From positions 1 through 64,000 of the forward strand of contig NZ_QLMJ01000016.1 of the NCBI RefSeq assembly GCF_003259845.1: a stretch of 64,000 bases of DNA. Direction: 5' to 3'. This DNA is from Actinoplanes lutulentus. GTDB lineage: Bacteria; Actinomycetota; Actinomycetes; Mycobacteriales; Micromonosporaceae. Positions within the stretch are counted from its first letter, which is position 1. Every line of letters begins with the position of its first letter. The notes beneath the pieces are model-generated. The model was given only the letters and a program-made list of their open reading frames with translations, made no database searches and was not told where the DNA came from. A program made the translations under genes and the position numbers. Shown in pieces: positions 1 through 64,000 of this stretch.

Positions 1-76
1 CCGTTGCCTCAAACGCTACATAGCACGCGAGATCTACCAAATCATCACCACCAACCACACCCCACCCACCACTTGA
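1..76 (+). CDS. IS110-family transposase, C-terminal tail only
   Basis: Reading from base 2, the frame gives RCLKRYIAREIYQII and then TTNHTPPTT before TGA at 74-76. A terminal 'LKR-(Y/H)-(I/L)-(A/V)-R-x-(I/V)-Y' segment is typical of the end of IS110 DEDD/serine transposases, which cut and join element and target guided by a bridge RNA. Only about 24 residues are visible, so neither the catalytic residues nor intactness can be judged. Recognition rests on this short tail and the TTGACA just after it. Confidence 0.5.
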   Translation, partial: RCLKRYIAREIYQIITTNHTPPTT

Positions 77-92
77 CATCCATAGGAGCATC
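1..92 (+). mobile_element. Right end of an IS110-family insertion sequence (partial)
   Basis: The window opens inside the last codons of a probable IS110-type transposase. Just past its stop lies a TTGACA hexamer (73-78) followed by CATAGGAGC. In IS110 elements the right end carries a -35 box. When the element circularises, it joins a -10 box from the left end and drives the bridge RNA; that is family knowledge. The boundary near 92 is a guess, because IS110 elements lack long terminal inverted repeats and the left end lies outside the window. Confidence 0.5.
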
Positions 93-125
93 GGCCCGTC
101 CCTGCCCCACCCGGCACCAGAACCC

Positions 126-270
126 GAGCCGTAGCCCAGCCCTGTTACGAAAGGTCGATACCGTTACTGAACTACGGCTGAGCCGAGCCGGCCGTAGCCC
201 AGCCACCGAATGAGCAGCCGATAACCGATCTGAGCTACGGCTCGGCTGGGCTACCGCTCGGCTGGGCTAT
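126..270. repeat. Inverted repeat family GTAGCCCAGCC / GGCTGGGCTAC
   Basis: The 11-mer GTAGCCCAGCC occurs at 131-141 and 194-204. Its exact reverse complement GGCTGGGCTAC is at 244-254, with a near copy ending in TAT at 260-270. The flanks also match (gagCC before, CGGCTC before the inverted copies), so several alternative hairpins can form. The stretch 77-604 has no convincing gene. This repeat cluster and the next are all I see in it. Confidence 0.7.
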
Positions 271-370
271 GCAACGAGGGCTGGCCACGTCAGCTGAGAG
301 GATGGCCCCGCTACGAAGCGTTGCAGGCACCAGTCGTGGGTGTCGGTTTTGGGTGCGGATCACGCCTCAA

Positions 371-510
371 CTCGACACGGGCCAGCGGTTTCCGGGGCGT
401 GTGTCGAGTTCGAGTGTGGAGCGGGTGTGAGCGAACCCGAACTCGACACACCAGCACGCGGACCCTGCACTGTGTTGGATTCAGGTGCGGAGCGAACCCC
501 GACTCGACAC
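371..510. repeat. CTCGACAC intergenic repeats with a 14-bp hairpin
   Basis: CTCGACAC occurs directly at 371-378, 442-449 and 503-510, and inverted at 401-408. The pair 399-412 (GTGTGTCGAGTTCG) and 438-451 (its exact complement) makes a perfect 14-bp stem with a 25-nt loop. Copies two and three sit in a longer shared context (AGCGAACCC-GA-CTCGACACAC). Non-coding; function unknown. Confidence 0.7.
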
Positions 511-604
511 ACAATCCCGGCGACGCGGGGCTGTCACGGTCCGAGGCCGGCTCCGGTTGTGGCGCTGCCCTGCCAGCATCACGCGGGCGCGCTCCCTGCC
601 GGGA

Positions 605-1210
605 TCATGCGGGCCCGGGGGCCCGCTCGCGGAGTTGGGCGGCCAGGCGCGCGGCGGCCACCACCACCGCCACCGCTGCCACAGTCCACAGCGGATAGGC
701 GATCGGGCGAGTGTTCAGCAGGCCGTCGATGATCGGGCTGGGCGGGGCCGTGAGCGCGTAGTGCACCGCCCGCACCGTTACCAACACCCCGGCGATGACG
801 AGAACCGGCCGCTCCTCACGCAGCACCCGCCCGCTCGAAACGAGCACTCGGCCGCCCGCAACGAATGCGCGCCCGCCCGAAACGAGCACCCGGCCGCCCG
901 CAACGAGTGCGCGCCCGCTCGGAACTAGCGCTCGCCTGCCCGCAACTGGCGCCTGCCGGCGAGGGCGCAGCACCCGCCAGGTCAGGGTCAGGGCCGCCAC
1001 CAGCACGAACACCCAGACCGCCCCGGCGATCGTCAGCACGTCGCGGCCCAGAACGAACTCCGCGAGCCCGTAGGCATAGAAAGCCAGGCCGATGTCCGGC
1101 CGGCCGTGGGTCACCACCGTGATCCGGTCCTCGTAATGGCCGACCGCCAGCACCGTGGCGGCCACGTCCACCACGGCGAAGGACATCAACGCGGCGCGCG
1201 CGAGCTTCAC
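605..1210 (-). CDS. Membrane protein with Arg/Gly/Val heptad-repeat segment
   Basis: I do not recognise a family. From a GTG at 1210 (an ATG at 1186 is the alternative; neither has a good ribosome site) the protein is about 201 aa. It has a first hydrophobic segment (SFAVVDVAATVLAVG), a second (VLTIAGAVWVFVLVAAL), then a soluble stretch of about five near-identical 7-residue units of the type GGRVLVS/GGRALVA, and two further hydrophobic segments near the C terminus. A four-helix small membrane protein is likely. The repeat comes from a 21-bp tandem DNA repeat (about 830-950), so its length may vary between strains. It is transcribed away from furA. Confidence 0.55.
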   Translation of the reverse strand: MKLARAALMSFAVVDVAATVLAVGHYEDRITVVTHGRPDIGLAFYAYGLAEFVLGRDVLTIAGAVWVFVLVAALTLTWRVLRPRRQAPVAGRRALVPSGRALVAGGRVLVSGGRAFVAGGRVLVSSGRVLREERPVLVIAGVLVTVRAVHYALTAPPSPIIDGLLNTRPIAYPLWTVAAVAVVVAAARLAAQLRERAPGPA

Positions 1211-1302
1211 GAGGACGGACGGTAATCCACAGGAACAAGCTGTTCGCGCCGATAAGGCGTACCCAAGAAGTGGTGTGCCCGCCGACACATAGGTTACGAA
1301 AC

Positions 1303-1332
1303 TTGATTCATTCCAGAAAACTGCCCTAAGGT
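1303..1332 (+). promoter_or_regulatory. furA promoter, probably giving a leaderless mRNA
   Basis: TTGATT (1303-1308) and TAAGGT (1327-1332) are 18 bp apart. The expected start site falls at about 1339-1340, on the A of the furA ATG. No Shine-Dalgarno lies before that ATG. The AT-rich element around the -35 is where actinobacterial FurA normally binds to repress itself (family knowledge). Confidence 0.5.
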
Positions 1333-1339
1333 CTTCGCC

Positions 1340-4017
<2,678 letters not shown>

Positions 4018-4029
4018 GTGTGACGCAGT

Positions 4030-4067
4030 GAAGCCCCGGTTGATGGTTGCGGATCAGCCGGGGCTTC
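4030..4067. terminator. Bidirectional terminator after katG
   Basis: GAAGCCCCGG (4030-4039) pairs exactly with CCGGGGCTTC (4058-4067). The stem extends inward through TTGA/TCAG with one G-T pair. It lies between convergent genes ending at 4017 and 4080, so it can serve both. Confidence 0.85.
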
Positions 4068-4079
4068 GCCCCATAACTA

Positions 4080-4892
4080 CTACTTCACCGCTCCACCGGT
4101 GATCCCAGAGATGATCTTGCGCTGGGCGACCGCGAACACCACCACCAGCGGCAGGCTCATCAGGATCACGTACGCGAAGATCAGATGCCAGTTGTTCAGG
4201 TAGAGCCCCGCACTGGCCACCCGGAACAGGTTCAGCGGCAACGTGTCGAGCCGCCCGCCGACCACGAAGAACGCGTAGAACACGTCGTTCCAGACGTACA
4301 GGCAGATCAGGATCGTGGCGGTGGCGAGCACCGGGCGCAGCAGCGGCAGCACGATCCGCCGGAACACCGCTACCGGCCCGGCGCCGTCGATCTGCGCCGC
4401 CTCCTCCAGCGAGGCCGGGATCGTCCGGACGAACCCGGTGACGAAGAAGATCACCGTGGACAGATAGATGCCCAGGTAGACGCCGATCATCCCGATCGCC
4501 GTTCCGGCCAGGCCCAGCTGGCGCAGCAGCAGGACCACGGTGACCACGGCCGGCGGGAGGATGATCCCGCTGATTCCCAACGCGTACAAAAGGCCTGTGA
4601 TCCGTGAAGAACGCCGGGCCAGGACCCACGCCGCCATCGAGCCGAGGATCAGGACGAGAGCCACGGTCGGCACCACGATGAGCAGGCTGCCGAGGAACGC
4701 GGCCGGCACGTCGGCGTCGGTCCAGACCTGTTTCATGTTCGCCAGCAGCTGCCAGGACGAGGGCGCGCTGAGGTCGGGGTCGATCGCCTCGCCCTGCGAT
4801 TTGCCGGCGGTGGCTATGACCAGCCACAACGGAATCCCGATCACCACGGCCGTCAGAAGGACCGTGAAAACCGGCTGCACACCACGCTTCAT
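4080..4892 (-). CDS. Carbohydrate ABC transporter permease, MalG-type
   Basis: A 270-aa inner-membrane permease with about six membrane helices. It carries the ABC-coupling EAA loop as TIPASLEEAAQIDGAGPVAVFRRIVLPLLRP (about 170-200), where the cytoplasmic ATPase docks. It is the last gene of the alpha-galactoside operon and starts in a TGATG overlap (one shared base) with the upstream permease. No ATP-binding gene follows. Actinomycetes commonly serve many sugar importers with one shared MsiK-type ATPase, so an ATPase elsewhere in the genome is expected. The substrate is probably an alpha-galactoside, judged from its neighbours. Confidence 0.92.
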   Translation of the reverse strand: MKRGVQPVFTVLLTAVVIGIPLWLVIATAGKSQGEAIDPDLSAPSSWQLLANMKQVWTDADVPAAFLGSLLIVVPTVALVLILGSMAAWVLARRSSRITGLLYALGISGIILPPAVVTVVLLLRQLGLAGTAIGMIGVYLGIYLSTVIFFVTGFVRTIPASLEEAAQIDGAGPVAVFRRIVLPLLRPVLATATILICLYVWNDVFYAFFVVGGRLDTLPLNLFRVASAGLYLNNWHLIFAYVILMSLPLVVVFAVAQRKIISGITGGAVK

Positions 4893-5767
4893 CACGACAT
4901 CGACCTCTCTCGCGCGCGCAGCAACCGGATGACCGGGAACGCGAACACCACGACCATCAGGAACAGCACCAGGCTCATCGTGGTGGCCTGCGCGAACAGC
5001 CCCTGGCCGAACGTGCGGTAGATGAAGATGTTCAGCAGCTCGGTGGTCCGGGCCGGCCCGCCGCCGGTCGTCGCCTGCACCACGTCGAACCCGTTCATCG
5101 ACCCGAGCAGCGCGGTCGCCACATTGAACGTCACGGCCGGGGCGAGCAGCGGCGCGCGCACACTCCAGAACGTCCGCCACCGGGAGGCGCCGTCGATCCG
5201 GGCCGCCTCCAGCACGTCGAGCGGGATGGTCTTCAGACCGGCCAGGTAGATCAGCATCGCGAGACCCATCCACTTCCACGCGTGGATCAGCGAGACCACC
5301 ACGATGGTCCAGGTGGTGTCGGCCAGCAGGCCGGTCCCCTTGAACAGCGCCTGGAAGATGTAGCCGACGGCCAGCGCCGACATCAGCACCGGGATCAGGA
5401 AGAACGTCCGGGCGATCCGGTTGATCACGGTGTCGCGTTCCAGCAGGACGGCCAGACCGAAACCGAACAGGTTCTGGAAGATCGCGACCAGTACGGCGTA
5501 GACGACGGTGATCCGCAGCGCACGGAACAGCGTGCCGTCGGAGGCCAGCTGACCGAAATTGTCCAGGCCGACCGGGTTGATCGAGGCCTTGAACCCGGAC
5601 CAGTCGGTGAAGGCGTAGATGAATTGGTAGACCGTCGGCAGGACGAAGAACAGGAGCAGCAGGGCGTACGCGGGCAGGAGGAACCACAGCGGATGCGTGC
5701 GTCGCGTGATGGTGCCCGGGCTCGGCGCAGGCCGCGCCCGGGTCATCGTCAGAGCCGTGGCGGTCAC
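4892..5767 (-). CDS. Carbohydrate ABC transporter permease, MalF-type
   Basis: A 291-aa membrane permease, partner of the MalG-type protein downstream. After a short Arg-rich N terminus come about six hydrophobic segments and the EAA motif TIPLDVLEAARIDGASRWRTFWSVRAPLLAP (about 180-210). The start codon overlaps the stop of the binding-protein gene by 4 bases (ATGA at 5764-5767), so importer subunits are made in order. Sugar specificity cannot be read from the permease itself. Neighbouring GH36 and secreted glycosidase genes suggest galacto-oligosaccharides such as raffinose, melibiose or galactomannan fragments. Confidence 0.92.
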   Translation of the reverse strand: MTATALTMTRARPAPSPGTITRRTHPLWFLLPAYALLLLFFVLPTVYQFIYAFTDWSGFKASINPVGLDNFGQLASDGTLFRALRITVVYAVLVAIFQNLFGFGLAVLLERDTVINRIARTFFLIPVLMSALAVGYIFQALFKGTGLLADTTWTIVVVSLIHAWKWMGLAMLIYLAGLKTIPLDVLEAARIDGASRWRTFWSVRAPLLAPAVTFNVATALLGSMNGFDVVQATTGGGPARTTELLNIFIYRTFGQGLFAQATTMSLVLFLMVVVFAFPVIRLLRARERSMS

Positions 5768-7074
5768 TTCAGGTAACCAGCAGCCTTCGCGAGCTGTTCG
5801 AACTGCTTCTGGGTGGCCTCGGCGACCTGCTCCGGCGTCATCGTCCCGGCGATCATGTCGGCCAGGTTCAGGTACAGGTCAGGGTTGGCGACGGCCAGGG
5901 CCTGCATCGACCCGGCCGACGCGCCGACCGCGGCGTGCACGTCGAGCAGCGCCTGCGGTACGCCCGGCGGATTCGACACACCCGTCTGCAGTGACACAGT
6001 GTTACGGACGGTGATGAAGTCCTGATAACCCGGACCCATCCAGTAGGAGAGCAGCTGCCGCGCCGCCGCCTCCCGCTTGGCGTCGCCGGTCTTGAAGGCG
6101 ACGAGGGCGTTCGACTGGTCCGGGATGAACGTGCCGACGTTGCCGGACGGCGCGATCGGGAAGAAGCCGATCTTCTTATCCAGAGTGGCGGTGTCCGCTT
6201 TTGCCTGCAGCTGGCCGAAGAACGAGTTGACCTGAACGACCATGGCGGCCTTGCCGTCGAGCAGCGCGGTGCCCTGGTCCTCGAACTTCGCGGTCTTGAT
6301 GTCGCTATTGAACAGTCCTTCTTTGATCAGGGCGTCGTACCGCTTGACGGTGTCCAGAACGGTGGCGTCGGTGAACTTCTCCTGGCCGGTGTTGATCCGG
6401 TCCCAGAGGCCGGCTTTCGCGGCGTCGGCGAGCTGGATCTGAACCCACCATTGGGTGGCCCAGCGGTCGGCGCCCATTTCGTAGAAGGGGGTGATGTTCT
6501 TCGCCTTCAAGGAACGGGCCGTTTCCACAAGCTCGTCGAAAGACGTGGGCAACGACGAAATCCCGGCCCCCGCCAAAACCTCTTTGTTGTAATACACCCC
6601 CTCCACAGCCGGGCTGGTGACCAGAGCGGCATATCGCGTTTTATCCAGAATACCGGTTATATCGACCAGCGCGGGATCGACTTTCGACAGCCACGGCGCC
6701 CCGTCCAGCGACTGCAGGTTCGTCTTCGCGTTCAGCGCGGTCAGCATCGACGCCGTCGGCTGCCAGAATGCCAGATCCGGCTTGTCCCCGGTCGCGACCT
6801 TGGTCTGAATACCCTGCTCATAGGGGTCGGGGATGGTCACGACCTCGACACTTGCGCCGGTGGCCGCCTGAAATCCCTTGATCACCGCGGTCGGGACGGT
6901 GTTGCTGTTCTGCGCGGCCCAGATGGTCAGCTTCACCCCGTCCAGCTTCGCGGTGGCGTCCGGCCAGGTGATCGAACCCGGATCGGTGGCGCTCTCCTCG
7001 GCGCCCGGGTCGGTGCAGGCGGTGAGCCCGACGGTGAGCAGAAGCGCGCTGACGGCGCTGATCCAACGTTTCAT
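5764..7074 (-). CDS. Extracellular sugar-binding lipoprotein of the ABC importer
   Basis: A solute-binding protein of about 436 aa (family 1, SBP_bac type). Its lipoprotein signal is MKRWISAVSALLLTVGLTAC, with lipobox LTAC giving a lipidated Cys for anchoring outside the membrane. I chose the ATG at 7074 rather than 7080, because the AAGGA ribosome site touches the earlier ATG and lies 6 bases before the later one. The body has typical segments KLTIWAAQNSN and PDLAFWQP near the N terminus. It should deliver oligosaccharide to the two downstream permeases. It follows the alpha-galactosidase by 9 bases. Confidence 0.92.
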   Translation of the reverse strand: MKRWISAVSALLLTVGLTACTDPGAEESATDPGSITWPDATAKLDGVKLTIWAAQNSNTVPTAVIKGFQAATGASVEVVTIPDPYEQGIQTKVATGDKPDLAFWQPTASMLTALNAKTNLQSLDGAPWLSKVDPALVDITGILDKTRYAALVTSPAVEGVYYNKEVLAGAGISSLPTSFDELVETARSLKAKNITPFYEMGADRWATQWWVQIQLADAAKAGLWDRINTGQEKFTDATVLDTVKRYDALIKEGLFNSDIKTAKFEDQGTALLDGKAAMVVQVNSFFGQLQAKADTATLDKKIGFFPIAPSGNVGTFIPDQSNALVAFKTGDAKREAAARQLLSYWMGPGYQDFITVRNTVSLQTGVSNPPGVPQALLDVHAAVGASAGSMQALAVANPDLYLNLADMIAGTMTPEQVAEATQKQFEQLAKAAGYLK

Positions 7075-7083
7075 CGCCATTCC

Positions 7084-9024
7084 TTAGAAATGTGAAGTGA
7101 GACGGAAGATGCGAGCAGAATAAGAACTGTCGGTGCTCACGCTGAGGGAGCCGTTTTCCCAGGAGTACGCCCACCCCGGCAGCGTTCGCGGATAAAGAAC
7201 CTCGACGTCGGCGATATCCGGCAGCGGAAGGTCGACCTCGAACGAAGCGCCCGGCCGCCGCCAGACACCGAGATAGGTGGTGCCCCCCACCCGCAGCCCG
7301 AGGCTGAGCCACCCGTCGTCCCACCCCGGCAACCCGAGTGGCCAGACCGGAACTGATCGCGGCAACACCGAACGGATCTCCCGGTAGGCATCAACCCCGT
7401 CGCGCACCAGAGCCGCCTGAGAAACCGACATGGCGTCCAGCCGCCCGGACAGATACAACCGCCCGAGCATCCCGGTGCACATCGTGAACGCGATCTCCTC
7501 GTCGCTCATCTCCGGCTGTGGATACGCCCAGCTGGCCGCCTGCTCCGGCAGCATCGACAGTGGCGCCGCCACCGCGATAGGCGGATAAATCCGGAAATCC
7601 TGTTGGTCGCTTGTCGACTGCAGATGCGTCCGCTGCAGCAGCGCCTGATCAGCCCGCATCCCCCCGGACGCACAATTCTCCAAGATCAGCCCGGGATGCC
7701 GATCAAGCACACCAACGAGCCACGCCAGATGCGCCCGGTTGTGCCCGAGCAACCCGGCACCAGGGCTCTCCGCGTCAAGATCGGTCCCCACACCGGGATC
7801 GATGTTGTAGTCCAGCTTGAAATAGCCCACCCCGAACTGCTCGACCACCCGGTCGACCACCTCGTCAAGATGCGCGACCGCGGCCGGGTGCCGCAGATCC
7901 AGGTGGTACCGGCCGTGCTCGACCACCCGCACCCCGCCACGCTGCAGAAACGCTTCGAGGGGAAGCTTGTCGGCCATCGGGCTGCGCACCCCGATCACCT
8001 CCGGCTCCAGCCACAGACCGGCGATCATCCCGTGCCCGCGGATCCGGCCGATCACCTCCTCGAGCCCGGAGGGGAACCGGGTCTGCGACGGCTGCCATTC
8101 GCCGACGCTGTCCCACCAGTCGGTGCCGTTGTCGTACCAGCCGGCGTCCACACAGAAGACCTCGGCGCCGGCGGCGGCCGCCGCGTCGATCAGCGGCAGC
8201 AGCTTCGCCGTGGTCGGATCACCCATCAGCGTGTTCATGTAGTCGTTGAAGATGATCGTGTGATCGGGCGCGGAGCGGCGCAGGGCCCGCCGATGCGCGG
8301 TCAAGCCCTCGATGGACGAGGCCACCGACACCGGGACCGTCGTGAACGACTCCCCCGGCGCCAGCCACTGCCGCCACTGGTGGTCCACATCGGTCGGGCC
8401 GAGCAACGCCAGGTAGACGCCGTCCCGGCGCTCACCCACCTCGAACCGCCACGGCCCGTTGTGCTCGATCTGCCAGTGGATCTCGGTGTCCGAGCCGATC
8501 AGGGCCCCGCCGGGCAGGTGCGTACCGGTCGACCAGGTGCCGGAGCTGATCACACTGTGACAGCCCCGGCCGTCCTGGCCGTGCGCTCGAAGGTGCAGGT
8601 CGGGCACCACATCGCGGAGCGGACGCCGGGTCCACCGGCCCTCACCCAGCCACTCGCTGTCACCGGTGAGCAGGTCGAGATCGTCCGGGTTCGCCGGCAG
8701 CCCGACCACCAGGGAGGTGACGCCGAGCAGCAGGATCGGCTCGGCGCCGTCGTTGGTCACCGTCGTGCGGGCCTGCACGCCGCCGTCGGTGCGACGCAGC
8801 GTCAGCCGCGCGATGAGCCCGGTCCGTTCGTCACGCTGCGTGATCACATCCGGTGTGACCTCGGTGATCCGCAGCCGGCGACCGATCGAGGTCTCCGAGA
8901 AGCGCCGGGACACATGATCACGGCCCTCCCCCGCGATCAGGATCTCGACGAGCGGCTGCCCGGTGCCACGCAGCCGCGCCGGTCCGTCCGCGGGCGTGTC
9001 GATGACCAGATTTCCCCAACGCAC
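7084..9024 (-). CDS. Alpha-galactosidase, glycoside hydrolase family 36
   Basis: A 646-aa retaining alpha-galactosidase without a signal peptide, so cytoplasmic: it would split imported alpha-galactosides. Order of domains: N-terminal beta-sandwich (about 1-240), TIM barrel with DAGWYDNGTDWWDSVGEW (about 290), nucleophile motif YFKLDYN (Asp near 404) and acid/base motif ENCASGGMRAD (Asp near 458), and a C-terminal beta domain. These are the GH36/clan GH-D signatures. The start is a GTG at 9024 with an AAAGGAG ribosome site. It lies between the secreted glycosidase and the binding protein and is probably controlled by the LacI regulator at 11317-12312. Confidence 0.92.
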   Translation of the reverse strand: MRWGNLVIDTPADGPARLRGTGQPLVEILIAGEGRDHVSRRFSETSIGRRLRITEVTPDVITQRDERTGLIARLTLRRTDGGVQARTTVTNDGAEPILLLGVTSLVVGLPANPDDLDLLTGDSEWLGEGRWTRRPLRDVVPDLHLRAHGQDGRGCHSVISSGTWSTGTHLPGGALIGSDTEIHWQIEHNGPWRFEVGERRDGVYLALLGPTDVDHQWRQWLAPGESFTTVPVSVASSIEGLTAHRRALRRSAPDHTIIFNDYMNTLMGDPTTAKLLPLIDAAAAAGAEVFCVDAGWYDNGTDWWDSVGEWQPSQTRFPSGLEEVIGRIRGHGMIAGLWLEPEVIGVRSPMADKLPLEAFLQRGGVRVVEHGRYHLDLRHPAAVAHLDEVVDRVVEQFGVGYFKLDYNIDPGVGTDLDAESPGAGLLGHNRAHLAWLVGVLDRHPGLILENCASGGMRADQALLQRTHLQSTSDQQDFRIYPPIAVAAPLSMLPEQAASWAYPQPEMSDEEIAFTMCTGMLGRLYLSGRLDAMSVSQAALVRDGVDAYREIRSVLPRSVPVWPLGLPGWDDGWLSLGLRVGGTTYLGVWRRPGASFEVDLPLPDIADVEVLYPRTLPGWAYSWENGSLSVSTDSSYSARIFRLTSHF

Positions 9025-9048
9025 CTTGTGTTTCTCCTTTGGATATCC

Positions 9049-11199
9049 TCAGCCGAGGACTGCGGCGACCTGAATGCGGTCGATGTTCGGCGCGAAACCG
9101 CTGGAGGCATTGCCGAACGTGATGGTGTTGGCACCCGCGACCAGGTCGACATCGACGATCGCGGTCCGATAGGTATTCCACGCCAGGGTGTTGCGGAAGA
9201 ACGCCTTCTTCACGGCGCCACCATTGACGCTGATCTCGGCGTACCGATCCACGATGTTGTTGTTGTAGGCGTGCTCACCGACCACTTCGGCGTTCGCATA
9301 GCTCACGACCAGGCGATATCTCCCGGCCGCAGGCGCGCTCACGCCGTTGAAGCGCAGCGTGTTGCCCGCGCCGGCGCCGATCCAGCCCACATATCGGCCG
9401 CCCGAGGCGGCCGTATCACTCACCACCACGCTGGTCCCGCTGAGCGTGTTGCTCACGCTTTCGCTTTCGTACGCGGAAACGACACCCGTGGCAGCCGACA
9501 GATCCAGATAATCGAGATTCACGGCATCCCGGTCGTCACCGGCAAAAGCGCGATAGTCGATCCGGTTGATCCCGGCCGGCAGATAGACCTTCGTGGTGAC
9601 GGTGTTCCAGGTGTTCCAATTCGCGGTGCCGGGCAGGCTCACATCGGTCAGATCAGCGCCGTTGACGCGCAACCGGACCGACCGGTTGGCCGGCGCGCCG
9701 GTGTAGGGCCCGGCCGCGTACCGCAGCGCCAGGTTGTAGTAGCCGTCGGCCGGCGCGGTCACCACAAATCCGGTGCTCGCCGTGCTGCTGGCTCCGTAAC
9801 CCTCGGTGAAATAGGTCCCCGAGTACCCGCTGTTCGTCCCGTACGTGACCTTGGCAGTGCCGCCGAGGGCGGCGTATTCCGCCTCGTAGCGGCTGCTCAC
9901 GGCCGTCGTCAGGTCCCGGTCCGGCGTCAGAATCACGTGGTACGCGGATTGGCCCTTCAGCCCCGTCAACGGCACCGTCACCTGACCGCCGGAAGCCGTG
10001 AAGTCGCCCTCTTTGACCACATAGGGCCCGGCCGACGGGTTGGTTCCCGACGCGTCGACACCCCAGACCGTCGCGTGGACGGTGGACCCGAGAAATGCCG
10101 GAATGCCACGGACCACGACGTTCGTGTCGTACACACCTGAAGCGGGATTGTTGCCGCCCAGAATGACCCGCGCCTGCTTCTTGCTCGCGTCCAGGGCCGC
10201 CAGGCCCTGCAGCGACCCACTCGGCGACGGCGGCGTGACAGCGACAGTGTTGCCGGTCAGAGCGCCGTACCACTGGTACAGCCACCACGCGCCGGTCGCC
10301 TGGTTGTTGCGGGTGACCAGATCGTTCAGGCCACCCGCGGTGGTCCAGTACGCGAGGCAGCCGTCCACCTTGCTGGCCTCGAACTTCGCCACGAACTGCA
10401 CGAGGTTGCCGGGCACGCCGAGGTCGCCGCTGGACCGGCCGTACTCGTTGATGGTGATCGGGCGCGCGCTGATCGCCAGGCTCGTCTCGATCGCCCGGTA
10501 GTCGTCGAAGTGCTGCTGCCAGCTGGTGTAGAAGTCGTCGCCGAGCTCGTGCCAGGCCATCACGTCCGGCAGCACGTTGTTCGCCTTGGCGTAGGTGAGG
10601 AACGCCCGCAGATCCGCCGACCGATAGGCCGCGAAACCCGGGCCGGCGATCCGCGCTGACGGGTCGATCGACCTGATCTTCTGGAAGACGCTCTTCCAGT
10701 CGGCGAGCAGGCCGTTCAGGTTCCCGGCGTACCAGATCTGGTCGGGCTCGTTGAACGGCACGTAGACGTACGAGCTGCGGTACGGGTCGGCGACCACCTT
10801 GCGGGTCATCGTGTCGACCTTGGCGAGATAGTCGGTGATGCCGAGGTTCTCGTACGGCCACTGCTGGTAGACGTCCTGCATGTAGATCTGGATGTCGCGG
10901 CCGCCGGCCCGCTTGAACATCGGCGCGATCTTCAGGGCGTCGCCGTTCGGGTGCTGCAGGCCGTCGGGCGCTTTCTGGGCGGTGACCTGAGGTTTCAGGG
11001 CGGCGAGCATGGTCTCGGTGGGGATGCCCTCGTCGCCGAGACCGTAGAGGAATCCGGTGGCGCCGTACCGCAGCGCGCCGGTGGAGGCGGCCAGGTCGAC
11101 AGTGAACTGGGACGGGGCGGCATGGGCCGGTGTGGCGGGGAGGCTGGCCGCCAGGACGGCGGCGGCCAGCGCGGAGGCGGTGATGTGTCTCGATCGCAC
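9049..11199 (-). CDS. Secreted glycoside hydrolase with two CBM35-like modules
   Basis: A 716-aa exported enzyme. The GTG start at 11199 has an AGAGGAG ribosome site. The signal peptide ends near PATPAHA (about residue 27). The N-terminal 400 residues look like a clan-A TIM barrel: YVPFNEPDQIWY carries a probable acid/base Glu and ITINEYGRSSG a probable nucleophile Glu. Two beta-sandwich modules follow. One starts at about RYEAEYAALGGTAKV and ends DAVNLDYLDL. The other starts YESESVSNTLSGTSVV and ends APNIDRIQV. Both have the CBM35/CBM6 layout. The exact GH family is not certain (GH39-like or related). It likely trims a galactose-bearing plant polysaccharide outside the cell to feed the importer downstream. 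Confidence 0.75.
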   Translation of the reverse strand: MRSRHITASALAAAVLAASLPATPAHAAPSQFTVDLAASTGALRYGATGFLYGLGDEGIPTETMLAALKPQVTAQKAPDGLQHPNGDALKIAPMFKRAGGRDIQIYMQDVYQQWPYENLGITDYLAKVDTMTRKVVADPYRSSYVYVPFNEPDQIWYAGNLNGLLADWKSVFQKIRSIDPSARIAGPGFAAYRSADLRAFLTYAKANNVLPDVMAWHELGDDFYTSWQQHFDDYRAIETSLAISARPITINEYGRSSGDLGVPGNLVQFVAKFEASKVDGCLAYWTTAGGLNDLVTRNNQATGAWWLYQWYGALTGNTVAVTPPSPSGSLQGLAALDASKKQARVILGGNNPASGVYDTNVVVRGIPAFLGSTVHATVWGVDASGTNPSAGPYVVKEGDFTASGGQVTVPLTGLKGQSAYHVILTPDRDLTTAVSSRYEAEYAALGGTAKVTYGTNSGYSGTYFTEGYGASSTASTGFVVTAPADGYYNLALRYAAGPYTGAPANRSVRLRVNGADLTDVSLPGTANWNTWNTVTTKVYLPAGINRIDYRAFAGDDRDAVNLDYLDLSAATGVVSAYESESVSNTLSGTSVVVSDTAASGGRYVGWIGAGAGNTLRFNGVSAPAAGRYRLVVSYANAEVVGEHAYNNNIVDRYAEISVNGGAVKKAFFRNTLAWNTYRTAIVDVDLVAGANTITFGNASSGFAPNIDRIQVAAVLG

Positions 11200-11218
11200 G
11201 GGGGTCTCCTCTTGGAGA

Positions 11219-11268
11219 TGTGACCGGTCACACGAGCGGGTGAGTGGGTCGAGTGTGACCGGTCACAC
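11219..11268 (-). promoter_or_regulatory. Paired LacI-family operators TGTGACCGGTCACA
   Basis: The perfect 14-bp palindrome TGTGACCGGTCACA occurs at 11219-11232 and again at 11254-11267, where it extends to 16 bp. The centres are 35 bp apart. The central CG and dyad form are those of LacI-family operators. Both lie between lacI and the first structural gene, so regulator binding would block transcription of the alpha-galactoside operon. Two direct CGTAAC copies lie just upstream, on the minus strand. Confidence 0.82.
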
Positions 11269-11316
11269 GCATCGGGCGGAAGAGCACGTTACGGTTTTGT
11301 TACGTGGAGCGTTCCG

Positions 11317-12312
11317 TCAGCCGCGCGGTGCGGCGGTCGACTCGCGGATCACCAAACTCGGTGGGTCCAGGCGAACCTGCTCCGCTCCCTCGACCACCGC
11401 CGCGACGCACGCCCGGCCCAGGGCCACGAAATCCATCCGGACCGTGGTCAGCGCCGGCGTCCAGTACGCAGCGCCCGGCACGTCGTCGAATCCGACGATG
11501 CTCACGTCACCCGGCACGTCACGGCCGGCCTCGTGCAGTGCCCGTCGCACCGCGAGGGCGGTGTCGTCGTTGCCGCACAGGATCGCGGTGACGCTGCTGT
11601 CGTTCGCCAGGTACTTCCCGGCCGCGTGGGCGCTCGCCAGGTCCCATCCGGCCGGCAGCACCTCGGGCACCTCAGCATCGGCCTGCTCCAGCGCGAGCCG
11701 CCAGCCGCTCTGCCGGGCGCTGTCCCGGACCTCGGACGGGATCGCCACATGATGGACGGTCCGATGGCCGAGGCCGAGCAGGTGCCGGGTGGCGTCCGCG
11801 GCGGCCTGCCGCTCGTCCAGGAAGATCATCGGCCGGTCCACTCCGGGCAGCCCGCCGGCCTCGGTCGCGGCCACCATCGGCACGCCGTCCGGCATCGCCC
11901 GCAGCACGCCGGAACCGGCCCGGTCGAACGCCACCACGACCACGTTTCCGCAGCTCGGATCGGTGACGTACTCAACGGCGTTACGCACGTCCACGGCCGC
12001 GTCGGACGCCACCACGCGGACCCCGACGGTCAGCCCGAGCAGACGGCCCGCCTCTTCGACGCCCTGCAGCACTCCGGCGTACCCATAGAGGGTGGTGTTG
12101 GCAGTGACCACGGTGACCGCGCCGGCGCGACCGCGACCCAGCGCGCGGGCCGCGCGATTCGGCCGATACTGCAGCCGCTCCATCGCGTCGAGGACGATCT
12201 GCCGGGTGTCCGGCCGCACGTTCGGCGAGTTGTTCAACACCCTCGACACCGTCTGGTACGACACTCCGGCGGCGGCCGCCACGTCACGGATCTGCGGCGT
12301 ATCCCGCTTCAT
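11317..12312 (-). CDS. LacI-family transcriptional repressor of the alpha-galactoside operon
   Basis: 331 aa. The N-terminal HTH and hinge helix are classic: PQIRDVAAAAGVSYQTVSRVLNNSPNVRPDTRQIVLDAMERLQYRPNRAARAL (about 6-60), with YQTVSRV as recognition helix. A periplasmic-binding-protein-like sensor domain follows to the C terminus. It is transcribed in the same direction as the downstream glycosidase and transport genes and separated from them by 117 bp holding two identical palindromes, its likely operators. The inducer is presumably a galactoside or galactose derivative. Confidence 0.92.
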   Translation of the reverse strand: MKRDTPQIRDVAAAAGVSYQTVSRVLNNSPNVRPDTRQIVLDAMERLQYRPNRAARALGRGRAGAVTVVTANTTLYGYAGVLQGVEEAGRLLGLTVGVRVVASDAAVDVRNAVEYVTDPSCGNVVVVAFDRAGSGVLRAMPDGVPMVAATEAGGLPGVDRPMIFLDERQAAADATRHLLGLGHRTVHHVAIPSEVRDSARQSGWRLALEQADAEVPEVLPAGWDLASAHAAGKYLANDSSVTAILCGNDDTALAVRRALHEAGRDVPGDVSIVGFDDVPGAAYWTPALTTVRMDFVALGRACVAAVVEGAEQVRLDPPSLVIRESTAAPRG

Positions 12313-12361
12313 GACCCGCCGCCCCCTGACCGCACGGTCACCACCCTAGTGCCCGGCCCGA

Positions 12362-12856
12362 TCAGCCGATGGCGGGGCTGCGGCGTTCGATCAGCACCAC
12401 GTCCCGCCAGACGCCATGATGCCGGCCGACCCGTTCGCGGGTGCCGACGGTACGGAAACCGCAGGCGGCGTGCAGGGCCAGGCTCGCGGTGTTCTCCGGG
12501 AAGACACCGGACTGGATGGTCCAGATCCCGGCCGCCTCGGTGGCGGTGATCAGCGTGTCGAGCAACGCCCGGCCGACTCCCCTGCCGCCGGCTCCGGGGT
12601 GGACGTACACCGAGTGCTCGACCACACCGGCGTAGACGCGGCGATCCGAGACCGCACCGCAGGCAACCCAGCCGATCACGGTTGCGCCGGCGTCGAGAGC
12701 GACGAAGCGCTGCCCGGGCAGCCGGGACGCGATGAACCGCTCCCACGACGGCGGTTCCGTCTCGAAGGTGGCGTTGCCGGTCGCGATCCCCAGCCGATAG
12801 ATCTCCAGAACGCTCGCGGCATGCTCGCCGGTCATCGGGGCGACGGTCGTGGTCAT
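12362..12856 (-). CDS. GNAT N-acetyltransferase, phosphinothricin/methionine-sulfoximine type
   Basis: 164 aa with the Pat/Bar/YncA layout. It has an N-terminal IYRLGIATGNATFETEPP segment, the acetyl-CoA pyrophosphate loop HPGAGGRGVGRALLDTLI (about 93-110), and GIWTIQSGVFPENTASLALHAACGFRTVGTRERVGRHHGVWRDVVLIER at the C terminus. Relatives acetylate the amine of phosphinothricin, methionine sulfone or sulfoximine. The natural substrate here is not known. It sits 50 bp upstream of lacI on the same strand with no obvious functional link. Confidence 0.85.
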   Translation of the reverse strand: MTTTVAPMTGEHAASVLEIYRLGIATGNATFETEPPSWERFIASRLPGQRFVALDAGATVIGWVACGAVSDRRVYAGVVEHSVYVHPGAGGRGVGRALLDTLITATEAAGIWTIQSGVFPENTASLALHAACGFRTVGTRERVGRHHGVWRDVVLIERRSPAIG

Positions 12857-12887
12857 CGATCTCCTGCGGGGCGCGGGTGCATGGGAG

Positions 12888-13982
12888 TCAGAGGAACTCG
12901 GTGATCCGGGTCAGGATCTGGGTGAGGACGTCCGGGCCGGTGGCGAAGTTGATGCGCACGAACGACGCCGTCTCCGGTGCGAAGTCCGCACCTCGCCCCA
13001 GTCTGACCAGCGCCTTCTCCTCCAGCAACCCCGCCGGGTCGGTACCCAGCGGCGCGAAGTCCAGCCACGCCAGATAGGTGCCCGCAGGCTCCCGATAACG
13101 GGTGTCCCACGGCAGGGCGGCGGCCCACCGTGTGACCTGGGCACGGTTGGCGGTCAGGACATCCATCAAGCCGGCCAGCCAGTCGTCCGCCTCGCGCCAT
13201 GCCGCGACCGTGGCCACCCGCCCGTGCGTACTCGGCTGTCCGAAATAGTCCAGCGGGAACCGGTCCAGCGCCGCCCGGATCGACGCCGGACCCACATGCG
13301 CCACGGCGCACCGCAACCCGGCGATGTTGAACGCCTTCGTCGCCGACGTCGCGGTCACCGTGCGCGCCGCCGCATCGGCACTGATCGAGGCGAACGGGAC
13401 GTGCTGATGCCCGGCATACACCAGGTCCGCGTGGATCTCGTCGGACAGCACGATGACGTCGTGCTCCGCCGCCGCGTCAGCCAGCGCGGCCAGCTCGTCG
13501 CGACGAAAGACCCGGCCGGTCGGATTGTGCGGATTGACCAGCAACAGCAGCGCGCACCCCGCCAGATCAGCCGGATCAGAAACGGACACGATCTGACGGC
13601 CGGCGCGAGCGATGCTGGCCAGGAACGGCGGATAGTTCGGCAGATACACCCCGATCCGGTCCCCCGGCGACGTCGCCACCTCGATGATCACCTGCAGGAT
13701 CTGGATCAGATCGGTGAACACCCGGGTCCGGCCGGGCGCGGGTTCCCAGCCGAACCGCGCCACCATCCGATCGCGGAACGCCGCCACCACCGGATCACCA
13801 CCCGGCCAGTGCGGATATCCGTGATCGGTGACCTCGCTCAGCCGCTGCCGGATCACCGGCGCCACCGGGAAGTCCATGTCAGCCACCCACGCGCCGAGTG
13901 TGCCCGGCTCCAGCGCGCCCCACTTCACCCCGTGCCCGGACCGTAGCCGCGCAATGTCCACCCGGGAATCGAAAACGGTCAT
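12888..13982 (-). CDS. PLP-dependent MalY/PatB-type cystathionine beta-lyase/aminotransferase
   Basis: 364 aa, fold-type I. N-terminal VKWGALEPGTLGAWVADMDFPVAPVI is the MalY/PatB hallmark. NPHNPTGRVFRRDEL and VLSDEIHADLVYAGHQHVPF give the cofactor-binding Asn/Asp/Tyr residues. SATKAFNIAGLRCA holds the Schiff-base Lys (about residue 220). Members cleave C-S bonds of cystathionine or cysteine conjugates to pyruvate, ammonia and thiol, and some moonlight as regulators. Its ATG overlaps the stop of the DinB-like gene by 4 bases, so these two form an operon. Confidence 0.88.
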   Translation of the reverse strand: MTVFDSRVDIARLRSGHGVKWGALEPGTLGAWVADMDFPVAPVIRQRLSEVTDHGYPHWPGGDPVVAAFRDRMVARFGWEPAPGRTRVFTDLIQILQVIIEVATSPGDRIGVYLPNYPPFLASIARAGRQIVSVSDPADLAGCALLLLVNPHNPTGRVFRRDELAALADAAAEHDVIVLSDEIHADLVYAGHQHVPFASISADAAARTVTATSATKAFNIAGLRCAVAHVGPASIRAALDRFPLDYFGQPSTHGRVATVAAWREADDWLAGLMDVLTANRAQVTRWAAALPWDTRYREPAGTYLAWLDFAPLGTDPAGLLEEKALVRLGRGADFAPETASFVRINFATGPDVLTQILTRITEFL

Positions 13983-14440
13983 GCCATCGCCCGGATCGCG
14001 TCTCGCATGATCTCCATCTGGCCATGGTGCTGCGCCAGCTCCTCATAGACGTGCATCAGCGCCGCACCCCGGTTCAGCTCCCGGTCCGGACCCTGGAAGG
14101 ACTCCGGCGGCCGCCCTCGCAGCGCCGCCTGCGGCTCCGCGTCACGCACGTCCGATTCAAGACGCTTCCGTACGGCTAAAGCCTCCGTGACCAGCGCGGC
14201 AACCGGGCCGGCGGCGACGAATTCGGCATCCCTGTCCCGGATCACGCTGCGCCCGGCGACGAGCGATCCCGACCAGAACTCGATCACGCCGAGGCAGTGG
14301 GTGAGCAGGGCATACGGCGTGTTCGCCCCGGGCAGCGGCGGCCGGGTGTTGGCGAGGTCGTCCCCGAGCCCGGCGACGATGCCGGTCATGCCGTCAAGTG
14401 CCCGGCCGGCGAAATACAGATAGTCGTCCCTGGATATCAA
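13979..14440 (-). CDS. DinB/DUF664-like four-helix protein
   Basis: 153 aa, mostly helical. It shows the DinB superfamily pattern: an N-terminal helix with a conserved His (TPYALLTHCLGVIEFW, about 43-58) and a C-terminal helix with paired His residues (HVYEELAQHHGQMEIMRD, about 128-146). These three positions usually bind a metal. Actinobacterial relatives include mycothiol-dependent enzymes, so a thiol-transfer role is possible and would suit the coupled C-S lyase downstream; that is inference. The start ATG is at 14440, facing the CGNR regulator across a 85-bp divergent promoter. Confidence 0.7.
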   Translation of the reverse strand: MISRDDYLYFAGRALDGMTGIVAGLGDDLANTRPPLPGANTPYALLTHCLGVIEFWSGSLVAGRSVIRDRDAEFVAAGPVAALVTEALAVRKRLESDVRDAEPQAALRGRPPESFQGPDRELNRGAALMHVYEELAQHHGQMEIMRDAIRAMA

Positions 14441-14456
14441 CGCACTCTCCTCCGCA

Positions 14457-14525
14457 ACGTCACCCCCTTAGCCGGTGACGTCGAGAACCTTGCAGGAAGC
14501 CTCCGTCACCTGTCAAGGTGGTGAC
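14457..14525. promoter_or_regulatory. Duplicated operator GTCACC-N9-GGTGAC in divergent promoter
   Basis: The same inverted repeat occurs twice: 14459-14479 (arms extend to ACGTCACC/GGTGACGT) and 14505-14525. Each has arms GTCACC and GGTGAC with exactly 9 bases between, 46 bp apart. The second abuts the GTG start of the CGNR gene. Identical geometry in a shared promoter makes it a strong candidate site for that regulator. Confidence 0.75.
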
Positions 14526-15083
14526 GTGCAATTCGTCTTCGTCAGCGGAAACGCCGCCCTCGACCTGCTCGGCACGCTCAAGTGGCGCCGCACCGAGCCG
14601 GAAGAGGGCCTGGACGCGCCGGGTGCGGCCGCCCGCTGGGCCGTCGAGGCGGGGCTGCTCACCGACCCGCCGGCCTCCGGGACCGACGATCTGACCAGGT
14701 TGCTGGCACTCCGAGAGGCCACCTATCGGCTCGTACGCGGGGTGCTCGCCGGCGACGACCCGGGCGCGGCCGATCTGCGTACCCTCAATGAAGCCGCAGC
14801 CGGAACGCCTGCCGCGCTCACCCTGACCGCTCGGGGCGCGCAGCGCGCCGGCGACCTGGACGCCGCCGCCGCCGAGGTCGCGCGCGCGGCCGTCACGCTG
14901 CTGGGCGAGATGTACGGCGAGACGCCACCCCGGGTCCGCGAGTGCGAGAGAGCGGCGTGCACCCGGCTGTTCGTGGACCGCTCACGCGGCGGAACACGCA
15001 GCTGGTGCGGCATGAGCGAGTGCGGCAACCGGGTGAAGGCCCGCGAATACCGAGCCCGCAAAGCCGCCCGCCTGGACGGGTGA
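14526..15083 (+). CDS. CGNR zinc-finger transcriptional regulator
   Basis: 185 aa from a GTG at 14526, which follows an AAGGTGG ribosome site; an upstream ATG at 14475 lies inside the operator. The N-terminal part matches the ABATE stress-response domain (FVSGNAALDLLGTLKWRR, LLALREATYRLVRGVL). The C-terminal zinc finger is CERAACTRLFVDRSRGGTRSWCGMSECGNRVKAREYRARK (about 143-182), with the name-giving CGNR. Such proteins are DNA-binding regulators of unknown ligand. The duplicated operator just upstream suggests autoregulation and control of the divergent DinB-MalY pair. Confidence 0.88.
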   Translation: MQFVFVSGNAALDLLGTLKWRRTEPEEGLDAPGAAARWAVEAGLLTDPPASGTDDLTRLLALREATYRLVRGVLAGDDPGAADLRTLNEAAAGTPAALTLTARGAQRAGDLDAAAAEVARAAVTLLGEMYGETPPRVRECERAACTRLFVDRSRGGTRSWCGMSECGNRVKAREYRARKAARLDG

Positions 15084-15092
15084 TCGAAACAA

Positions 15093-15140
15093 GCGCCACA
15101 CCCGCTGCGGGCGTGCCCACACCCGCAGTGGGTGTGGCGC
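15093..15140. terminator. Large hairpin terminator after CGNR gene
   Basis: GCGCCACACCC (15093-15103) pairs with GGGTGTGGCGC (15130-15140). Inside it, CTGCGGG pairs with CCCGCAG across one mismatch, giving an 18-pair stem. It lies 10 bp after the stop codon. The remaining 213 bp to the next gene show no other clear structure. Confidence 0.8.
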
Positions 15141-15353
15141 ACCAAACGTGTCGTCCCCGAGCCGGCCCGACGGCGCTCTGTCAGTGACGTCCGCGCGGTG
15201 GGGTATCAGATGATCGGCAGGACGGCTCAGCCGTCTCGTCCGACCTGGGCGGACGCTGTGCTGAGCTCGGGTGACATGCCTTCCGGCAGCGCAGGTCGTC
15301 AATTTATCGTCGGTTCTCGGTCGCCATCTCCCCCATGATCGAGGAATCACGAC

Positions 15354-16634
15354 TTGTCGCGCTCCGACGAAATCCGTGCGTTCGCCGCCGACCCCTACCG
15401 CTCCTATCCGGCCGGTGCGCGCTACACCGACGACGTCCAGCCGGGTGGTCTGCTGGACATCGAGCCGGCACGACAGTGGATGTCACGTATCGACCAGTGC
15501 CGGGATGCCAACCTGTACAGCTTCGGCATGCCACTGGACACCGCGGCGAGGCCGCGTGCCGGGTTCGCCGGCGGCGAGCTCCTGCTGTTCTCCACCTACA
15601 GCTACCTGGGGCTGAACGGGCACCCGCGCATCGTCGCCGCCGCCACCGAAGCCGCGCACCGGTGGGGCACCACCACCGGCGGAGTGCGCCTGATGACCGG
15701 CACCCTCGAACTGCATCTCGACACCGAGCAGGAACTGGCAGCGCACATCGGTGCCGCATCGGCGGCGCTGTACTCCAGCGGTTATGACGCGAACATCGCT
15801 GCGATCTCCGCGCTGATCGGCCGGCACGACATCGCGATCATCGACGCCAAAGCACATCGCAGCATCCTGGACGGGTGCCGGCTGTCCGGGGCGAAAACGA
15901 TCCGATTCCGGCACAACGACACCGGCCACCTCGATGAACTGCTCGCCAAGCATGCCGTCGGCGGAACCCGGGTGCTGGTCGCGGTCGACGGCGTCTACTC
16001 GATGGACGGCGACATCGCCCCTCTCGCCGAACTGATCACGGTCAAGGACAGGCACGGCGCGTTCCTGCTGCTCGACGAGTCGCACGCCATCGGCGTGCTC
16101 GGGCCGGACGGCGCGGGCACCTGTTCGCACGCCGCGGTGGACCCGGCCACCGTCGACATCATCACCGGCTCGCTCGGCAAAGCGTTCCCGTCCGGCGGTG
16201 GATTCGTCGCCGGCAGCCGCGGCCTGATCAACTACCTGCAACACGGATCCGCGCCGTACATGTTCTCCTCCGCGACCACGCCGGCCAGCACCGCGGCGAT
16301 CCGCGAAACCGTCCGCGTCATCCGCGAGGAGCCCGAGCACCTCGAGAACATGTGGAAGAACACCGCCCGGCTGCGCGGCATCATCGACGATCTCGACCTG
16401 GACAGCGGCGGCAGCCGGACGCCGATCGTCCCGGTGATCCTCGGTGAGACCCTCCGCAGTTACGCCTGGGCGCGTCACCTGCTCGACGACGGCATCTACA
16501 CCTCCGCCGTGCCCGCTCCCGCCGTTCCCGAGGGCCAGTCACGCCTCCGGCTGTGCGCCACCGCTGCTCACCTTCCCGACGACCTGAGCCGTCTGGAAAC
16601 CGCGCTGCGACGCGTGGTCGCACTCGAGAGCTGA
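15354..16634 (+). CDS. Alpha-oxoamine synthase family PLP enzyme (KBL/AONS/SPT type)
   Basis: 426 aa. These enzymes condense an amino acid with an acyl-CoA, losing CO2, to make 2-amino-ketones (biotin, haem, sphingoid and autoinducer pathways). Visible signatures: FSTYSYLGLNGHPRI, SSGYDANIAAISAL, DAKAHRSILDGC, LLLDESHAIGVLG, and the Lys motif ITGSLGKAFPSGGGF (Lys near 275). The start is a TTG with a GAGGAA ribosome site 7 bases upstream. No biotin, threonine-degradation or haem gene is adjacent, so the amino acid and acyl-CoA partners are unknown. An N-terminal extension of about 60 residues precedes the usual start of the fold. Confidence 0.85.
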   Translation: MSRSDEIRAFAADPYRSYPAGARYTDDVQPGGLLDIEPARQWMSRIDQCRDANLYSFGMPLDTAARPRAGFAGGELLLFSTYSYLGLNGHPRIVAAATEAAHRWGTTTGGVRLMTGTLELHLDTEQELAAHIGAASAALYSSGYDANIAAISALIGRHDIAIIDAKAHRSILDGCRLSGAKTIRFRHNDTGHLDELLAKHAVGGTRVLVAVDGVYSMDGDIAPLAELITVKDRHGAFLLLDESHAIGVLGPDGAGTCSHAAVDPATVDIITGSLGKAFPSGGGFVAGSRGLINYLQHGSAPYMFSSATTPASTAAIRETVRVIREEPEHLENMWKNTARLRGIIDDLDLDSGGSRTPIVPVILGETLRSYAWARHLLDDGIYTSAVPAPAVPEGQSRLRLCATAAHLPDDLSRLETALRRVVALES

Positions 16635-16654
16635 CTCCCGTCTCTCTCGGAGGG

Positions 16655-17077
16655 CTACGCGCCGGCGGTGGCGCCGCCCCAGGCGGCCAGTTCGCCGCCG
16701 GGCATGCAGACGATCAGGAAGTCGTCCGGGCCGGTGACGGCCCACGACTCGGCGTCCGCGTCGGCGTCGATGCGCAGCTCGGCGCCGCGGGCGAAGGAGA
16801 TCCGCAACTCGCCGTCGAAGCCCGCGCGGGCTTCGCGGACCACGTCGCCGAGGAGCACGGCCAGGGCGTCCGAGGCAGCGGAGTCGTCGGAGTCGTAGCC
16901 CGGTTCGACGAGCACGTCGTCACCGAGCGGGCCGGCACAGAGGTGGGCTACGGATTCGATGACCACCCGGCGGCCGCCGGAGAAGCCCAGGACGATGGCG
17001 TGGCCGAGCTGGACGAACTCCAGTTCCCGCCCGGCGAGCACGTTGATCGGCCGCGCGGCGGCCTCCAGTGAGGACAT
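16655..17077 (-). CDS. DUF6188-like hypothetical protein
   Basis: About 140 aa, soluble and acidic, with repeated beta-strand character (LEFVQLGHAIVLGFSGGRRVVIESVAHL; WAVTGPDDFLIVCMPGGELAAW). This resembles DUF6188, small actinobacterial proteins without assigned function. I chose the ATG at 17077, which has CGAGG 8 bases upstream, over a GTG at 17086. It is convergent with the oxoamine synthase gene (20 bp apart) and divergent from the quinone oxidoreductase. Confidence 0.6.
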   Translation of the reverse strand: MSSLEAAARPINVLAGRELEFVQLGHAIVLGFSGGRRVVIESVAHLCAGPLGDDVLVEPGYDSDDSAASDALAVLLGDVVREARAGFDGELRISFARGAELRIDADADAESWAVTGPDDFLIVCMPGGELAAWGGATAGA

Positions 17078-17153
17078 GGCACACACCTCGATCGGCTCGT
17101 CCGGCTGTTACATCTGTTACGGGCAGGACGCTAGTGGCGCGTTCCATAAGAGA

Positions 17154-17168
17154 GCCTTAAATCAAGGC
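17154..17168. promoter_or_regulatory. Small dyad GCCTT-N5-AAGGC in divergent promoter
   Basis: GCCTT and AAGGC flank AAATC between the DUF6188-like gene and the quinone oxidoreductase. TGTTAC is also repeated directly at 17106 and 17115. A regulator site is possible. The arms are short and chance is not excluded. Confidence 0.3.
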
Positions 17169-17227
17169 CACGATCAGGCTCCGGAGTTCTCCTGCGCTCC
17201 TGCGGCGCCGGTGGCACGATCAACGGC

Positions 17228-18196
17228 ATGAAAGCGTCGGTGTACTACGAGAACGGTGGACCCGAGGTCCTGCGGTACGAGGACGTCCCCGACCCCGAAC
17301 CGAAGGCCGGTCAGGTGCTGCTGCGCATCGCCGCCGTCGGCGTGCAGGGCGGCGACACGCTGCACCGGCAGGTCAGCCCGCTCGCCTCGGTCCCGCACAT
17401 CGTGGGATATCAGGCGGCCGGCACGATCGCGGCCGTCGGCGCCGGGGTCACCAGCGTCAAGGAAGGACAGCGCGCCGTCGCGTTCATGTCCCACGGGTCG
17501 CACGCGGAACTCGCAGCCGTCGCCGAACGGGACGTGTACGTCGTACCCGACAGCCTCGACCCACGCCTGGCCGCCGGGATTCCGGTGGAGTTCGGCACGG
17601 CCGACGACTGCCTGTTCGAATTCGGTCGTCTACGCGCCGGCGAGACCGTGCTGATCCAGGCCGCCGCCGGTGGGGTGGGCCTGGCCGCCGTGCAGCTCGC
17701 CAAGCAGGCCGGCGCGACAGTGCTCGGCACGGCGTCCAGCGACGAGAAACTCGACAGGCTGGCAACATTCGGCCTCGACCACGCGATCAACTACAAGAAC
17801 GCCGACGTGGTCACCCGGGTCAAGGAGCTCACCGACGGCCGCGGCGTCGACCTGGTTCTCGACCCGGTCGGCGGCACCACGCTCGAAGGCAGCATCAACG
17901 CGCTCGCCTACCGCGGCCGGATCAGCTGGGTGGGCCAGGCCGGCCGTGAGGCGACCCCGCCGAAGATCGGCCCGCTGATGTTCAAGAGCGCCACGCTCAA
18001 CGGCGTCTATTTCGGCGGCGAGATGCAGTTCAACCCGGCGCGTACCCGGGCTCTCATCGAAAAACTGATCGCCCGGGTCGCCGCCGGCGAGCTGACCGTG
18101 GTCCTGGATCGCGAGTTCCCGCTCTCCGAGGCCGCCGACGCCCACCGATACATCGAGTCGCGTGCCGCCTTCGGCCGCGTGCTGATCATTCCGTGA
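17228..18196 (+). CDS. NADPH:quinone oxidoreductase, zinc-independent MDR family
   Basis: 322 aa, medium-chain dehydrogenase/reductase of the quinone oxidoreductase type. The N-terminal GroES-like fold starts MKASVYYENGGPEVLRYEDVPDPEPKAGQVLLRI. The nucleotide-binding motif is AAAGGVGLAAVQLAKQAGATVLGTASS (about 143-169). DLVLDPVGGTTLEGSINALAYRGRISWVG and the C-terminal AADAHRYIESRAAFGRVLI close the family pattern. Zinc-ligand Cys clusters are absent. It probably reduces quinones or enones with NADPH. It ends 3 bp from the convergent metallophosphoesterase gene. Confidence 0.9.
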   Translation: MKASVYYENGGPEVLRYEDVPDPEPKAGQVLLRIAAVGVQGGDTLHRQVSPLASVPHIVGYQAAGTIAAVGAGVTSVKEGQRAVAFMSHGSHAELAAVAERDVYVVPDSLDPRLAAGIPVEFGTADDCLFEFGRLRAGETVLIQAAAGGVGLAAVQLAKQAGATVLGTASSDEKLDRLATFGLDHAINYKNADVVTRVKELTDGRGVDLVLDPVGGTTLEGSINALAYRGRISWVGQAGREATPPKIGPLMFKSATLNGVYFGGEMQFNPARTRALIEKLIARVAAGELTVVLDREFPLSEAADAHRYIESRAAFGRVLIIP

Positions 18197-18199
18197 CGA

Positions 18200-19489
18200 T
18201 CAGGCCTGCAGCGACGCCAGCTCCACGATCGTGATGTCCGACGGCGCACCGACGCGCACCGGCGGGCCCCACGCGCCCGCGCCGCGGCTCACGTACAGCT
18301 GCGTATCGCCGTATTTCTCCAGCCCGGCGTTTGTCGGGTTGGCCATCTCGGCGATGTAGTTGCCCGGCCACAGCTGCCCGCCGTGGGTGTGCCCGGACAG
18401 CTGCAGGTCGACGCCCTGATCCACCGCGTCGTAGATGTTCACCGGCTGATGCGCCATCAGCACCACCGCGCGTGACCGATCCCGATCACCGAGCGCCGCG
18501 GCGAAGTCCGGTCCCGCGCCGTCGTCCTCACCGGCGAGGTCGTCGACGCCCGCGAGATCGAAACCGGGCAGCTCGATCCGGCTGTTGCGCAGCGGCCGCA
18601 TGCCCAGCTCACGAACCTTGGTCACCCACGGTTCGACACCAGAGATGTACTCGTGGTTACCGGTCACGAAGAACGTCCCGAGCTTCGACCGCAGCCCGCG
18701 CAGCGGTTCGACCGAGCTCGCCAGGTCCTCCACGTCACCGTCGATCAGGTCACCGACCACCGCGATCAGGTCCGGCTGCGTCCCGTTGATCGTCTCGACG
18801 ACCCGCCGGCAGAAGCCACTGCCCAGGATCGGCCCGAGGTGCACGTCGCTGACCACCGCGATCCGCAGCCCGTGCGCACTGCGCGGCAACTTCGCCAGCG
18901 GCACCGTGATCCGCTTGACGCTCGGACCGTTCAGCACCCCGAACGCGCCCGCTCCGACCGTACCGACAGCAACCGCAGCGGCTGCGCCGCCTACAACCCG
19001 TGACACGAAAACTCTGCGCGAGACCCTCACGCTCTCCTCTGATACGCCCAACGGCCCGTCAGTTTCGGACACCGTGTCGACCGCCTCAGCCTCGGAGGGC
19101 ATGGCATCTCCCTGCGAGGCCGCTGTCGTGTCGCTCGCCGGCGCGGTCAGAGCCGGCGACTTCTCGGCGCGCCGCGCGAGCCACAGCCTCAGCAACGGCC
19201 GCACCACCTCGCCCACGACCACCCCGAGGAACAGATAGATGAGCAGAGCCAGCCACAGATAACCCGGCCAGGCGACGACCCGGGCCGCCGCGTGCGGCAG
19301 CCCGGCCTGCTCCCCGGCCAGAGCACCGACCGCGAGAATCGGCCCGGCGATGAACACGGCGTTGCCGGCCCGCCGCCACCGCGAACGGACAACGGTGGTG
19401 TCACGGACCAGGCGCCGCCAGACGTACCAGTGTGCGGCCCCGAGGATCGCCAGGATGACGACCAGCACGAGCACGAAGACGAGGATCAC
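18200..19489 (-). CDS. Membrane-anchored metallophosphoesterase (YkuE type)
   Basis: 429 aa. The N-terminal half is membrane: an initial helix (ILVFVLVLVVILAILGA), two or three more up to about 110, an acidic linker, and a hydrophobic segment after SRRVFVSRVVGG. The C-terminal calcineurin-like domain has all metal motifs: VVSDVHLG, VGDLIDGD, TGNHEYIS, MAHQP and SGHTHGGQLWPGN (about 215-405). The catalytic domain probably faces outside and may act on lipid or cell-wall phosphates; substrate unknown. It ends immediately opposite the quinone oxidoreductase gene. Confidence 0.88.
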   Translation of the reverse strand: MILVFVLVLVVILAILGAAHWYVWRRLVRDTTVVRSRWRRAGNAVFIAGPILAVGALAGEQAGLPHAAARVVAWPGYLWLALLIYLFLGVVVGEVVRPLLRLWLARRAEKSPALTAPASDTTAASQGDAMPSEAEAVDTVSETDGPLGVSEESVRVSRRVFVSRVVGGAAAAVAVGTVGAGAFGVLNGPSVKRITVPLAKLPRSAHGLRIAVVSDVHLGPILGSGFCRRVVETINGTQPDLIAVVGDLIDGDVEDLASSVEPLRGLRSKLGTFFVTGNHEYISGVEPWVTKVRELGMRPLRNSRIELPGFDLAGVDDLAGEDDGAGPDFAAALGDRDRSRAVVLMAHQPVNIYDAVDQGVDLQLSGHTHGGQLWPGNYIAEMANPTNAGLEKYGDTQLYVSRGAGAWGPPVRVGAPSDITIVELASLQA

Positions 19490-19552
19490 CGGCCGAGGTT
19501 ATGCCCCGCCGCGGACGAGCACGAAGCGGCTCTCAGTACACCCACAGCATGA

Positions 19553-20023
19553 TCATCCGTCGGCGCGGCCCGGCGTCCACCCGGACACGTCCCGCAGCCG
19601 CCCGCGCCACAGCCGCCCCGGCACCCCGGCGAGCTGCCCGGGCCGCGAGATCCGGGCGTCCCGCAGGTGGATGTACCGGGTCGGCGCGGACAGCGCCTGG
19701 TACTGCCGGAACGAGATCTCCTCACCGATGTCACGGCTCTTCACCGCGGCGTGCGCGAGGTCGGACTGCTCCTTCACGTACTCGGCCATACCGACGTAGT
19801 ACGCGTCCTCGTGGTCGTTGAGCTCACTGAGCTCGGCGAACCACTGCCACTGCGGAATCAGAAAGCCGTCGACGACGAGACCGCCCACGGTCAGCGTGAA
19901 CGGCGTACCGGGCTCCTGGTGCTCGACGAGCTGATCCGTCAACGAGACGTACTTGGCGAGCACGCTGTCCGGTTCGGCCCAGTCGTTGCGCACGGTCAGC
20001 GAGTCCAGCATCGGATCAGACAT
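19553..20023 (-). CDS. Hypothetical protein
   Basis: 156 aa, not recognised. It begins MSDPMLDSLTVRNDWAEPDSVLAKYVSLTDQLVEHQEPGTPFTL, then a short hydrophobic turn (TVGGLVVDGFLIPQWQWF) and a helical middle (AYYVGMAEYVKEQSDLAHAAVKSRDIGEEISF). The last 30 residues are Arg/Gly-rich. There is no signal peptide or clear membrane helix. It lies 9 bp downstream of the lipoprotein gene on the same strand, so the two may be co-transcribed. Codon use fits a real gene. Confidence 0.6.
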   Translation of the reverse strand: MSDPMLDSLTVRNDWAEPDSVLAKYVSLTDQLVEHQEPGTPFTLTVGGLVVDGFLIPQWQWFAELSELNDHEDAYYVGMAEYVKEQSDLAHAAVKSRDIGEEISFRQYQALSAPTRYIHLRDARISRPGQLAGVPGRLWRGRLRDVSGWTPGRADG

Positions 20024-20032
20024 ATGCCCAAT

Positions 20033-20728
20033 TTAGGCCAGAGTGGCCGCTCGCTTCTCGGCTTTCGTGATCAGGTCGCGGACCAGTTCCTCGGAGCCGC
20101 CGAGGTTCTCCCAGCCCAGGTCGGCGACCACGACGATGGCGTTGCCGACGCGGGAAGCGGCGGCGTAGTGGCTGACCGTCGACGGGGCTTCGTCGGCGTA
20201 GCTGAAGCGCTGGTCGATGCGGACCACCAGCGCGTCGTCGCCGGTGTCCAGGACGACCCACCTGCGTTCGCCGTCACCCAGGCCGCCCGGGCACTCCTTG
20301 AGGCCGGACTGGATCGCGGTGAACTGGTCGGCCGCGCCGGTTCCGGTGTGCAGGCCGACGAATTCGGTCACCACGGTCGGGGTGCTGCCGCCCTCGGCGC
20401 CCCCGACGGTGTAGCGCATCGCCACCGCTGCCGTCCGGCTCTCGTCACTCGGGTAGCGGCCGTCCCCGCACGGGCGCAGCGGCCGGACGTGCGAGAACTC
20501 GCCTTTTTCGAGCGGCTGCGACTCCGCCCCGCGTACATCAGAAGGCTGCAGAAGCGCACCGCCTGGAATGCCCACAGCGGCCGAGGCCGAAGGCGCAGCC
20601 GAGGCCGAGCCGGAGGGTGACGGCGGGACGGACGCGGCCGAGGCGGTCGTGTCGGAAGCGGAACTGCACGCCGTCAGGGAGGCGGTCAGCAGCCCGGCGG
20701 CGGCGATTCGGAACGCGTTGATCTGCAT
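20033..20728 (-). CDS. Secreted lipoprotein of unknown function
   Basis: 231 aa. The lipoprotein signal AAAGLLTASLTACSS places a lipidated Cys near residue 21. A 35-residue Ser/Pro/Ala linker follows, then a globular domain (GALLQPSDVRGAESQPL to the C terminus). The layout resembles actinobacterial extracellular sensor-like lipoproteins related to the PknH sensor domain: two conserved Cys (RPCGDG and KECPGG) could form a disulfide. That resemblance is weak. It probably sits on the outer face of the membrane. Confidence 0.65.
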   Translation of the reverse strand: MQINAFRIAAAGLLTASLTACSSASDTTASAASVPPSPSGSASAAPSASAAVGIPGGALLQPSDVRGAESQPLEKGEFSHVRPLRPCGDGRYPSDESRTAAVAMRYTVGGAEGGSTPTVVTEFVGLHTGTGAADQFTAIQSGLKECPGGLGDGERRWVVLDTGDDALVVRIDQRFSYADEAPSTVSHYAAASRVGNAIVVVADLGWENLGGSEELVRDLITKAEKRAATLA

Positions 20729-20779
20729 GCTTCAGGCACATGCCCGGTCCGGCCGCCTCTGACACCCCCTGGGGAGGAA

Positions 20780-21583
20780 TCAGGCGATGACGGACGGAAT
20801 CGTCGCGGTGAGCGCCCAGTCGTGGCCGATGTCGGCGGCGGTGCGCAGCAGTTTCGGCAGGTGCTCGTCGAGCAGGGTCTCGACCGACGTCTCGGCGGCG
20901 TGCACTGTGACATTGACGGCGGCGATCACGGTGCCGTCGCCGTCGCGCACGCCGGTCGCGACCGAGCGGACGCCGGGCGCGAGGTCCTGGTCGGCGAGCG
21001 CCCAGCCCTTCGCGCGGATCTCCCGCAGCGACGACTCGAGCTCGGCGGGCGCCGGCTGCCAGCGCGGGGTGATGCCGGACCGGGAGGCCTCGGCGAGAAC
21101 CACCGGCACCGCTGCCGGCGGCAGAGCCGCCAGCAGCACCTTGCCCATCGAGGTCGCCGCCGCCGGGAAGCGCGTCCCGATGTTCACTGCCAAGGTCACA
21201 ATCTTGGGTACGGCGACCCGCGCCACGTAGACGATGTCGCTGCCGTCGAGCTGGGCCATCGACGTCGACTCGTTGGTCTGCACGACGAGTTTCTCCATGT
21301 GCGGACGGGCGACGTCCCACATGTTCAGCGCGTTGACATAGGCCATCCCGAGGTCGAGGACCCGCGGGGTGAGTGCGTAGCCACGGCCGGCGCCACGCAC
21401 GTACCCCAGGGTCTCGAGGGTGATCAGAATCCGCCGGACGGTGGGCCGGGCCAGACCGGTCAGCCCGGCTATCTCACTGAGGGTCATCGACGGCGTGCCG
21501 GGCCGGAAGGTGCGCACGACGTCGAGGCCGCGGGCCAGCGCCTCGATGAAGTCGGGCCCCGCGCCCCTTCCGGGTTCGGTCAT
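20780..21583 (-). CDS. IclR-family regulator, PcaR/PobR-like
   Basis: 267 aa. The N-terminal winged helix is FIEALARGLDVVRTFRPGTPSMTLSEIAGLTGLARPTVRRILITLETLGYVRG (about 11-63). The C-terminal effector domain contains ESTSMAQLDGSDIVYVARV and GTRFPAAATSMGKVLLAAL, as in beta-ketoadipate-pathway regulators. It is the second gene of a two-gene unit behind the amidohydrolase (5 bp gap) and is next to a ring-cleavage operon, so it probably senses an aromatic acid or its cleavage product. Candidate operators lie at 23042-23171. Confidence 0.9.
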   Translation of the reverse strand: MTEPGRGAGPDFIEALARGLDVVRTFRPGTPSMTLSEIAGLTGLARPTVRRILITLETLGYVRGAGRGYALTPRVLDLGMAYVNALNMWDVARPHMEKLVVQTNESTSMAQLDGSDIVYVARVAVPKIVTLAVNIGTRFPAAATSMGKVLLAALPPAAVPVVLAEASRSGITPRWQPAPAELESSLREIRAKGWALADQDLAPGVRSVATGVRDGDGTVIAAVNVTVHAAETSVETLLDEHLPKLLRTAADIGHDWALTATIPSVIA

Positions 21584-21587
21584 GCGC

Positions 21588-23021
21588 TCAATGCTTCCAT
21601 TGAGCGGATCCGGCGTCGTAGTCGGTGTACTGATAGGGGTTGTCGAAGAGGTCGGCCTGGGGAAGGTCGGGGTTCTGCCCGTTGCGCCAGGCCTCCTCGC
21701 CGAGGGTTTCGCGAAGGTGATCGACGGTCTTGCCCACTGCGGCGCGCGCCGCTGCCAGGTCCGCGCCGACCAGCTTGCCGTGTTTTTTCACGACTTTTCC
21801 GTCGACCAGCACGGTGTGCACGTCGCCGCGCTGGGCCTGGAAGACCACGTGACCGTAAGCGTTCAGGATCGGGAACATCGCCGGCGAGTCATCGTTCTTG
21901 ATCAGCACGACGTCGGCCTTGCGGCCCGGGGTGAGCGCGCCCAGCTCCGCGTCGAAGCCGAGAGCCTTCGCGCCGCCACGGGTCGCCCAGTCGACGACCT
22001 GCTCGGCGCGCAGCGGGTGGTGGGTGACCGTCTCCTGCCGGGCGTGCGCCTCGAAGTGCTCGCGGGACCGGTCGGCGCTCAGCGTGGTGCGCATCGCGGA
22101 GAACAGGTCGCCGCTCCACCACACGCTGGTGTCCATCGACAGCGATACCGGCACGCCGTGCCGGCGCAGCGCCCAGGTGGGCGGATATCCCTGCCCGGCA
22201 CTCTGCTCACTCTCCGTCGAGACCGAGACCGAGCCGCCGGTCGCGGCGATCCGATGGTACGAGTCACTGCTCAGCGTCGCGGCGTGCACGTAGACGGTTC
22301 CCGGGGTCATGAAGCCGTTCTCGTACATGAGCCGGATGCCTTCGTCGTTCGTGGCACCCCACACGCCGGCGTGCGTGGTGACCTGCACGCCGAGCTCGCG
22401 GGCCACCTCGAACGCCGCCTTCTCCGGGAACGCCGGGTCACCGGTGACGTCGAACGCGAGCTGGAAACCGGCCAGCTTGCCGTTCTCCACGCGCCGCCGG
22501 TAGAAGTCGCGGAACCCGTCGGAGGTGGTCCACTCCCACGGTCCCTGCTGGATGTTTCCGTACGCGAGGACGAACCGGGCGGGCACCGCCTCGAGGGCGT
22601 CGGCCGCGGCGTCGGCGTGCTGCGGGGTCTGCAGCCCGTGTGACCAGTCGACAGTGGTGGTGACGCCGGCGTCGAGGGCCTCGATCGCGCCGAGCAGGTT
22701 GCCGGCGTGGATGTCCTCGGGCCGGAAGTGCCGGCCGGACTCCAGGTAGTACCAGACGAAGTACTGGGTGAGGGTCCAGTCGGTGCCGTACCCCCGCATC
22801 GCGGTCTGCCACATGTGCCGGTGCGTGTCGATCATGCCCGGCATGACGATGCCACCGGAGGCGTCGATCTCCTCGGCGTCGTCCGGGGCGCTCAGGTTGT
22901 GGCCGATCTCGGCGATGCGGCCGTCGACCACGAGCACGTCGGCGCCGGGTAGCACGGTATGCGCGTCGTCCATGGTCAGAACGAGTCCGTTACGGAATAT
23001 CACGGGTCTTTCGACGCTCAT
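21588..23021 (-). CDS. Amidohydrolase, ATZ/TRZ (deaminase/chlorohydrolase) family
   Basis: 478 aa from the ATG at 23021, which has AAGGAG 6 bases upstream. It is a metal-dependent TIM-barrel hydrolase: IVMPGMIDTHRHMWQTAMRG gives the HxH ligands (about 66-68), VTTHAGVWGATNDEG a metal His (about 205), YVHAATLSSDSY another, and SMDTSVWWSGDLFSAMR the catalytic Asp. The C-terminal composite domain ends ADVVLIKND. Relatives deaminate or dechlorinate N-heterocycles. The substrate here is unknown. It diverges from the dioxygenase operon and is coupled to the IclR gene, so it may supply an aromatic or heteroaromatic precursor. Confidence 0.88.
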   Translation of the reverse strand: MSVERPVIFRNGLVLTMDDAHTVLPGADVLVVDGRIAEIGHNLSAPDDAEEIDASGGIVMPGMIDTHRHMWQTAMRGYGTDWTLTQYFVWYYLESGRHFRPEDIHAGNLLGAIEALDAGVTTTVDWSHGLQTPQHADAAADALEAVPARFVLAYGNIQQGPWEWTTSDGFRDFYRRRVENGKLAGFQLAFDVTGDPAFPEKAAFEVARELGVQVTTHAGVWGATNDEGIRLMYENGFMTPGTVYVHAATLSSDSYHRIAATGGSVSVSTESEQSAGQGYPPTWALRRHGVPVSLSMDTSVWWSGDLFSAMRTTLSADRSREHFEAHARQETVTHHPLRAEQVVDWATRGGAKALGFDAELGALTPGRKADVVLIKNDDSPAMFPILNAYGHVVFQAQRGDVHTVLVDGKVVKKHGKLVGADLAAARAAVGKTVDHLRETLGEEAWRNGQNPDLPQADLFDNPYQYTDYDAGSAQWKH

Positions 23022-23041
23022 TCGCAGCTCCTTCGGACTGC

Positions 23042-23171
23042 TGTCCGCTGGGCGGGCAGCGCTGTGTACGACAGCGTGTTCCGGTGTTTTTGACTTGTCA
23101 AGGACATGTTTCCGGGGCGTTGACAAGCGCAGGTCGGATTGGGGAAGCTGCTTCTGCGGACAGGTGTCCGC
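23042..23171. promoter_or_regulatory. Divergent promoter with candidate IclR operators
   Basis: A perfect dyad GCGGACA-GG-TGTCCGC lies at 23156-23171, just before the CoA-transferase gene. Its half-site TGTCCGC recurs at 23042-23048, before the amidohydrolase gene. A second set is CTTGTCAA (23094-23101) and TTGACAAG (23120-23127), an inverted repeat with 18 bases between. TTGACA at 23120-23125 could be a -35 box. IclR regulators often use more than one such site in a shared promoter. Confidence 0.6.
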
Positions 23172-23188
23172 GGAACGGGCGGTTACTC

Positions 23189-24325
23189 ATGGTTGACCAA
23201 CCCAAAGGTCCGCTGGACGGCCTGCTCGTCGCCGACTTCTCCCGGATCCTCGCCGGGCCGTACGCGACGATGCTCCTGGCCGACCTCGGCGCGCAGGTGA
23301 TCAAAGTGGAGGGGCCGGCCGGGGACGACACCCGCACCTGGATGCCGCCGGTGCGGGACGGCGTGTCCACGTACTACCTGGGCATCAACCGGAACAAGCG
23401 GTCGATCGCGCTGGACCTGAAGGACCCGGTGGACCGGGAGGCGGCGCAGGAGCTGGCACGGCGGGCGGACGTTCTGATCGAGAACATGCGGCCGGGCGGG
23501 CTGGCTAGATTCGGCCTGGATTACGCGTCGGTGGCGGCTTCGAATGCTGGCGTGATTTACGCGAGCATCAGTGGGTTCGGGTCCGGCGCGGGAGCGTCGA
23601 TGCCGGGATACGACCTGATGGTCCAGGCCATTTCCGGACTTATGAGCTTAACTGGTGATCCTTCTGGTTCGCCGTTCCGCGCCGGCATCTCGGTCTTCGA
23701 TGTCATGGCCGGGCTGCACGCTTCGCTGGGGATTCTGGCGGCGCTGCACACGCGCTCGGCGACCGGGCGTGGGCAGCATGTCGAGGTCAACCTGTTGAGT
23801 TCGGCGTTGTCCGGGCTGGTGAACCACTCCAGTGGTTACGTGGCGGGCGGGACTGTCCCCTATCGGATGGGGAATGCGCATCCGAGCCTGTTCCCGTACG
23901 AGCCGCTGCCCACTGCGGACGGCGAGCTGATCATCATCGCCGGAAATGACGGGCAGTTCCGGAAATTGTGCGAAGTAATGGGTTTATCGGCCTTGCCCGA
24001 CGACCCTCGTTTCGGCCGTAATCAGGACCGTACGGCCAACCGGGAAGAACTGCGTCCCCTGCTGGTCGACCGGCTGAAATCGCGGACCAAGGACGAATGG
24101 TTCCGGGACCTGCTCGCCGCCGGGGTGCCGTGCGCGCCGATCAACACGATCGACGGCGGGGTGGCGCTGGCCGAGGAGCTCGGCCTCAACCCCGTCGTGA
24201 CGGTCGGCGGAGTGCCGAGCGTCCGCAACCCGATCACGTTCTCGGAGACGCCGGCGACCTACGAGCTGCCGCCGCCGGGACTCGACGAACACGGCGAGGA
24301 GATCCGCGCGTGGCTGAAGAGCTGA
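23189..24325 (+). CDS. CaiB/BaiF class III CoA-transferase
   Basis: 378 aa. Signatures: GLLVADFSRILAGPYATMLLADLGAQVIKVEGPAGDDTRTW at the N terminus, LGINRNKRSIALDLKD, ADVLIENMRPGGLARFGLDY with the catalytic Asp region, and ISGFGSGAGASMPGYDLMVQAISGLM. Such enzymes move CoA between carboxylic acids (succinyl-CoA, formyl-CoA and others). It opens an operon with a citryl-CoA-lyase-like protein, so it may activate a tricarboxylate from ring cleavage; that is inference. The ATG at 23189 is chosen over a far-upstream start that lies in the promoter. Confidence 0.92.
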   Translation: MVDQPKGPLDGLLVADFSRILAGPYATMLLADLGAQVIKVEGPAGDDTRTWMPPVRDGVSTYYLGINRNKRSIALDLKDPVDREAAQELARRADVLIENMRPGGLARFGLDYASVAASNAGVIYASISGFGSGAGASMPGYDLMVQAISGLMSLTGDPSGSPFRAGISVFDVMAGLHASLGILAALHTRSATGRGQHVEVNLLSSALSGLVNHSSGYVAGGTVPYRMGNAHPSLFPYEPLPTADGELIIIAGNDGQFRKLCEVMGLSALPDDPRFGRNQDRTANREELRPLLVDRLKSRTKDEWFRDLLAAGVPCAPINTIDGGVALAEELGLNPVVTVGGVPSVRNPITFSETPATYELPPPGLDEHGEEIRAWLKS

Positions 24326-25077
24326 GATTTCCGACGGGCCTCGGCACGTCCGACGCCGACAGCATCTCGCTGCTCGGGCAGGACCTGGCCGCTGACCTGA
24401 TGGGCAAGGTCGGGTTCGGCGAGCTGGCGTTCTGGCTGGTGGCCGGGCGGCGGCCGAGCCCCGGCGAGGTGCGGCTGTTCGAGGCGGTACTCGTGGCGCT
24501 CGCCGATCACGGGTTCACGCCGACAGCGATCGCGGCCCGGCTGACCTATCTGTCGGCGCCGGACTCGCTGCAGGGCGCTCTGGCGGCCGGACTCCTCGGC
24601 GGAGGCTCCCGTTTCCTCGGGGTGACCGAGGACTGCGGCCGGTACCTGGCTGACGTTCTGGCGTCGGCCTCAGGTGATGATTTCGACGCCATCGCCCTGG
24701 AGGCCGTGCGCACCACGAAAGCCGCCGGCCGATTCGTTCCGGGACTCGGGCATCCGGTCCACAAAGTGCAGGACCCGCGGACTCCGGTGCTGATCCGGAT
24801 CGCCCAGGAAGAAGGGTTCTATGGCCCTCATCTGCGGCTCTTCGAAGCCATCGGACGCGTACACGAAAAGGTTTTGAACCGGAAGCTGCCGTTGAACGGC
24901 GCGGGAGTGTGCGGCGCCGCGCTCGCCGATCTGGGTTTGCCTGTCGATCTGTTGCGCGGATTCGCGCTGCTCGCGCGCGCCGCCGGGCTGCTCGGGCAGA
25001 TCGCCGAGGAGAAACGCCGCCCGATCGCCAACCAGATCTATCTCACCGTCGACCGGAACGCCGTTTACGAGCCTTAG
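24310..25077 (+). CDS. Citryl-CoA-lyase/citrate-synthase-like protein
   Basis: 255 aa from a GTG at 24310, overlapping the CoA-transferase gene by 16 bases. It is shorter than citrate synthase (about 380-430 aa) but keeps the active-site core: FVPGLGHPVHKVQDPRTPVLIRIAQEEG (about 145-172, with the GxGHPxxK-x-DPR motif) and the C-terminal GLLGQIAEEKRRPIANQIYLTVDR. This compact form is seen in citryl-CoA or citramalyl-CoA lyases, which split a CoA ester of a hydroxy acid. Tight coupling to a CoA-transferase fits a two-step activate-and-cleave reaction. Confidence 0.82.
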   Translation: MAEELRFPTGLGTSDADSISLLGQDLAADLMGKVGFGELAFWLVAGRRPSPGEVRLFEAVLVALADHGFTPTAIAARLTYLSAPDSLQGALAAGLLGGGSRFLGVTEDCGRYLADVLASASGDDFDAIALEAVRTTKAAGRFVPGLGHPVHKVQDPRTPVLIRIAQEEGFYGPHLRLFEAIGRVHEKVLNRKLPLNGAGVCGAALADLGLPVDLLRGFALLARAAGLLGQIAEEKRRPIANQIYLTVDRNAVYEP

Positions 25078-25090
25078 TTGGAGGATTCGC

Positions 25091-25954
25091 ATGGCCAGCA
25101 TCGTGGCGGTCATCGCTTCGACGCATCACCCCTTCTATTACCGGGCCAGCACGTCGACCGGCGAGGACCGGCCGCCGTTCGCCGACGAGTGGACCCGCAA
25201 GATCCTCGCGTTCCGGGAGACGCTGACCCGCGCGAACCCGGACGTGCTGGTCATGGTCGGCTCTGATCACTTTCACCAGCTGTGGCTGGACAACATGCCG
25301 CAGTTCCTGGTCGGCAAGGCACCGGTCTACGACGCGAACTGGTACAACGAGGAACGCGAGTTCGGCCTGCCGCGAATGACGCTGAAGGGCCACGAGGACC
25401 TGTCGTCACACATCCTGCGGTCCGGGCTGGATGCCGGCTTCGACCTGGCGTTCAGCAACGAGCTGCGGATCGACCACAGCATCACCTGCCCGATCATCAC
25501 GCTGCGGCCGGAGGCGGACCTGCCGATCGTGCCGATCTACACGAACATCTTCGCGCCGCCGCTGCCGCAGCCTTCGCGTTTCGTGCAGCTGGGTTCCGCT
25601 TTGCGCAAGATCATTGACGAGTGGCCGCCGCACCTGCGGGTCGCGGTGATCGGAACCGGTCACCTCTCGCTGGAGCTCGGTGGGCCCCGGCAGTTCGGCC
25701 CGCACGGTCCCGACCCATCCTTCGATGAGAAGGCGGTCAGCTGGATCGCCAACGGTGACCTCGACGGATGCCTGCGCGAGGTCAGCCTGGACAGCCTGCA
25801 CGCGCCAGGCAACGCCACCCACGGATTCATGGACTTCATGCTGATGATGGGCGTCGCCGGTGCCGGCGTGAAAGCCGATTACGTGGACACCTTCGACCTT
25901 TTCCACACGATGGAGGCCTACTTCACCTGGTACCCGAACGGAGTGGCGGCATGA
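25091..25954 (+). CDS. Class III extradiol dioxygenase, catalytic (LigB-like) subunit
   Basis: 287 aa. LigB superfamily: ASTHHPFYYRAS has the first iron-ligand His (about 11-12), VMVGSDHFHQLW the second region, and VIGTGHLSLELGGPRQFGPHGPDPSFDEKAVSWI the conserved C-terminal His/Glu part. These non-haem Fe(II) enzymes open catechol rings next to a hydroxyl using O2, e.g. protocatechuate 4,5-dioxygenase or gallate-type enzymes. The next gene encodes the matching small subunit. Ring substrate not determinable from sequence alone. Confidence 0.88.
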   Translation: MASIVAVIASTHHPFYYRASTSTGEDRPPFADEWTRKILAFRETLTRANPDVLVMVGSDHFHQLWLDNMPQFLVGKAPVYDANWYNEEREFGLPRMTLKGHEDLSSHILRSGLDAGFDLAFSNELRIDHSITCPIITLRPEADLPIVPIYTNIFAPPLPQPSRFVQLGSALRKIIDEWPPHLRVAVIGTGHLSLELGGPRQFGPHGPDPSFDEKAVSWIANGDLDGCLREVSLDSLHAPGNATHGFMDFMLMMGVAGAGVKADYVDTFDLFHTMEAYFTWYPNGVAA

Positions 25955-26313
25955 GCAAATATCTCTTGAACAAGTTCCTGTTCACGGTGGATCGGGATCC
26001 GGAACTGGTCGAGCGGTATCGCGCGGATCCGCGCGGTCTGGTCGAATGGTGGGAGTCGACGACGGCCAACACTCTGCTGAACTGTCACAGCGGCGAGGCG
26101 AGCACCTGGCTCGCCTTCACGGATGAGGAGCGTGAGGCACTGATCGCCCACGATCACGTGAAGCTGTTCTCACTCGGTTCCCACCCCTTTCTCACATTGA
26201 CCTTGTTCATCGCCATGTTCGAACGGGACAACACGTCACCGCTGGAGTACCAGAAGGCGTACGGTGCCGCGCTGGCCGGGTTCACGCTCCCCTATCCGGA
26301 CATCACCACGTGA
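25951..26313 (+). CDS. Class III extradiol dioxygenase, small (LigA-like) subunit
   Basis: 120 aa, helical. It begins MSKYLLNKFLFTVDRDPELVERYRADP and ends ALAGFTLPYPDI, the LigA pattern. In LigAB the small subunit closes over the active site of LigB. The ATG overlaps the LigB-like stop by 4 bases (ATGA), the usual sign of a 1:1 complex. Its own stop overlaps the start of the oxidoreductase gene by 4 bases (GTGA). Confidence 0.87.
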   Translation: MSKYLLNKFLFTVDRDPELVERYRADPRGLVEWWESTTANTLLNCHSGEASTWLAFTDEEREALIAHDHVKLFSLGSHPFLTLTLFIAMFERDNTSPLEYQKAYGAALAGFTLPYPDITT

Positions 26314-27308
26314 TCGACGCGGCGGTGTTGCGGGTGTGCGGGCAGCCGCCGACGATCGCCCGGCGTCCGGTGCCGGTTCCGGCTGACGACGAGGTGCTCG
26401 TCCAGGTGGTGGCGGCGCCGATCACGCCGCTGGATGTGCTGTGCGCGTCCGGGGCGAGCTATTTCGGGGCTCCGGCCACGCCGTACGTCCCCGGTGTTCA
26501 AGGGGTGGGTTGTCTCCCGGACGGGACGGCGGTGTGGTTCGCGACGTCCGCCGGCATGCGCCCCGGGGACGGGAGCATGGCGTCGATCGTGGCGGTCCGG
26601 TCGGACGACGTGGTGCCGCTGCCGCCGGGCGCCCCGCTGGAGCTGATCGCGGCGCTCGGGCTGTCGGCGGTGGCGGCACTGAGCGCGTTGCGGGCAGGCG
26701 CTGGTTCTTCTGCGCTTTCTACACCTGGTGGTGACGGTGGGCTGGGTCAGGTCGTGGTGCTCGGCGCCGGTGGTGTCGTCGGGCAGGCCGCCATCCAGCT
26801 GGCGCTGCTCGGCGGCGCCCGCCGGGTGATCGCGGTGACCCGCTCCCCCGCATCCCTGGCCCGGGCCGCCGCCCTGGGCGCCGCCGCCACGGTCCCGCTG
26901 CTGCCCGACGACTCCGAAACCGGGCTGGCCGACTGCCTGCGCGACGCCGCCGAGGGCCCGGTCGACCTGGTGATCGACCCCGTCTTCGGCATGCCCGCGG
27001 CCGCCGCCCTGCGCGTGCTGCGCCCCGGCGGAACCCTGGTCAACCTCGGCTCCGCCGCCGGCGCGACCGCCCCGTTCGACTCGGCGACCCTGCGCAGCGG
27101 CTCGTTGCGCATCGTCGGCTACACGAACAACGCGCTCACCACCCTCGAACGCGCGTCCGCCCTCACCGAGATCGCCGCCCACGCGACCGCCGGCGCCCTG
27201 ACCGTCACCCACGAGGTGGTGCCACTCGCCGCGGTTGCCGAGGCGTGGACACGTCAGGCCATCGGAAAGGCGTACGGAAGGATGGTTCTGTCTATCGTCG
27301 ACCGGTGA
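26310..27308 (+). CDS. MDR-superfamily NAD(P)H quinone/enone oxidoreductase
   Basis: 332 aa from a GTG coupled to the LigA-like gene. The GroES-like N-terminal domain has APITPLDVLCASGASYFGAPATPYVPGVQGVG. The Rossmann motif is VVVLGAGGVVGQAAIQLALLGGARRVIAVTRS. The C terminus AVAEAWTRQAIGKAYGRMVLSI is typical. No zinc-ligand cluster is seen. In this operon it may oxidise the aldehyde or reduce the enone formed on ring opening, a role played by unrelated LigC in the classic pathway (inference). Confidence 0.85.
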   Translation: MIDAAVLRVCGQPPTIARRPVPVPADDEVLVQVVAAPITPLDVLCASGASYFGAPATPYVPGVQGVGCLPDGTAVWFATSAGMRPGDGSMASIVAVRSDDVVPLPPGAPLELIAALGLSAVAALSALRAGAGSSALSTPGGDGGLGQVVVLGAGGVVGQAAIQLALLGGARRVIAVTRSPASLARAAALGAAATVPLLPDDSETGLADCLRDAAEGPVDLVIDPVFGMPAAAALRVLRPGGTLVNLGSAAGATAPFDSATLRSGSLRIVGYTNNALTTLERASALTEIAAHATAGALTVTHEVVPLAAVAEAWTRQAIGKAYGRMVLSIVDR

Positions 27309-27805
27309 CGACAACGGTGACCTATCTAGAGATGACCGCGCCCGATCAGCTCAGCCCGGCGCCTGCGGTGCCGGGTCTGACGCTGGAACCGCTGAGCCCG
27401 GACTCCCCGCTGTCCCGGGAGTTGCCCGCCCGGGTCGGTGCGCCGTTCGGGTGGTCGAGCGCCGGCCGCACCCCGGAGCAGTGGGCCGAGATCCGCGCCC
27501 AGTACCCGGACCGGCGGCACTGGATGCTGTCGTTCGAGGGCGAACCCGCCGGCATCGTCGCCTACGACCCGCACCCCGGTGACGAGGTGGAGATCAAAAC
27601 GTTCGGCCTGCTCCCGGAGTTCACCGGCCGGGGCCTGGGCGGATACGCACTGACGCTCGGCCTGTGGAGAGCATGGGACCTGGTGCCCGGCGTGACGAGG
27701 GTGTGGCTGCACACGGCGAGCAGCGACCACCCCAACGCCCTGCCGAACTACCGGAGCCGGGGCCTGCGCCCGTTCCGTACCGAAGTCCTTCCTCAGACGC
27801 GCTGA
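27305..27805 (+). CDS. GNAT-family N-acetyltransferase
   Basis: 166 aa from a GTG overlapping the preceding stop by 4 bases (GTGA). The acetyl-CoA loop is EIKTFGLLPEFTGRGLGGYALTLGL (about 98-122). VTRVWLHTASSDHPNALPNYRSRGLRPFRTE gives the later strands. The substrate is unknown. Being last in the ring-cleavage operon, it may detoxify an amino compound handled by the pathway, or simply be a passenger. Confidence 0.85.
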   Translation: MTTTVTYLEMTAPDQLSPAPAVPGLTLEPLSPDSPLSRELPARVGAPFGWSSAGRTPEQWAEIRAQYPDRRHWMLSFEGEPAGIVAYDPHPGDEVEIKTFGLLPEFTGRGLGGYALTLGLWRAWDLVPGVTRVWLHTASSDHPNALPNYRSRGLRPFRTEVLPQTR

Positions 27806-27948
27806 CGCCGGGCGTCCCACACCACCAGAGCGCAGGAACAGCGAGGCGAACAGCGACGGGATGGAACGAAGCCACCGTCACCGTCCGGAAATCCGTCGAC
27901 GCCTCGTCCCGGGTTCGCGACAATGCTCGCCGGAGAGGGGGTGGCGCC

Positions 27949-28614
27949 ATGGGTCGACGGCTGGACAGGCTCACCTGGCAGGTCATGGTCAGTGAGGTCC
28001 GGCTCGGGCATCGGCAGTACCGGGTCGTGCGACCCGCGAAGCCGCCCGAGTTCGCCGGGCTCCACGAGGGCCGCCTCGGCGCCCAGTTCAACCTCGACAA
28101 GGACACGGCGAGGACGTTCGCCCAGGCGTGGGCTCTGGCCGCCCGGTCGCCGTACACGATCGTCTACCTGCCACTACGCCGCGCGAAACTCCCCCCGGGC
28201 ACCGGCTCGGGGCAGCCGCTCGACCTGGTGATGCTGCACCACCGGCTCGCGTTCCCGCCGTCGCGGTGGAAGCAGGTTCGTGCCCGGCTGGGGACCGGCA
28301 GGCCGCACAGCGTCAGCCTGCCCAGCGACGCGTGGCCGTCGAAGCCGATCGCCGACCATCGGCGGGCCTGGCACCGGGACTTCAGTGATCATCTTCGGTG
28401 GGAGATAGCCGCCGGCACGCTGATACTCACCGGCAGCCGCGAGGCGTTCGACCTGGAGAGCGATCAGATCCGCGCCCTGGCCGAGGAGGGACCGGCGCAT
28501 CGTGCGGGCACACCCGATGCGCACTGCTGCGCCGAGATCGGCATGGGCCGGATCCGGTTCCACTCCGACCGGCGCCGGCCGTACGGCGAGCTGCACGCCG
28601 AATACGTCCGATAG
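27949..28614 (+). CDS. Hypothetical protein
   Basis: 221 aa, not recognised. It is basic and soluble, with Trp/Arg-rich segments (MGRRLDRLTWQVMVSEVRLGHRQYRVV; PSRWKQVRARLGTGRPHSVSLPSDAWP; RAWHRDFSDHLRWEIAAGTLILTG). There is no signal peptide or membrane helix. The ATG at 27949 follows GAGAGGGGG, and the preceding 143 bp gap suggests its own promoter. Confidence 0.6.
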   Translation: MGRRLDRLTWQVMVSEVRLGHRQYRVVRPAKPPEFAGLHEGRLGAQFNLDKDTARTFAQAWALAARSPYTIVYLPLRRAKLPPGTGSGQPLDLVMLHHRLAFPPSRWKQVRARLGTGRPHSVSLPSDAWPSKPIADHRRAWHRDFSDHLRWEIAAGTLILTGSREAFDLESDQIRALAEEGPAHRAGTPDAHCCAEIGMGRIRFHSDRRRPYGELHAEYVR

Positions 28615-28754
28615 CACCGGCGTGACCGGATCTTCTTTTCTGCGCGGCCGGTCCCGGCTCGGGTTGGTATGCGCGCTACCGTCTGGTTATCGCGGCGGCC
28701 GTTTGACGATCCGCAGCGATCCGTCCGGTCTTTGATCTGCACGAGGAGACACCG

Positions 28755-28958
28755 ATGACCGACACCACCGGCGACGCCGATCCCACCGCTGACGCGGAAA
28801 CGGGAACCGACGAACCGCAGCCCTTCGAGAACCGGGCTGCCCGCCGCTCCAAGGGCAAGGCGGCCGCCAACCACGCCGACAACGGCTCGGGCCACGTCCA
28901 TGGCCGTTCCGGCACGGTGCAGAGCCCTCGCCAGTACGGCAACCGCCGCAGCGGCTGA
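28755..28958 (+). CDS. Small basic hydrophilic protein
   Basis: 67 aa, unrecognised. An acidic N-terminal half (MTDTTGDADPTADAETGTDEP) is followed by a Lys/Arg-rich half (ENRAARRSKGKAAANHADN, then QYGNRRSG), likely disordered. A GAGGAG ribosome site lies 7 bases before the ATG, and a strong terminator follows 18 bp after the stop, which supports a real gene. A nucleic-acid or ribosome partner is possible. Confidence 0.7.
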   Translation: MTDTTGDADPTADAETGTDEPQPFENRAARRSKGKAAANHADNGSGHVHGRSGTVQSPRQYGNRRSG

Positions 28959-28976
28959 TCTTCACCACGCCTGGTG

Positions 28977-29004
28977 ACGGCCGCACCCTGCTGGGTGCGG
29001 CCGT
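28977..29004. terminator. Bidirectional terminator
   Basis: ACGGCCGCACCC (28977-28988) pairs exactly with GGGTGCGGCCGT (28993-29004) around a TGCT loop. It lies between convergent genes ending at 28958 and 29014. Confidence 0.9.
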
Positions 29005-29013
29005 TACCGAGGC

Positions 29014-29745
29014 TCATCGCAGGGCGACCAGCCTCGCGTCCGCCGCACCGGTACGGATGTCGACCGCCCCGGTGAACCGCATTCCCGGCACCAGGTCACG
29101 AACCTCCGCGGCGTCGGCCGGCAGCAGGACCACCCGCAGGAATCCGGGAGCGGCGCCCGCCCCGTCCCCGTCGTCGACGCGCGGCACGACCCGCTGCACG
29201 GTGGCCTTCACGACGCGATCCAGCCCTTCCGCCTCGAGCCGGGCGACCATGCCCGGGCTGAGCTCCGGCAGTGATTCCACCGGCACGTCGGTCACGAACG
29301 TCAGCTCGGCCGGGTCGTACAGCTCGACGAACGGCTGGCCTGGTTGCAGGGTGCTCCCCATGGTCGCCGGCTGGTCGACGACGATGCCGGCCCGGGGCGC
29401 CACCAGGGTGAGCTTGCGCAGCACCGGCTCACCGTCCGAGTCGGTCGTGGTGACCTCGACGACGCCGAGTTTCGCACCGGCCTTGACCTGCTGCTCCGCG
29501 CGTACCGAAACCTGGGTGATCTGTCCCGGGCGCGGGGTTTCGACGGGGATGGGCTGAGCGGTGAGGGTGACCGTCCCGAGATCGATGCGGGCCGCGTCGG
29601 TCACCCGGTCCGCGGTGAGCTTCACGAAGATCAGGACCGCGGCGGCCACCATGAACAGCACGATCAGCCGAGCCCGCCACTTGCGGCCGGTCGTCTTGGC
29701 GGGCCGGCGGGTCTCCAGGTAGGAAGCGACTGCGGTATCGGTCAT
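29014..29745 (-). CDS. HlyD-like periplasmic-adaptor protein of a polysaccharide synthase
   Basis: 243 aa. A cytoplasmic N terminus of about 25 residues is followed by one membrane helix (LIVLFMVAAAVLIFVKL) and an extracytoplasmic biotinyl/HlyD-type barrel (VETPRPGQITQVSVRAEQQVKAGAKLGVVEV; LVAPRAGIVVDQPATMGSTLQPGQPFVELYD). This is the layout of BgsB/Alg44-type partners of processive glycosyltransferases, which help pass the glucan through the envelope. The ATG overlaps the synthase stop by 4 bases. The presence of such a protein in a Gram-positive-type cell implies a role on the outer face of the membrane. Confidence 0.82.
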   Translation of the reverse strand: MTDTAVASYLETRRPAKTTGRKWRARLIVLFMVAAAVLIFVKLTADRVTDAARIDLGTVTLTAQPIPVETPRPGQITQVSVRAEQQVKAGAKLGVVEVTTTDSDGEPVLRKLTLVAPRAGIVVDQPATMGSTLQPGQPFVELYDPAELTFVTDVPVESLPELSPGMVARLEAEGLDRVVKATVQRVVPRVDDGDGAGAAPGFLRVVLLPADAAEVRDLVPGMRFTGAVDIRTGAADARLVALR

Positions 29746-31382
29746 CTCGGTGTCCTCTCAGCGCTCACGTCGGCCATCGCCGAGCTGACCAGTTCGTCGG
29801 TCTCCTCCCAGCGGGCCGGCCAGGGCAGCGCCCGGGCCAGCAGGGCGCCGGCCTTGCGTCGTTCCAGCCGTTGTTTGATGGCCCGCGGCGCGACCACCGC
29901 CTCGGCGATGATCCGGCCCAGCACGAGCACGTAGATCGAGGCCCAGGCGATCGACAGCCCGACCGCCGCCACGTCGGTGCCGAGCAGCGGCAGGGTGCTG
30001 ACGCCGACCGCGATGGCCAGCGCGTTCAGCAGGAAGAGGGCCACGTGCGGCAGGACCAGTTCGATCCCGGGGAGCCCGGACGGGCCGGCGTTGGTGACCG
30101 TCCACTTCACGTGCCGTTTGAACAGCGACATGACCAGCGCGCGTACGTGGATCGGGGCCGCACCGATGCTGGTGACGATCGCGGAGACCTTGAAGCCGCC
30201 GAGCTGCAGAATAGTCACGATCATGATGAGCGCGTAGAACGGGGCGTAGTGCACGAGCCAGGTGCTCAGGTCCGCCTGGATGGGGCTGAGCCCGAACAGC
30301 AGGTACACCGCCGGCAGGCACATCAGGATGAGCGCCGCCACCGACAGCAGATAGTTGACGCCGGCGAGCAGGTATTGGAACCGCTGGTCCATGGTCAGCG
30401 CGCTGCGGCGGAACAGGCCGCCACGGAACATCACCTCGAAAGCCCCGTACGCCCACCGGAACTGCTGTTTGAAATAGGGCAACAGGCTGTCCGGGGCAAG
30501 ACCACGAGCCAGGACCTCGGGTACGAAGAACGAGCGCCAGCCCCGCCGATGCAGCTCGATGGACGTCCAGATGTCCTCGGAGTTGCTGGCCGTGTGCATG
30601 CCGACGATCTCCCGCAGCGCCGTACGCCGGAAGATCACGTTGGTGCCGACGCAGAAGACCGCGTTGAAGTGGTTGCGGCCCGGCAGCACCAGCTCGTAGA
30701 AGATCCGCTGTGACTCGGCCGCCCCCTCGGCGACCAGGCCTTTCGCACTGGGGAAGGCCTGCGGGGTCTGCACGAACGCGACCTTGGCGTCCTGCATGTG
30801 CGGCAGGGCGCGCAGCAGGAAGTCCGGACTGGGCACGTGGTCGGCGTCCAGGATCACCACGAACTCGCCGTCGGTCCGGCGCAGTGCCGCGTTGATGTTG
30901 CCGGCTTTCGCGTACACATGCTCTGTCCGGCGCAGATAGCCGACGCGTTCGACGGCGCAGGCGTCGCGCAGAGCGTCGCTGTTGCCGTCGTCGAGGACCC
31001 AGGTCTGGTGCGCGACCCGCATGTCGCGGGCGGCGCGCACGGTGACCAGAACGATCTCCAGCGGCTCGCCGTAGACGGTGATGAACACGTCGATCGACGG
31101 CGCCAGGGCGCCGGTGGTGAGCCGGCGCCGCCAGGCGAAGACCTCCGGCGGGTCGGGCTGGTAGTTGTTGGCCAGCACTGTCCACCACATCGCCAGGGCG
31201 TTGAAGATCGTGATTCCTTCGGCGAACAGGACCAGTCCCCAGATCCAGACGTTGCCCCGATATGCCGGGTTCAACAGGAAGATCATGTAGAAGAGCGTCA
31301 CGCAGAGGGCGACGAACACGACGACGCGGGTGGATCGCTGGATCGGCTGCCAGGACAGCTCGCTGACGGGCCCGATGCTCAT
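29742..31382 (-). CDS. Processive family 2 glycosyltransferase (beta-glucan synthase type)
   Basis: 546 aa. Membrane helices lie at the N terminus (VVVFVALCVTLFYMIFLL; IWGLVLFAEGITIFNALAM) and there are four or five in the C-terminal third. The GT-A domain between has the cellulose-synthase set: VFITVYGEPLEIV, LDDGNSD, LDADHVPSPDFL (DxD), a TSNSEDIWTSIELHRRGW segment with catalytic Asp (TED-like), and QQFRWAYGAF (QxxRW). No PilZ domain follows, unlike BcsA. Curdlan and mixed-linkage glucan synthases (CrdS, BgsA) have this form. The product is likely a beta-glucan from UDP-glucose, exported as it is made. Confidence 0.87.
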   Translation of the reverse strand: MSIGPVSELSWQPIQRSTRVVVFVALCVTLFYMIFLLNPAYRGNVWIWGLVLFAEGITIFNALAMWWTVLANNYQPDPPEVFAWRRRLTTGALAPSIDVFITVYGEPLEIVLVTVRAARDMRVAHQTWVLDDGNSDALRDACAVERVGYLRRTEHVYAKAGNINAALRRTDGEFVVILDADHVPSPDFLLRALPHMQDAKVAFVQTPQAFPSAKGLVAEGAAESQRIFYELVLPGRNHFNAVFCVGTNVIFRRTALREIVGMHTASNSEDIWTSIELHRRGWRSFFVPEVLARGLAPDSLLPYFKQQFRWAYGAFEVMFRGGLFRRSALTMDQRFQYLLAGVNYLLSVAALILMCLPAVYLLFGLSPIQADLSTWLVHYAPFYALIMIVTILQLGGFKVSAIVTSIGAAPIHVRALVMSLFKRHVKWTVTNAGPSGLPGIELVLPHVALFLLNALAIAVGVSTLPLLGTDVAAVGLSIAWASIYVLVLGRIIAEAVVAPRAIKQRLERRKAGALLARALPWPARWEETDELVSSAMADVSAERTPR

Positions 31383-31385
31383 CGG

Positions 31386-32306
31386 TCAGGCACCTTTCTT
31401 CGTGGAGACCGCGACACGATCGACGAGCATGGGAACGCCGGGTTTCGTCGCGGCGGTGGCGCCACCACCGAATCCGGCCGGGAAAGCGCCGCCGATGGCG
31501 ACGTTCAGGATCACGAAGAAGCCGTGATGGTTCGCCTTCTCCCAGGTGGCGGCGTCGACCTTGTCGGCGGACACGGTGAAGGTCTGCTTGTCGTCGACGT
31601 ACCAGCGCAGCTGTTCGGGTGTCACACTGCGGTCGAACTCGATGGCGTAGGTGTGGAAATCACTGCGGCACCCCGCGCACGGCTGCTCGCCGCTGCCGAT
31701 CCCGGTCGGTTCCCCGCAGGGCCCGGCGACCGGTTCCCCGCAGTGCAACGTCTGCCACACCGAGTCACGGCCGTTTACGGCTTCCATGACGTCCCACTCG
31801 CCGACGTGCGGCCAGTTCGTCGATCCCACCGGCCGGGCGGGTTCGCCGAGCGCCCAGAACGCCGCCCAGTACCCGGCCGCCTCGGCGCCGGTCACATCTG
31901 GCTGACGCAGAACGGCCTCGATCCGGACGCTCCCACCGGGCGGCGCGGCGAAGTCGGAACGCTGCGTCTCCACCCTCGCTGACGTCCACGCGCCCGCACC
32001 GTCACGCAGCGGCGTGATCGCCAGGTGCCCGTCGCCGTCGAGCTGGACGTTCGCGGGCTTGTCGGTCGACGTCTCGACCTGCCCGGTCCCCCACGCGGGC
32101 GCCCCGCCGGGATAACCGGTGCCGGTCGCGGGCAGCCAGTCCGATGCCGGCAGCCCACTACCGGCCGGCCCGTCGAAATCGTCACTCCACACGAGCGTCC
32201 AGCCGGACTCAGATTCCGGTGCCGATGGTGTGCAGGCCACACCGGCGGTGGCGACGAGCAGCGCCAGACCGAGGACAGCAGGCCATCGAGAGAGAAGAGG
32301 GTGCAT
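31386..32306 (-). CDS. GH16 endo-beta-glucanase lipoprotein
   Basis: 306 aa. The signal LALLVATAGVACTPSAP contains a lipobox (GVAC), so it is probably anchored outside the membrane. The GH16 domain begins WTLVWSDDFDGPAGSGLP. The catalytic motif is GEWDVMEAVNG (ExDxxE form, about 165-175). A GYWAAFWALGEP strand precedes it, and the C terminus LNVAIGGAFPAGFGGG is typical. Such enzymes cut beta-1,3 or mixed beta-1,3/1,4-glucans. Placed 3 bp before the glucan-synthase gene, it is likely to edit or release the same polymer. Start at ATG 32306; a GTG at 32342 is the alternative. Confidence 0.87.
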   Translation of the reverse strand: MHPLLSRWPAVLGLALLVATAGVACTPSAPESESGWTLVWSDDFDGPAGSGLPASDWLPATGTGYPGGAPAWGTGQVETSTDKPANVQLDGDGHLAITPLRDGAGAWTSARVETQRSDFAAPPGGSVRIEAVLRQPDVTGAEAAGYWAAFWALGEPARPVGSTNWPHVGEWDVMEAVNGRDSVWQTLHCGEPVAGPCGEPTGIGSGEQPCAGCRSDFHTYAIEFDRSVTPEQLRWYVDDKQTFTVSADKVDAATWEKANHHGFFVILNVAIGGAFPAGFGGGATAATKPGVPMLVDRVAVSTKKGA

Positions 32307-32755
32307 CAAATCGGTCAACCTCGGGGGATCGCAGTTCCGCACGCTGGCGGGTTGATCGTGGCCGAGGTCCGGGGCCGCACCATCACGCTAGCGACAACGC
32401 CGGAGGTCCGCAGAGCATCGACGCCCGCCTGTCAGATGGCGCACCCTAAAAAGTGACGCAAGTCAATACTTCAGAAGATCAAATTCACATTCATGTGCCC
32501 GCCTGAGTGGGTGGTCACCCTGGGGCCCTCCCGGGGAGAACGGCCTGCGTGCGTGGTCACCCTCACCCCATGCGGCTACGCCGCACCCACCCCTGCGGCA
32601 CGCTCGCCGCCGGTGTGGGCGATTCGGTGCTGTGAAGCCCGACACGCAATGACTCCGACGGATATGTCGCGGATCACAGCGGGACCGCCAACCTTTACCG
32701 GGCTTGCGCGTCCTCCCTGGTGACAGTGCACCGACCGACAGTGCTGGAGCTTGAG
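32307..32755. other. Divergent intergenic region with two GTGGTCACCCT repeats
   Basis: A 449-bp gap between the GH16 gene and a secreted protein. It holds GTGGTCACCCT at 32511-32521 and again at 32553-32563, 42 bp apart, the first within the dyad GGGTGGTCACCCT. A relatively AT-rich patch (about 32448-32495) is a probable promoter region. Short open frames here have no ribosome site and look like chance. Confidence 0.5.
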
Positions 32756-33187
32756 ATGCGCAGATCCACCCGGACCCTCGCGGTCGCCGCCGGAGCCGTG
32801 GCCGTCATCGCCATCGGCGGGGTGACCACCGCCATGGCCTTCGCCGACGAAGCGCCGCCCGCGCCGGTGCCGGCCACCTCGACGGCCTCGGCAACGGCGG
32901 CGACCGGGACCGTGGAAGCGACCCCAGCGGCCACCACGGCCGAACAGACCGCCTCCACCGCCGTCCCGGATGCCGAGCCGACAACAATGGATTCCGCTCG
33001 CGAGGCCACCCCCGCGCCGGAACCCACCGCCGCCGAGCGCACGGTGACCGCCGAGCCGGCGCGCACCGCTTCCACGCGCAGGGCGACCGCCGCACCGGCG
33101 CCGACCGTCTCCGCCCGTGAGGTGACCCCGGAGCCGACCCGGATCGCCGAGACCCGGACGCCGGCGCCGACCCGGACCGCTTCCTGA
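32756..33187 (+). CDS. Secreted Ala/Pro/Thr-rich protein
   Basis: 143 aa. The start ATG at 32756 follows GGAG by 7 bases. The signal peptide is MRRSTRTLAVAAGAVAVIAI, followed by GGVTTAMAFADE (cleavage near AFA). The rest is low complexity, with repeated AT/PTP/EPT motifs (APEPTAAERTVTAEP, TPEPTRIAETRTPAPTRTAS), so it is probably an extended, perhaps glycosylated surface or secreted segment. No folded domain is seen. A strong terminator follows within 7 bp. Confidence 0.65.
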   Translation: MRRSTRTLAVAAGAVAVIAIGGVTTAMAFADEAPPAPVPATSTASATAATGTVEATPAATTAEQTASTAVPDAEPTTMDSAREATPAPEPTAAERTVTAEPARTASTRRATAAPAPTVSAREVTPEPTRIAETRTPAPTRTAS

Positions 33188-33193
33188 GGGTGT

Positions 33194-33224
33194 GGCGCGC
33201 CGGCCGTACGGTGGCCGGCGCGCC
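33194..33224 (+). terminator. Terminator hairpin
   Basis: GGCGCGCCGGCC (33194-33205) pairs perfectly with GGCCGGCGCGCC (33213-33224) around 7 bases, just after the stop at 33187. It separates the secreted protein from the sigma-factor operon. Confidence 0.85.
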
Positions 33225-33266
33225 CCCGGTCCGCCCGCCACTCCGACCCACCCCGCGAGGCCCTTT

Positions 33267-33836
33267 GTGATCTTCGTGTTGCCGATACCCCTCTCGCTGC
33301 TGCGCTGGAGGCGAGGGGCCTCGGCCAGCCCCGTCGTGACGGCTGTTCCCGCGGCACCCGCGATCGACGAGCTCTATCGGGAACGGCGCCTGCCACTGGT
33401 CCGGCTGGCCGTCCTCATGGTCGACGACCTGCCCACCGCGGAGGACATCGTCCAGGACGTCTTCACCCGGCTCTACCGCCGGCACGGCACCGGTCTCGGC
33501 GACATCGCCGATCCGAACGCGTACCTGGTGTCGGCCGTCATGAACGCCGCCCGGTCGGCGCTGCGCTGGCGGCGGATCGCGCGGGCGTACCTGCCGCCAC
33601 GCCCGGATCCGGCGCCCGCCGCCGAGGACGAGGCCCTGCTCGGCGCCGGCGACCGGGAGGTGATCCGGGCGCTCGGCCGGCTCACCACCCGTCAGCGTCA
33701 GGTCATGGTCCTGCGGTACTGGTCGGGCTTCTCCGAACGGGAGATCGCCGGCGCCCTGCGGATCACCACCGGAACCGTCAAGTCGACCGCGCACCGCGCC
33801 CTGACGCTGTTACGCGCCCAGCTGGGGGAACAATGA
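33267..33836 (+). CDS. ECF/SigE-type RNA polymerase sigma factor
   Basis: 189 aa from a GTG at 33267 with GCGAGG 6 bases upstream. Region 2 spans IDELYRERRLPLVRLAVLMVDDLPTAEDIVQDVFTRLYRR (about 34-73). Region 4 is LTTRQRQVMVLRYWSGFSEREIAGALRITTGTVKSTAHRALTLLRAQL (about 139-186). It belongs to the actinobacterial SigE-related ECF group that lacks long extensions. The next gene overlaps by 4 bases and encodes a membrane protein, the usual place for a cognate anti-sigma partner. The signal sensed is unknown. Confidence 0.92.
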   Translation: MIFVLPIPLSLLRWRRGASASPVVTAVPAAPAIDELYRERRLPLVRLAVLMVDDLPTAEDIVQDVFTRLYRRHGTGLGDIADPNAYLVSAVMNAARSALRWRRIARAYLPPRPDPAPAAEDEALLGAGDREVIRALGRLTTRQRQVMVLRYWSGFSEREIAGALRITTGTVKSTAHRALTLLRAQLGEQ

Positions 33837-34315
33837 CCGACAACGATCTGGAACGCCGCCTGCGGGCGGCACTGTCCGCCCGGGCCACCACCGTCACGAG
33901 CCGGGACCTGCGGTACGAGCCGGTGCCCTCCCGGGCCGCCGACCGGAGCACGACGGCCCGCTGGTGGCTGCCGCTGGCCGCGGGCCTCGCCGCCGCGACG
34001 GTCTCGATCACAGCGTTCGCGCTGCTCAGGCCGGCGGAGCCGACGCCGATGCCGCCTGCCTCACCCGCGTCCCCTGCCGCCCCCGATTCGTCCGGTTCAC
34101 CCGCCGCGCCCGCATCACCCACCTCGACGGCGACGTCCGGATCCGCCACCTCACCGGCGCGGCCTGCCCTGCCGACCTCGCGCCTTTCGCCGACCTCCAT
34201 CCCGGAAAGGGGCCCGTCCGTCACACCGCCCACGCCCGAGCGCTCATCGTCCACGGCCGAGCCGCAGCCGACCGCGTCCGAAGCCGGCCGGACCGTCACA
34301 CCCACCACGCGCTGA
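33833..34315 (+). CDS. Single-pass membrane protein, putative sigma-factor partner
   Basis: 160 aa. A cytoplasmic part of about 45 residues (MTDNDLERRLRAALSARATTVTSRDLRYEPVPS) precedes one membrane helix (WWLPLAAGLAAATVSITAFALL). A Pro/Ser/Thr-rich external tail follows. No zinc-binding HxxxCxxC anti-sigma motif is present, so if it restrains the sigma factor it does so without a ZAS domain. Its start overlaps the sigma gene by 4 bases (ATGA). Function otherwise unassigned. Confidence 0.7.
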   Translation: MTDNDLERRLRAALSARATTVTSRDLRYEPVPSRAADRSTTARWWLPLAAGLAAATVSITAFALLRPAEPTPMPPASPASPAAPDSSGSPAAPASPTSTATSGSATSPARPALPTSRLSPTSIPERGPSVTPPTPERSSSTAEPQPTASEAGRTVTPTTR

Positions 34316-34403
34316 GCCGCTCCGGCCTCGCCGCGTGTCGCGGCGGTCACCCCGGGCACGGACGGGACATCGCCGCGGCGGAACCTGTGGCATCTTATTG
34401 ATC

Positions 34404-36341
34404 ATGTCGATGCCCGCCGACGATCTGGCTGAATATTCAAGTACCGCAGGGCAGGAACCGTGGGAACCCGACCGGATCGCCCGGTGGATTGACCGGGACC
34501 GGGTCCGGGCGGTGGCCCTCGCCCTGATCGTGGTGTCGGTGGCCTGGCGGGCGGTCATCGCCGTCCGGGGTTACTTCTCCCAGGACGAGTTCGTGATCGC
34601 CGCCCGGGCGATCGACACCGGGTTGACCCCGGGCTTCCTGTTCGAGGTCTTCAACGGTCACCTGATGCCGGGTGGCCTTCTGCTGGCCTGGCTGCTGGTC
34701 CGCGTCGACGGGCTCGCGGGCTGGCCCTGGGCGCTGATGCTCGTGGTCGGACAGGCCGCGGTGAGCGTGGCGTTCTATCTGCTGCTGCGTACGCTCCTGC
34801 GGCCCGGGTGGGCCCTGCTGGTGCCGCTGTCGATGTTCCTGTTCAGCACGCTGACCCTGGAGGTCAGCTCGCTGTGGATGGTCGGCCTGCTGATCCTGCC
34901 GGTCCAGCTGTCCATGGTTCTCGCCATCGCGGCCCAGATGCGGTACGCCCGCACCGGCCGGCACCGGTACGCGATCCATGTGGTGCTGGCGGTGCTGCTC
35001 GGGCTGGCCTTCGACACCAAGGCCCTGCTGACCGTCCCCCTGCTGTTCGTGCTGGCCGCCGCCCTGTTCTGCAGCGGGGGCCTGATCAGCAGCATCGGGG
35101 AGGCGATCCGCCGGTTCTGGGTCGGCTGGGTGTCATTGACGGTGCTGTGCCTTGCCTACCTGCCGTTCTACCTGACTCGCCCGGTACCGGAGCTGGAGCA
35201 GAACACGGAACCCGGCAACATCGTCAACTTCATACGGGATCTCATCGGGGTCAACCTGGTGCCCGCCCTGGTCGGTGGCCCCTGGCGATGGACGCACGCC
35301 GGCGACGGCCCGCCCCTGATCTTCACGCCCACACCGGGTGTCTGGCTCGCCTGGGCGGTACTCCTGGTGGTGGTCGTGGTGACCGTGCGGCGCCGCGCCG
35401 TGGCACGCCGGGCGTGGCTGACGCTGCTCTCGTTCGTCGCCATCGTGACCGGGCTGTTCGTCGTGACCCGCCTCGGCACCAGCCTCGGCAGCATCGCCGG
35501 CCTGGTTCCCCGCTACCTGTCGGACGTCGCGGTGGTCGCGGCGCTGTGCGTCGGCGTCGCGCTCCTGGGCCTGCGCAACGCCGACGCACAGGGCCGCACC
35601 ACTGTCGTCCCCCAGGACGAGCCCGGCGCTGTCGTCTCCCAGCACGAGCCCGGTGCGGCGGCGTCGCCACCGCCGGTGCGAGGAACCGTCGCGTACGCGA
35701 TGAGGGTGGCCGCCGCGGTCGTCGTCGCGATTCTCGCCGCCGGCAATCTGTGGAGCATCGACCGCTTCAACGACGTGTGGGCGACGAAGGACGGGCGCGA
35801 GTACCTGTCGACGGCACAGGACGAGCTGGCCGGGGCACCACCCGGCACCGCCATGGTGGACAACATCGTGCCGGACCGGGTCGTCGCCGGTTACTTCCAC
35901 CCGGACAACCTGCAGTCGCACTTCTTCCGTGCCGCGCGCCTGAAGCCGGTCTTCGTGACCGAGGCCGTGCAGGCGTCGATGTTCGACGACAAGGGCCGGA
36001 TCCGGCCGGCGATCGTCGACGGCCTGGACATCGTCCCCGGCCCGGTAGCCGACTGCGGCCACCGGATCGCCTCCGGCCGCGCCCTCCGCATCCCCCTGGA
36101 GGGAACCGCCCAGGACTGGCCGTGGTGGATCCACATCGGCTACATGAGCTCCGGCGACTCGACCATCACCTTCCGGATGGGCGAGTCAACCCACACGTTC
36201 GAGGCGCGACGGGGCCTCAGCCAGATCTTCTTCCAGCTGCAAGCACAGGGCGACGCGGTAGAACTCCGCGCCAACGACCCGAACGTAACCCTCTGCACCC
36301 AGCAAATCACCGTCGGCAGAATCGGCCCCATGCCGGAGTAA
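34404..36341 (+). CDS. Large polytopic membrane protein, glycosyltransferase-C-like
   Basis: 645 aa. About ten or eleven membrane helices lie between residues 30 and 450, then a soluble C-terminal domain of about 190 residues ends with a jelly-roll-like stretch. An acidic motif lies in the first external loop (YFSQDEFVIAARAID), as in GT-C glycosyltransferases that use lipid-phosphate sugars. A short repeat (VVPQDEPGAVVSQHEPGAAAS) is in a cytoplasmic loop. Start at ATG 34404; an upstream in-frame ATG lacks support. Substrate unknown; cell-envelope glycan assembly is likely. Confidence 0.65.
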   Translation: MSMPADDLAEYSSTAGQEPWEPDRIARWIDRDRVRAVALALIVVSVAWRAVIAVRGYFSQDEFVIAARAIDTGLTPGFLFEVFNGHLMPGGLLLAWLLVRVDGLAGWPWALMLVVGQAAVSVAFYLLLRTLLRPGWALLVPLSMFLFSTLTLEVSSLWMVGLLILPVQLSMVLAIAAQMRYARTGRHRYAIHVVLAVLLGLAFDTKALLTVPLLFVLAAALFCSGGLISSIGEAIRRFWVGWVSLTVLCLAYLPFYLTRPVPELEQNTEPGNIVNFIRDLIGVNLVPALVGGPWRWTHAGDGPPLIFTPTPGVWLAWAVLLVVVVVTVRRRAVARRAWLTLLSFVAIVTGLFVVTRLGTSLGSIAGLVPRYLSDVAVVAALCVGVALLGLRNADAQGRTTVVPQDEPGAVVSQHEPGAAASPPPVRGTVAYAMRVAAAVVVAILAAGNLWSIDRFNDVWATKDGREYLSTAQDELAGAPPGTAMVDNIVPDRVVAGYFHPDNLQSHFFRAARLKPVFVTEAVQASMFDDKGRIRPAIVDGLDIVPGPVADCGHRIASGRALRIPLEGTAQDWPWWIHIGYMSSGDSTITFRMGESTHTFEARRGLSQIFFQLQAQGDAVELRANDPNVTLCTQQITVGRIGPMPE

Positions 36342-36381
36342 CGCACCGCAACCAGAGCCTCGCCCAGCCCGAACACCGCGC

Positions 36382-36421
36382 CGCCAGTCACCACCGACCT
36401 ATAGACAGGTGGTGACTGGCG
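36382..36421 (+). terminator. Terminator hairpin
   Basis: CGCCAGTCACCACC (36382-36395) pairs perfectly with GGTGGTGACTGGCG (36408-36421) around 12 bases. ATCCTATTT follows. It lies 40 bp after the stop of the membrane-protein gene. Confidence 0.85.
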
Positions 36422-36538
36422 ATCCTATTTCGACCGCGAACGCACGAGTTTCCGGGAAGGCCGCCCACAGCGTGTCGACCTCAGGTGACCCGCGAGCACC
36501 CTGATCACGCGCTGCCACCATAAACGGCGAACAGCGCC

Positions 36539-36588
36539 GAATCTTGGAACCCTGTGGTGTCCAGAACACCCACAGGTCTCCAAGATTC
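36539..36588. repeat. Long imperfect hairpin
   Basis: GAATCTTGGA (36539-36548) pairs exactly with TCCAAGATTC (36579-36588). Inside, CCTGTGGTGT pairs with ACACCCACAGG with one bulge. Non-coding; a terminator, an RNA element or a mobile-repeat remnant are all possible. Confidence 0.65.
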
Positions 36589-36742
36589 GCCCGGAAACGG
36601 CGGCCCCCTTGCCTGGCGCTCACCCTCCGTGACGGCTCCGGGAGGGTGATGGGCACCGCCCGGCGGGACACGCGGTTCCCGTCGAAAGCGTCCCTGAGCC
36701 GTGGCCACCCATCACCGCAGAGGCGAAAGTCGAGTACCGCTC

Positions 36743-36784
36743 AAATCCACAAGATCCGCAAGGGCTCGCCGATCTTGTGGATTT
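36743..36784. repeat. Perfect 14-bp stem-loop
   Basis: AAATCCACAAGATC (36743-36756) pairs exactly with GATCTTGTGGATTT (36771-36784) around 14 bases. It is AT-richer than the surroundings. No coding gene is nearby on either side for 350 bp. Confidence 0.75.
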
Positions 36785-36910
36785 CTGCGCAACCAGTTCG
36801 GGGGAAGTCGACAAGACCAGAAACGGGCGCGCGCGAAGACGTGCAGCTGACGATTGCCAGCTAAACCCCGATCGCACAAAAGGTCTCCAGCCGGCCGCCG
36901 GGCGCCAGGC

Positions 36911-36958
36911 AGTCGGGCAGTCGGGCAGTCGGGCGATCAGGCGATCAGGCGATCAGGC
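36911..36958. repeat. Tandem 8-bp repeats AGTCGGGC x3 and GATCAGGC x3
   Basis: Three exact copies of AGTCGGGC (36911-36934) run straight into three exact copies of GATCAGGC (36935-36958). Further on, a 23-bp near-duplicate (AAGCACCCGGCAGAACGGTGGC at about 36976, with a copy at 37004) is present. The whole 36342-37258 stretch has no credible gene. Confidence 0.8.
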
Positions 36959-37129
36959 GGGGCGGTGACCTCGCCAAGCACCCGGCAGAACGGTGGCCCC
37001 GCTAAGCACCGGACAGAACGGTGACGCTATCCAGAACGGGCAATGGCGCCACCGGGACCCAGGCGATTACTCGGTTCCGGCGATGGCGAGCCTCGGCGGG
37101 ACCGGGGCCAAGAGCTGATCCGGCCACAA

Positions 37130-37263
37130 GCTGGCCCGATCAGGCGCTAGCCCAGTCAGGCGCGCTGGCCCGATCAGGCGCTGGCCCAGTCAGCCGCGCT
37201 GGCCTGGTCACGGGCTGGCCCAAGTCAGCCGCGCTGGCCTGGTCAGGGGCTGGCCCAGTCAGG
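37130..37263. repeat. 34-bp tandem repeat, about 3.9 copies
   Basis: Units at 37130-37163, 37164-37197, 37198-37232 and 37233-37263 start GCTGGCC and contain CCCAGTCAG or CCCAAGTCAG near the end. The first two differ at only two positions. The last unit runs into the stop codon of the minus-strand gene at 37259. Likely length-variable (a VNTR). Confidence 0.8.
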
Positions 37264-38371
37264 AGCTGATCGGGGTTAGGTTGGGCTCGGGGTGGTGGGT
37301 GGCTGCTCGGATGGCTGCGGCCAGGGATAGGGCGGCTAGCGCTGTGGCGATCAGCACCGCGTAGGCCGGGATCTGGTCGTGGGGGCCGTAGCCGACGTAC
37401 TGGTTGGAGGCGTGCGGGTCGTAGGTCATCACCTGGTAGAACTCGCAATAGGCCACGGAGGCCGGGACCGCCGTCGCTGTCAGGGCCAGGGCGGACAGGG
37501 CGGCCGCTGTCCGGCGGGGGCGGGAGCCGGCCGTGCGCATGCGGTCGGACACCGTGCGCATGCGGTCGGACGCCGTGCCCATGCGGTCGGACGCCGTGCG
37601 CATGCGGTAGGAGACGGCCGCGGTCAGCAGCCAGCCGGTGAGGGCGCCTAGCAGCAGGCCCGCGATCGTCAGGGGCACGATCGCACCGGTCACGTCGGTC
37701 GTGATGTCCAGGCTCCCGAAGCTGCCGCCGTCCATGTCCGGCCATGGCCCGCCGTCCATGGTCGAGGTGGCGCCCTGGAGAGTCAGGCCGTCTTTCGTCG
37801 CGGTGAACTGGGCGGCCCGCTCCGGGGCGACGGTTTCCTCGGGGGTGCCGAACCCGATGGCGATCTTGTTGATCGCCTCGGTGAAGGACGTGATGTGCCA
37901 GCCGGCCGCGGTCAGGGCGGTCTTGACCCGATCGGGGTCGTAGGTGCCGGCACCGCGAGTGGTGGCGATGATGCCGGGACCGTTCATCGCGGTCTGCCAC
38001 TGCTCGATGCTGGGCCCCGGCAAGCCGGCCATGGCCGAGGTGAGCGCGCTCGTCTCGGCGGGTGACGGCACCCGATCGGCGCTCTGCCAGGCCAGCCAGT
38101 TGCCGGCGACGGCACCGAACCCGCCCAGCGTCACGGTGGCCAGCAGGGCGGCCAGCACGGTCAGCGGGCGCAGCGGCACCCGGAATCGCTGCCGCAGGCC
38201 GGAGGCGACCAGGTGCAGGGTCTGCCCGGCGGTGAGCCGCCCGTTGCCGTCGTCGGCGAGGTCGAACAGCGTCGTGAGGATCTCGTCGCCGTGCCGGCGG
38301 CGGTAGGCGCCCGGGTACGCGAAAAGCAACCGCCGGTAGCGCCGCTCGTCCTGAATGCTGATCGTGGTCAT
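37259..38371 (-). CDS. PadR-coupled membrane protein with heptad repeat
   Basis: 370 aa. The N-terminal RYRRLLFAYPGAYRRRHGDEILTTLFDLADDGNGRLT is the conserved head of actinobacterial membrane proteins that travel with PadR regulators. A helix follows (LTVLAALLATVTLGGFGAVAG), then an external domain of about 120 residues and three more helices. Between the second and third helices lies a 7-residue repeat, four copies of the type DRMRTAS, built on a 21-bp DNA repeat near 37530-37620. Its start overlaps the padR-type gene by 4 bases. Function unknown. Confidence 0.75.
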   Translation of the reverse strand: MTTISIQDERRYRRLLFAYPGAYRRRHGDEILTTLFDLADDGNGRLTAGQTLHLVASGLRQRFRVPLRPLTVLAALLATVTLGGFGAVAGNWLAWQSADRVPSPAETSALTSAMAGLPGPSIEQWQTAMNGPGIIATTRGAGTYDPDRVKTALTAAGWHITSFTEAINKIAIGFGTPEETVAPERAAQFTATKDGLTLQGATSTMDGGPWPDMDGGSFGSLDITTDVTGAIVPLTIAGLLLGALTGWLLTAAVSYRMRTASDRMGTASDRMRTVSDRMRTAGSRPRRTAAALSALALTATAVPASVAYCEFYQVMTYDPHASNQYVGYGPHDQIPAYAVLIATALAALSLAAAIRAATHHPEPNLTPISS

Positions 38372-38694
38372 CGGGCGACTCCCAGGTTGGGGAAGCGGCG
38401 CAGGCCGGCCTCGGCCGCGGCGGCGTTACGGCGCAGGCGCTCGACCTGGGTGGACAGAGCGGCGGCACCGTCGCTGGTGAGCCGGTAGTAGCGCCGGAGG
38501 CGGCCGTCGACCGTCTCCTCCCGGTCGACCTCGACGAGCCCCTGCTCGGACAGCCGGTCGAGGGCACCGTAGAGCGTGCCGGGCCGCAGCACCACCTCGC
38601 CCTGGGACAGGGTCTGGACGGAGCGGATCACCCCGTAACCATGCGAGGGCTCCTCCGCCAGGGCGGTGAGGATCAAGAAGGTGGGTTCCTGCAT
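38368..38694 (-). CDS. PadR-family transcriptional regulator
   Basis: 108 aa, the small PadR type with only the winged helix and a short dimer helix. It begins MQEPTFLILTALAEEPSHGYGVIRSV and contains LRPGTLYGALDRLSEQGLVEVDREETVDGRLRRYYRLTSDG (about 36-77). PadR proteins repress promoters and release on binding small ligands. The stop overlaps the start of the membrane-protein gene (ATGA), and a dyad overlaps its own promoter, so autoregulation is likely. Confidence 0.92.
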   Translation of the reverse strand: MQEPTFLILTALAEEPSHGYGVIRSVQTLSQGEVVLRPGTLYGALDRLSEQGLVEVDREETVDGRLRRYYRLTSDGAAALSTQVERLRRNAAAAEAGLRRFPNLGVAR

Positions 38695-38702
38695 GGGCGG
38701 TG

Positions 38703-38740
38703 ACGTTACGCTCGACTGAATATAACGTCAACCGTTATAT
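38703..38740 (-). promoter_or_regulatory. padR promoter and dyad operator; leaderless start likely
   Basis: On the minus strand TTGACG (38726-38731) and TAACGT (38703-38708) are 17 bp apart. The ATG (38692-38694) begins 8 bases after the -10, so the mRNA probably starts at or one or two bases before it. ATATAACG (38720-38727) and CGTTATAT (38733-38740) form a perfect dyad over the -35, as expected of a PadR operator. Confidence 0.65.
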
Positions 38741-39142
38741 GACCGGCTCGCCGCCCCACGTCTCGGGGGCGACGTCATCGAGGGTCTCGGAGAACGTCCA
38801 GTGGTGCCCGGCCAGGTCCTCGGCCTGGTACTGCCGCTCGCCGAACTCGAAGTCGACCGGCTCCAGGAGGATGCGCGCGCCGTGCGCCCGTGCCTTTTCG
38901 CAGTGCGCCCGCACGTCGTCCACCCGCACCATCACCGCGTGGGTGACCTCGCCGGGCCGTGGCGGACGGCGGTCCTTCGCCACGTCGGCGACGATCAGGG
39001 CGCCGTCGCCGCACCGCATCTGGGCCCGGTGGTTCTCGCCGATGCGGATCCGCTCGGCGAACCCGAACGCCGCCGACAGCCAGGCGACCGCCTCACGGAC
39101 GTCCGGGTAGGTCAGGATCGGCACCACTGCGGCCGCCGGCAT
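38735..39142 (-). CDS. VOC-superfamily (glyoxalase/bleomycin-resistance-like) protein
   Basis: About 135 aa with the beta-alpha-beta-beta-beta duplication of VOC proteins: AVVPILTYPDVREAVAWLSAAFGFAERIRIGENHRAQMRCGDGALIV, then VMVRVDDVRAHCEKARAHGARILLEPVDFEFGERQYQAEDLAGHHWTFSET. The second half closely matches PhnB/glyoxalase-like stand-alone proteins. Start uncertain: ATG 39142 or 39160. Either overlaps the 3' end of the next gene upstream on this strand. Its stop codon lies in the padR operator. Confidence 0.8.
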   Translation of the reverse strand: MPAAAVVPILTYPDVREAVAWLSAAFGFAERIRIGENHRAQMRCGDGALIVADVAKDRRPPRPGEVTHAVMVRVDDVRAHCEKARAHGARILLEPVDFEFGERQYQAEDLAGHHWTFSETLDDVAPETWGGEPVI

Positions 39143-39899
39143 GGAGCGATTGGCCTTCATGGAAACCGAGTATGGCGCGCTGGACACCGAGGATGTCGGA
39201 CAGTGTGTAGAGGCCCTCCCCCGGGCGGGGCTCCTCGCCAACCGGTCCGTCCGGCTGCCCGGAGGCGATCACCACGACCTGCCCGGCGGGATCGGGTACG
39301 TAGGTCATGCCGATCACGGCGAACCGGGCTCTGCCCCGGTCTCGGGCTGACGGCCGGCCCACCAGCTCGGACGGTACCGGAACGCGGTCGAAGACGCCCT
39401 GGTAGAACTCGACGATCGGGTACTCGTTGGCGCCGTGCACCTCGCGTACGAAAGCGGCATGAAAGCGTGAGCGGAGCTCAAAGCTGATGACATCGCCGGG
39501 GCGGTGGAAGGTCGTGGGCTTCGGCTGCCGGGGCCTGCGGGTCAGCGGCACCGGCGGTGACAGCAGCAGCTCTCTGATCGCCGGGACCTGCCGGGAGAAC
39601 GCGTCGGACAGCACGACGCCACGTTCGAGTTCGTCGATGGCCGTCAGGGCCTGATCGGTGATGTCCGGTGACGCCATGCCGTACTTGTGCAGCAGGGCGG
39701 CGAGCGCGAGCCGGACCTTGGCACTGTCGAGACGGGGTCGCCAGCGCTCCAGAATCGGCCCGGTCACCGCCTCACGGAGCGCGTCCGGGCTCTTCGTGGC
39801 GCCGAGCATCTGGTGCCCGATTCCGCGCGCGAGGTCTTCGTCGAGGGCCTTGACCAGGCCGGAAGCCGCCAGTTTGTCCACAATCTGCTGATGCCGCAC
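39093..39899 (-). CDS. Hypothetical protein
   Basis: About 268 aa from a GTG at 39899, since the longer frame starts inside the repeated operator to its left. Not recognised. The N-terminal 100 residues are helical (IVDKLAASGLVKALDEDLARGIGHQMLG). A Pro/Arg linker (PVPLTRRPRQPKPTTFHRPG) precedes a beta-rich C-terminal part (DVISFELRSRFHAAFVREVHGANEYPIVEFYQGVFDRVP; RARFAVIGMTYVPDPAGQVVVIASG). The end overlaps the VOC gene by about 50 bp in another frame, so one of the two ends may be mis-set. Confidence 0.55.
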   Translation of the reverse strand: MRHQQIVDKLAASGLVKALDEDLARGIGHQMLGATKSPDALREAVTGPILERWRPRLDSAKVRLALAALLHKYGMASPDITDQALTAIDELERGVVLSDAFSRQVPAIRELLLSPPVPLTRRPRQPKPTTFHRPGDVISFELRSRFHAAFVREVHGANEYPIVEFYQGVFDRVPVPSELVGRPSARDRGRARFAVIGMTYVPDPAGQVVVIASGQPDGPVGEEPRPGEGLYTLSDILGVQRAILGFHEGQSLHAGGRSGADPDLPGRP

Positions 39900-39919
39900 G
39901 TCGTGAGTCTGCCAGTTGA

Positions 39920-39965
39920 CTTGTCTCAAGTGTTGTCTCAAGCTGATGCGACAAGACTTGAGACA
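39920..39965. promoter_or_regulatory. Three TGTCTCAAG boxes in divergent promoter
   Basis: TTGTCTCAAG lies at 39921-39930 and 39933-39942. An inverted copy CTTGAGACA is at 39957-39965. The first extends to the dyad CTTG-TCT-CAAG. They sit between the hypothetical gene and the membrane-protein-GntR pair, so the GntR protein is the likely binder. Confidence 0.65.
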
Positions 39966-39979
39966 TCGAGGTGATCGTC

Positions 39980-40744
39980 ATGGCCGATGAGATCGAGCAG
40001 GCCGGTGTGTGGCTCGCCCAGCACGGGCTGGCGAGCGAGCGGGCGACACCGCTGATCGCCGCCCGGCTGACGGTCCGGCGGCGAGCGGGCATCGCTGCCA
40101 GCGTGCTGCTCGCCCTGTTCCTGATCGTGGTCGCCCTCGTCTACACGCTCACCCTTCGCGACGAGGCACACCCGAGTACGTCTCTGCTGTATCTGAGCGC
40201 CGCGGTGATCGCGCTGGTGGCGGGCCTGGCGCTGATCGACAGGCAGGTGCGCCGGGCCGACCGGCGGGCCGCCGCGACGCTGGTGCGGCGGGTGGCCCAT
40301 CCGGGGCGGCTCGGCTGGCGTACCGTCCTGGGCCTGCCGCGTGCGGTTTTCGCTGTTGTCACGTTCGCCGGGGCGCTGGTGGCGGCGATCTGCGCCCTGC
40401 CGGGCATCGAGGCGGCGATCCTGCTCATCGGGCTGTGCGGGGTCGCGGCCGGCATGGGCGTGCAGCTGCGTCACCTGCTCACCCATCCGGCGGTGGCCGA
40501 CGACGAGGTGTCGCTGACCGCCGACGCCATCATGCGGGTCGAGGACGCCCGCAACCTGGCCGCGCCGACCGTGGTGTGGTGCCTGCCCGTGGTGTCGCTG
40601 CTGGCCGCGGTGCCGGGCTGGTGGACGGCCGCCTGGCTCGTCTTCATCGTGCTGGGCACCGTCGCACTCATCGTGATCAACGCGCGGACCCCGTCCAGCG
40701 GCACGGTGGCGCGGCTCGCCATGGGTGTGACGGTGAACCCGTGA
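39980..40744 (+). CDS. Polytopic membrane protein coupled to a GntR regulator
   Basis: 254 aa with six predicted helices in three hairpins: AGIAASVLLALFLIVVALVY, LLYLSAAVIALVAGLAL, AVFAVVTFAGALVAAICALPGIEAAILLIGLCGV, then VVWCLPVVSLLAAVPGWWTAAWLVFIVLGTVALIVI. Start at ATG 39980, with GAGG 8 bases upstream. The stop overlaps the next gene's GTG by 4 bases. Such permease-like proteins accompany YtrA-type regulators in antibiotic-stress modules; whether this one moves anything is unknown. Confidence 0.75.
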   Translation: MADEIEQAGVWLAQHGLASERATPLIAARLTVRRRAGIAASVLLALFLIVVALVYTLTLRDEAHPSTSLLYLSAAVIALVAGLALIDRQVRRADRRAAATLVRRVAHPGRLGWRTVLGLPRAVFAVVTFAGALVAAICALPGIEAAILLIGLCGVAAGMGVQLRHLLTHPAVADDEVSLTADAIMRVEDARNLAAPTVVWCLPVVSLLAAVPGWWTAAWLVFIVLGTVALIVINARTPSSGTVARLAMGVTVNP

Positions 40745-41106
40745 TCGTCATCGACTCGGCGTCGCCGGTTCCGCCGTTCGAGCAGCTCCGGGGGCAGCTG
40801 GCCCGGCAGATCCAGGACCGCAGTCTCGCGGTGGGCGCCCGGCTGCCGGCGATCCGCCGTCTCGCCGCCGACCTGGGGCTGGCGGTGAACACGGTCGGCC
40901 GGGCGTACCGGGAGCTGGAGGACGCGGGGCTGATCGAGACCCGGGGCGCGGCGGGGTCGTTCGTGTCGGCGGCCGGTGAGCAGGGGCGGGAGCGGGCGTT
41001 GCGGGCCGCTGCCGAGTATGCGGCGGTGGTCGCCAGCGTCGGGATCGACACCGACGAAGCCGTCCGGATCATTCGGGCCGCACTGCTCAACGGGTCGGCG
41101 GGCTGA
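40741..41106 (+). CDS. GntR-family regulator, YtrA subfamily
   Basis: 121 aa from a GTG coupled to the membrane-protein gene. The winged helix is VPPFEQLRGQLARQIQDRSLAVGARLPAIRRLAADLGLAVNTVGRAYRELEDAGLIETRG (about 10-69). The short helical tail of about 50 residues is typical of YtrA-type regulators, which repress neighbouring transporter genes and respond to cell-envelope antibiotics. The TGTCTCAAG boxes at 39920-39965 are the probable targets. Confidence 0.9.
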   Translation: MIVIDSASPVPPFEQLRGQLARQIQDRSLAVGARLPAIRRLAADLGLAVNTVGRAYRELEDAGLIETRGAAGSFVSAAGEQGRERALRAAAEYAAVVASVGIDTDEAVRIIRAALLNGSAG

Positions 41107-41293
41107 GGCCCGCGGCGGGATCGGACGATTGCGCGTTGGCCGGGCCCAGGGAAGCGTCGTGGACGATCGTGCTGTCGTCGGATTTGCGGGTGCCGTCGAG
41201 GTCGACGTCGGGATGGGTGGAGCGCAGGTGCGCGGCCATCTCGGCGTCGGGGAAGTCGCGCTCGCCGGGCGGGCACAGGTTGCAGGTCGCCAT
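41087..41293 (-). CDS. Small C2H2-type zinc-finger protein
   Basis: 68 aa. CNLCPPGERDFPDAEMAAHLRSTHP has a CxxC and an HxxxxH pair spaced like a C2H2 zinc finger (Cys 4 and 7, His 22 and 27). The C-terminal half is polar and disordered-looking. It overlaps the end of the GntR gene on the other strand by 20 bp. Small proteins of this kind occur in actinobacteria with no assigned role. DNA or RNA binding is possible. Confidence 0.6.
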   Translation of the reverse strand: MATCNLCPPGERDFPDAEMAAHLRSTHPDVDLDGTRKSDDSTIVHDASLGPANAQSSDPAAGLSPPTR

Positions 41294-41371
41294 GACACTC
41301 TCTTACCCCGTTGGCACGGTTCCGGTGTTCAAAGGACAGGAACTGACCGCAATCGCGGCCAGGATGGACCT

Positions 41372-41749
41372 ATGACAGCGACGTGGAAGATTGAGCTCAT
41401 TCCCGTGCCGGTCACTGATGTCGACCGGGCCAAGGCGTTCTACGAGCGGATCGGCTTCATCGCCGACCACGATCACCAGGTGCACGAGGGCCTGCGGTTC
41501 GTGCAGCTCACGCCGCCCGGGTCGGCGTGCTCGATCGTGATCGGGGACGGGATCACCGAGAAGGTGCCGGGCAGCCAGGAGATCCAGGTTGTCGTGGCGG
41601 ACGCCGAGGCGGCTCGGAAACAGCTGCTGGCGGCGGAGGTCGAGGCCGGCGAGGTGGACGTGCAGCCGTGGGGCAACTTCGTGTACTTCCGGGACCCGGA
41701 CGGCAACAGCTGGTCGTTGCAGGCCATCGAGTACCGGCCCCAGGGCTGA
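41372..41749 (+). CDS. VOC-superfamily protein
   Basis: 125 aa. MTATWKIELIPVPVTDVDRAKAFYERIGFIADHDHQVHEGLRFVQLTPPGSACSIVIG and IQVVVADAEAARKQLLAAEVEAGEVDVQPWGNFVYFRDPDGNSWSLQAIEY give the paired beta-alpha-beta modules. His (about 37) and Glu at the end of each module may form a metal site as in glyoxalase I or extradiol enzymes. AGGATGG lies 5 bases before the ATG. Substrate unknown. Confidence 0.85.
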   Translation: MTATWKIELIPVPVTDVDRAKAFYERIGFIADHDHQVHEGLRFVQLTPPGSACSIVIGDGITEKVPGSQEIQVVVADAEAARKQLLAAEVEAGEVDVQPWGNFVYFRDPDGNSWSLQAIEYRPQG

Positions 41750-41825
41750 CCCGTGAGGTGACGCCGGGGCCGGCGGCGGTGTGAGCCGGCGGAAGGGACG
41801 TCAGTCGCCCGGAGGATCACGGGGG

Positions 41826-41849
41826 CTTTTCGGTACGCGTACCGAAAAG
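41826..41849. promoter_or_regulatory. Perfect 24-bp palindrome upstream of the STM4015 cluster
   Basis: CTTTTCGGTACG is followed directly by its exact reverse complement, with no loop, 88 bp before the GTG of the first cluster gene. A loop-free perfect dyad is what a dimeric repressor would bind, not a terminator. The remaining leader (41857-41882) carries a motif also found at 36815-36838. Confidence 0.75.
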
Positions 41850-41937
41850 GGAGAGGGACCAAAAACGGAGCGCGCGCGAAAGTGTCGGTGGGGGCTGCTA
41901 GGTTTCCGGCGTTGTCGACGGCGGCCGAGGGAGTCCG

Positions 41938-42858
41938 GTGACCATCAACGAGTTTCTGACGACGTTCGCGGGGCTGCCCGTGGTGGCGGCTGACGCGCCG
42001 GAGAGCCCGGGTGATCCGGGGGCGGTGGCGTGGCGGATCGACATGGAGTATGAAGCGAGCGAGGACGATTTCACCGCCGCGTTCTCGCAGCTCCTGGACC
42101 GGATCGGGCCGCAAGGGCCGACCGCGCTGATCATCGGTGAGTGGGGCGAGGCGAACGACACGCCGTTCCCGGTGGAGCTGCTGGTCGACAACGCGGAGCG
42201 GATGCCGCATCTGAGGGCGCTGTTCATCGGGGAGATGAGCTTCGAGCAGTGTGAGATCTCCTGGATCCAGCAGACCAATCTCACGCCGATCCTGCTCACG
42301 TTCCCGCAGCTGGAGAGCCTGTGGGTGCGCGGGTCGCAGGATCTCGCCTTCAAGAAACGCATCCATCATCAGGGGCTGCGGGAGCTGGTGCTGCAGTCCG
42401 GCGGGCTGCCCGCGAGCGTGGTGGAGAACGTCGCCGGCTGGGACGTGCCCAACCTGACGCATCTGGAGTTGTGGCTCGGCGTCGACAACTACGGCGGTGA
42501 CGCGACCATCGACGATCTGGCGCCGATCCTGGCCGGGCGGTCGCTGCCGGCGCTCACCCACCTCGGCCTGCGCAACGCGGAGATCGCCGACCAGATCGCT
42601 GAGGCGGTCGCGGCGGCGCCGATCGTCGCCCGGCTGACCAGCCTCGACCTGTCGAAAGGCACGCTCGGTGACGCCGGTGGTGAGGCGCTGCTGGCCGGGC
42701 AGCCGCTCACCCATCTGAAAACGCTCGATCTGAGCCACCACTTCCTGTCGCCGGAGCTGGCGCAGCGGATCGTCGAGGAGCTGCCGGGTGTCGCCGTCGA
42801 CGTGTCCGACCGGCAGCAGGAGGAGGAGTGGGGCCGCTACACAGCGGTCTCGGAGTGA
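41938..42858 (+). CDS. STM4015-family leucine-rich-repeat protein
   Basis: 306 aa from a GTG with GAGGGA upstream. After an N-terminal domain (MTINEFLTTFAGLPVVAADAPESPGD to about 85), leucine-rich repeats follow: LESLWVRGSQDL, LRELVLQSGG, LTHLELWLGVDNYGGD, LTHLGLRNAEIADQIAEAV, LTSLDLSKGTLGDAGGEALL, LKTLDLSHHFLSPE. It is soluble and probably cytoplasmic. LRR folds bind protein or peptide, so it may recognise the substrate of the cluster's enzymes. It is the first gene of a five-gene unit always found together in many bacteria (family knowledge). Confidence 0.88.
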   Translation: MTINEFLTTFAGLPVVAADAPESPGDPGAVAWRIDMEYEASEDDFTAAFSQLLDRIGPQGPTALIIGEWGEANDTPFPVELLVDNAERMPHLRALFIGEMSFEQCEISWIQQTNLTPILLTFPQLESLWVRGSQDLAFKKRIHHQGLRELVLQSGGLPASVVENVAGWDVPNLTHLELWLGVDNYGGDATIDDLAPILAGRSLPALTHLGLRNAEIADQIAEAVAAAPIVARLTSLDLSKGTLGDAGGEALLAGQPLTHLKTLDLSHHFLSPELAQRIVEELPGVAVDVSDRQQEEEWGRYTAVSE

Positions 42859-43865
42859 TGCCTCTCGCCGTCGTCGGTAATCCGGCCAACCGGCGGGTCA
42901 CGCTGTTCCTGGACGCGGTGCGGCGGGCCGGGCTGCCCGCGCCTGAGGTCTATCCGTGGCGTGACGTGCTGGTTTCCGGCCGGGTGCCGGGTCCGGACTG
43001 TCTCGTGCGCATCGATTCGCCGGGTGAGGACGCCGAGGTTGATCAGCTCTTGCGGTCGGGTTCTCCCGCGTTGGACGGGCAGATCCTCGGGACCGCTGCC
43101 GCTTTCGCCGGGCTGCGGGTCGCGCTGGCCCGGGTCGAGGCCGGCGGCGGGACGCTGCTGAACCAGCCCGCCGACATCCTGACGATGACGTCCAAGCCGG
43201 ACTGTCACGCGCTGCTGTCCGCCGCCGGGATCCCGGTGCCGGACGCGCTTCCGCCGGTCAGCGGCTATGCCGAGTTGCGGGCGTCCGGCTGGAACCGCGT
43301 CTTCGTGAAACCCGCCTACGGCTCGTCCGCCTCCGGCGTGCTCGCTCTCGCCGCCTCCGGGCGGCGGGTCATGGCGGTCACCTCGGTCGAGCTCAGCGGT
43401 GGGTTGCTCTTCAACAGCCTTCGGGTACGCCGATACGACGACGAATCCACCATCGCCGCGATCGTCGACGGGCTGGCGCCGGACGGGCTGCACGTCGAGC
43501 GGTGGTTTCCGAAAGCCTCCCTCGGTGACCGGGTCCTCGACCTGCGGGTGCTGGTCATCGCCGGGGAGCCCCGGCACATCGTGGTCCGGACCAGCCGGTC
43601 GCCGATGACGAACCTGCACCTCGGCAACGCGCGCGGTGATGTGGACGCCGTCCGGGCGGCGGCCGGGGAGACGGCGTGGGCGGCGGCGATGGAGACCTGC
43701 GCCCGGGTGGGTGCATTGTTTCCGCGTACCCTGCACGTCGGTGTTGATCTCATGTTCCGGGCGGGGTGGCGTGACCATGCGGTGGCCGAGGTGAACGCGT
43801 TCGGTGACCTGCTCAACGGCCACGACACCTACGGTGACCAGGTGGCGGCGATATGCGTTCGCTGA
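42858..43865 (+). CDS. STM4014-family ATP-grasp-like protein
   Basis: 335 aa. The start shares one base with the previous stop (TGATG). An N-terminal alpha/beta domain (MPLAVVGNPANRRVTLFLDAVRRAGLPAPEVYPWRDVL) precedes an ATP-grasp core: LLNQPADILTMTSKPDCHALLSAAGIPVPDALP, then FVKPAYGSSASGVLAL with the ATP-binding Lys (about 155), and VGVDLMFRAGWRDHAVAEVNAFGDLLN with the metal-binding Glu/Asn (about 315-320). ATP-grasp enzymes join a carboxylate to an amine or thiol. That suggests ligation or peptide modification within this cluster. Confidence 0.88.
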   Translation: MPLAVVGNPANRRVTLFLDAVRRAGLPAPEVYPWRDVLVSGRVPGPDCLVRIDSPGEDAEVDQLLRSGSPALDGQILGTAAAFAGLRVALARVEAGGGTLLNQPADILTMTSKPDCHALLSAAGIPVPDALPPVSGYAELRASGWNRVFVKPAYGSSASGVLALAASGRRVMAVTSVELSGGLLFNSLRVRRYDDESTIAAIVDGLAPDGLHVERWFPKASLGDRVLDLRVLVIAGEPRHIVVRTSRSPMTNLHLGNARGDVDAVRAAAGETAWAAAMETCARVGALFPRTLHVGVDLMFRAGWRDHAVAEVNAFGDLLNGHDTYGDQVAAICVR

Positions 43866-44650
43866 TCGGCACCCATGATCTGCTGTTCGTCACCTTGGAC
43901 ACGCTGCGGTACGACGTGGCGGCGCGCTGCCTCGACCAGGGCCGGACGCCGCGGCTGGCGGCAGTGCTGCCCGGCGGGGTGTGGCAACGGCGGCACACGC
44001 CGGCGAGTTTCACCTACGCGGCACATCACGCGTTCTTCGCCGGATTCCTGCCCACGCCGGTGACGCCGGGGCCGCACGAGCGGTTGTTCGCGGCCCGGTT
44101 CGGCGGCAGTGAGTCCAGCGGGCCGGACACGTTCGTCTTCGACGCGGGCGACCTGCCGGCGGGGCTGGCCGCGGCGGGCTATCACACGGTCTGCCTGGGC
44201 GGGGTGGGGTTCTTCAACCCGGCGGCGCCGCTCGGGCGGGTGCTGCCGGGGATGTTCGCGGAGTCCCACTGGTACCCGTCGTTCGGGGTGACAGCGGTGG
44301 ACGGTCTGGGGGCGCAGATCGGGGTTCTGTCAGCGGTTCTCGATCAGGTTGACGCCGGTCAGCCTGTGTTCACGTTTCTCAATGTCGCCGCTCTGCATCA
44401 GCCGAACAAGCACTACGTTCCGGGAGCCCCGGCCGACTCCGTGGAGACTCAGGCCGCTGCCCTGGAGTACGTCGACGGCCAGCTCGATCGGCTGTTCGGC
44501 CTGGTCGCCGGGCGGGGGCGGCCCTGCCAGGTGATCATCTGCTCGGATCACGGGACGCTGTACGGCGAGGACGGGCACGTGGGGCATCGGGTCGCGCACG
44601 AGACGGTGTGGACGGTGCCGTACGCCGACTTCGTTCTGGATCCGGCATGA
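43853..44650 (+). CDS. STM4013/SEN3800-family hydrolase, alkaline-phosphatase fold
   Basis: 265 aa, overlapping the previous gene by 13 bases. It begins with HDLLFVTLDTLRYDVAARCL (metal Asp near 16) and ends with the fold's second metal site, CSDHGTLYGEDGHVGHRVAHETVW (about 229-252). The usual sulfatase CxPxR is absent. HTPASFTYAAHHAFFAGF lies at that place, so Thr or Ser may be the nucleophile, as in phosphatases or phosphotransferases. No signal peptide, hence cytoplasmic. The family's substrate is not known to me. Confidence 0.88.
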   Translation: MRSLIGTHDLLFVTLDTLRYDVAARCLDQGRTPRLAAVLPGGVWQRRHTPASFTYAAHHAFFAGFLPTPVTPGPHERLFAARFGGSESSGPDTFVFDAGDLPAGLAAAGYHTVCLGGVGFFNPAAPLGRVLPGMFAESHWYPSFGVTAVDGLGAQIGVLSAVLDQVDAGQPVFTFLNVAALHQPNKHYVPGAPADSVETQAAALEYVDGQLDRLFGLVAGRGRPCQVIICSDHGTLYGEDGHVGHRVAHETVWTVPYADFVLDPA

Positions 44651-45939
44651 CGTCGCCATATCAGGGCTATCTCTACGCCTATCCGCACAAGACCGCCTAT
44701 CGGAAACTCGAACCGCGGCCGCTGCTGAGTGACGTGTGGGGAGCCGAACGGCAGGACGCGCTGTTCGGGTACGTGCATCTGCCGTTCTGTGAGATGCGGT
44801 GCGGGTTCTGCAACCTGTTCACCCGGGCCAATCCTCCCGAGGAGCAGGTTCGGGCGTACCTCACGCAGCTGCGCCGGCAGGCGCACGAGGTTCGATCCAG
44901 CCTCTCCCCCGAGGCGTCGTTCTCGCAGCTGGCGATCGGGGGCGGCACGCCGACCTATCTCACCGCCGCCGAGCTGACGTCGCTTTTCGAGATCGTCTCG
45001 TCGGCGTTCGGTGACTCGCTGCCGTTGTCGGTCGAGACGTCGCCGGCCACCGCCACGCCGGATCGGCTCGCGGTGCTCGCGGCGCACGGCACCACCCGGA
45101 TCAGCATGGGTGTGCAGAGCTTCCTCGACAGTGAGGCGCGGGCCGCCGGGCGGCCGCAACGGCTGACCGAGGTGCACGCCGCGCTGGAAGCGATCCGGGA
45201 CAGCCGGATTCCGGTGCTCAACGTCGATCTGATCTACGGGATCGACGGGCAGACCGCGCAGACGTGGCAGCACTCGCTGGACGAGGCGCTGCGATGGCGG
45301 CCCGAGGAGCTCTATCTGTACCCGTTGTACGTGCGGCCGCTGACCGGGCTCGGGCGGCGGGCCGCCACCCGGGACGATTGGGATCGGGACCGGCTGGCGC
45401 TGTACCGGCAGGCCGTGGCGGTGCTGACCGATGCCGGATATGTGCAGCAGTCGATGCGGCAGTTCCGGCGGGCGGACGCGCCTGTCGTGGAGGGGCCGGA
45501 TTACTGCTGCCAGGACGACGGGATGATCGGGCTGGGGTGTGGCGCGCGGTCGTATACGACGTCGCTGCACTACTCGTTCGACTACGCCGTCGCGGTTTCG
45601 GAGGTTCGCGCGGTCATCGATGACTACCTGTCACGGCCGGCCGGGGATTTCCGGTACGCGGAGATCGGGTTCCGGCTCGATGAGATCGAGCAGCGGCGGC
45701 GATGGTTGCTGAAGTCGTTGTTGCGCGCCGACGGCGTGGACTCCGCCGCATATCAGGCACGCTTCGGCACACGGCACGACGAGGACTTTCCGCAGCTGTC
45801 GACGCTGGTCGACCAGGGCTGGCTGGATTCGTCGCGGACGGTGCTGACCGCGGAAGGACTGGCGTATTCGGACGCCATCGGGCCGTGGCTGGTCTCCGGG
45901 CCGGTTCGGGAAGCGATGCGGGCCTATGTCGTTCGGTGA
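44647..45939 (+). CDS. STM4012-family radical SAM protein (HemW-like)
   Basis: 430 aa from an ATG overlapping the previous stop (ATGA). The [4Fe-4S] cluster motif is FCEMRCGFCNLF (Cys 48, 52, 55). GGGTPTYLTAAEL and STGVQ-like SMGVQSFLDSEARAAGRPQ follow, as in HemW/coproporphyrinogen dehydrogenase relatives. VLNVDLIYGIDGQTAQTWQHSLDEAL completes the barrel. A helical C-terminal domain (about 350-430) follows. It probably starts radical chemistry on a substrate held by its partners; not a haem enzyme by context. Confidence 0.9.
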   Translation: MTSPYQGYLYAYPHKTAYRKLEPRPLLSDVWGAERQDALFGYVHLPFCEMRCGFCNLFTRANPPEEQVRAYLTQLRRQAHEVRSSLSPEASFSQLAIGGGTPTYLTAAELTSLFEIVSSAFGDSLPLSVETSPATATPDRLAVLAAHGTTRISMGVQSFLDSEARAAGRPQRLTEVHAALEAIRDSRIPVLNVDLIYGIDGQTAQTWQHSLDEALRWRPEELYLYPLYVRPLTGLGRRAATRDDWDRDRLALYRQAVAVLTDAGYVQQSMRQFRRADAPVVEGPDYCCQDDGMIGLGCGARSYTTSLHYSFDYAVAVSEVRAVIDDYLSRPAGDFRYAEIGFRLDEIEQRRRWLLKSLLRADGVDSAAYQARFGTRHDEDFPQLSTLVDQGWLDSSRTVLTAEGLAYSDAIGPWLVSGPVREAMRAYVVR

Positions 45940-46801
45940 CGATCTGTATGTGTTGTATCGGGGGCCGCTCGCCAGTTGTAATTACAACTGCCCCTACTGT
46001 CCGTTCGCCAAGCGGGTTGATCCGCCGGAATTGCTTCGCGGTGACAAATCGGATTTAGAGAGATTTGTCGGGTGGGTTCGCGAGACGACGGATCGGCGGC
46101 TGTCCGTGCTCTTCACCCCGTGGGGCGAGGGCCTGACCCGATCCTGGTACCGCGACGCCATCGTCGAACTCTCCCACCTCCCGCACGTGGCCCGGGTCGC
46201 CATCCAGACGAACCTGGCCGCCCGCACCGGCTGGCTGTCGGCGGCGAATCCGCAGGTGGCGGCGCTGTGGGCGACATTTCACCCCGGACAGGTGACCATC
46301 GAACGGTTTCTGTCGCGGTGCCGCGAACTCGACGCCTTGGGCGTCCGGTACTCGGTCGGTGTCGTCGGACTCCCCGCCCACTTCGACGATGCGGTCGCGC
46401 TGCGAGCCGCACTGCCACCGTCGGTCTATCTGTGGATCAACGCCGCCGACGGGCACGTCTACACCGCCGACGAGGAACGGCGGTGGACCGCACTGGATCC
46501 GCGCTTCGGCGACAGCGTCCGGCCGCACGCGTCGCTCGGCCAGCCCTGCCATGCCGGCGAGACCGCGATCTCGGTGCTCGGCGACGGCACGGTGCGGCGC
46601 TGCCATTTCATTCCGGCGCCGATCGGGAACCTCTACGACGGGACATGGCGCGCGGGCCTGCGCCCGCGAGCCTGTGGCAACTCGCTCTGCGACTGCCACA
46701 TCGGCTACGTGCATCTCAAGCCTTTGCAACTGCGCGATGTGTACGCCGATGGGCTGCTCGAACGCATTCCCGCGGTGTGGCCTTTGGAGGTTGTTTCGTA
46801 A
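45926..46801 (+). CDS. STM4011-family radical SAM protein
   Basis: 291 aa, overlapping the STM4012-type gene by 14 bases. The cluster motif SCNYNCPYCPF has Cys 18, 22 and 25. A second Cys group near the C terminus (QPCHAGETAISVLGDGTVRRCHF and RACGNSLCDCHIG) resembles the auxiliary-cluster tail of SPASM-type peptide-modifying radical SAM enzymes. This pattern, with the ATP-grasp and LRR partners, hints at modification of a peptide or protein (inference). It is the last gene of the cluster; a terminator follows at 46915. Confidence 0.9.
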   Translation: MSFGDDLYVLYRGPLASCNYNCPYCPFAKRVDPPELLRGDKSDLERFVGWVRETTDRRLSVLFTPWGEGLTRSWYRDAIVELSHLPHVARVAIQTNLAARTGWLSAANPQVAALWATFHPGQVTIERFLSRCRELDALGVRYSVGVVGLPAHFDDAVALRAALPPSVYLWINAADGHVYTADEERRWTALDPRFGDSVRPHASLGQPCHAGETAISVLGDGTVRRCHFIPAPIGNLYDGTWRAGLRPRACGNSLCDCHIGYVHLKPLQLRDVYADGLLERIPAVWPLEVVS

Positions 46802-46950
46802 AGGCGTTGATGGTTCGTGGTGGCGGGGACGGGCATTCACCCCGGCGCAGGAGACCCGGGCGGGTTCGCGGTGTGCACCGAGCGGGGCCTGCTGTGGGCT
46901 GCCGGCGGGCCGCGGTGCTGGTCAGCGACGCGCTGACCAGCACCGGACGC
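46802..46950. other. Gap with possible gene remnant, 3' of the cluster
   Basis: 149 bp after the radical SAM gene. One frame reads GGFAVCTERGLLWAAGG before stopping, coding-like but with no start or homolog I recognise. The strong hairpin at 46915-46943 lies at its end. Confidence 0.25.
46915..46943. terminator. Bidirectional terminator
   Basis: GTGCTGGTCAGCG (46915-46927) pairs perfectly with CGCTGACCAGCAC (46931-46943) around a 3-base loop. It lies between convergent operons. Confidence 0.9.
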
Positions 46951-47610
46951 TCAGCGCCGCAGGGCTTTGCGGGCCAGGGCGTTGCCGAGGAACTGACCGG
47001 CCTGGACGATCACGATGATCACGGCGACCGTGATGTAGACGACCGGCCAGTTGTAGCGCTGCGAGCCGTAGGTGACCGCGAAGTCGCCCAGGCCGCCGCC
47101 ACCGAAGAGGCCCGCCTGGGCGGACATGTCGACCACACCGACGAAGATGAAGGTGTAGCCGAGGATGACCGGTCCCAGCGCCTCCGGGACGATCACGGTG
47201 AGCAGGATGCTGATCGGGCGGGCGCCGGCGGCCCGGGCCGCCTCGATGACGCCCGGCTCGACCGCGAGCAGGTTCTGCTCGATGATCCGGCTGACCGCGA
47301 ACGCCGCCGCCAGCGTCAGCGCGAAGGTGACCGCGTTCGTACCGATGGTGGTGCCGATCGTGACCAGCATCAACGGCTGGATCGCGGTCAAGAAGATCAC
47401 GAACGGGATCGGCCGCACGATGTTGACCAGGATGTTCACCGTGATGAAGACGGCACGGTTGGACATCAGGCTGCCGGGACGGGTCGCGTAGAGCACCAGG
47501 CCGAGGCCCAGGCCCAGCAGCCCGCCGGCCACCACCGAGATGGACACGATGTAGAACGTCTGCCAGATCGCCTCGCGGAAGACCGGCAGATTGGTCAGGA
47601 ACTCGTCCAC
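46951..47610 (-). CDS. metI: MetI-type ABC transporter permease
   Basis: 219 aa with five membrane helices. It starts VDEFLTNLPVFREAIWQTFYIVSISVVAGGLLGLGLGL. The coupling loop is EPGVIEAARAAGARPISILLTVIVPEALGPVIL (about 135-167). This is the methionine/oligopeptide-type importer permease. It starts with GTG one base after the stop of the ATPase gene. Methionine or a related sulfur compound is the likely cargo, from the family and from the LysR/oxygenase link described below. Confidence 0.9.
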   Translation of the reverse strand: MDEFLTNLPVFREAIWQTFYIVSISVVAGGLLGLGLGLVLYATRPGSLMSNRAVFITVNILVNIVRPIPFVIFLTAIQPLMLVTIGTTIGTNAVTFALTLAAAFAVSRIIEQNLLAVEPGVIEAARAAGARPISILLTVIVPEALGPVILGYTFIFVGVVDMSAQAGLFGGGGLGDFAVTYGSQRYNWPVVYITVAVIIVIVQAGQFLGNALARKALRR

Positions 47611-47611
47611 G

Positions 47612-48652
47612 TCAGTCCTCCTCGGTCAGCTCGACGCCGTCGGCCCGTAAGGCCGCCAGCGCCTCGTCGATCCCGTCGGCCGGGCCGGTCAGCTCGAAGG
47701 TGAGGCTGCCGACCGCCCGTTCCTGCAGCTCGCTGATGCCGCCGAAGATGATGTCGGCGGCAACGTTGTGCGCGAGGAACGTCCGGGCCAGAGCGGTCTG
47801 GAACCCGGTGCGGTCGCGGATCGCCACGGTGACGATCCGGCCGCTGTGGCTGCGGCGCAGCCGGGCCAGGGTCTCCGCCGACGGCCGGTCGCGCAGCGCG
47901 CCCCGCACGATGTCGGCCGCCGCCTCGCTGCGCGGATGGGCGAACACGTCATAGACGGTCCCGCTCTCCGCGATCCGGCCGCGATCCATCACCGCGACCC
48001 GATCAGCCACGGTACGGATCACGTCGAGCTCATGAGTGATCAGCACGACGGTCACGCCCAGCTCGCGGTTGACCCGGCCGAGCAGGGCCAGGACCTCGGT
48101 GGTGGTACGCGGGTCGAGCGCGCTGGTCGCCTCGTCCGCGAGCAGCAGCGACGGCTCGGTGGCCAGCGCGCGGGCGATGCCGACCCGCTGTTTCTGCCCG
48201 CCGGACAGCTGTTCCGGGTGGTCGTGCGCCCGGTCCAGCAGTCCGACGAAATCCAGCATCCGGGCCACCCGCCGATCCCGTTCGGCCCGGTCCACGCCGG
48301 CCACCTTGAGCGGGTAGGCGACGTTGCCGGCGACCGTACGGGACCGGAACAGGTTGAACTGCTGGAAGATCATGCCGATGTCCTGGCGGACACCACGACG
48401 GTCCCGTTCGGACAGCGCGGTGATCTCCTGATCGCCGACGTGGACCTGGCCGGAGGTCGGCGACTCCAACCCGTTGATCAGCCGGATCAGCGTGCTCTTG
48501 CCGGCGCCGGACTGGCCGATGACGCCGAACACCTCACCCTTGGCGACCTCGAAGCTGACGTCGTCGAGGGCCACCACCTGGGTCCCGTTACGGCCGCGGC
48601 TGAACGTCTTGGTGACGTTGGTCAGCCGTACGTGCGGCGGGGTGGTCGTCAC
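47612..48652 (-). CDS. metN: MetN-type ABC transporter ATP-binding protein
   Basis: 346 aa. Walker A GQSGAGKST (about 45-53), Q-loop FQQFNLF, signature LSGGQKQRVGIARAL, Walker B LLLADEATSALD, and H-loop THELDVI are all present. The C-terminal ACT-like NIL domain (about 260-340) senses methionine in family members and turns import off. The gene starts with GTG directly after the metQ-type stop (TAAGTG). Confidence 0.92.
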   Translation of the reverse strand: MTTTPPHVRLTNVTKTFSRGRNGTQVVALDDVSFEVAKGEVFGVIGQSGAGKSTLIRLINGLESPTSGQVHVGDQEITALSERDRRGVRQDIGMIFQQFNLFRSRTVAGNVAYPLKVAGVDRAERDRRVARMLDFVGLLDRAHDHPEQLSGGQKQRVGIARALATEPSLLLADEATSALDPRTTTEVLALLGRVNRELGVTVVLITHELDVIRTVADRVAVMDRGRIAESGTVYDVFAHPRSEAAADIVRGALRDRPSAETLARLRRSHSGRIVTVAIRDRTGFQTALARTFLAHNVAADIIFGGISELQERAVGSLTFELTGPADGIDEALAALRADGVELTEED

Positions 48653-49603
48653 TTACTTCTGCGCCGCGACGGCCTGGTCCTGCACCGTCGTGAGCAGCGC
48701 CTGCAGCTCCGCGGCGGGCACCGTACGCAGGACCGCGACACCGCTGTTGGCCTCCTGCACGCCCTTCTCCACGGCCGGGTCGTGGTAGAGCTCGGCGAGC
48801 TTCAGGTAGGTCTCGTTGTCCTTGTCCTCGGCCCGTGCGGTGAAGATGTTGACGTACGGCGCGGCGCTCGCGCTGGCCGGGTCGTCCTGGAAGACAACGG
48901 CCGTCTTGGGCAGCTTCGCGTTCGTGGCGTAGTTGATGTTCACGATCGCCGCCGCGACCGAGCCGCTCTGCAGCGCACCCGCGGTCTGCGACGCGTCCAG
49001 GGTCACCACGTCGACCTTCTTGGTCTCGACGTCCGTCGTGCTGGAGAAGGCGGTGCCGCCGTTCTTCAGCGTGACCAGGCCGGCCGCCTGCAGCACCAGC
49101 AGGCCACGCGCCTGGTTGATGGCGTCGTTCGGGATCGCCACCTTGGCGTTCGCCGGCAGGTCGGTCACCGCCGTGAACTTCAGCGAGTAGAGCGGGAGCG
49201 GGTAGACCGCGGTGGCCCCGATCGGCTGCAGGTCGTCGCCCGCGGTGACGTTGTAGTTCGCGAGGTACTGGATGTGCTGGAACTGGTTGAGCTCCAGCTG
49301 CTTCTCCTTCAGCGCCGGGTTCGGCTGGCTGTAGTCGTTGAAGTTCACCAGCGTGACGTTCACGTCGAGGCGTTCCTTGGCCAGGTCCGCGTAGGTCTTC
49401 CAGTAGGGCGACGCCGCGTCGGCGACACCGATGCGGACGGTCTGCGCGTCGTCGGCGCCGTCACGGGTGGCCACCACCGCGACGGTCACGCCGACCGCGA
49501 CGACGACAGCGGCCGCCACGGCGATCCAGGGCCAGCGGCTGCGCTGCCGGGTGGGCAGAACCGGCTGGTCGGACGGGTTCTCAGAAGGTGTCGGCTCGGA
49601 CAC
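48653..49603 (-). CDS. metQ: NLPA/MetQ-type substrate-binding protein with N-terminal membrane anchor
   Basis: 316 aa. The binding domain begins TVRIGVADAASPYWKTYADLAKERLDVNVTLVNFNDYSQPNPALKEKQLELNQFQHIQYL, the NlpA/MetQ pattern. Unlike most family members it has no lipobox. A cytoplasmic leader of about 23 residues and one membrane helix (WPWIAVAAAVVVAVGVTVAVVA) would anchor it. GGAG lies 8 bases before the GTG start. A LysR-type dyad overlaps its promoter (49649-49669). Confidence 0.9.
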   Translation of the reverse strand: MSEPTPSENPSDQPVLPTRQRSRWPWIAVAAAVVVAVGVTVAVVATRDGADDAQTVRIGVADAASPYWKTYADLAKERLDVNVTLVNFNDYSQPNPALKEKQLELNQFQHIQYLANYNVTAGDDLQPIGATAVYPLPLYSLKFTAVTDLPANAKVAIPNDAINQARGLLVLQAAGLVTLKNGGTAFSSTTDVETKKVDVVTLDASQTAGALQSGSVAAAIVNINYATNAKLPKTAVVFQDDPASASAAPYVNIFTARAEDKDNETYLKLAELYHDPAVEKGVQEANSGVAVLRTVPAAELQALLTTVQDQAVAAQK

Positions 49604-49648
49604 AGATAGCTCCGGTTGTATTCGTGCGGATCAGAAGACGCTCACAAT

Positions 49649-49677
49649 AACCTACCTTTCCCATAGGTAAAATGTAA
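49649..49677 (-). promoter_or_regulatory. metQNI promoter overlapped by a LysR-type box
   Basis: AACCTA-N9-TAGGTA lies at 49649-49669 and contains T-N11-A. On the minus strand TTACAT (49672-49677) and TAGGTT (49649-49654) are 17 bp apart, a plausible promoter whose -10 is one arm of the dyad. The same dyad precedes the LysR gene at 51218-51238. Confidence 0.7.
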
Positions 49678-49704
49678 TCTACGTCTACCCGCGGAGGGCC
49701 GCCG

Positions 49705-50184
49705 TCACTGCCAGATGTTGTCGTGCTCCAGATAGAACGCGGTGCGCTGGGCGTCGGTCATCTCGGCGATCTCGGTCAGGCCTTCGAAGTAGCCCTCGCG
49801 GGGTGCGCCGGGCGCGAAGTGCAGCAGCATCTTCACCGGGGCGCCGGAGTGGTTCTTGAAGGCGTGGATGCCGCCGGGCGGGACGTGCACCCAGTCGCCG
49901 GGCTCGGCGTCGATCCAGCGACTGCCGTCGTAGATCCGCAGCACGCCGTCGAGGATGTAGAACGACTCGGCCAGGCTGTGGTGGAAATGCGGTTCGGGGC
50001 CGGTGACGCCGGGGCCGCACTCCCAGCGGTAGAGGCCGAAGAGGCCGTTCGTCGACTCCCCGGTCGAGAGGTAATGAATCCGGGTGCCGTTCGGGTAGAC
50101 GAGCTCGGGCTCGGTGGCGGCGGGGCGGTACGTGGCGGAGACCTCGCCTTTGTCGCCGTGGTAAAGCGGGGGCGGATACGTCAT
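49705..50184 (-). CDS. Cupin-domain protein
   Basis: 159 aa from the ATG at 50184. The cupin motifs are visible: GPEPHFHHSLAESFYILDGVLRIYDG (His-x-His-x4-Glu, about 67-92) and GDWVHVPPGGIHAFKNHSGAPVKML (about 99-123, with the second-motif His). These residues bind a metal in many single-domain cupins, which act as dioxygenases, isomerases or sensors. It is upstream of the metQ-type gene on the same strand, but a promoter between them suggests separate control. Confidence 0.85.
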   Translation of the reverse strand: MTYPPPLYHGDKGEVSATYRPAATEPELVYPNGTRIHYLSTGESTNGLFGLYRWECGPGVTGPEPHFHHSLAESFYILDGVLRIYDGSRWIDAEPGDWVHVPPGGIHAFKNHSGAPVKMLLHFAPGAPREGYFEGLTEIAEMTDAQRTAFYLEHDNIWQ

Positions 50185-50210
50185 GGCGTCGATTATGCCG
50201 AGCGGCACCA

Positions 50211-50251
50211 CCGGTAGAGCATCCTAGGAACCTAGTTGGATGCCCTACCGG
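50211..50251. terminator. Hairpin between PPOX and cupin genes
   Basis: CCGGTAGAGCATCC (50211-50224) pairs with GGATGCCCTACCGG (50238-50251) with one mismatch. The inner part holds TAGG-AA-CCTA. It lies 16 bp past the end of the PPOX gene (minus strand), so a terminator; an operator for the cupin gene is possible. Confidence 0.6.
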
Positions 50252-50267
50252 CAAGCGCCACAAAGGG

Positions 50268-50666
50268 TCAGCGGCGGCCGACCGCCGTCGGGCGGACCAC
50301 GAAGATCACCCGGTCCGGGGCGTCCTTCGGTGCCTCGGTGCCGAACGGCGCGTCGTAACGCTTCGCCAGCTCCACGTAGAACGCTCCGGTCGGGTCCGGG
50401 TCGATGCGCTCGACCACGCCACGCACCTCGATGTAGCGGTACGGGTTCTCCGCGTCGATGATCGAGATCGCGACCGCCGGGTTCGCCGAGATGTTGCGGA
50501 ACTTGCGGCGGAAGTTGGTGTGCGTGAACCGGATGAACTCGCCGTCCCAGGCGAACCACATGGGATTCACCTGCGGGGTTCCGTCCTCCCGGACCGTCGC
50601 CAGATCAGCGATGAGCGGCCGTTCGAGCAGGTCCAGCTGGTCTTCAGGGATGATGGTCGTCGTCAT
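50268..50666 (-). CDS. PPOX-class F420/FMN-dependent oxidoreductase
   Basis: 132 aa with the split beta-barrel of pyridoxamine-phosphate-oxidase-like proteins. It reads ADLATVREDGTPQVNPMWFAWDGEFIRFTHTNFRRKFRNISANPAVAISIID and EVRGVVERIDPDPTGAFYVELAKRYDAPF. Actinobacterial members often use F420 or bind haem or FMN. ATG at 50666 is chosen (GGAG close upstream); an ATG at 50675 is the alternative. It is divergent from the P-loop kinase-like gene. Confidence 0.82.
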   Translation of the reverse strand: MTTTIIPEDQLDLLERPLIADLATVREDGTPQVNPMWFAWDGEFIRFTHTNFRRKFRNISANPAVAISIIDAENPYRYIEVRGVVERIDPDPTGAFYVELAKRYDAPFGTEAPKDAPDRVIFVVRPTAVGRR

Positions 50667-50689
50667 GCTCTCCATGGTGGAGGACGATC

Positions 50690-51235
50690 GTGAACACGCG
50701 TACCCCAGGGGGTTTGCTCGTCACCGGCACCGTGGGTGCCGGAAAGACGGCGGTCGCGGAGGCGCTGGGTGATCTTCTCGCGGAGCGCGGGGTTCCGCAT
50801 GCGGTGATCGATGTCGACTGGCTGCGGCGGTCGTGGCCGAGTCCGCCCGATGATCCGTTCAACAGCAGGATCACCCTGCGGAACCTGCGGGCCGTCGCCC
50901 ACAACTTCGTGAACGATGGTGCCCGGCTGCTGGTGCTGGCCGGCGTGGTGGAGAGCCGGGCCGAGCGGGACCGCTACCAGGACGCGATCGGTGTGCCGAT
51001 GGCGGTGTGCCGCCTCGGCACCAGCCTGGAGATCGTGCGGGAGCGGCTGCGCCGGCGGCATCGTGACGATCCGGCCGGGCTGGCGTGGCATCTCCAGCGG
51101 TGCGGCACGCTCGATCGGATCCTGCGGGAAGCGTCCGTCGAGGACGCGGTGGTCGACGGCGGGCACGGGTCGCCTCGCGACGTCGCTGCGGCCATCACCC
51201 GGAGCCGATGCATTAATAACCTATCAGTTACATAG
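50690..51235 (+). CDS. P-loop nucleotide kinase-like protein
   Basis: 181 aa. Walker A is GTVGAGKT (about 13-20), and the rest follows the small adenylylsulfate-kinase/adenylate-kinase-like layout (AEALGDLLAERGVPHAVIDVDWLRRSWPSPP, RLGTSLEIVRERLRRRHRDDP). It lacks the LID of adenylate kinase, so the phosphate acceptor is unclear. A GTG at 50690 starts it. Its last codons run through the LysR box at 51217-51239. Confidence 0.8.
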   Translation: MNTRTPGGLLVTGTVGAGKTAVAEALGDLLAERGVPHAVIDVDWLRRSWPSPPDDPFNSRITLRNLRAVAHNFVNDGARLLVLAGVVESRAERDRYQDAIGVPMAVCRLGTSLEIVRERLRRRHRDDPAGLAWHLQRCGTLDRILREASVEDAVVDGGHGSPRDVAAAITRSRCINNLSVT

Positions 51236-51239
51236 GTTA
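51217..51239 (+). promoter_or_regulatory. LysR-type box upstream of the LysR gene
   Basis: TAACCTA (51217-51223) and TAGGTTA (51233-51239) form a perfect dyad with 9 bases between, containing T-N11-A. A further TAGGTTA lies at 51242-51248. The dyad shares AACCTA-N9-TAGGT with the metQ promoter site. Confidence 0.7.
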
Positions 51240-51339
51240 ACTAGGTTATAGCGGCCTGCTGTGCCATATTGGATTTCGTGAAGCAGGCATACGTCACCAG
51301 CGGAAACGGGCCGAACCGACGCGTCGGGGGCGGTGCCTG

Positions 51340-52272
51340 ATGCTTGATCTGCGACGGATGATGCTCCTCAGCGATCTGGCCGATCTGGGTACGGTGACCG
51401 CGGTGGCGGAACGCCGCAGCATCACCAGCTCGGCGGTCTCCCAGCAGTTGCGCGTCCTCGAAAAGGAGACCGGCGCGATCCTGTTCCGGCGCGACGGGCG
51501 CACGCTCAGCCTCACCCGCAGCGGCCACGTCCTGGTCGAGCACGTACGGCGGGTGCTGGGCGCGGTCGACGAGGCGATCAGCGCGGTCGCCGCCACCAAG
51601 GGGCAGGTCTCCGGGCAGATCGCGATCGCCACGTTCAACATGGGGATCTCCATGCTGGCCGCGCCGATGATGCAGCACATGCGGGTCGCCGAGCCCGACC
51701 TGCACATCCAGGTCCAGCAGGCGCCGAGTCCGGCCGCGGCCCGGCTGCTGCGCCAGGGCGAGGTCGACGTCGCCATCACCTGCCGGTACGACTTCGACGC
51801 CGACGAACCGCTCAGCGGGCTCGCCGGGGAGTACCTGCTCTACGAACCGCTCGTGCTGATGGCGCCGTCGCATCTGCACCTGCGGATCCGCAGCCGCGGC
51901 CTGAGCGCCCTCGCGAACGAACCGTGGGTGAGCGGCCGGCGCGACTCCGGCATCGACACCGCGATCCAGCGCGCCGGCCGCTCCGCCGGATACGTCCCGC
52001 AGATCAAGCACCGGATGATCGGCGCGCAGAACATCTGCGACATGGCGGCCACCGAGGTCGCCGCCGCCATCGTCCCCCGGCTGTCCGTGCCCGGGCACCT
52101 GCAGGGGCTGATCGTCGACGGCCTGGAGCTGGGCGGACGCACCGTCAGCGCCCTGGTCCGCGAGGGCCGGCAACGCGATCCGAACATCGCGTCGATCCTG
52201 CGGGCGCTGCGCACCATCGCGGAGGAGACCGCGCCGGTCGTCCGCGGAAATCGTCTCGGCATTGCCGCCTAA
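51340..52272 (+). CDS. LysR-family transcriptional regulator
   Basis: 310 aa. The winged helix is MLLSDLADLGTVTAVAERRSITSSAVSQQLRVLEKETGAILFRRDGRTLSLTRSG (about 8-62). A co-inducer domain follows with GQIAIATFNMGISMLAAPMM and MAPSHLHLRIRSRG. It precedes two flavin monooxygenase-like genes and has a T-N11-A dyad 100 bp upstream. LysR regulators usually activate a neighbouring operon and repress themselves. The matching dyad at the metQ promoter suggests it also controls that importer. Confidence 0.9.
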   Translation: MLDLRRMMLLSDLADLGTVTAVAERRSITSSAVSQQLRVLEKETGAILFRRDGRTLSLTRSGHVLVEHVRRVLGAVDEAISAVAATKGQVSGQIAIATFNMGISMLAAPMMQHMRVAEPDLHIQVQQAPSPAAARLLRQGEVDVAITCRYDFDADEPLSGLAGEYLLYEPLVLMAPSHLHLRIRSRGLSALANEPWVSGRRDSGIDTAIQRAGRSAGYVPQIKHRMIGAQNICDMAATEVAAAIVPRLSVPGHLQGLIVDGLELGGRTVSALVREGRQRDPNIASILRALRTIAEETAPVVRGNRLGIAA

Positions 52273-52293
52273 CAACCTCAGGAGGGCCATCAC

Positions 52294-53685
52294 ATGAGCC
52301 GGCCGGGCAACCCCGACCTCGCTGCCAGCGAATCCCTGCGACTGCTCGGGCCGGCACCCGCCGCCTGGGTGCCACACTTCGCCGGAACCGACCATGACGT
52401 GGCGGTCATCGGTGCCGGTCAGAGCGGGCTGACCATTGGGTACGCGCTACGGCGTGCCGGCATCGAGCGAGTAACTGTGCTCGACGCCTCCGATGGCGAG
52501 CACGTCGGTAGCTGGGCCGCCAAGGCCCGGAACCTGACCCTGCGGACGCCGAAGACGAACCCTGGTCCTGAGCTGGGAAATCCCGCGCTGAGTTTCCGTG
52601 CGTGGTTCGAGGCGCGCGAGGGCGCGGAGGCGTATGCCGCGATCGAACGGATCAGCACCGCCGACTGGATCGGCTATCTGGCATGGTTCCAGCGGCAGGT
52701 GAAGGTGCCGGTGCGCCGGGGTGTCCGGGTGGCGAAGCTGGAACCAGATATCTCCGGGAACATCCGGATTACCACGAGCGACGGCACCATCGAGGTCGCC
52801 CGCAAGGTAATCCTGGCGACCGGCGTCGAAGGCACCGGCGGCCCACGGATCCCCGCCGAGGTGGCCGACCTGTCGCCGTCCGTTTTCGCCCACACCGGAC
52901 ACCAGCTCGACTACCGGACTCTCCAGAACCGGTCCGTCGCCGTTCTCGGCTCCGCCGCCTCCGCGTTCGACGCCGCCGCGACCGCTCTCGAAGCCGGCGC
53001 GTCCGAGGTCCATCTCTTCACCCGCCGGCCCGACCTGATCGTCATCCGCCCCGGCGGCAAAGGCCCGAGCCACGCGCAGGTCGAGACGTTCCACCGGCTG
53101 CCGGACGCCGAACGCTGGCGCCGCCGCTCCGCGTTCACCAGCAGCGTGCCGCTCGACTCGGTGCTGCGCGCCACCGCCCACCCGAACTTCCGGATCCACC
53201 TGGCCGCCCCCTGGACCCGAGCCACCGAGATCGGTGGGCAAGTCAAAATCGAAGCAGCCGACGGTACGCACACCGCGGACTTCGTCATCGCCGGAACCGG
53301 ATATCAGCACGATCCACGGACCCGGCCGGAGCTGGCCGGCATCGCCGACCGGATCGCGCTGTGGCGGGACGTCTACCAGCCGCCGGCCGCGTACGAGTCG
53401 GAGCATCTCGGGGCGTTCCCGTACCTGGGTGCCGGTTATCAGCTGACCGCCCGCGACGCCGCGGACGCCGCGTGGGTGCCGAACATCCACGTCTTCAACG
53501 CCGCCGCCAGCCAGAGCTTCGGCCTGCCGGTCGGTGACGTGCTGAGCCTGCGCGGCGGGGTTCCGCGCCTGGTCGAGACGATCGTCGGCGACCTGGTCCT
53601 GGCCGACCTGGGCCGGGTCACTCCCCCGGCCGGACCCGCCGCCACGCCGTCCCGCGAGGAGTACGAGCACGCCGTCTGGAATTGA
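52294..53685 (+). CDS. FAD/NAD(P)-binding flavin monooxygenase-like protein
   Basis: 463 aa. The FAD-binding GxGxxG is VAVIGAGQSGLTIGYALRRAG (about 36-56). An NADPH-binding GxGxxA-like motif is VAVLGSAASAFDAAATALEAGA (about 215). ADFVIAGTGYQHDPRTRPELAGI is the typical FMO late motif. AGGAGG lies 11 bases upstream of the ATG. Such enzymes oxidise S or N atoms or do Baeyer-Villiger reactions. Placed after the LysR gene and sharing a regulator signal with metQNI, oxidation of an imported sulfur compound is a reasonable guess. Confidence 0.85.
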   Translation: MSRPGNPDLAASESLRLLGPAPAAWVPHFAGTDHDVAVIGAGQSGLTIGYALRRAGIERVTVLDASDGEHVGSWAAKARNLTLRTPKTNPGPELGNPALSFRAWFEAREGAEAYAAIERISTADWIGYLAWFQRQVKVPVRRGVRVAKLEPDISGNIRITTSDGTIEVARKVILATGVEGTGGPRIPAEVADLSPSVFAHTGHQLDYRTLQNRSVAVLGSAASAFDAAATALEAGASEVHLFTRRPDLIVIRPGGKGPSHAQVETFHRLPDAERWRRRSAFTSSVPLDSVLRATAHPNFRIHLAAPWTRATEIGGQVKIEAADGTHTADFVIAGTGYQHDPRTRPELAGIADRIALWRDVYQPPAAYESEHLGAFPYLGAGYQLTARDAADAAWVPNIHVFNAAASQSFGLPVGDVLSLRGGVPRLVETIVGDLVLADLGRVTPPAGPAATPSREEYEHAVWN

Positions 53686-53733
53686 CGGTTCAGCGGGCTG
53701 CGCGCCGATCCTCCGTCGAGGACACTCTCTCGC

Positions 53734-54846
53734 ATGGCAGACGTGACAGTGCTCGGCGCCGGGGCCGCGGGTCTCGCCGTGGCCGCTCAGCTGACGGCGC
53801 GCGGCGTGGACAGCGTCGTGCTGGAACGCGGCCCGGGCGTGGCGTCCAGCTGGCGTGGCCGGTACGACAGGCTGCGGCTGCACACCATCCGCGGCCTGTC
53901 CGGCCTGCCCGGCATGCCGATCCCCCGCGAGTACGGCCGATGGGTCAAGAAGGACGACCTGGTGCGCTACCTGGAGGCGTACGCACGGCGTTTCGCTCTC
54001 GACGTGCGCACCCAGACGACGGTGACGAGCGTGAAGCCCGGCGCCGACGGCTGGTCGCTGCGGCTGGCGGACGGCTCCGAGCACGCGACCCGGACCCTGG
54101 TCGTGGCGACCGGATATCTGCACACGCCGGTCGTGCCGCAATGGCCGGGCCGCGAGGAGTGGACCGGCACGCTGCTGCACTCGTCGCGGTACCGCAACGC
54201 CGGCCCGTTCGCCGGCAAGGACGTGCTGGTGGTCGGCCCGGGCAACAGCGGCGCCGAGATCGCCACCGACCTGGCCGAGGGCGGCGCCGCCTCGGTGAGC
54301 CTGGCGATCCGCACGCCGCCGCACATCGTGCGCCGCGAGACGGCCGGCTGGCCCGCGCAGATGAACGGCCTGATCCTGGGCCGCCTCCCGGAACGCGTCT
54401 TCAACACCCTCGCCGCCACGATGGGCCGGATGGAGATGCCGGACCTGCGACCGTACGGAATCGACCGCCCGGTGACCGGGCTGAAGACCCGGCTGCGCAC
54501 CGAGCGGTACGTGCCGGTGCAGGACGTCGGCATCGTGCGCGACGTGATCGCCGGCCGGGTCCGCCCGGTCGCCGCGGTGCGAGGTTTCGACGCGACATCG
54601 GTGCTGCTCGCGGACGGCACCAGCCTGCGACCGGACGTGGTCGTCGCGGCCACCGGGTACGGCACCGGCCTGGGCGAACTCTTCGACGACCCGTCGCTGT
54701 TCGACGAGACCGGGGTCCCGCACGTGCACGGCGGTCCGGCCGCGCGGCCCGGGCTCCACTTCCTCGGGTACGACGTGACACTGGGCGGCATGCTGCGCCA
54801 GATCGCGATCGAGTCCCGCCGTGTCGCCCGGGCCGTCACCAGCTAA
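53734..54846 (+). CDS. FAD-dependent monooxygenase (FMO/YUCCA-like)
   Basis: 370 aa. The FAD motif VTVLGAGAAGLAVAAQLTARGVDSVVLERGPGVASSWRGRYDRLRLHT is at the N terminus. The NADPH motif is VLVVGPGNSGAEIATDLAEGG (about 164-184). VVVAATGYGTG precedes the C terminus. It is smaller than the first monooxygenase but of the same class, and follows it by 48 bp. Either the pair act in sequence or one is a paralogue with a different substrate. Confidence 0.87.
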   Translation: MADVTVLGAGAAGLAVAAQLTARGVDSVVLERGPGVASSWRGRYDRLRLHTIRGLSGLPGMPIPREYGRWVKKDDLVRYLEAYARRFALDVRTQTTVTSVKPGADGWSLRLADGSEHATRTLVVATGYLHTPVVPQWPGREEWTGTLLHSSRYRNAGPFAGKDVLVVGPGNSGAEIATDLAEGGAASVSLAIRTPPHIVRRETAGWPAQMNGLILGRLPERVFNTLAATMGRMEMPDLRPYGIDRPVTGLKTRLRTERYVPVQDVGIVRDVIAGRVRPVAAVRGFDATSVLLADGTSLRPDVVVAATGYGTGLGELFDDPSLFDETGVPHVHGGPAARPGLHFLGYDVTLGGMLRQIAIESRRVARAVTS

Positions 54847-54856
54847 GCCCGGGCCG

Positions 54857-55474
54857 TCAAGAGCTGAGCCGGTCGCGGGCCGAGGCGAACCCCAGCCAGG
54901 TGTGCCGGTTGCCGGCCCAGCACCAGCCGACCTTCGGCGCCCGCCGCCGGGCCGTGCCGTCACGCCCGGTGCCGCCGCTGATCCAGATGGCCGGCGTCCG
55001 GGCGTCGAGGCCGGTTCGGCTGCGTTTGCGGTCGCCGATGGTCATGAAGCAGTGGTTGGGTTCGAGCACCTTCGGGTCCTGCAGCAGCCAGCTGATGCCC
55101 TCGTTCACGGTGAGTGGCGTCCGCCCGCGTTCCCGGATCACCGGCAGCGCCTCGGTGGGGCTCCAGTTGCGCATGTCGTCGCCACGGTCGGGCTCGCGGA
55201 TCAGGTAGAGCGGGCGATCGGGCAGGTCCAGACCTTCGATCGGTACGAATTCCTCCAGGTCGGTCATGTCCTCGACGACGAAGCCGGGTTTGTCGTCGCG
55301 GCGCAGCAGCGGCGCCAGTTGACGGGCCGTGGCCAGTGCCGGATGCACGACCAGCACGCTCTGCGGCTCGTCGGGCAGCGCGGCGACGCAGGCGGTGAGT
55401 TCTGCCGCGCTGCGGCCGGTGACGTCGGCGACGCCGGCTTCGAGCAGGCGGTGGAGCTGGCGGTTCACGCTCAT
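54857..55474 (-). CDS. DUF5701-like protein
   Basis: 205 aa, soluble. It begins MSVNRQLHRLLEAGVADVTGRSAAELTACVAALPDEPQSVLVVHPALATARQLAPLL. The middle PLYLIREPDRGDDMRNWSPTEALPVIRERGRTPLTVNEGISWLLQDPKVLEPNHCFMTIGDRKR is highly ordered, and the C terminus has WCWAGNRHTWLGFASA. It resembles DUF5701, widespread in actinobacteria with no assigned function. It converges with the monooxygenase gene (11 bp apart). Confidence 0.65.
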   Translation of the reverse strand: MSVNRQLHRLLEAGVADVTGRSAAELTACVAALPDEPQSVLVVHPALATARQLAPLLRRDDKPGFVVEDMTDLEEFVPIEGLDLPDRPLYLIREPDRGDDMRNWSPTEALPVIRERGRTPLTVNEGISWLLQDPKVLEPNHCFMTIGDRKRSRTGLDARTPAIWISGGTGRDGTARRRAPKVGWCWAGNRHTWLGFASARDRLSS

Positions 55475-55510
55475 GCGGTCTCCCGGTGCGAGGTTGATGA
55501 CGGCAGAACA

Positions 55511-55525
55511 CCGTATAGTGTACGG
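55511..55525. promoter_or_regulatory. Dyad CCGTA-N5-TACGG in divergent promoter
   Basis: CCGTA (55511-55515) and TACGG (55521-55525) flank TAGTG. TATAGT (55514-55519) inside it is a good -10 for the AraC gene, placing its start site about 15 bases before the ATG. The gap is only 65 bp, so both divergent genes may be affected. Confidence 0.5.
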
Positions 55526-55539
55526 AGTATTCCCCGCGT

Positions 55540-56388
55540 ATGCTCGCCCGCATGTTCGCGCCGGCTCACGACGACCTCAGCCTCGGCACCTGGCGGCGTG
55601 ATCCGGGGACGGTGGTCCGCCGGGCCGTGTCGGTGCCGGCCGGCGATCTGGGGCCGCTCGCGATCGTGGCCGAGTCGGAGGTGCCCGGCGCGCCGACCGA
55701 CTGGCTGCCGCACGCGCACCCGATGCACGAGCTGGTGTGGGTGCGCGGCGGCACGCTGACCTCGCGGATCGGGAACCGGATCTTCACGGTGCCGGCCGGG
55801 TTCGGCCTGTGGCTGCCCGCCGGGGTGATCCACGGCGGCCGGCTCACGGCGGCCGCCGAACTGCACGACGCCTTCTTCGACCCTGGGCGCACACCCGTCG
55901 AGTTCGCCGGGCCGACGTCGATCACCATGACGCCGCTACTGGAGTCGCTGCTGCTCCGGCTGGCGCGCAGGGACCTCGACGCTGATGCGCGGGCGCGTAC
56001 CGAAGCTGTTGTCTTTGATGTTCTTGATCCTTCGGAGCGGCAGCTCGCGCTGGAGTTGCCCGGGGATCCGCGGATCGACCCGATCGCCGAGGCGCTCCTC
56101 GACGACCCGTCCGACGATCGGGGCCTGCGGGAGTGGGCGGCGCATCTGGGGATGAGTGAGCGGACTATCACCCGGGCGTTCCGGGAAGCGACCGGGCTGT
56201 CGTTCGCGCAGTGGCGGCAGGCGCTGCGGGTGCACGAGGCGCTCGCCCTGCTGTCCGCGGGCGCTGACGTCCGGGAGGTCTCCGAGCAGCTCGGATACTC
56301 CCAGCCGAGCACGTTCATCGCCGCGTTCCGGCGGGTGATGAAGGTGACGCCGGGGCTACTCGCCAAGGCGTCCTCGTCTCAGGCCTGA
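55540..56388 (+). CDS. AraC-family transcriptional regulator
   Basis: 282 aa. The N-terminal cupin sensor has HAHPMHELVWVRGGTLTSRIGNRIFTVPAGFGLWLPAGVIHGG (about 57-100). The C-terminal double HTH is GLREWAAHLGMSERTITRAFREATGLSFAQWRQALRVHEALALLSAGADVREVSEQLGYSQPSTFIAAFRRVMKVTPG (about 197-274). It precedes the iron-siderophore importer genes, in the same direction, across 105 bp. Control of that importer by a siderophore ligand is possible, as for many AraC regulators next to FecB-type genes. The ATG at 55552 is an alternative start. Confidence 0.88.
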   Translation: MLARMFAPAHDDLSLGTWRRDPGTVVRRAVSVPAGDLGPLAIVAESEVPGAPTDWLPHAHPMHELVWVRGGTLTSRIGNRIFTVPAGFGLWLPAGVIHGGRLTAAAELHDAFFDPGRTPVEFAGPTSITMTPLLESLLLRLARRDLDADARARTEAVVFDVLDPSERQLALELPGDPRIDPIAEALLDDPSDDRGLREWAAHLGMSERTITRAFREATGLSFAQWRQALRVHEALALLSAGADVREVSEQLGYSQPSTFIAAFRRVMKVTPGLLAKASSSQA

Positions 56389-56425
56389 TGTCCGGATTCC
56401 CGTATCGCCTGTCCTGAGTGCGGGA

Positions 56426-56476
56426 TTGCCGACAAGTTGATCATCACCTAGCCTCCGTAAGGCAAGGCAACCCTTA
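56426..56476 (+). promoter_or_regulatory. Iron-box-like operator and promoter of the siderophore importer
   Basis: TTGCCG (56426-56431) and TAGCCT (56449-56454) are 17 bp apart. Starting 2 bases later, TAAGG-N9-CCTTA (56458-56476, 19 bp; arms extend to GTAAGG/CCTTAC) has the layout of a DtxR/IdeR iron box and covers the likely start site. Repression under iron sufficiency is expected. Confidence 0.72.
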
Positions 56477-56493
56477 CTTATGGAGCCCCTCCC

Positions 56494-57324
56494 ATGTCCC
56501 CTGTCTTCCTCCGTGGTGAACAGCTGCTGCTTCGCTACGGGAAGACCGCGGTGGTGCACGGCGTCTCGGTGACCCTGGCGCCCGGCCAGGTCACGGCGCT
56601 GGTCGGACCGAACGGCAGCGGCAAGTCCACGCTGCTGCGCGCCCTCGCCCGCCTGCATCGCGTCGACGACGGCGAGGTGCTGCTCGACCAGCGCGCCGTG
56701 TCACTGCTCACCGCGCGGGAGTTCGCCCGCGAGGTCACCCTGTTCTCGCAGTCCCGGCAGGCCCCGCACGGCCTGACCGTGAGCGAGGTCGTCGCGTTCG
56801 GCCGCCATCCGCACCGGCGCCGTTTCGCCGGGCCGTCCGCCGCGGACCGCGACGCCGTCGATCGTGCGATGGGCGTCACCGGCGTGCGGGACATGGCGCA
56901 GCGGGCGGTCGGCGAGCTCTCCGGCGGCGAGATGCAGCGGGTGTGGCTCGCCGCCTGCCTGGCGCAGGAGACCGGCGTCGTGCTGCTCGACGAACCGACC
57001 AACCACCTCGACCTGCGCTATCAGATCGAAACCCTCGATCTGGTACGGGATCTCGCCGACGACCACGGCGTTGCCGTCGGCATCGTGCTGCACGACCTCG
57101 ACCATGCCGCCCGGGTCGCCGACACCCTCGTGCTGCTGCACGCCGGGCGGGTCCACGCGGCCGGCGATCCCGTCGAGGTGCTCACCGCCGAGCATCTCAG
57201 CGAGGTCTACGGCCTGCGCGTCGAGGTCGAGGCCGACCCGCGGTCCGGGCGGCTGCGCATCGACCCTGTCGGGCGGCATCCCGCCCGCAATCGGAAATTC
57301 GCATCATCTAAAGAAGGACTCTGA
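56494..57324 (+). CDS. Iron-siderophore ABC transporter ATP-binding protein (FecE/FepC type)
   Basis: 276 aa. Walker A GPNGSGKST (about 37-45), Q-loop FSQSRQAPHGLTVSEVVAFGRHPH, signature LSGGEMQRVWLAACL, Walker B VVLLDEPTNHLD and H-loop LHDLDHA are present. The GRxPH motif and short length are typical of the FecCD-partner ATPases. It powers the fused permease two genes on. Start ATG at 56494; the next gene shares one base with its stop (TGATG). Confidence 0.93.
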   Translation: MSPVFLRGEQLLLRYGKTAVVHGVSVTLAPGQVTALVGPNGSGKSTLLRALARLHRVDDGEVLLDQRAVSLLTAREFAREVTLFSQSRQAPHGLTVSEVVAFGRHPHRRRFAGPSAADRDAVDRAMGVTGVRDMAQRAVGELSGGEMQRVWLAACLAQETGVVLLDEPTNHLDLRYQIETLDLVRDLADDHGVAVGIVLHDLDHAARVADTLVLLHAGRVHAAGDPVEVLTAEHLSEVYGLRVEVEADPRSGRLRIDPVGRHPARNRKFASSKEGL

Positions 57325-58376
57325 TGAAATCCCTCATCCGCCTCGCGGCGCTCGCCGCGACGGTCGCCGTGACCGTCACGGCCTGTGGCACCACCGAGGT
57401 CGAGGAGCCGGCCGCCGCCGGCTCGGCCGCCCCGACGTCGCAGACCTGTGCCGACGACACCACGACGACCGCGACCGGCCCGGTGTCGATCACCGACGGC
57501 GTCGGCCGCACGGTGGAGCTCGCCAAGCCCGCCCAGCGCGTCGCGGTGCTGGAATGGCAGCAGACCGAGGACCTGCTGACGCTGTGCCTCACCCCGGTCG
57601 CGGTCGCCGACGCCAAGGGGTACGGCACGTACGTGAAGGCCGAGACCCTGCCGGCCGACGTCGTCGACACCGGCGAGCGCGGTGAGCCCGACCTCGACGC
57701 GCTGTACGCGACGAACCCCGACCTGATCGTCGTCGAGGCGTACAAGGCCGACGACGAGATGATCACCAAGCTGGAGAAGCGGGGTGTGCCGGTGCTCGCC
57801 ACGGTCGGCGCCGACGCGTCCGGCCAGATCGCGAACATGAAGAAGGTCTTCTCGATGATCGGTACGGCCACCGGCCGCACCGAGCGCGCCGACCTGGTGC
57901 TCAAGCAGTTCGACGAGCACCTCGCCGAGGCCAAGGCGAAGGTCGCGGCCGCCAAGGTGACCGCCACCGACTTCCTGTTCTTCGACGGCTGGATCGAGGG
58001 CGGCAACGTGGTCATCCGCCCGTACGGCAAGGGTGCCCTGTTCACCGAGCTCGGCGAGCAGCTCGGGATGACCGCGGCCTGGACCGACAAGATCAACGCC
58101 TCGTACGGCAGCGGCGGCGTCGACCCGTCGTACGGTCTCGCGCAGACCGACATCGAAGGCCTCACCGCGGTCGGCACCGCGACCCTGTTCTACTCCGACG
58201 ACGAGACGCCGGACAGCTACGTCAAGGAACTCGTGAAGAGCCCGATCTGGACGGCACTGCCGGCCGTGAAGGAGAAGCGCGCGTACTCCTTCCCCGCCGG
58301 TGTCTGGGGCGCCGGTGGCCCGCTCTCCAACGAGCAGGCGATCGACGCGTACGTGAAGATCCTGACCCAGGCGTGA
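57324..58376 (+). CDS. Iron-siderophore-binding lipoprotein (FecB/FepB type)
   Basis: 350 aa. Signal peptide with lipobox LAATVAVTVTACG (Cys about 21). The periplasmic-binding fold of class III begins PVSITDGVGRTVELAKPAQRVAVLEWQQTEDLL and includes NPDLIVVEAYKADDEMITKLEKRGVPVL. It is lipid-anchored and would deliver ferric siderophore to the fused permease. Tightly coupled to both neighbours (TGATG, GTGA). Confidence 0.92.
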   Translation: MKSLIRLAALAATVAVTVTACGTTEVEEPAAAGSAAPTSQTCADDTTTTATGPVSITDGVGRTVELAKPAQRVAVLEWQQTEDLLTLCLTPVAVADAKGYGTYVKAETLPADVVDTGERGEPDLDALYATNPDLIVVEAYKADDEMITKLEKRGVPVLATVGADASGQIANMKKVFSMIGTATGRTERADLVLKQFDEHLAEAKAKVAAAKVTATDFLFFDGWIEGGNVVIRPYGKGALFTELGEQLGMTAAWTDKINASYGSGGVDPSYGLAQTDIEGLTAVGTATLFYSDDETPDSYVKELVKSPIWTALPAVKEKRAYSFPAGVWGAGGPLSNEQAIDAYVKILTQA

Positions 58377-60457
58377 GCGACACCCGGGTGCGGCGGGCAC
58401 TGCCCGCCGTAGGGCTCGGGCGCGGCGCGAGCGGGGCGGCCGTCCTGGCCGCCCTGCTCGTCGTGGTCGTCGCGACCGGTCTGTGGCACGTCACCCAGGG
58501 CACCTCCGGTGTCGGATTCTGGGATCTGGTCCGCTTCGTGTTCGGCGCCCGGGAGCAGGTCGGCGGCGTGCCGATCGCCGACGTGGTGACCGGCTCGCGG
58601 CTGCCGCGGGTGTTCGCCGGGATCGCCGTCGGAGTGGCGCTCGGCGCGGCCGGGGCGCTGCTGCAGTCGGTCACCCGCAACGCGCTCGCGGCCCCCGACA
58701 CCCTCGCCGTCACCGCCGGCTCGTACTTCGCGCTGTGCGCGGTCGCCGCGTTCAACCTCACCGTGCCGCTCTGGGCCTCCGGCGCCGTGGCCTTCGCCGG
58801 CGGTCTGCTCGCCGCGATCCTCGTGCTCGGCCTCGTCGGCAGCGCCTCGGGCATCGCCTCGACCCGGCTGATCCTGGCCGGCTCGGCGGTCGCGATGGCC
58901 CTCGATGCCGCGACAGCGACCCTGCTCATCCTCTTCAAAGAAAACACCACAGGTCTGTACGCCTGGGGCAGCGGTTCCCTGGCACAGCTGAACATCGACG
59001 CCGCTCTGCGTGCCGCCCCGGTCATCGCCGTCACGCTCGGCGGGGCCCTGCTGCTGGCCCGCCGCCTCGACGTGCTCGGGCTCGGTGACGACACGGCCGC
59101 CTCGCTCGGTGTGCCGATCCGCTCGACCCGGATCCTCGCGATCCTCGGCGCCGTCCTGCTGACCAGCATCTCAGTGACCCTGGCCGGGCCGATCGCCTTC
59201 GTCGGGCTGGCCGCGCCGGTCGCCGTACGCCTCGTCGCGAACCGCATCGGCGTACTGAGCCGGCACCTCTTCCTGATCCCCGCCTGCGGGCTGGTCGGGG
59301 CGCTGTTCGTGCTGCTCGCCGACGCGGTGCTGCGTGCCGTGATGGGCGCTCAGGCGGCCGCCTCGATCCCGACCGGCATCCCGACATCGCTGCTCGGCGC
59401 CGTCGTCATCGTGGTTCTCGCTCTGCGGCTGCGCGACGCCGGATCAACCCGGGAAGCGCCCCGCGCCCGGGTCGCGGTCCGCTCCCGGCGGCGCTTCCTG
59501 ACGGTCACCGTCGTCGCCGCCGTGCTGCTCGTCGCGGCGGTGACCGCCGGACTGCTGGCCGGCAGCCTGTGGCTGCGGACCGGCGACCTCGCGCTCTGGC
59601 TGCAGGGCACCGCGCCGGACCTGATCGGGCGGGCGCTCGACGACCGGGCACCGCGGGTCGCGGCCGCCGTGGTCGCCGGTGCGGCGCTGGCCCTGGCCGG
59701 AACCGTCGTGCAGGGCACGGTCCGCAACCCCCTCGCCGAACCGGGCGTCCTCGGCATCACCGCCGGCGCCGGCCTCGGCGCGGTGATCGTGGTGACGTCG
59801 GATCTGCCCGGCGGGCGGACCACGCTGATCGTCACGGCTGTCGTGATGGGGCTGGCCACGTTCGGGCTGATCACGCTGCTGGCCTGGCGTGGAGGGTTGC
59901 TGCCGGACCGGTTCCTGCTGATCGGCATCGGCTGCGGTTATGCGCTCACCGACATCAGCACGTTCCTACTTCTGCGCGCCGACCCGTGGGACACGCCGCG
60001 GATCCTCACCTGGCTGTCCGGTACGACGTACGGCCGGACCTTCGACGACGTGCTGCCCGTCGTCGTCGTGCTGGTCCTGGCCGTGCCCGTGGTCTTCGGG
60101 ATGCGCCGGGAACTCGATCTGCTGTCGATCGACGAGGACACCCCGCGGATCTTCGGCGTTCGCCGGGAACGGACGCGGTTCGTGCTGCTGACCATCGCGG
60201 CACTCGCGGCGGCGGTCAGCGTGACCGCGGTCGGGGTGGTGGGCTTCGTCGGGCTGGTCGCGCCGCACATCGCCCGGAGCCTCGTCGGGGTCGGGCATCG
60301 GCGGATCATCCCGGTGGCGATGCTGCTCGGTGGCCTGCTGGTCTGTGTCGCTGACGCTCTCGGGCGTACCGTCATCGCGCCGTCGCAGATCCCGGCCGGG
60401 CTGATGATGGCGCTGGTCGGGGCGCCGTATTTCGTGTGGTTGTTACGCCGATCCTGA
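58373..60457 (+). CDS. Fused double FecCD-type siderophore permease (FhuB-like)
   Basis: 694 aa from a GTG overlapping the previous stop by 4 bases. Two FecCD domains lie in tandem. The first (about 15-345) has VTGSRLPRVFAGIAVGVALGAAGALLQSVTRNALAAPDTLAVTAGSY, and the second (about 375-690) has APRVAAAVVAGAALALAGTVVQGTVRNPLAEPGVLGITAGAG. Each half repeats the GFVGLVAP (or AFVGLAAP) segment near its end. About 20 helices in all. Most siderophore importers use two separate permeases; this is a single chain, as in FhuB. No third permease gene is present. Confidence 0.92.
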   Translation: MSDTRVRRALPAVGLGRGASGAAVLAALLVVVVATGLWHVTQGTSGVGFWDLVRFVFGAREQVGGVPIADVVTGSRLPRVFAGIAVGVALGAAGALLQSVTRNALAAPDTLAVTAGSYFALCAVAAFNLTVPLWASGAVAFAGGLLAAILVLGLVGSASGIASTRLILAGSAVAMALDAATATLLILFKENTTGLYAWGSGSLAQLNIDAALRAAPVIAVTLGGALLLARRLDVLGLGDDTAASLGVPIRSTRILAILGAVLLTSISVTLAGPIAFVGLAAPVAVRLVANRIGVLSRHLFLIPACGLVGALFVLLADAVLRAVMGAQAAASIPTGIPTSLLGAVVIVVLALRLRDAGSTREAPRARVAVRSRRRFLTVTVVAAVLLVAAVTAGLLAGSLWLRTGDLALWLQGTAPDLIGRALDDRAPRVAAAVVAGAALALAGTVVQGTVRNPLAEPGVLGITAGAGLGAVIVVTSDLPGGRTTLIVTAVVMGLATFGLITLLAWRGGLLPDRFLLIGIGCGYALTDISTFLLLRADPWDTPRILTWLSGTTYGRTFDDVLPVVVVLVLAVPVVFGMRRELDLLSIDEDTPRIFGVRRERTRFVLLTIAALAAAVSVTAVGVVGFVGLVAPHIARSLVGVGHRRIIPVAMLLGGLLVCVADALGRTVIAPSQIPAGLMMALVGAPYFVWLLRRS

Positions 60458-61222
60458 CCTTGGCAGGAAGTCGCGGATCAGCGTGCTGATCAGCTCGGGG
60501 CGCTCGGCGACGAGGTTGTGGGTGGTGCCCGGCACGATGCAGAGCTGTGCGCCGGGGATCGACGCGGCCATCAGCAGGCTGTGGCCGGGGCGGATCGTGT
60601 CCCGGTCGCCGGAGACGATCAGGGTCGGCGCGGTGATCCGGGCCAGGTCGGCCGGGTCGATGTGCGGTTCGGTGGTCCACAGGCGGAACAGTTTCGCCAG
60701 GACTACGTCGGCGTGCTCGGGACCGTCCGGCGAGAGGCGTTCGTAGTGCATCCGCTCGACGTCGGGCTTCTTTTCCGCGGGCTTCGCGTCGGGTTCCTGT
60801 TTCGCGGGCTTCGCCGGCCTGGTCAGCACCGGAGCGCCCTCGTCCTCGAACGCCGACGGGTCCAGGTTGGCGCTGATCGCGGTGAGGGATCGGACCCGTT
60901 CCGGGTGGTCCAGGGCCAGGAACAGGCCGATGATCGCGCCGTCGCTGTAGCCGACGATGTGCGCTGACTCCAGGCCGGCGGCGTCGAGGTAGGCCAGGGT
61001 GTCGGCGATGCCCCGGGCGTAGTCGTACTCCCCCTCGATGTCGGCGGAGCGGCCGTGGCCGGGGCGCTCGAACGCGTACACACGGTGGTCTTTCACGAGG
61101 ACGTCGGACTGTGCTCGCAGCGATTCCAGGGAGCAGAAGCCGCCGTGCAGCAGGAGGACGGGATCGCCGGCGCCGGCGACCTCCGCGTAGAGGTCGGCAT
61201 CGCCGATCCGGATGTAGCTCAT
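60443..61222 (-). CDS. Alpha/beta-hydrolase with charged insert
   Basis: 259 aa from the ATG at 61222 (GGAG close upstream). HGGFCSLESLRAQ is the oxyanion-hole HG segment. The nucleophile elbow is GYSDGA (Ser near 94). ISGD-like VSGDRDTIRPGHS carries the acid Asp, and TTHNL the catalytic His. Inserted between core and cap is a Lys/Glu/Pro-rich linker (RPAKPAKQEPDAKPAEKKPD, about 146-165). Probably an esterase. It overlaps the convergent permease gene by 15 bp. Confidence 0.87.
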   Translation of the reverse strand: MSYIRIGDADLYAEVAGAGDPVLLLHGGFCSLESLRAQSDVLVKDHRVYAFERPGHGRSADIEGEYDYARGIADTLAYLDAAGLESAHIVGYSDGAIIGLFLALDHPERVRSLTAISANLDPSAFEDEGAPVLTRPAKPAKQEPDAKPAEKKPDVERMHYERLSPDGPEHADVVLAKLFRLWTTEPHIDPADLARITAPTLIVSGDRDTIRPGHSLLMAASIPGAQLCIVPGTTHNLVAERPELISTLIRDFLPRSGSA

Positions 61223-61293
61223 GCACTCCGCCGTCTGTCTCGCTGGATCGGGAACCGGCACAGCGTACGTGTCCGTTTCAGATCAGGGGTAGC

Positions 61294-61324
61294 GCCAATA
61301 GGTTTGCTGTGGAAACCTATTGGC
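61294..61324 (+). promoter_or_regulatory. Perfect 31-bp inverted repeat abutting the start codon
   Basis: GCCAATAGGTTT (61294-61305) and its exact complement AAACCTATTGGC (61313-61324) flank 7 bases, and the ATG of the next gene follows directly at 61325. No Shine-Dalgarno fits between, so the mRNA may be leaderless or start in the repeat. The winged-helix regulator encoded two genes on (62049-62372) is the likely ligand. Confidence 0.8.
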
Positions 61325-62056
61325 ATGACCACTGATTCGGTATCCACCGGCGATGATCCGCACCGCCTCCTCGCCGACGTGCGCGACCTGACCGGCCGGG
61401 TACGCCGTGACCAGCGCCTGACCTGGGTCGCACTGCTGGTGCTGGCCGCGGTGACCCTCGTGGCCATCCCGTTCGACTGGTTCTTCCTGAAGCTGGACTG
61501 CGACGACAGCGGCTGCGTGTTCGCCCGCCGCGGCATGCTCTACTACTGGCCGCCCGCGCTCCTGCTCGCCTACGCGGCGATCGCCGTCAGTTACGTGCGG
61601 GCCGCCCGGGAACGGGGGCTGGGCGCCCGCGTGCTGCCGTACGCGATCACCGGCGCCGTGACAGCCGTCCTGTTCACCGCCGCGTACACGGCGGCGGCCG
61701 CGTACTTCCCGAGCAACCCGCCGTTCGACGGCGGTCCGATGCCGTTCTGGTGGATCGTGCTGGATCGGCTGATCGCGCCGTGGGGCCTGATCGGGCTCGC
61801 GCTGCTGGTGCTGTCCCACCTGGAACGCAACGTCCCGCTGCTGGTGTTCACACTGGCGTACCTGGTGCTGGTACTGCTCGTGCTGCCGACGACCGAGGGA
61901 ATGTCAGCACCGGCTTGGGTGTCCGGGACGAACGCCCAGATCCGCCTGTCGATGGCGCTGCCCCAGCTCATCGTCGGCGTCGTGCTGCTGGCCGGCGGGA
62001 TCGGCTTCGCCAGGGCACGCCGTTCGTCAAGCCCGGCCGGAGGACGCAGTGCCTGA
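61325..62056 (+). CDS. Polytopic membrane protein under winged-helix control
   Basis: 243 aa. A cytoplasmic N-terminal part of about 30 residues, then six helices (LTWVALLVLAAVTLVAIPF, YYWPPALLLAYAAIAVSYV, ITGAVTAVLFTAAYTAAAA, WWIVLDRLIAPWGLIGLALLVLSHL, PLLVFTLAYLVLVLLVL, IVGVVLLAGGIGFA). A pair of Cys (KLDCDDSGCVF) lies in the first external loop. Function unknown. The last codons overlap the winged-helix gene by 8 bases. Confidence 0.72.
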   Translation: MTTDSVSTGDDPHRLLADVRDLTGRVRRDQRLTWVALLVLAAVTLVAIPFDWFFLKLDCDDSGCVFARRGMLYYWPPALLLAYAAIAVSYVRAARERGLGARVLPYAITGAVTAVLFTAAYTAAAAYFPSNPPFDGGPMPFWWIVLDRLIAPWGLIGLALLVLSHLERNVPLLVFTLAYLVLVLLVLPTTEGMSAPAWVSGTNAQIRLSMALPQLIVGVVLLAGGIGFARARRSSSPAGGRSA

Positions 62057-62372
62057 CGGCCACCCGGTCACCGGCCTCGACGAGGTCGTGCACCAGCGGG
62101 TGCGGCTGGGCATCCTCGCCATCGCCCACGAGGCGCGGCGTGTCGAGTTCGGGTACCTGCGTACCCAGCTCGACCTGACCGCCGGCAACCTCTCCAAACA
62201 CCTGTCGGTGCTGGAGACGGCCGGGCTGATCGACATCGAGAAGGGCTACGAGGGCAAGCGTGGCCGCACCTGGATCACGCTCACCCGGGACGGCACCACC
62301 GCCCTGGCCGAGGAGATCGGCCGGTTGAAGGTGCTGATCGCCCGCGTCGAGACCCCGGCGGAGGAGACATGA
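62049..62372 (+). CDS. Winged-helix (ArsR/MarR-like, HTH_27) regulator
   Basis: 107 aa from a GTG at 62049. The domain is LDEVVHQRVRLGILAIAHEARRVEFGYLRTQLDLTAGNLSKHLSVLETAGLIDIEKGYEGKRGRTWITLTRDG (about 10-82), the PF13601-type family that pairs with membrane proteins. It probably represses the preceding membrane-protein gene through the perfect dyad at 61294. The stop overlaps the next gene by 4 bases (ATGA). Confidence 0.87.
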   Translation: MPDGHPVTGLDEVVHQRVRLGILAIAHEARRVEFGYLRTQLDLTAGNLSKHLSVLETAGLIDIEKGYEGKRGRTWITLTRDGTTALAEEIGRLKVLIARVETPAEET

Positions 62373-63460
62373 GCCTGACCCGGCGCAGCCTGCTCGCCGC
62401 CGGCCTGGCCGTCCCGGTCGCCGTGACCGCCGGCGGCGGGGTGCCGGTGACGGCCGCCGCCGCCCGCCTCACGCTGCCCGCGCCCACCGGTCCGCATCCG
62501 GTCGGCACGGTGTCGCTGCATCTCGCCGGCCGGGACACGATGGCCACCCTGTGGTACCCGGCCGCGCCCGGCGCAGGGTGTTATCCGCGGGCACCCTGGC
62601 TGCCGGCCGCGCCGCTGCGGGCGCTGCTCACCGACAACGGCTTCGATCCCGGTGCGGCGGCGGGACCGCTCACCGCGAGCCGGGAGGGCGCTCCGGCACG
62701 ACCCGGCCGTTACCCGGTGATCCTGTTCTCGCACGGCACCGGCGGGCACCGCTCGGAGACGGCCGTGGTGGCGCAGGAGCTGGTCAGCCACGGTTACGTC
62801 GTGGCTGCCATCGACCACCCGCACGACTGTTACGTGGAGTTCCCCGACGGCCGGGTCGCCGTCCCCGACGACGAGCCGACCACGCCGTGGACCCATGCCG
62901 AGGACATCCTGTTCCTTCTCGGCCGCCTCGAGAAGATCCGCGCCGGCTCTCTGCCCGCCGGCCTGGCCGCCGCGCTCGACCTGCGCAACCTCGGCGTGTA
63001 CGGCTTCTCCAAGGGCGCCACCGCCGCCGCCCTGGTGATGAACGCCGACAGCCGCGTGCGGGCCGGTCTCAGCTTCGACGGTCAGATGGAGTCGGGGCCA
63101 CGGCCGGAAGCCCTGGACCGGCCGTTCATGCTGATGAGCGCGGACTTCACCCGAGCCGCCGCGCCACCCGTCGAGGAGTTCTGGCAGCTGCTGCGCGGCT
63201 GGCGGCTCAACGTGCACGCCAAGGGCAGCCGGCACGTCGCGTACTGCGACTACGAGACGGTGATCCCGCAGCTGCTGACGCGGATGGGTGCGGACGAGAA
63301 AGAGGCCGAGGGCTGGATCGGCACGCTGGACCCGGACCGTGCGATGCGGATCCAGCAGGCCTATCCGCTGGCGTTCTTCGACCGGCATCTGCGCGGCGCC
63401 CGCAGCCGGCTGCTCGACGGTCCGAGCCGGGCCTTCCGCGAGGTGCGGTTCATCCCCTGA
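62369..63460 (+). CDS. Secreted alpha/beta-hydrolase, PAF-acetylhydrolase-like lipase
   Basis: 363 aa. A twin-arginine signal (SLTRRSLLAAGLAVPVAVTAGGG) exports it folded. VILFSHGTGGHRSETAVVAQELVSHGYVVAAIDHPHDCYVEFPDG is the plasma PAF-acetylhydrolase/lipase-type core. The nucleophile elbow is GFSKGA (about 211-216). The late NVHAKGSRHVAYCDYETVIPQL has the catalytic His. It is translationally coupled to the winged-helix gene (ATGA) and ends 11 bp into the convergent glucosidase gene. Confidence 0.85.
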   Translation: MSLTRRSLLAAGLAVPVAVTAGGGVPVTAAAARLTLPAPTGPHPVGTVSLHLAGRDTMATLWYPAAPGAGCYPRAPWLPAAPLRALLTDNGFDPGAAAGPLTASREGAPARPGRYPVILFSHGTGGHRSETAVVAQELVSHGYVVAAIDHPHDCYVEFPDGRVAVPDDEPTTPWTHAEDILFLLGRLEKIRAGSLPAGLAAALDLRNLGVYGFSKGATAAALVMNADSRVRAGLSFDGQMESGPRPEALDRPFMLMSADFTRAAAPPVEEFWQLLRGWRLNVHAKGSRHVAYCDYETVIPQLLTRMGADEKEAEGWIGTLDPDRAMRIQQAYPLAFFDRHLRGARSRLLDGPSRAFREVRFIP

Positions 63461-64000
63461 CCCGCGCAGGCTCCCCGGCGAGAATGCCGTAGCCGAAACC
63501 GGCCACCACCAGGCCGTCCTCGGTTACGGAGACGCCGCTCGACAGCAGCGCGGTGGCACCGGCGGCCTCGGGGGCGACGAGCGTCGCCGGTTCCCGGCGG
63601 GGATTGACGACGATCAGGTGTGACTCGCCGCGGACGTACGCGAACGGGTACCCCTCGCTGATGACGCGCGTCCCCGCCCGGGTTCCGAGGGCGGGGACGG
63701 CCCGCCGCAGGGCGATCAGTTCGCGGACCAGGTGGAGCGTCGACGACGTGTCGGTGTCCTGCGCGGCCACCGTGGGCCGCTCCGGCGACGGGTCGACCGG
63801 AAGGTAGAGCTGGGAAGCCCCGGCGGTGGAGAAACCGGCGTTCGGACCCGCGTCCCACTGCATCGGCGTGCGGCAGCCCGACCTGTTGTACGCGGGATTG
63901 CAGATCGACCCCTCCACGTCCGGCAGATCCGGCAGATATCGCATGCCGATCTCGTCGCCGTAGTAGAGGCAGGGCACGCTGCCCCAGGTGAACAGGAACG
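63450..64000 (-). CDS. GH13 alpha-glucosidase/amylase family enzyme, 3' part
   Basis: The window holds the last 183 codons or so; the start lies beyond 64000. The frame runs FLFTWGSVPCLYYGDEIGMRYLPDLPDVEGSICNPAYNRSGCRTPMQWD. The segment PCLYYGDEIG is the last barrel strand of oligo-1,6- and alpha-glucosidases, and GCRTPMQWD the following GH13 signature (with a possible product-binding loop). The C-terminal beta-sandwich follows (LRRAVPALGTRAGTRVISEGYPFAYVRGESHLIVVNPR). Substrate probably an alpha-glucan oligomer or sucrose/trehalose relative. Confidence 0.85.
   Translation of the reverse strand, partial: FLFTWGSVPCLYYGDEIGMRYLPDLPDVEGSICNPAYNRSGCRTPMQWDAGPNAGFSTAGASQLYLPVDPSPERPTVAAQDTDTSSTLHLVRELIALRRAVPALGTRAGTRVISEGYPFAYVRGESHLIVVNPRREPATLVAPEAAGATALLSSGVSVTEDGLVVAGFGYGILAGEPARVRG

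Follow-up and report, generated by a model that had tools for sequence, protein, structure and literature searches.

What do five tightly coupled genes do when each belongs to a family without a described role, and which of their products, if any, is acted upon by the others? This question arises in the window, i.e. the whole 64,000-nucleotide stretch of DNA that was analysed, for which a first-pass annotation had claimed a complete set of five STM families in an actinobacterium. The five ORFs were re-found at the same coordinates, all on the (+) strand. They encode an STM4015-family LRR protein (41938..42858, 306 amino acids, GTG start, with LRR Pfam matches), an STM4014-family ATP-grasp ligase (42858..43865, 335 amino acids), an STM4013-family hydrolase with alkaline-phosphatase fold (43853..44650, 265 amino acids, PF00884), an STM4012-family HemN-like radical SAM enzyme (44647..45939, 430 amino acids) and an STM4011-family radical SAM enzyme (45926..46801, 291 amino acids). 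Successive genes from STM4015 to STM4011 overlap by 1, 13, 4 and 14 bases, as first described, and are thus tightly coupled. Each of these same-strand neighbours exceeds its NCBIfam cut-off: STM4015 reaches 362 bits for NF038076 (cut-off 275), STM4014 388.6 bits for NF038074 (cut-off 175), STM4013 391.6 bits for NF038075 (cut-off 250), STM4012 609.5 bits for NF006067 (cut-off 380) and STM4011 385.2 bits for NF038073 (cut-off 200). The nearest STM4012 matches are from Actinoplanes (83%), in agreement with an actinobacterial host.

The NCBIfam models describe the same five families, mostly as 'hypoth_equivalog' and with undescribed function, and no assigned function was found in literature or database searches, as the first-pass annotation had supposed. 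Within the open-licence PMC literature, no functional paper was found on the STM names, the family names, LRR proteins with radical SAM, RiPP or ATP-grasp enzymes, or DUF6745. Two papers name STM genes merely as single table entries, and papers on graspetides and CDC123 do not mention the set under the terms tried. The window cluster is therefore an ordinary member of a known but uncharacterised set.

The expected recurrence of the set in other genomes was borne out. All five genes are present in 71 of 81 actinobacterial loci (80 named loci and the window). Four of the ten incomplete loci reach a contig end (L063, L082, L107, L109), while the other six lack STM4014 locally and have it encoded elsewhere in the genome in every case (6/6). 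Among 249 genomes of the order, STM4014, STM4015, STM4011 and STM4013, the four families searched order-wide, exceed their cut-offs in the identical 12 genomes; STM4012, which was read from the STM4014 neighbourhoods, adjoins STM4014 in all 12 (stretches L004-L015). Because the same 12 genomes share these families, the co-occurrence of the set is not due to chance. One further genome of the order contains an STM4013 relative below the cut-off (128 bits), and weak ATP-grasp matches (E<=0.001) occur in 120 of the 249. At the level of the phylum, STM4015 and STM4011 are common to the identical 6 of 366 genomes.

A complete set was also found in 12 of 18 stretches taken from plasmid records or a viral collection: Salmonella (2), Deinococcus (3), Paenibacillus, Methylobacterium, Streptomyces (2), Nonomuraea, Embleya and L151, a viral-collection contig without stated taxonomy that carries a complete Bacteroides-like set. 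Viral contigs contributed one relative. The Bacteroides finegoldii plasmid L119 represents a deleted set in which STM4013 residues 1-73 and STM4012 residues 376-424 remain. Three stretches (L118, L120, L122) hold an STM4013 relative alone of the five families and belong to other systems, and two (L152, L155) hold STM4015 alone. In the Salmonella plasmid records the gene order is identical to that of the window cluster, and STM4011 shares bases with the gene of a HAD phosphatase (Hydrolase_3; L114:9907-10641); in Bacteroides-type copies this phosphatase is fused to STM4011 (L119:7325-8890, L151:5611-7161). At megablast sensitivity, none of 5426 complete E. coli genomes carries most of the Salmonella region; in 94 of them the match is confined to a portion of the HAD gene.

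The protein that stands out within the set is STM4015, which consists of an LRR body, an acidic linker that is variable in length and sequence, and a C-terminal heptapeptide. In the window this heptapeptide is RYTAVSE (42835..42855, +, residues 300-306), and its last residue, Glu306, is the proposed attachment or modification site. All 128 intact copies terminate in [VILMY][SAGT]E, mostly as RYxAVSE, with Glu as last residue and without extension, a count that describes the tails rather than tests them, because the pattern was devised after their inspection. Val occupies position -3 in 117 of these copies, an aromatic residue position -6 in 123 and Arg position -7 in 107. Three ORFs (L034_8333, L071_4445, L075_7903) were excluded beforehand because they were broken or truncated, and in L071 and L075 the tail is readable in another frame. 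The pattern is present in none of 316 other cluster proteins. Among the 5477 ORFs with a length of 100 amino acids or more across the loci, 118 fit it, and nearly all of these are STM4015 copies. The sole partly independent check consisted of 24 later STM4015 matches, most of them in Micromonospora genomes that had already been used or are related to those used. Of these matches, 22 fit the pattern; five of six new copies of the f18 family fit. Both misses are off-cluster: one (L163) ends in RYVAAGE and keeps the Glu, the other (L143) has no tail. Other off-cluster copies, from S. cadmiisoli and Calothrix, retain the tail; around the Calothrix copy, the stretch that was read contains none of the other cluster genes. 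The S. cadmiisoli copy (L155:5863-6825) stands alone, at a distance of 27 kb from the cluster and with AAA-ATPase and TOPRIM genes in its vicinity. In the genome to which the window belongs, the tail DNA pattern matches once, in the window STM4015, and the reversed control also matches once, so that the chance expectation is not zero.

STM4015 is also the only gene that is multiplied. It occurs in 2-5 copies in 21 of the 81 loci, the other cluster genes never in more than one, and in 58 pairs of STM4015 paralogues the identity amounts to 58% in the body, 25% in the linker and 81% in the tail. In peptide-modifying systems the multiplied gene usually encodes the substrate, and we infer the same for this cluster. 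The tail and the copy number are new evidence that STM4015 is probably a substrate or carrier and not the recognition subunit that the first-pass annotation had seen in it. Nor is the fixed stoichiometric system suggested at that stage supported, since STM4015 is present in one to five copies and STM4014 is encoded elsewhere in the genome for six loci. Thus, the first interpretation stands as to the families, their coupling, their recurrence and protein or peptide modification as the likely theme; fixed stoichiometry is not supported, and LRR recognition is probably to be replaced by a substrate or carrier role.

A candidate for the enzyme acting on the tail is STM4014. The best fold matches of its predicted model are ArgX-LysW (3vpb), LysX and RimK, ligases that act on the C-terminal Glu of a carrier. 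The LysW analogy preceded the fold search, although a weak RimK-like match was already known by then. Residues K113, K151, D297, E311 and N313 are invariant in 39 sequences, with E311 replaced by Asp in Paenibacillus in a set of seven sequences. STM4014 thereby possesses the two Lys, the Asp and the ExN motif that PMC4431377 describes for ATP-grasp ligases.

Of the two radical SAM enzymes, STM4012 (CxxxCxxC at C48/C52/C55) matches HemN (1olt, E 2e-53) and NocN (9p2u, E 9.4e-33) in PDB profile searches. By the HemN model it does not class as a HemN coproporphyrinogen oxidase, reaching 130.8 of the 324.95 bits required; with the HemW model it scores 132.4 bits, also far below the cut-off of 205.4. 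When the cluster was compared with known defence systems, PADLOC returned one weak match, to STM4012 alone (PDC-M51A, 30.1 bits), and this reading was not adopted. The C-terminal residue of STM4012 is Arg in 79 of the 81 loci. STM4011 combines its CxxxCxxC cysteines (C18/C22/C25) with the SPASM-like Cys tail seen in the first pass (C208, C226, C250, C255, C257), and all eight are invariant in seven sequences. Its C-terminal part matches SkfB (6efn, E 9.5e-5), and the cysteines, as read from sequence, are those expected of a SPASM radical SAM peptide maturase.

STM4013 aligns with NPP phosphodiesterases, and its residues T54, D16, D232, H233, H245 and H249 are invariant in seven sequences. Thr54 occupies the place of the sulfatase nucleophile in 7/7 sequences; a sulfatase is ruled out, as the first reading had anticipated, because CxPxR is missing from the nucleophile stretch. 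A relative (46%) in Streptomyces albidoflavus (L118:4848-8889) is accompanied by a different radical SAM protein and by genes of thymidylate-kinase-like and NUDIX type, with none of the four other STM genes alongside; the hydrolase thus serves in another system too.

The surroundings of the cluster contain several further elements. In 41 of the 81 actinobacterial loci, a DUF6745 protein is encoded no more than 10 kb away from the cluster (flanks L036-L113), accompanied in 40 loci by a protein of ~100 amino acids (GEVTGHAH...HEEH), and the pair adjoins the cluster also in Deinococcus, Methylobacterium and Streptomyces. DUF6745 likewise has a conserved end, YxPxx[EQ][TA]. As an obligate sixth member it was rejected: in the order sample it occurs in one of 12 cluster genomes, yet six genomes without the cluster carry it. 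The copy in the genome studied here lies outside the window (G000:C16:223771-224412). Upstream of STM4015, 88 bases before the first gene, a perfect 24-base palindrome, CTTTTCGGTACGCGTACCGAAAAG (41826..41849), is a possible operator. Palindrome-like sites with at most two mismatches number seven in the same genome and none for the reversed control. The palindrome is not conserved in the relatives examined, 18 loci of the Actinoplanes type, all of which lack it. Window positions 52294-60457 encode a FAD protein resembling Lys/Orn monooxygenases and include a long ORF for a FecCD permease, possibly an iron-siderophore locus.

We propose, with a probability of roughly one half, that STM4015 serves as a dedicated substrate or carrier, loaded by STM4014 at its tail Glu and then processed by STM4011, STM4012 and STM4013. 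STM4014 would activate a carboxylate of the terminal Glu and couple an amine to it, by analogy with LysX/LysW. The targets of the SPASM-like STM4011, the HemN-like STM4012 and the phosphodiesterase-like STM4013 with its putative Thr nucleophile would then be the attached group or the tail itself. The gene set, the tail, the uneven copy numbers, the intact catalytic residues and the STM4014 fold are computed results; the tail as acceptor, the type of bond, the amine and the order of steps are inferred. The five-gene unit does not include a peptidase, so that the pathway may end with the modified LRR protein. A tentative elaboration regards the LRR protein as a workbench, on which the group loaded by the ligase would be remodelled by the radical SAM enzymes and the phosphodiesterase-like enzyme, and would either stay on the protein or leave as a cofactor. 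Genomes with several LRR copies would then show one group on differing LRR bodies. The proposed loading of STM4015 at its terminal Glu unites five families of unknown function in a single proposal that can be tested on one protein and one residue, and, if true, would account for the LRR gene being the only multiplying member of the set.

A live rival, although in our view an unlikely one, is that the tail is structural: the C-terminus would pack on the LRR body or dock enzymes that produce a small molecule, with STM4015 as scaffold or regulator. The tail is predicted to be ordered (mean pLDDT 88 for residues 301-306). The nearest fold to the STM4015 model is PDB 2ra8, the structure of a same-family protein from Bacteroides fragilis (Q64V53_BACFR), for which no paper was found among open-licence PMC papers; the native part of its 362-residue chain terminates in YPMITE and aligns through the last residue of the model, so that the tail appears to be resolved in this crystal structure. 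Other surface-like motifs (EISWI, HHFLS) are conserved at least as well as the tail, and conservation exceeds that of the tail in two motifs located around residues 104-110 and 263-271. In addition, Bacteroides members bear an N-terminal WGR domain, and the tail-recognition motif GSWGR of LysX is absent from STM4014. Packing would not demand, however, that Glu be last in 128/128 copies without extension behind a linker of variable length, and two to five scaffold copies beside single enzymes would be unusual.

More doubtful still is the possibility that the radical SAM enzymes alter the tail residues, by cross-linking or in another way, before these are excised as a RiPP-like cofactor, for which the LRR body would be an oversized leader. 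PQQ is made from Glu and Tyr of PqqA, and mycofactocin from the conserved C-terminus of MftA; the invariant SPASM-like cysteines of STM4011, its SkfB match and a tail with a near-constant aromatic residue at -6 and Glu at -1 would suit such a pathway. Yet residues other than Tyr occur at -6 (F in 19, W in 2, N in 2, S in 2 and V in 1 of 128), the need for a LysX/RimK-like ligase is not obvious, and the unit is devoid of a peptidase. Moreover, the small conserved peptide gene that had been looked for near the cluster did not emerge: no non-LRR ORF with the strict tail pattern was found in the 81 loci, where ORFs below 60 amino acids were searched by the tail pattern alone, and neither a short precursor nor, in general searches not directed at it, an RRE came to light. 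The one exception, a 45-amino-acid ORF directly 5' of STM4015 in Micromonospora avicenniae (L052:6987-7124; also in L010 and L133), has an STM4015-like N-terminus and a tail-like DYSVVGE and is probably a deletion remnant. Finally, the LRR protein might be polyglutamylated in the manner of RimK or simply receive an amino-acid tail, the radical SAM enzymes belonging to an unrelated co-regulated pathway. This is improbable, because STM4011, STM4013 and STM4015 occur in exactly the 12 of 249 genomes that contain STM4014, which argues for one pathway.

How the loading of STM4015 would relate to known systems can be seen from likenesses and differences. PqqA/PqqE and MftA/MftC pair a SPASM-type radical SAM enzyme with a conserved peptide end, as does the cluster, which differs by having an ATP-grasp ligase and, within the five-gene unit, neither short precursor nor peptidase. 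STM4012 resembles HemN and NosN/NocN by profile, but stays far below the HemN and HemW cut-offs. Compared with RimK and ribosomal protein S6, the partner in the cluster is an LRR protein and extra enzymes accompany it. The closest parallel is provided by LysW/ArgW with LysX/ArgX, which resemble the cluster in having a protein with invariant C-terminal Glu (128/128 in STM4015) and in the fold of their ATP-grasp ligase. According to PMC10433800, the ligase of this system uses the gamma-carboxyl group of the Glu at the carrier's end, the E54A mutation in ArgW causes auxotrophy, and LysW-type carriers are defined by an EDWGE tail and a small Zn-binding Cys body. STM4015 differs by its LRR body and RYxAVSE tail, STM4014 by the absence of GSWGR (0/39 sequences), and the cluster as a whole by two additional radical SAM enzymes and the alkaline-phosphatase-fold hydrolase. 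By the motifs tested, the cluster is thus not a member of the LysW/LysX or RimK/S6 systems, but the best reading, by analogy, is that it works like them. If so, the logic of the LysW carrier would also cover a folded LRR protein and the chemistry of radical SAM enzymes, in at least five phyla-level lineages.
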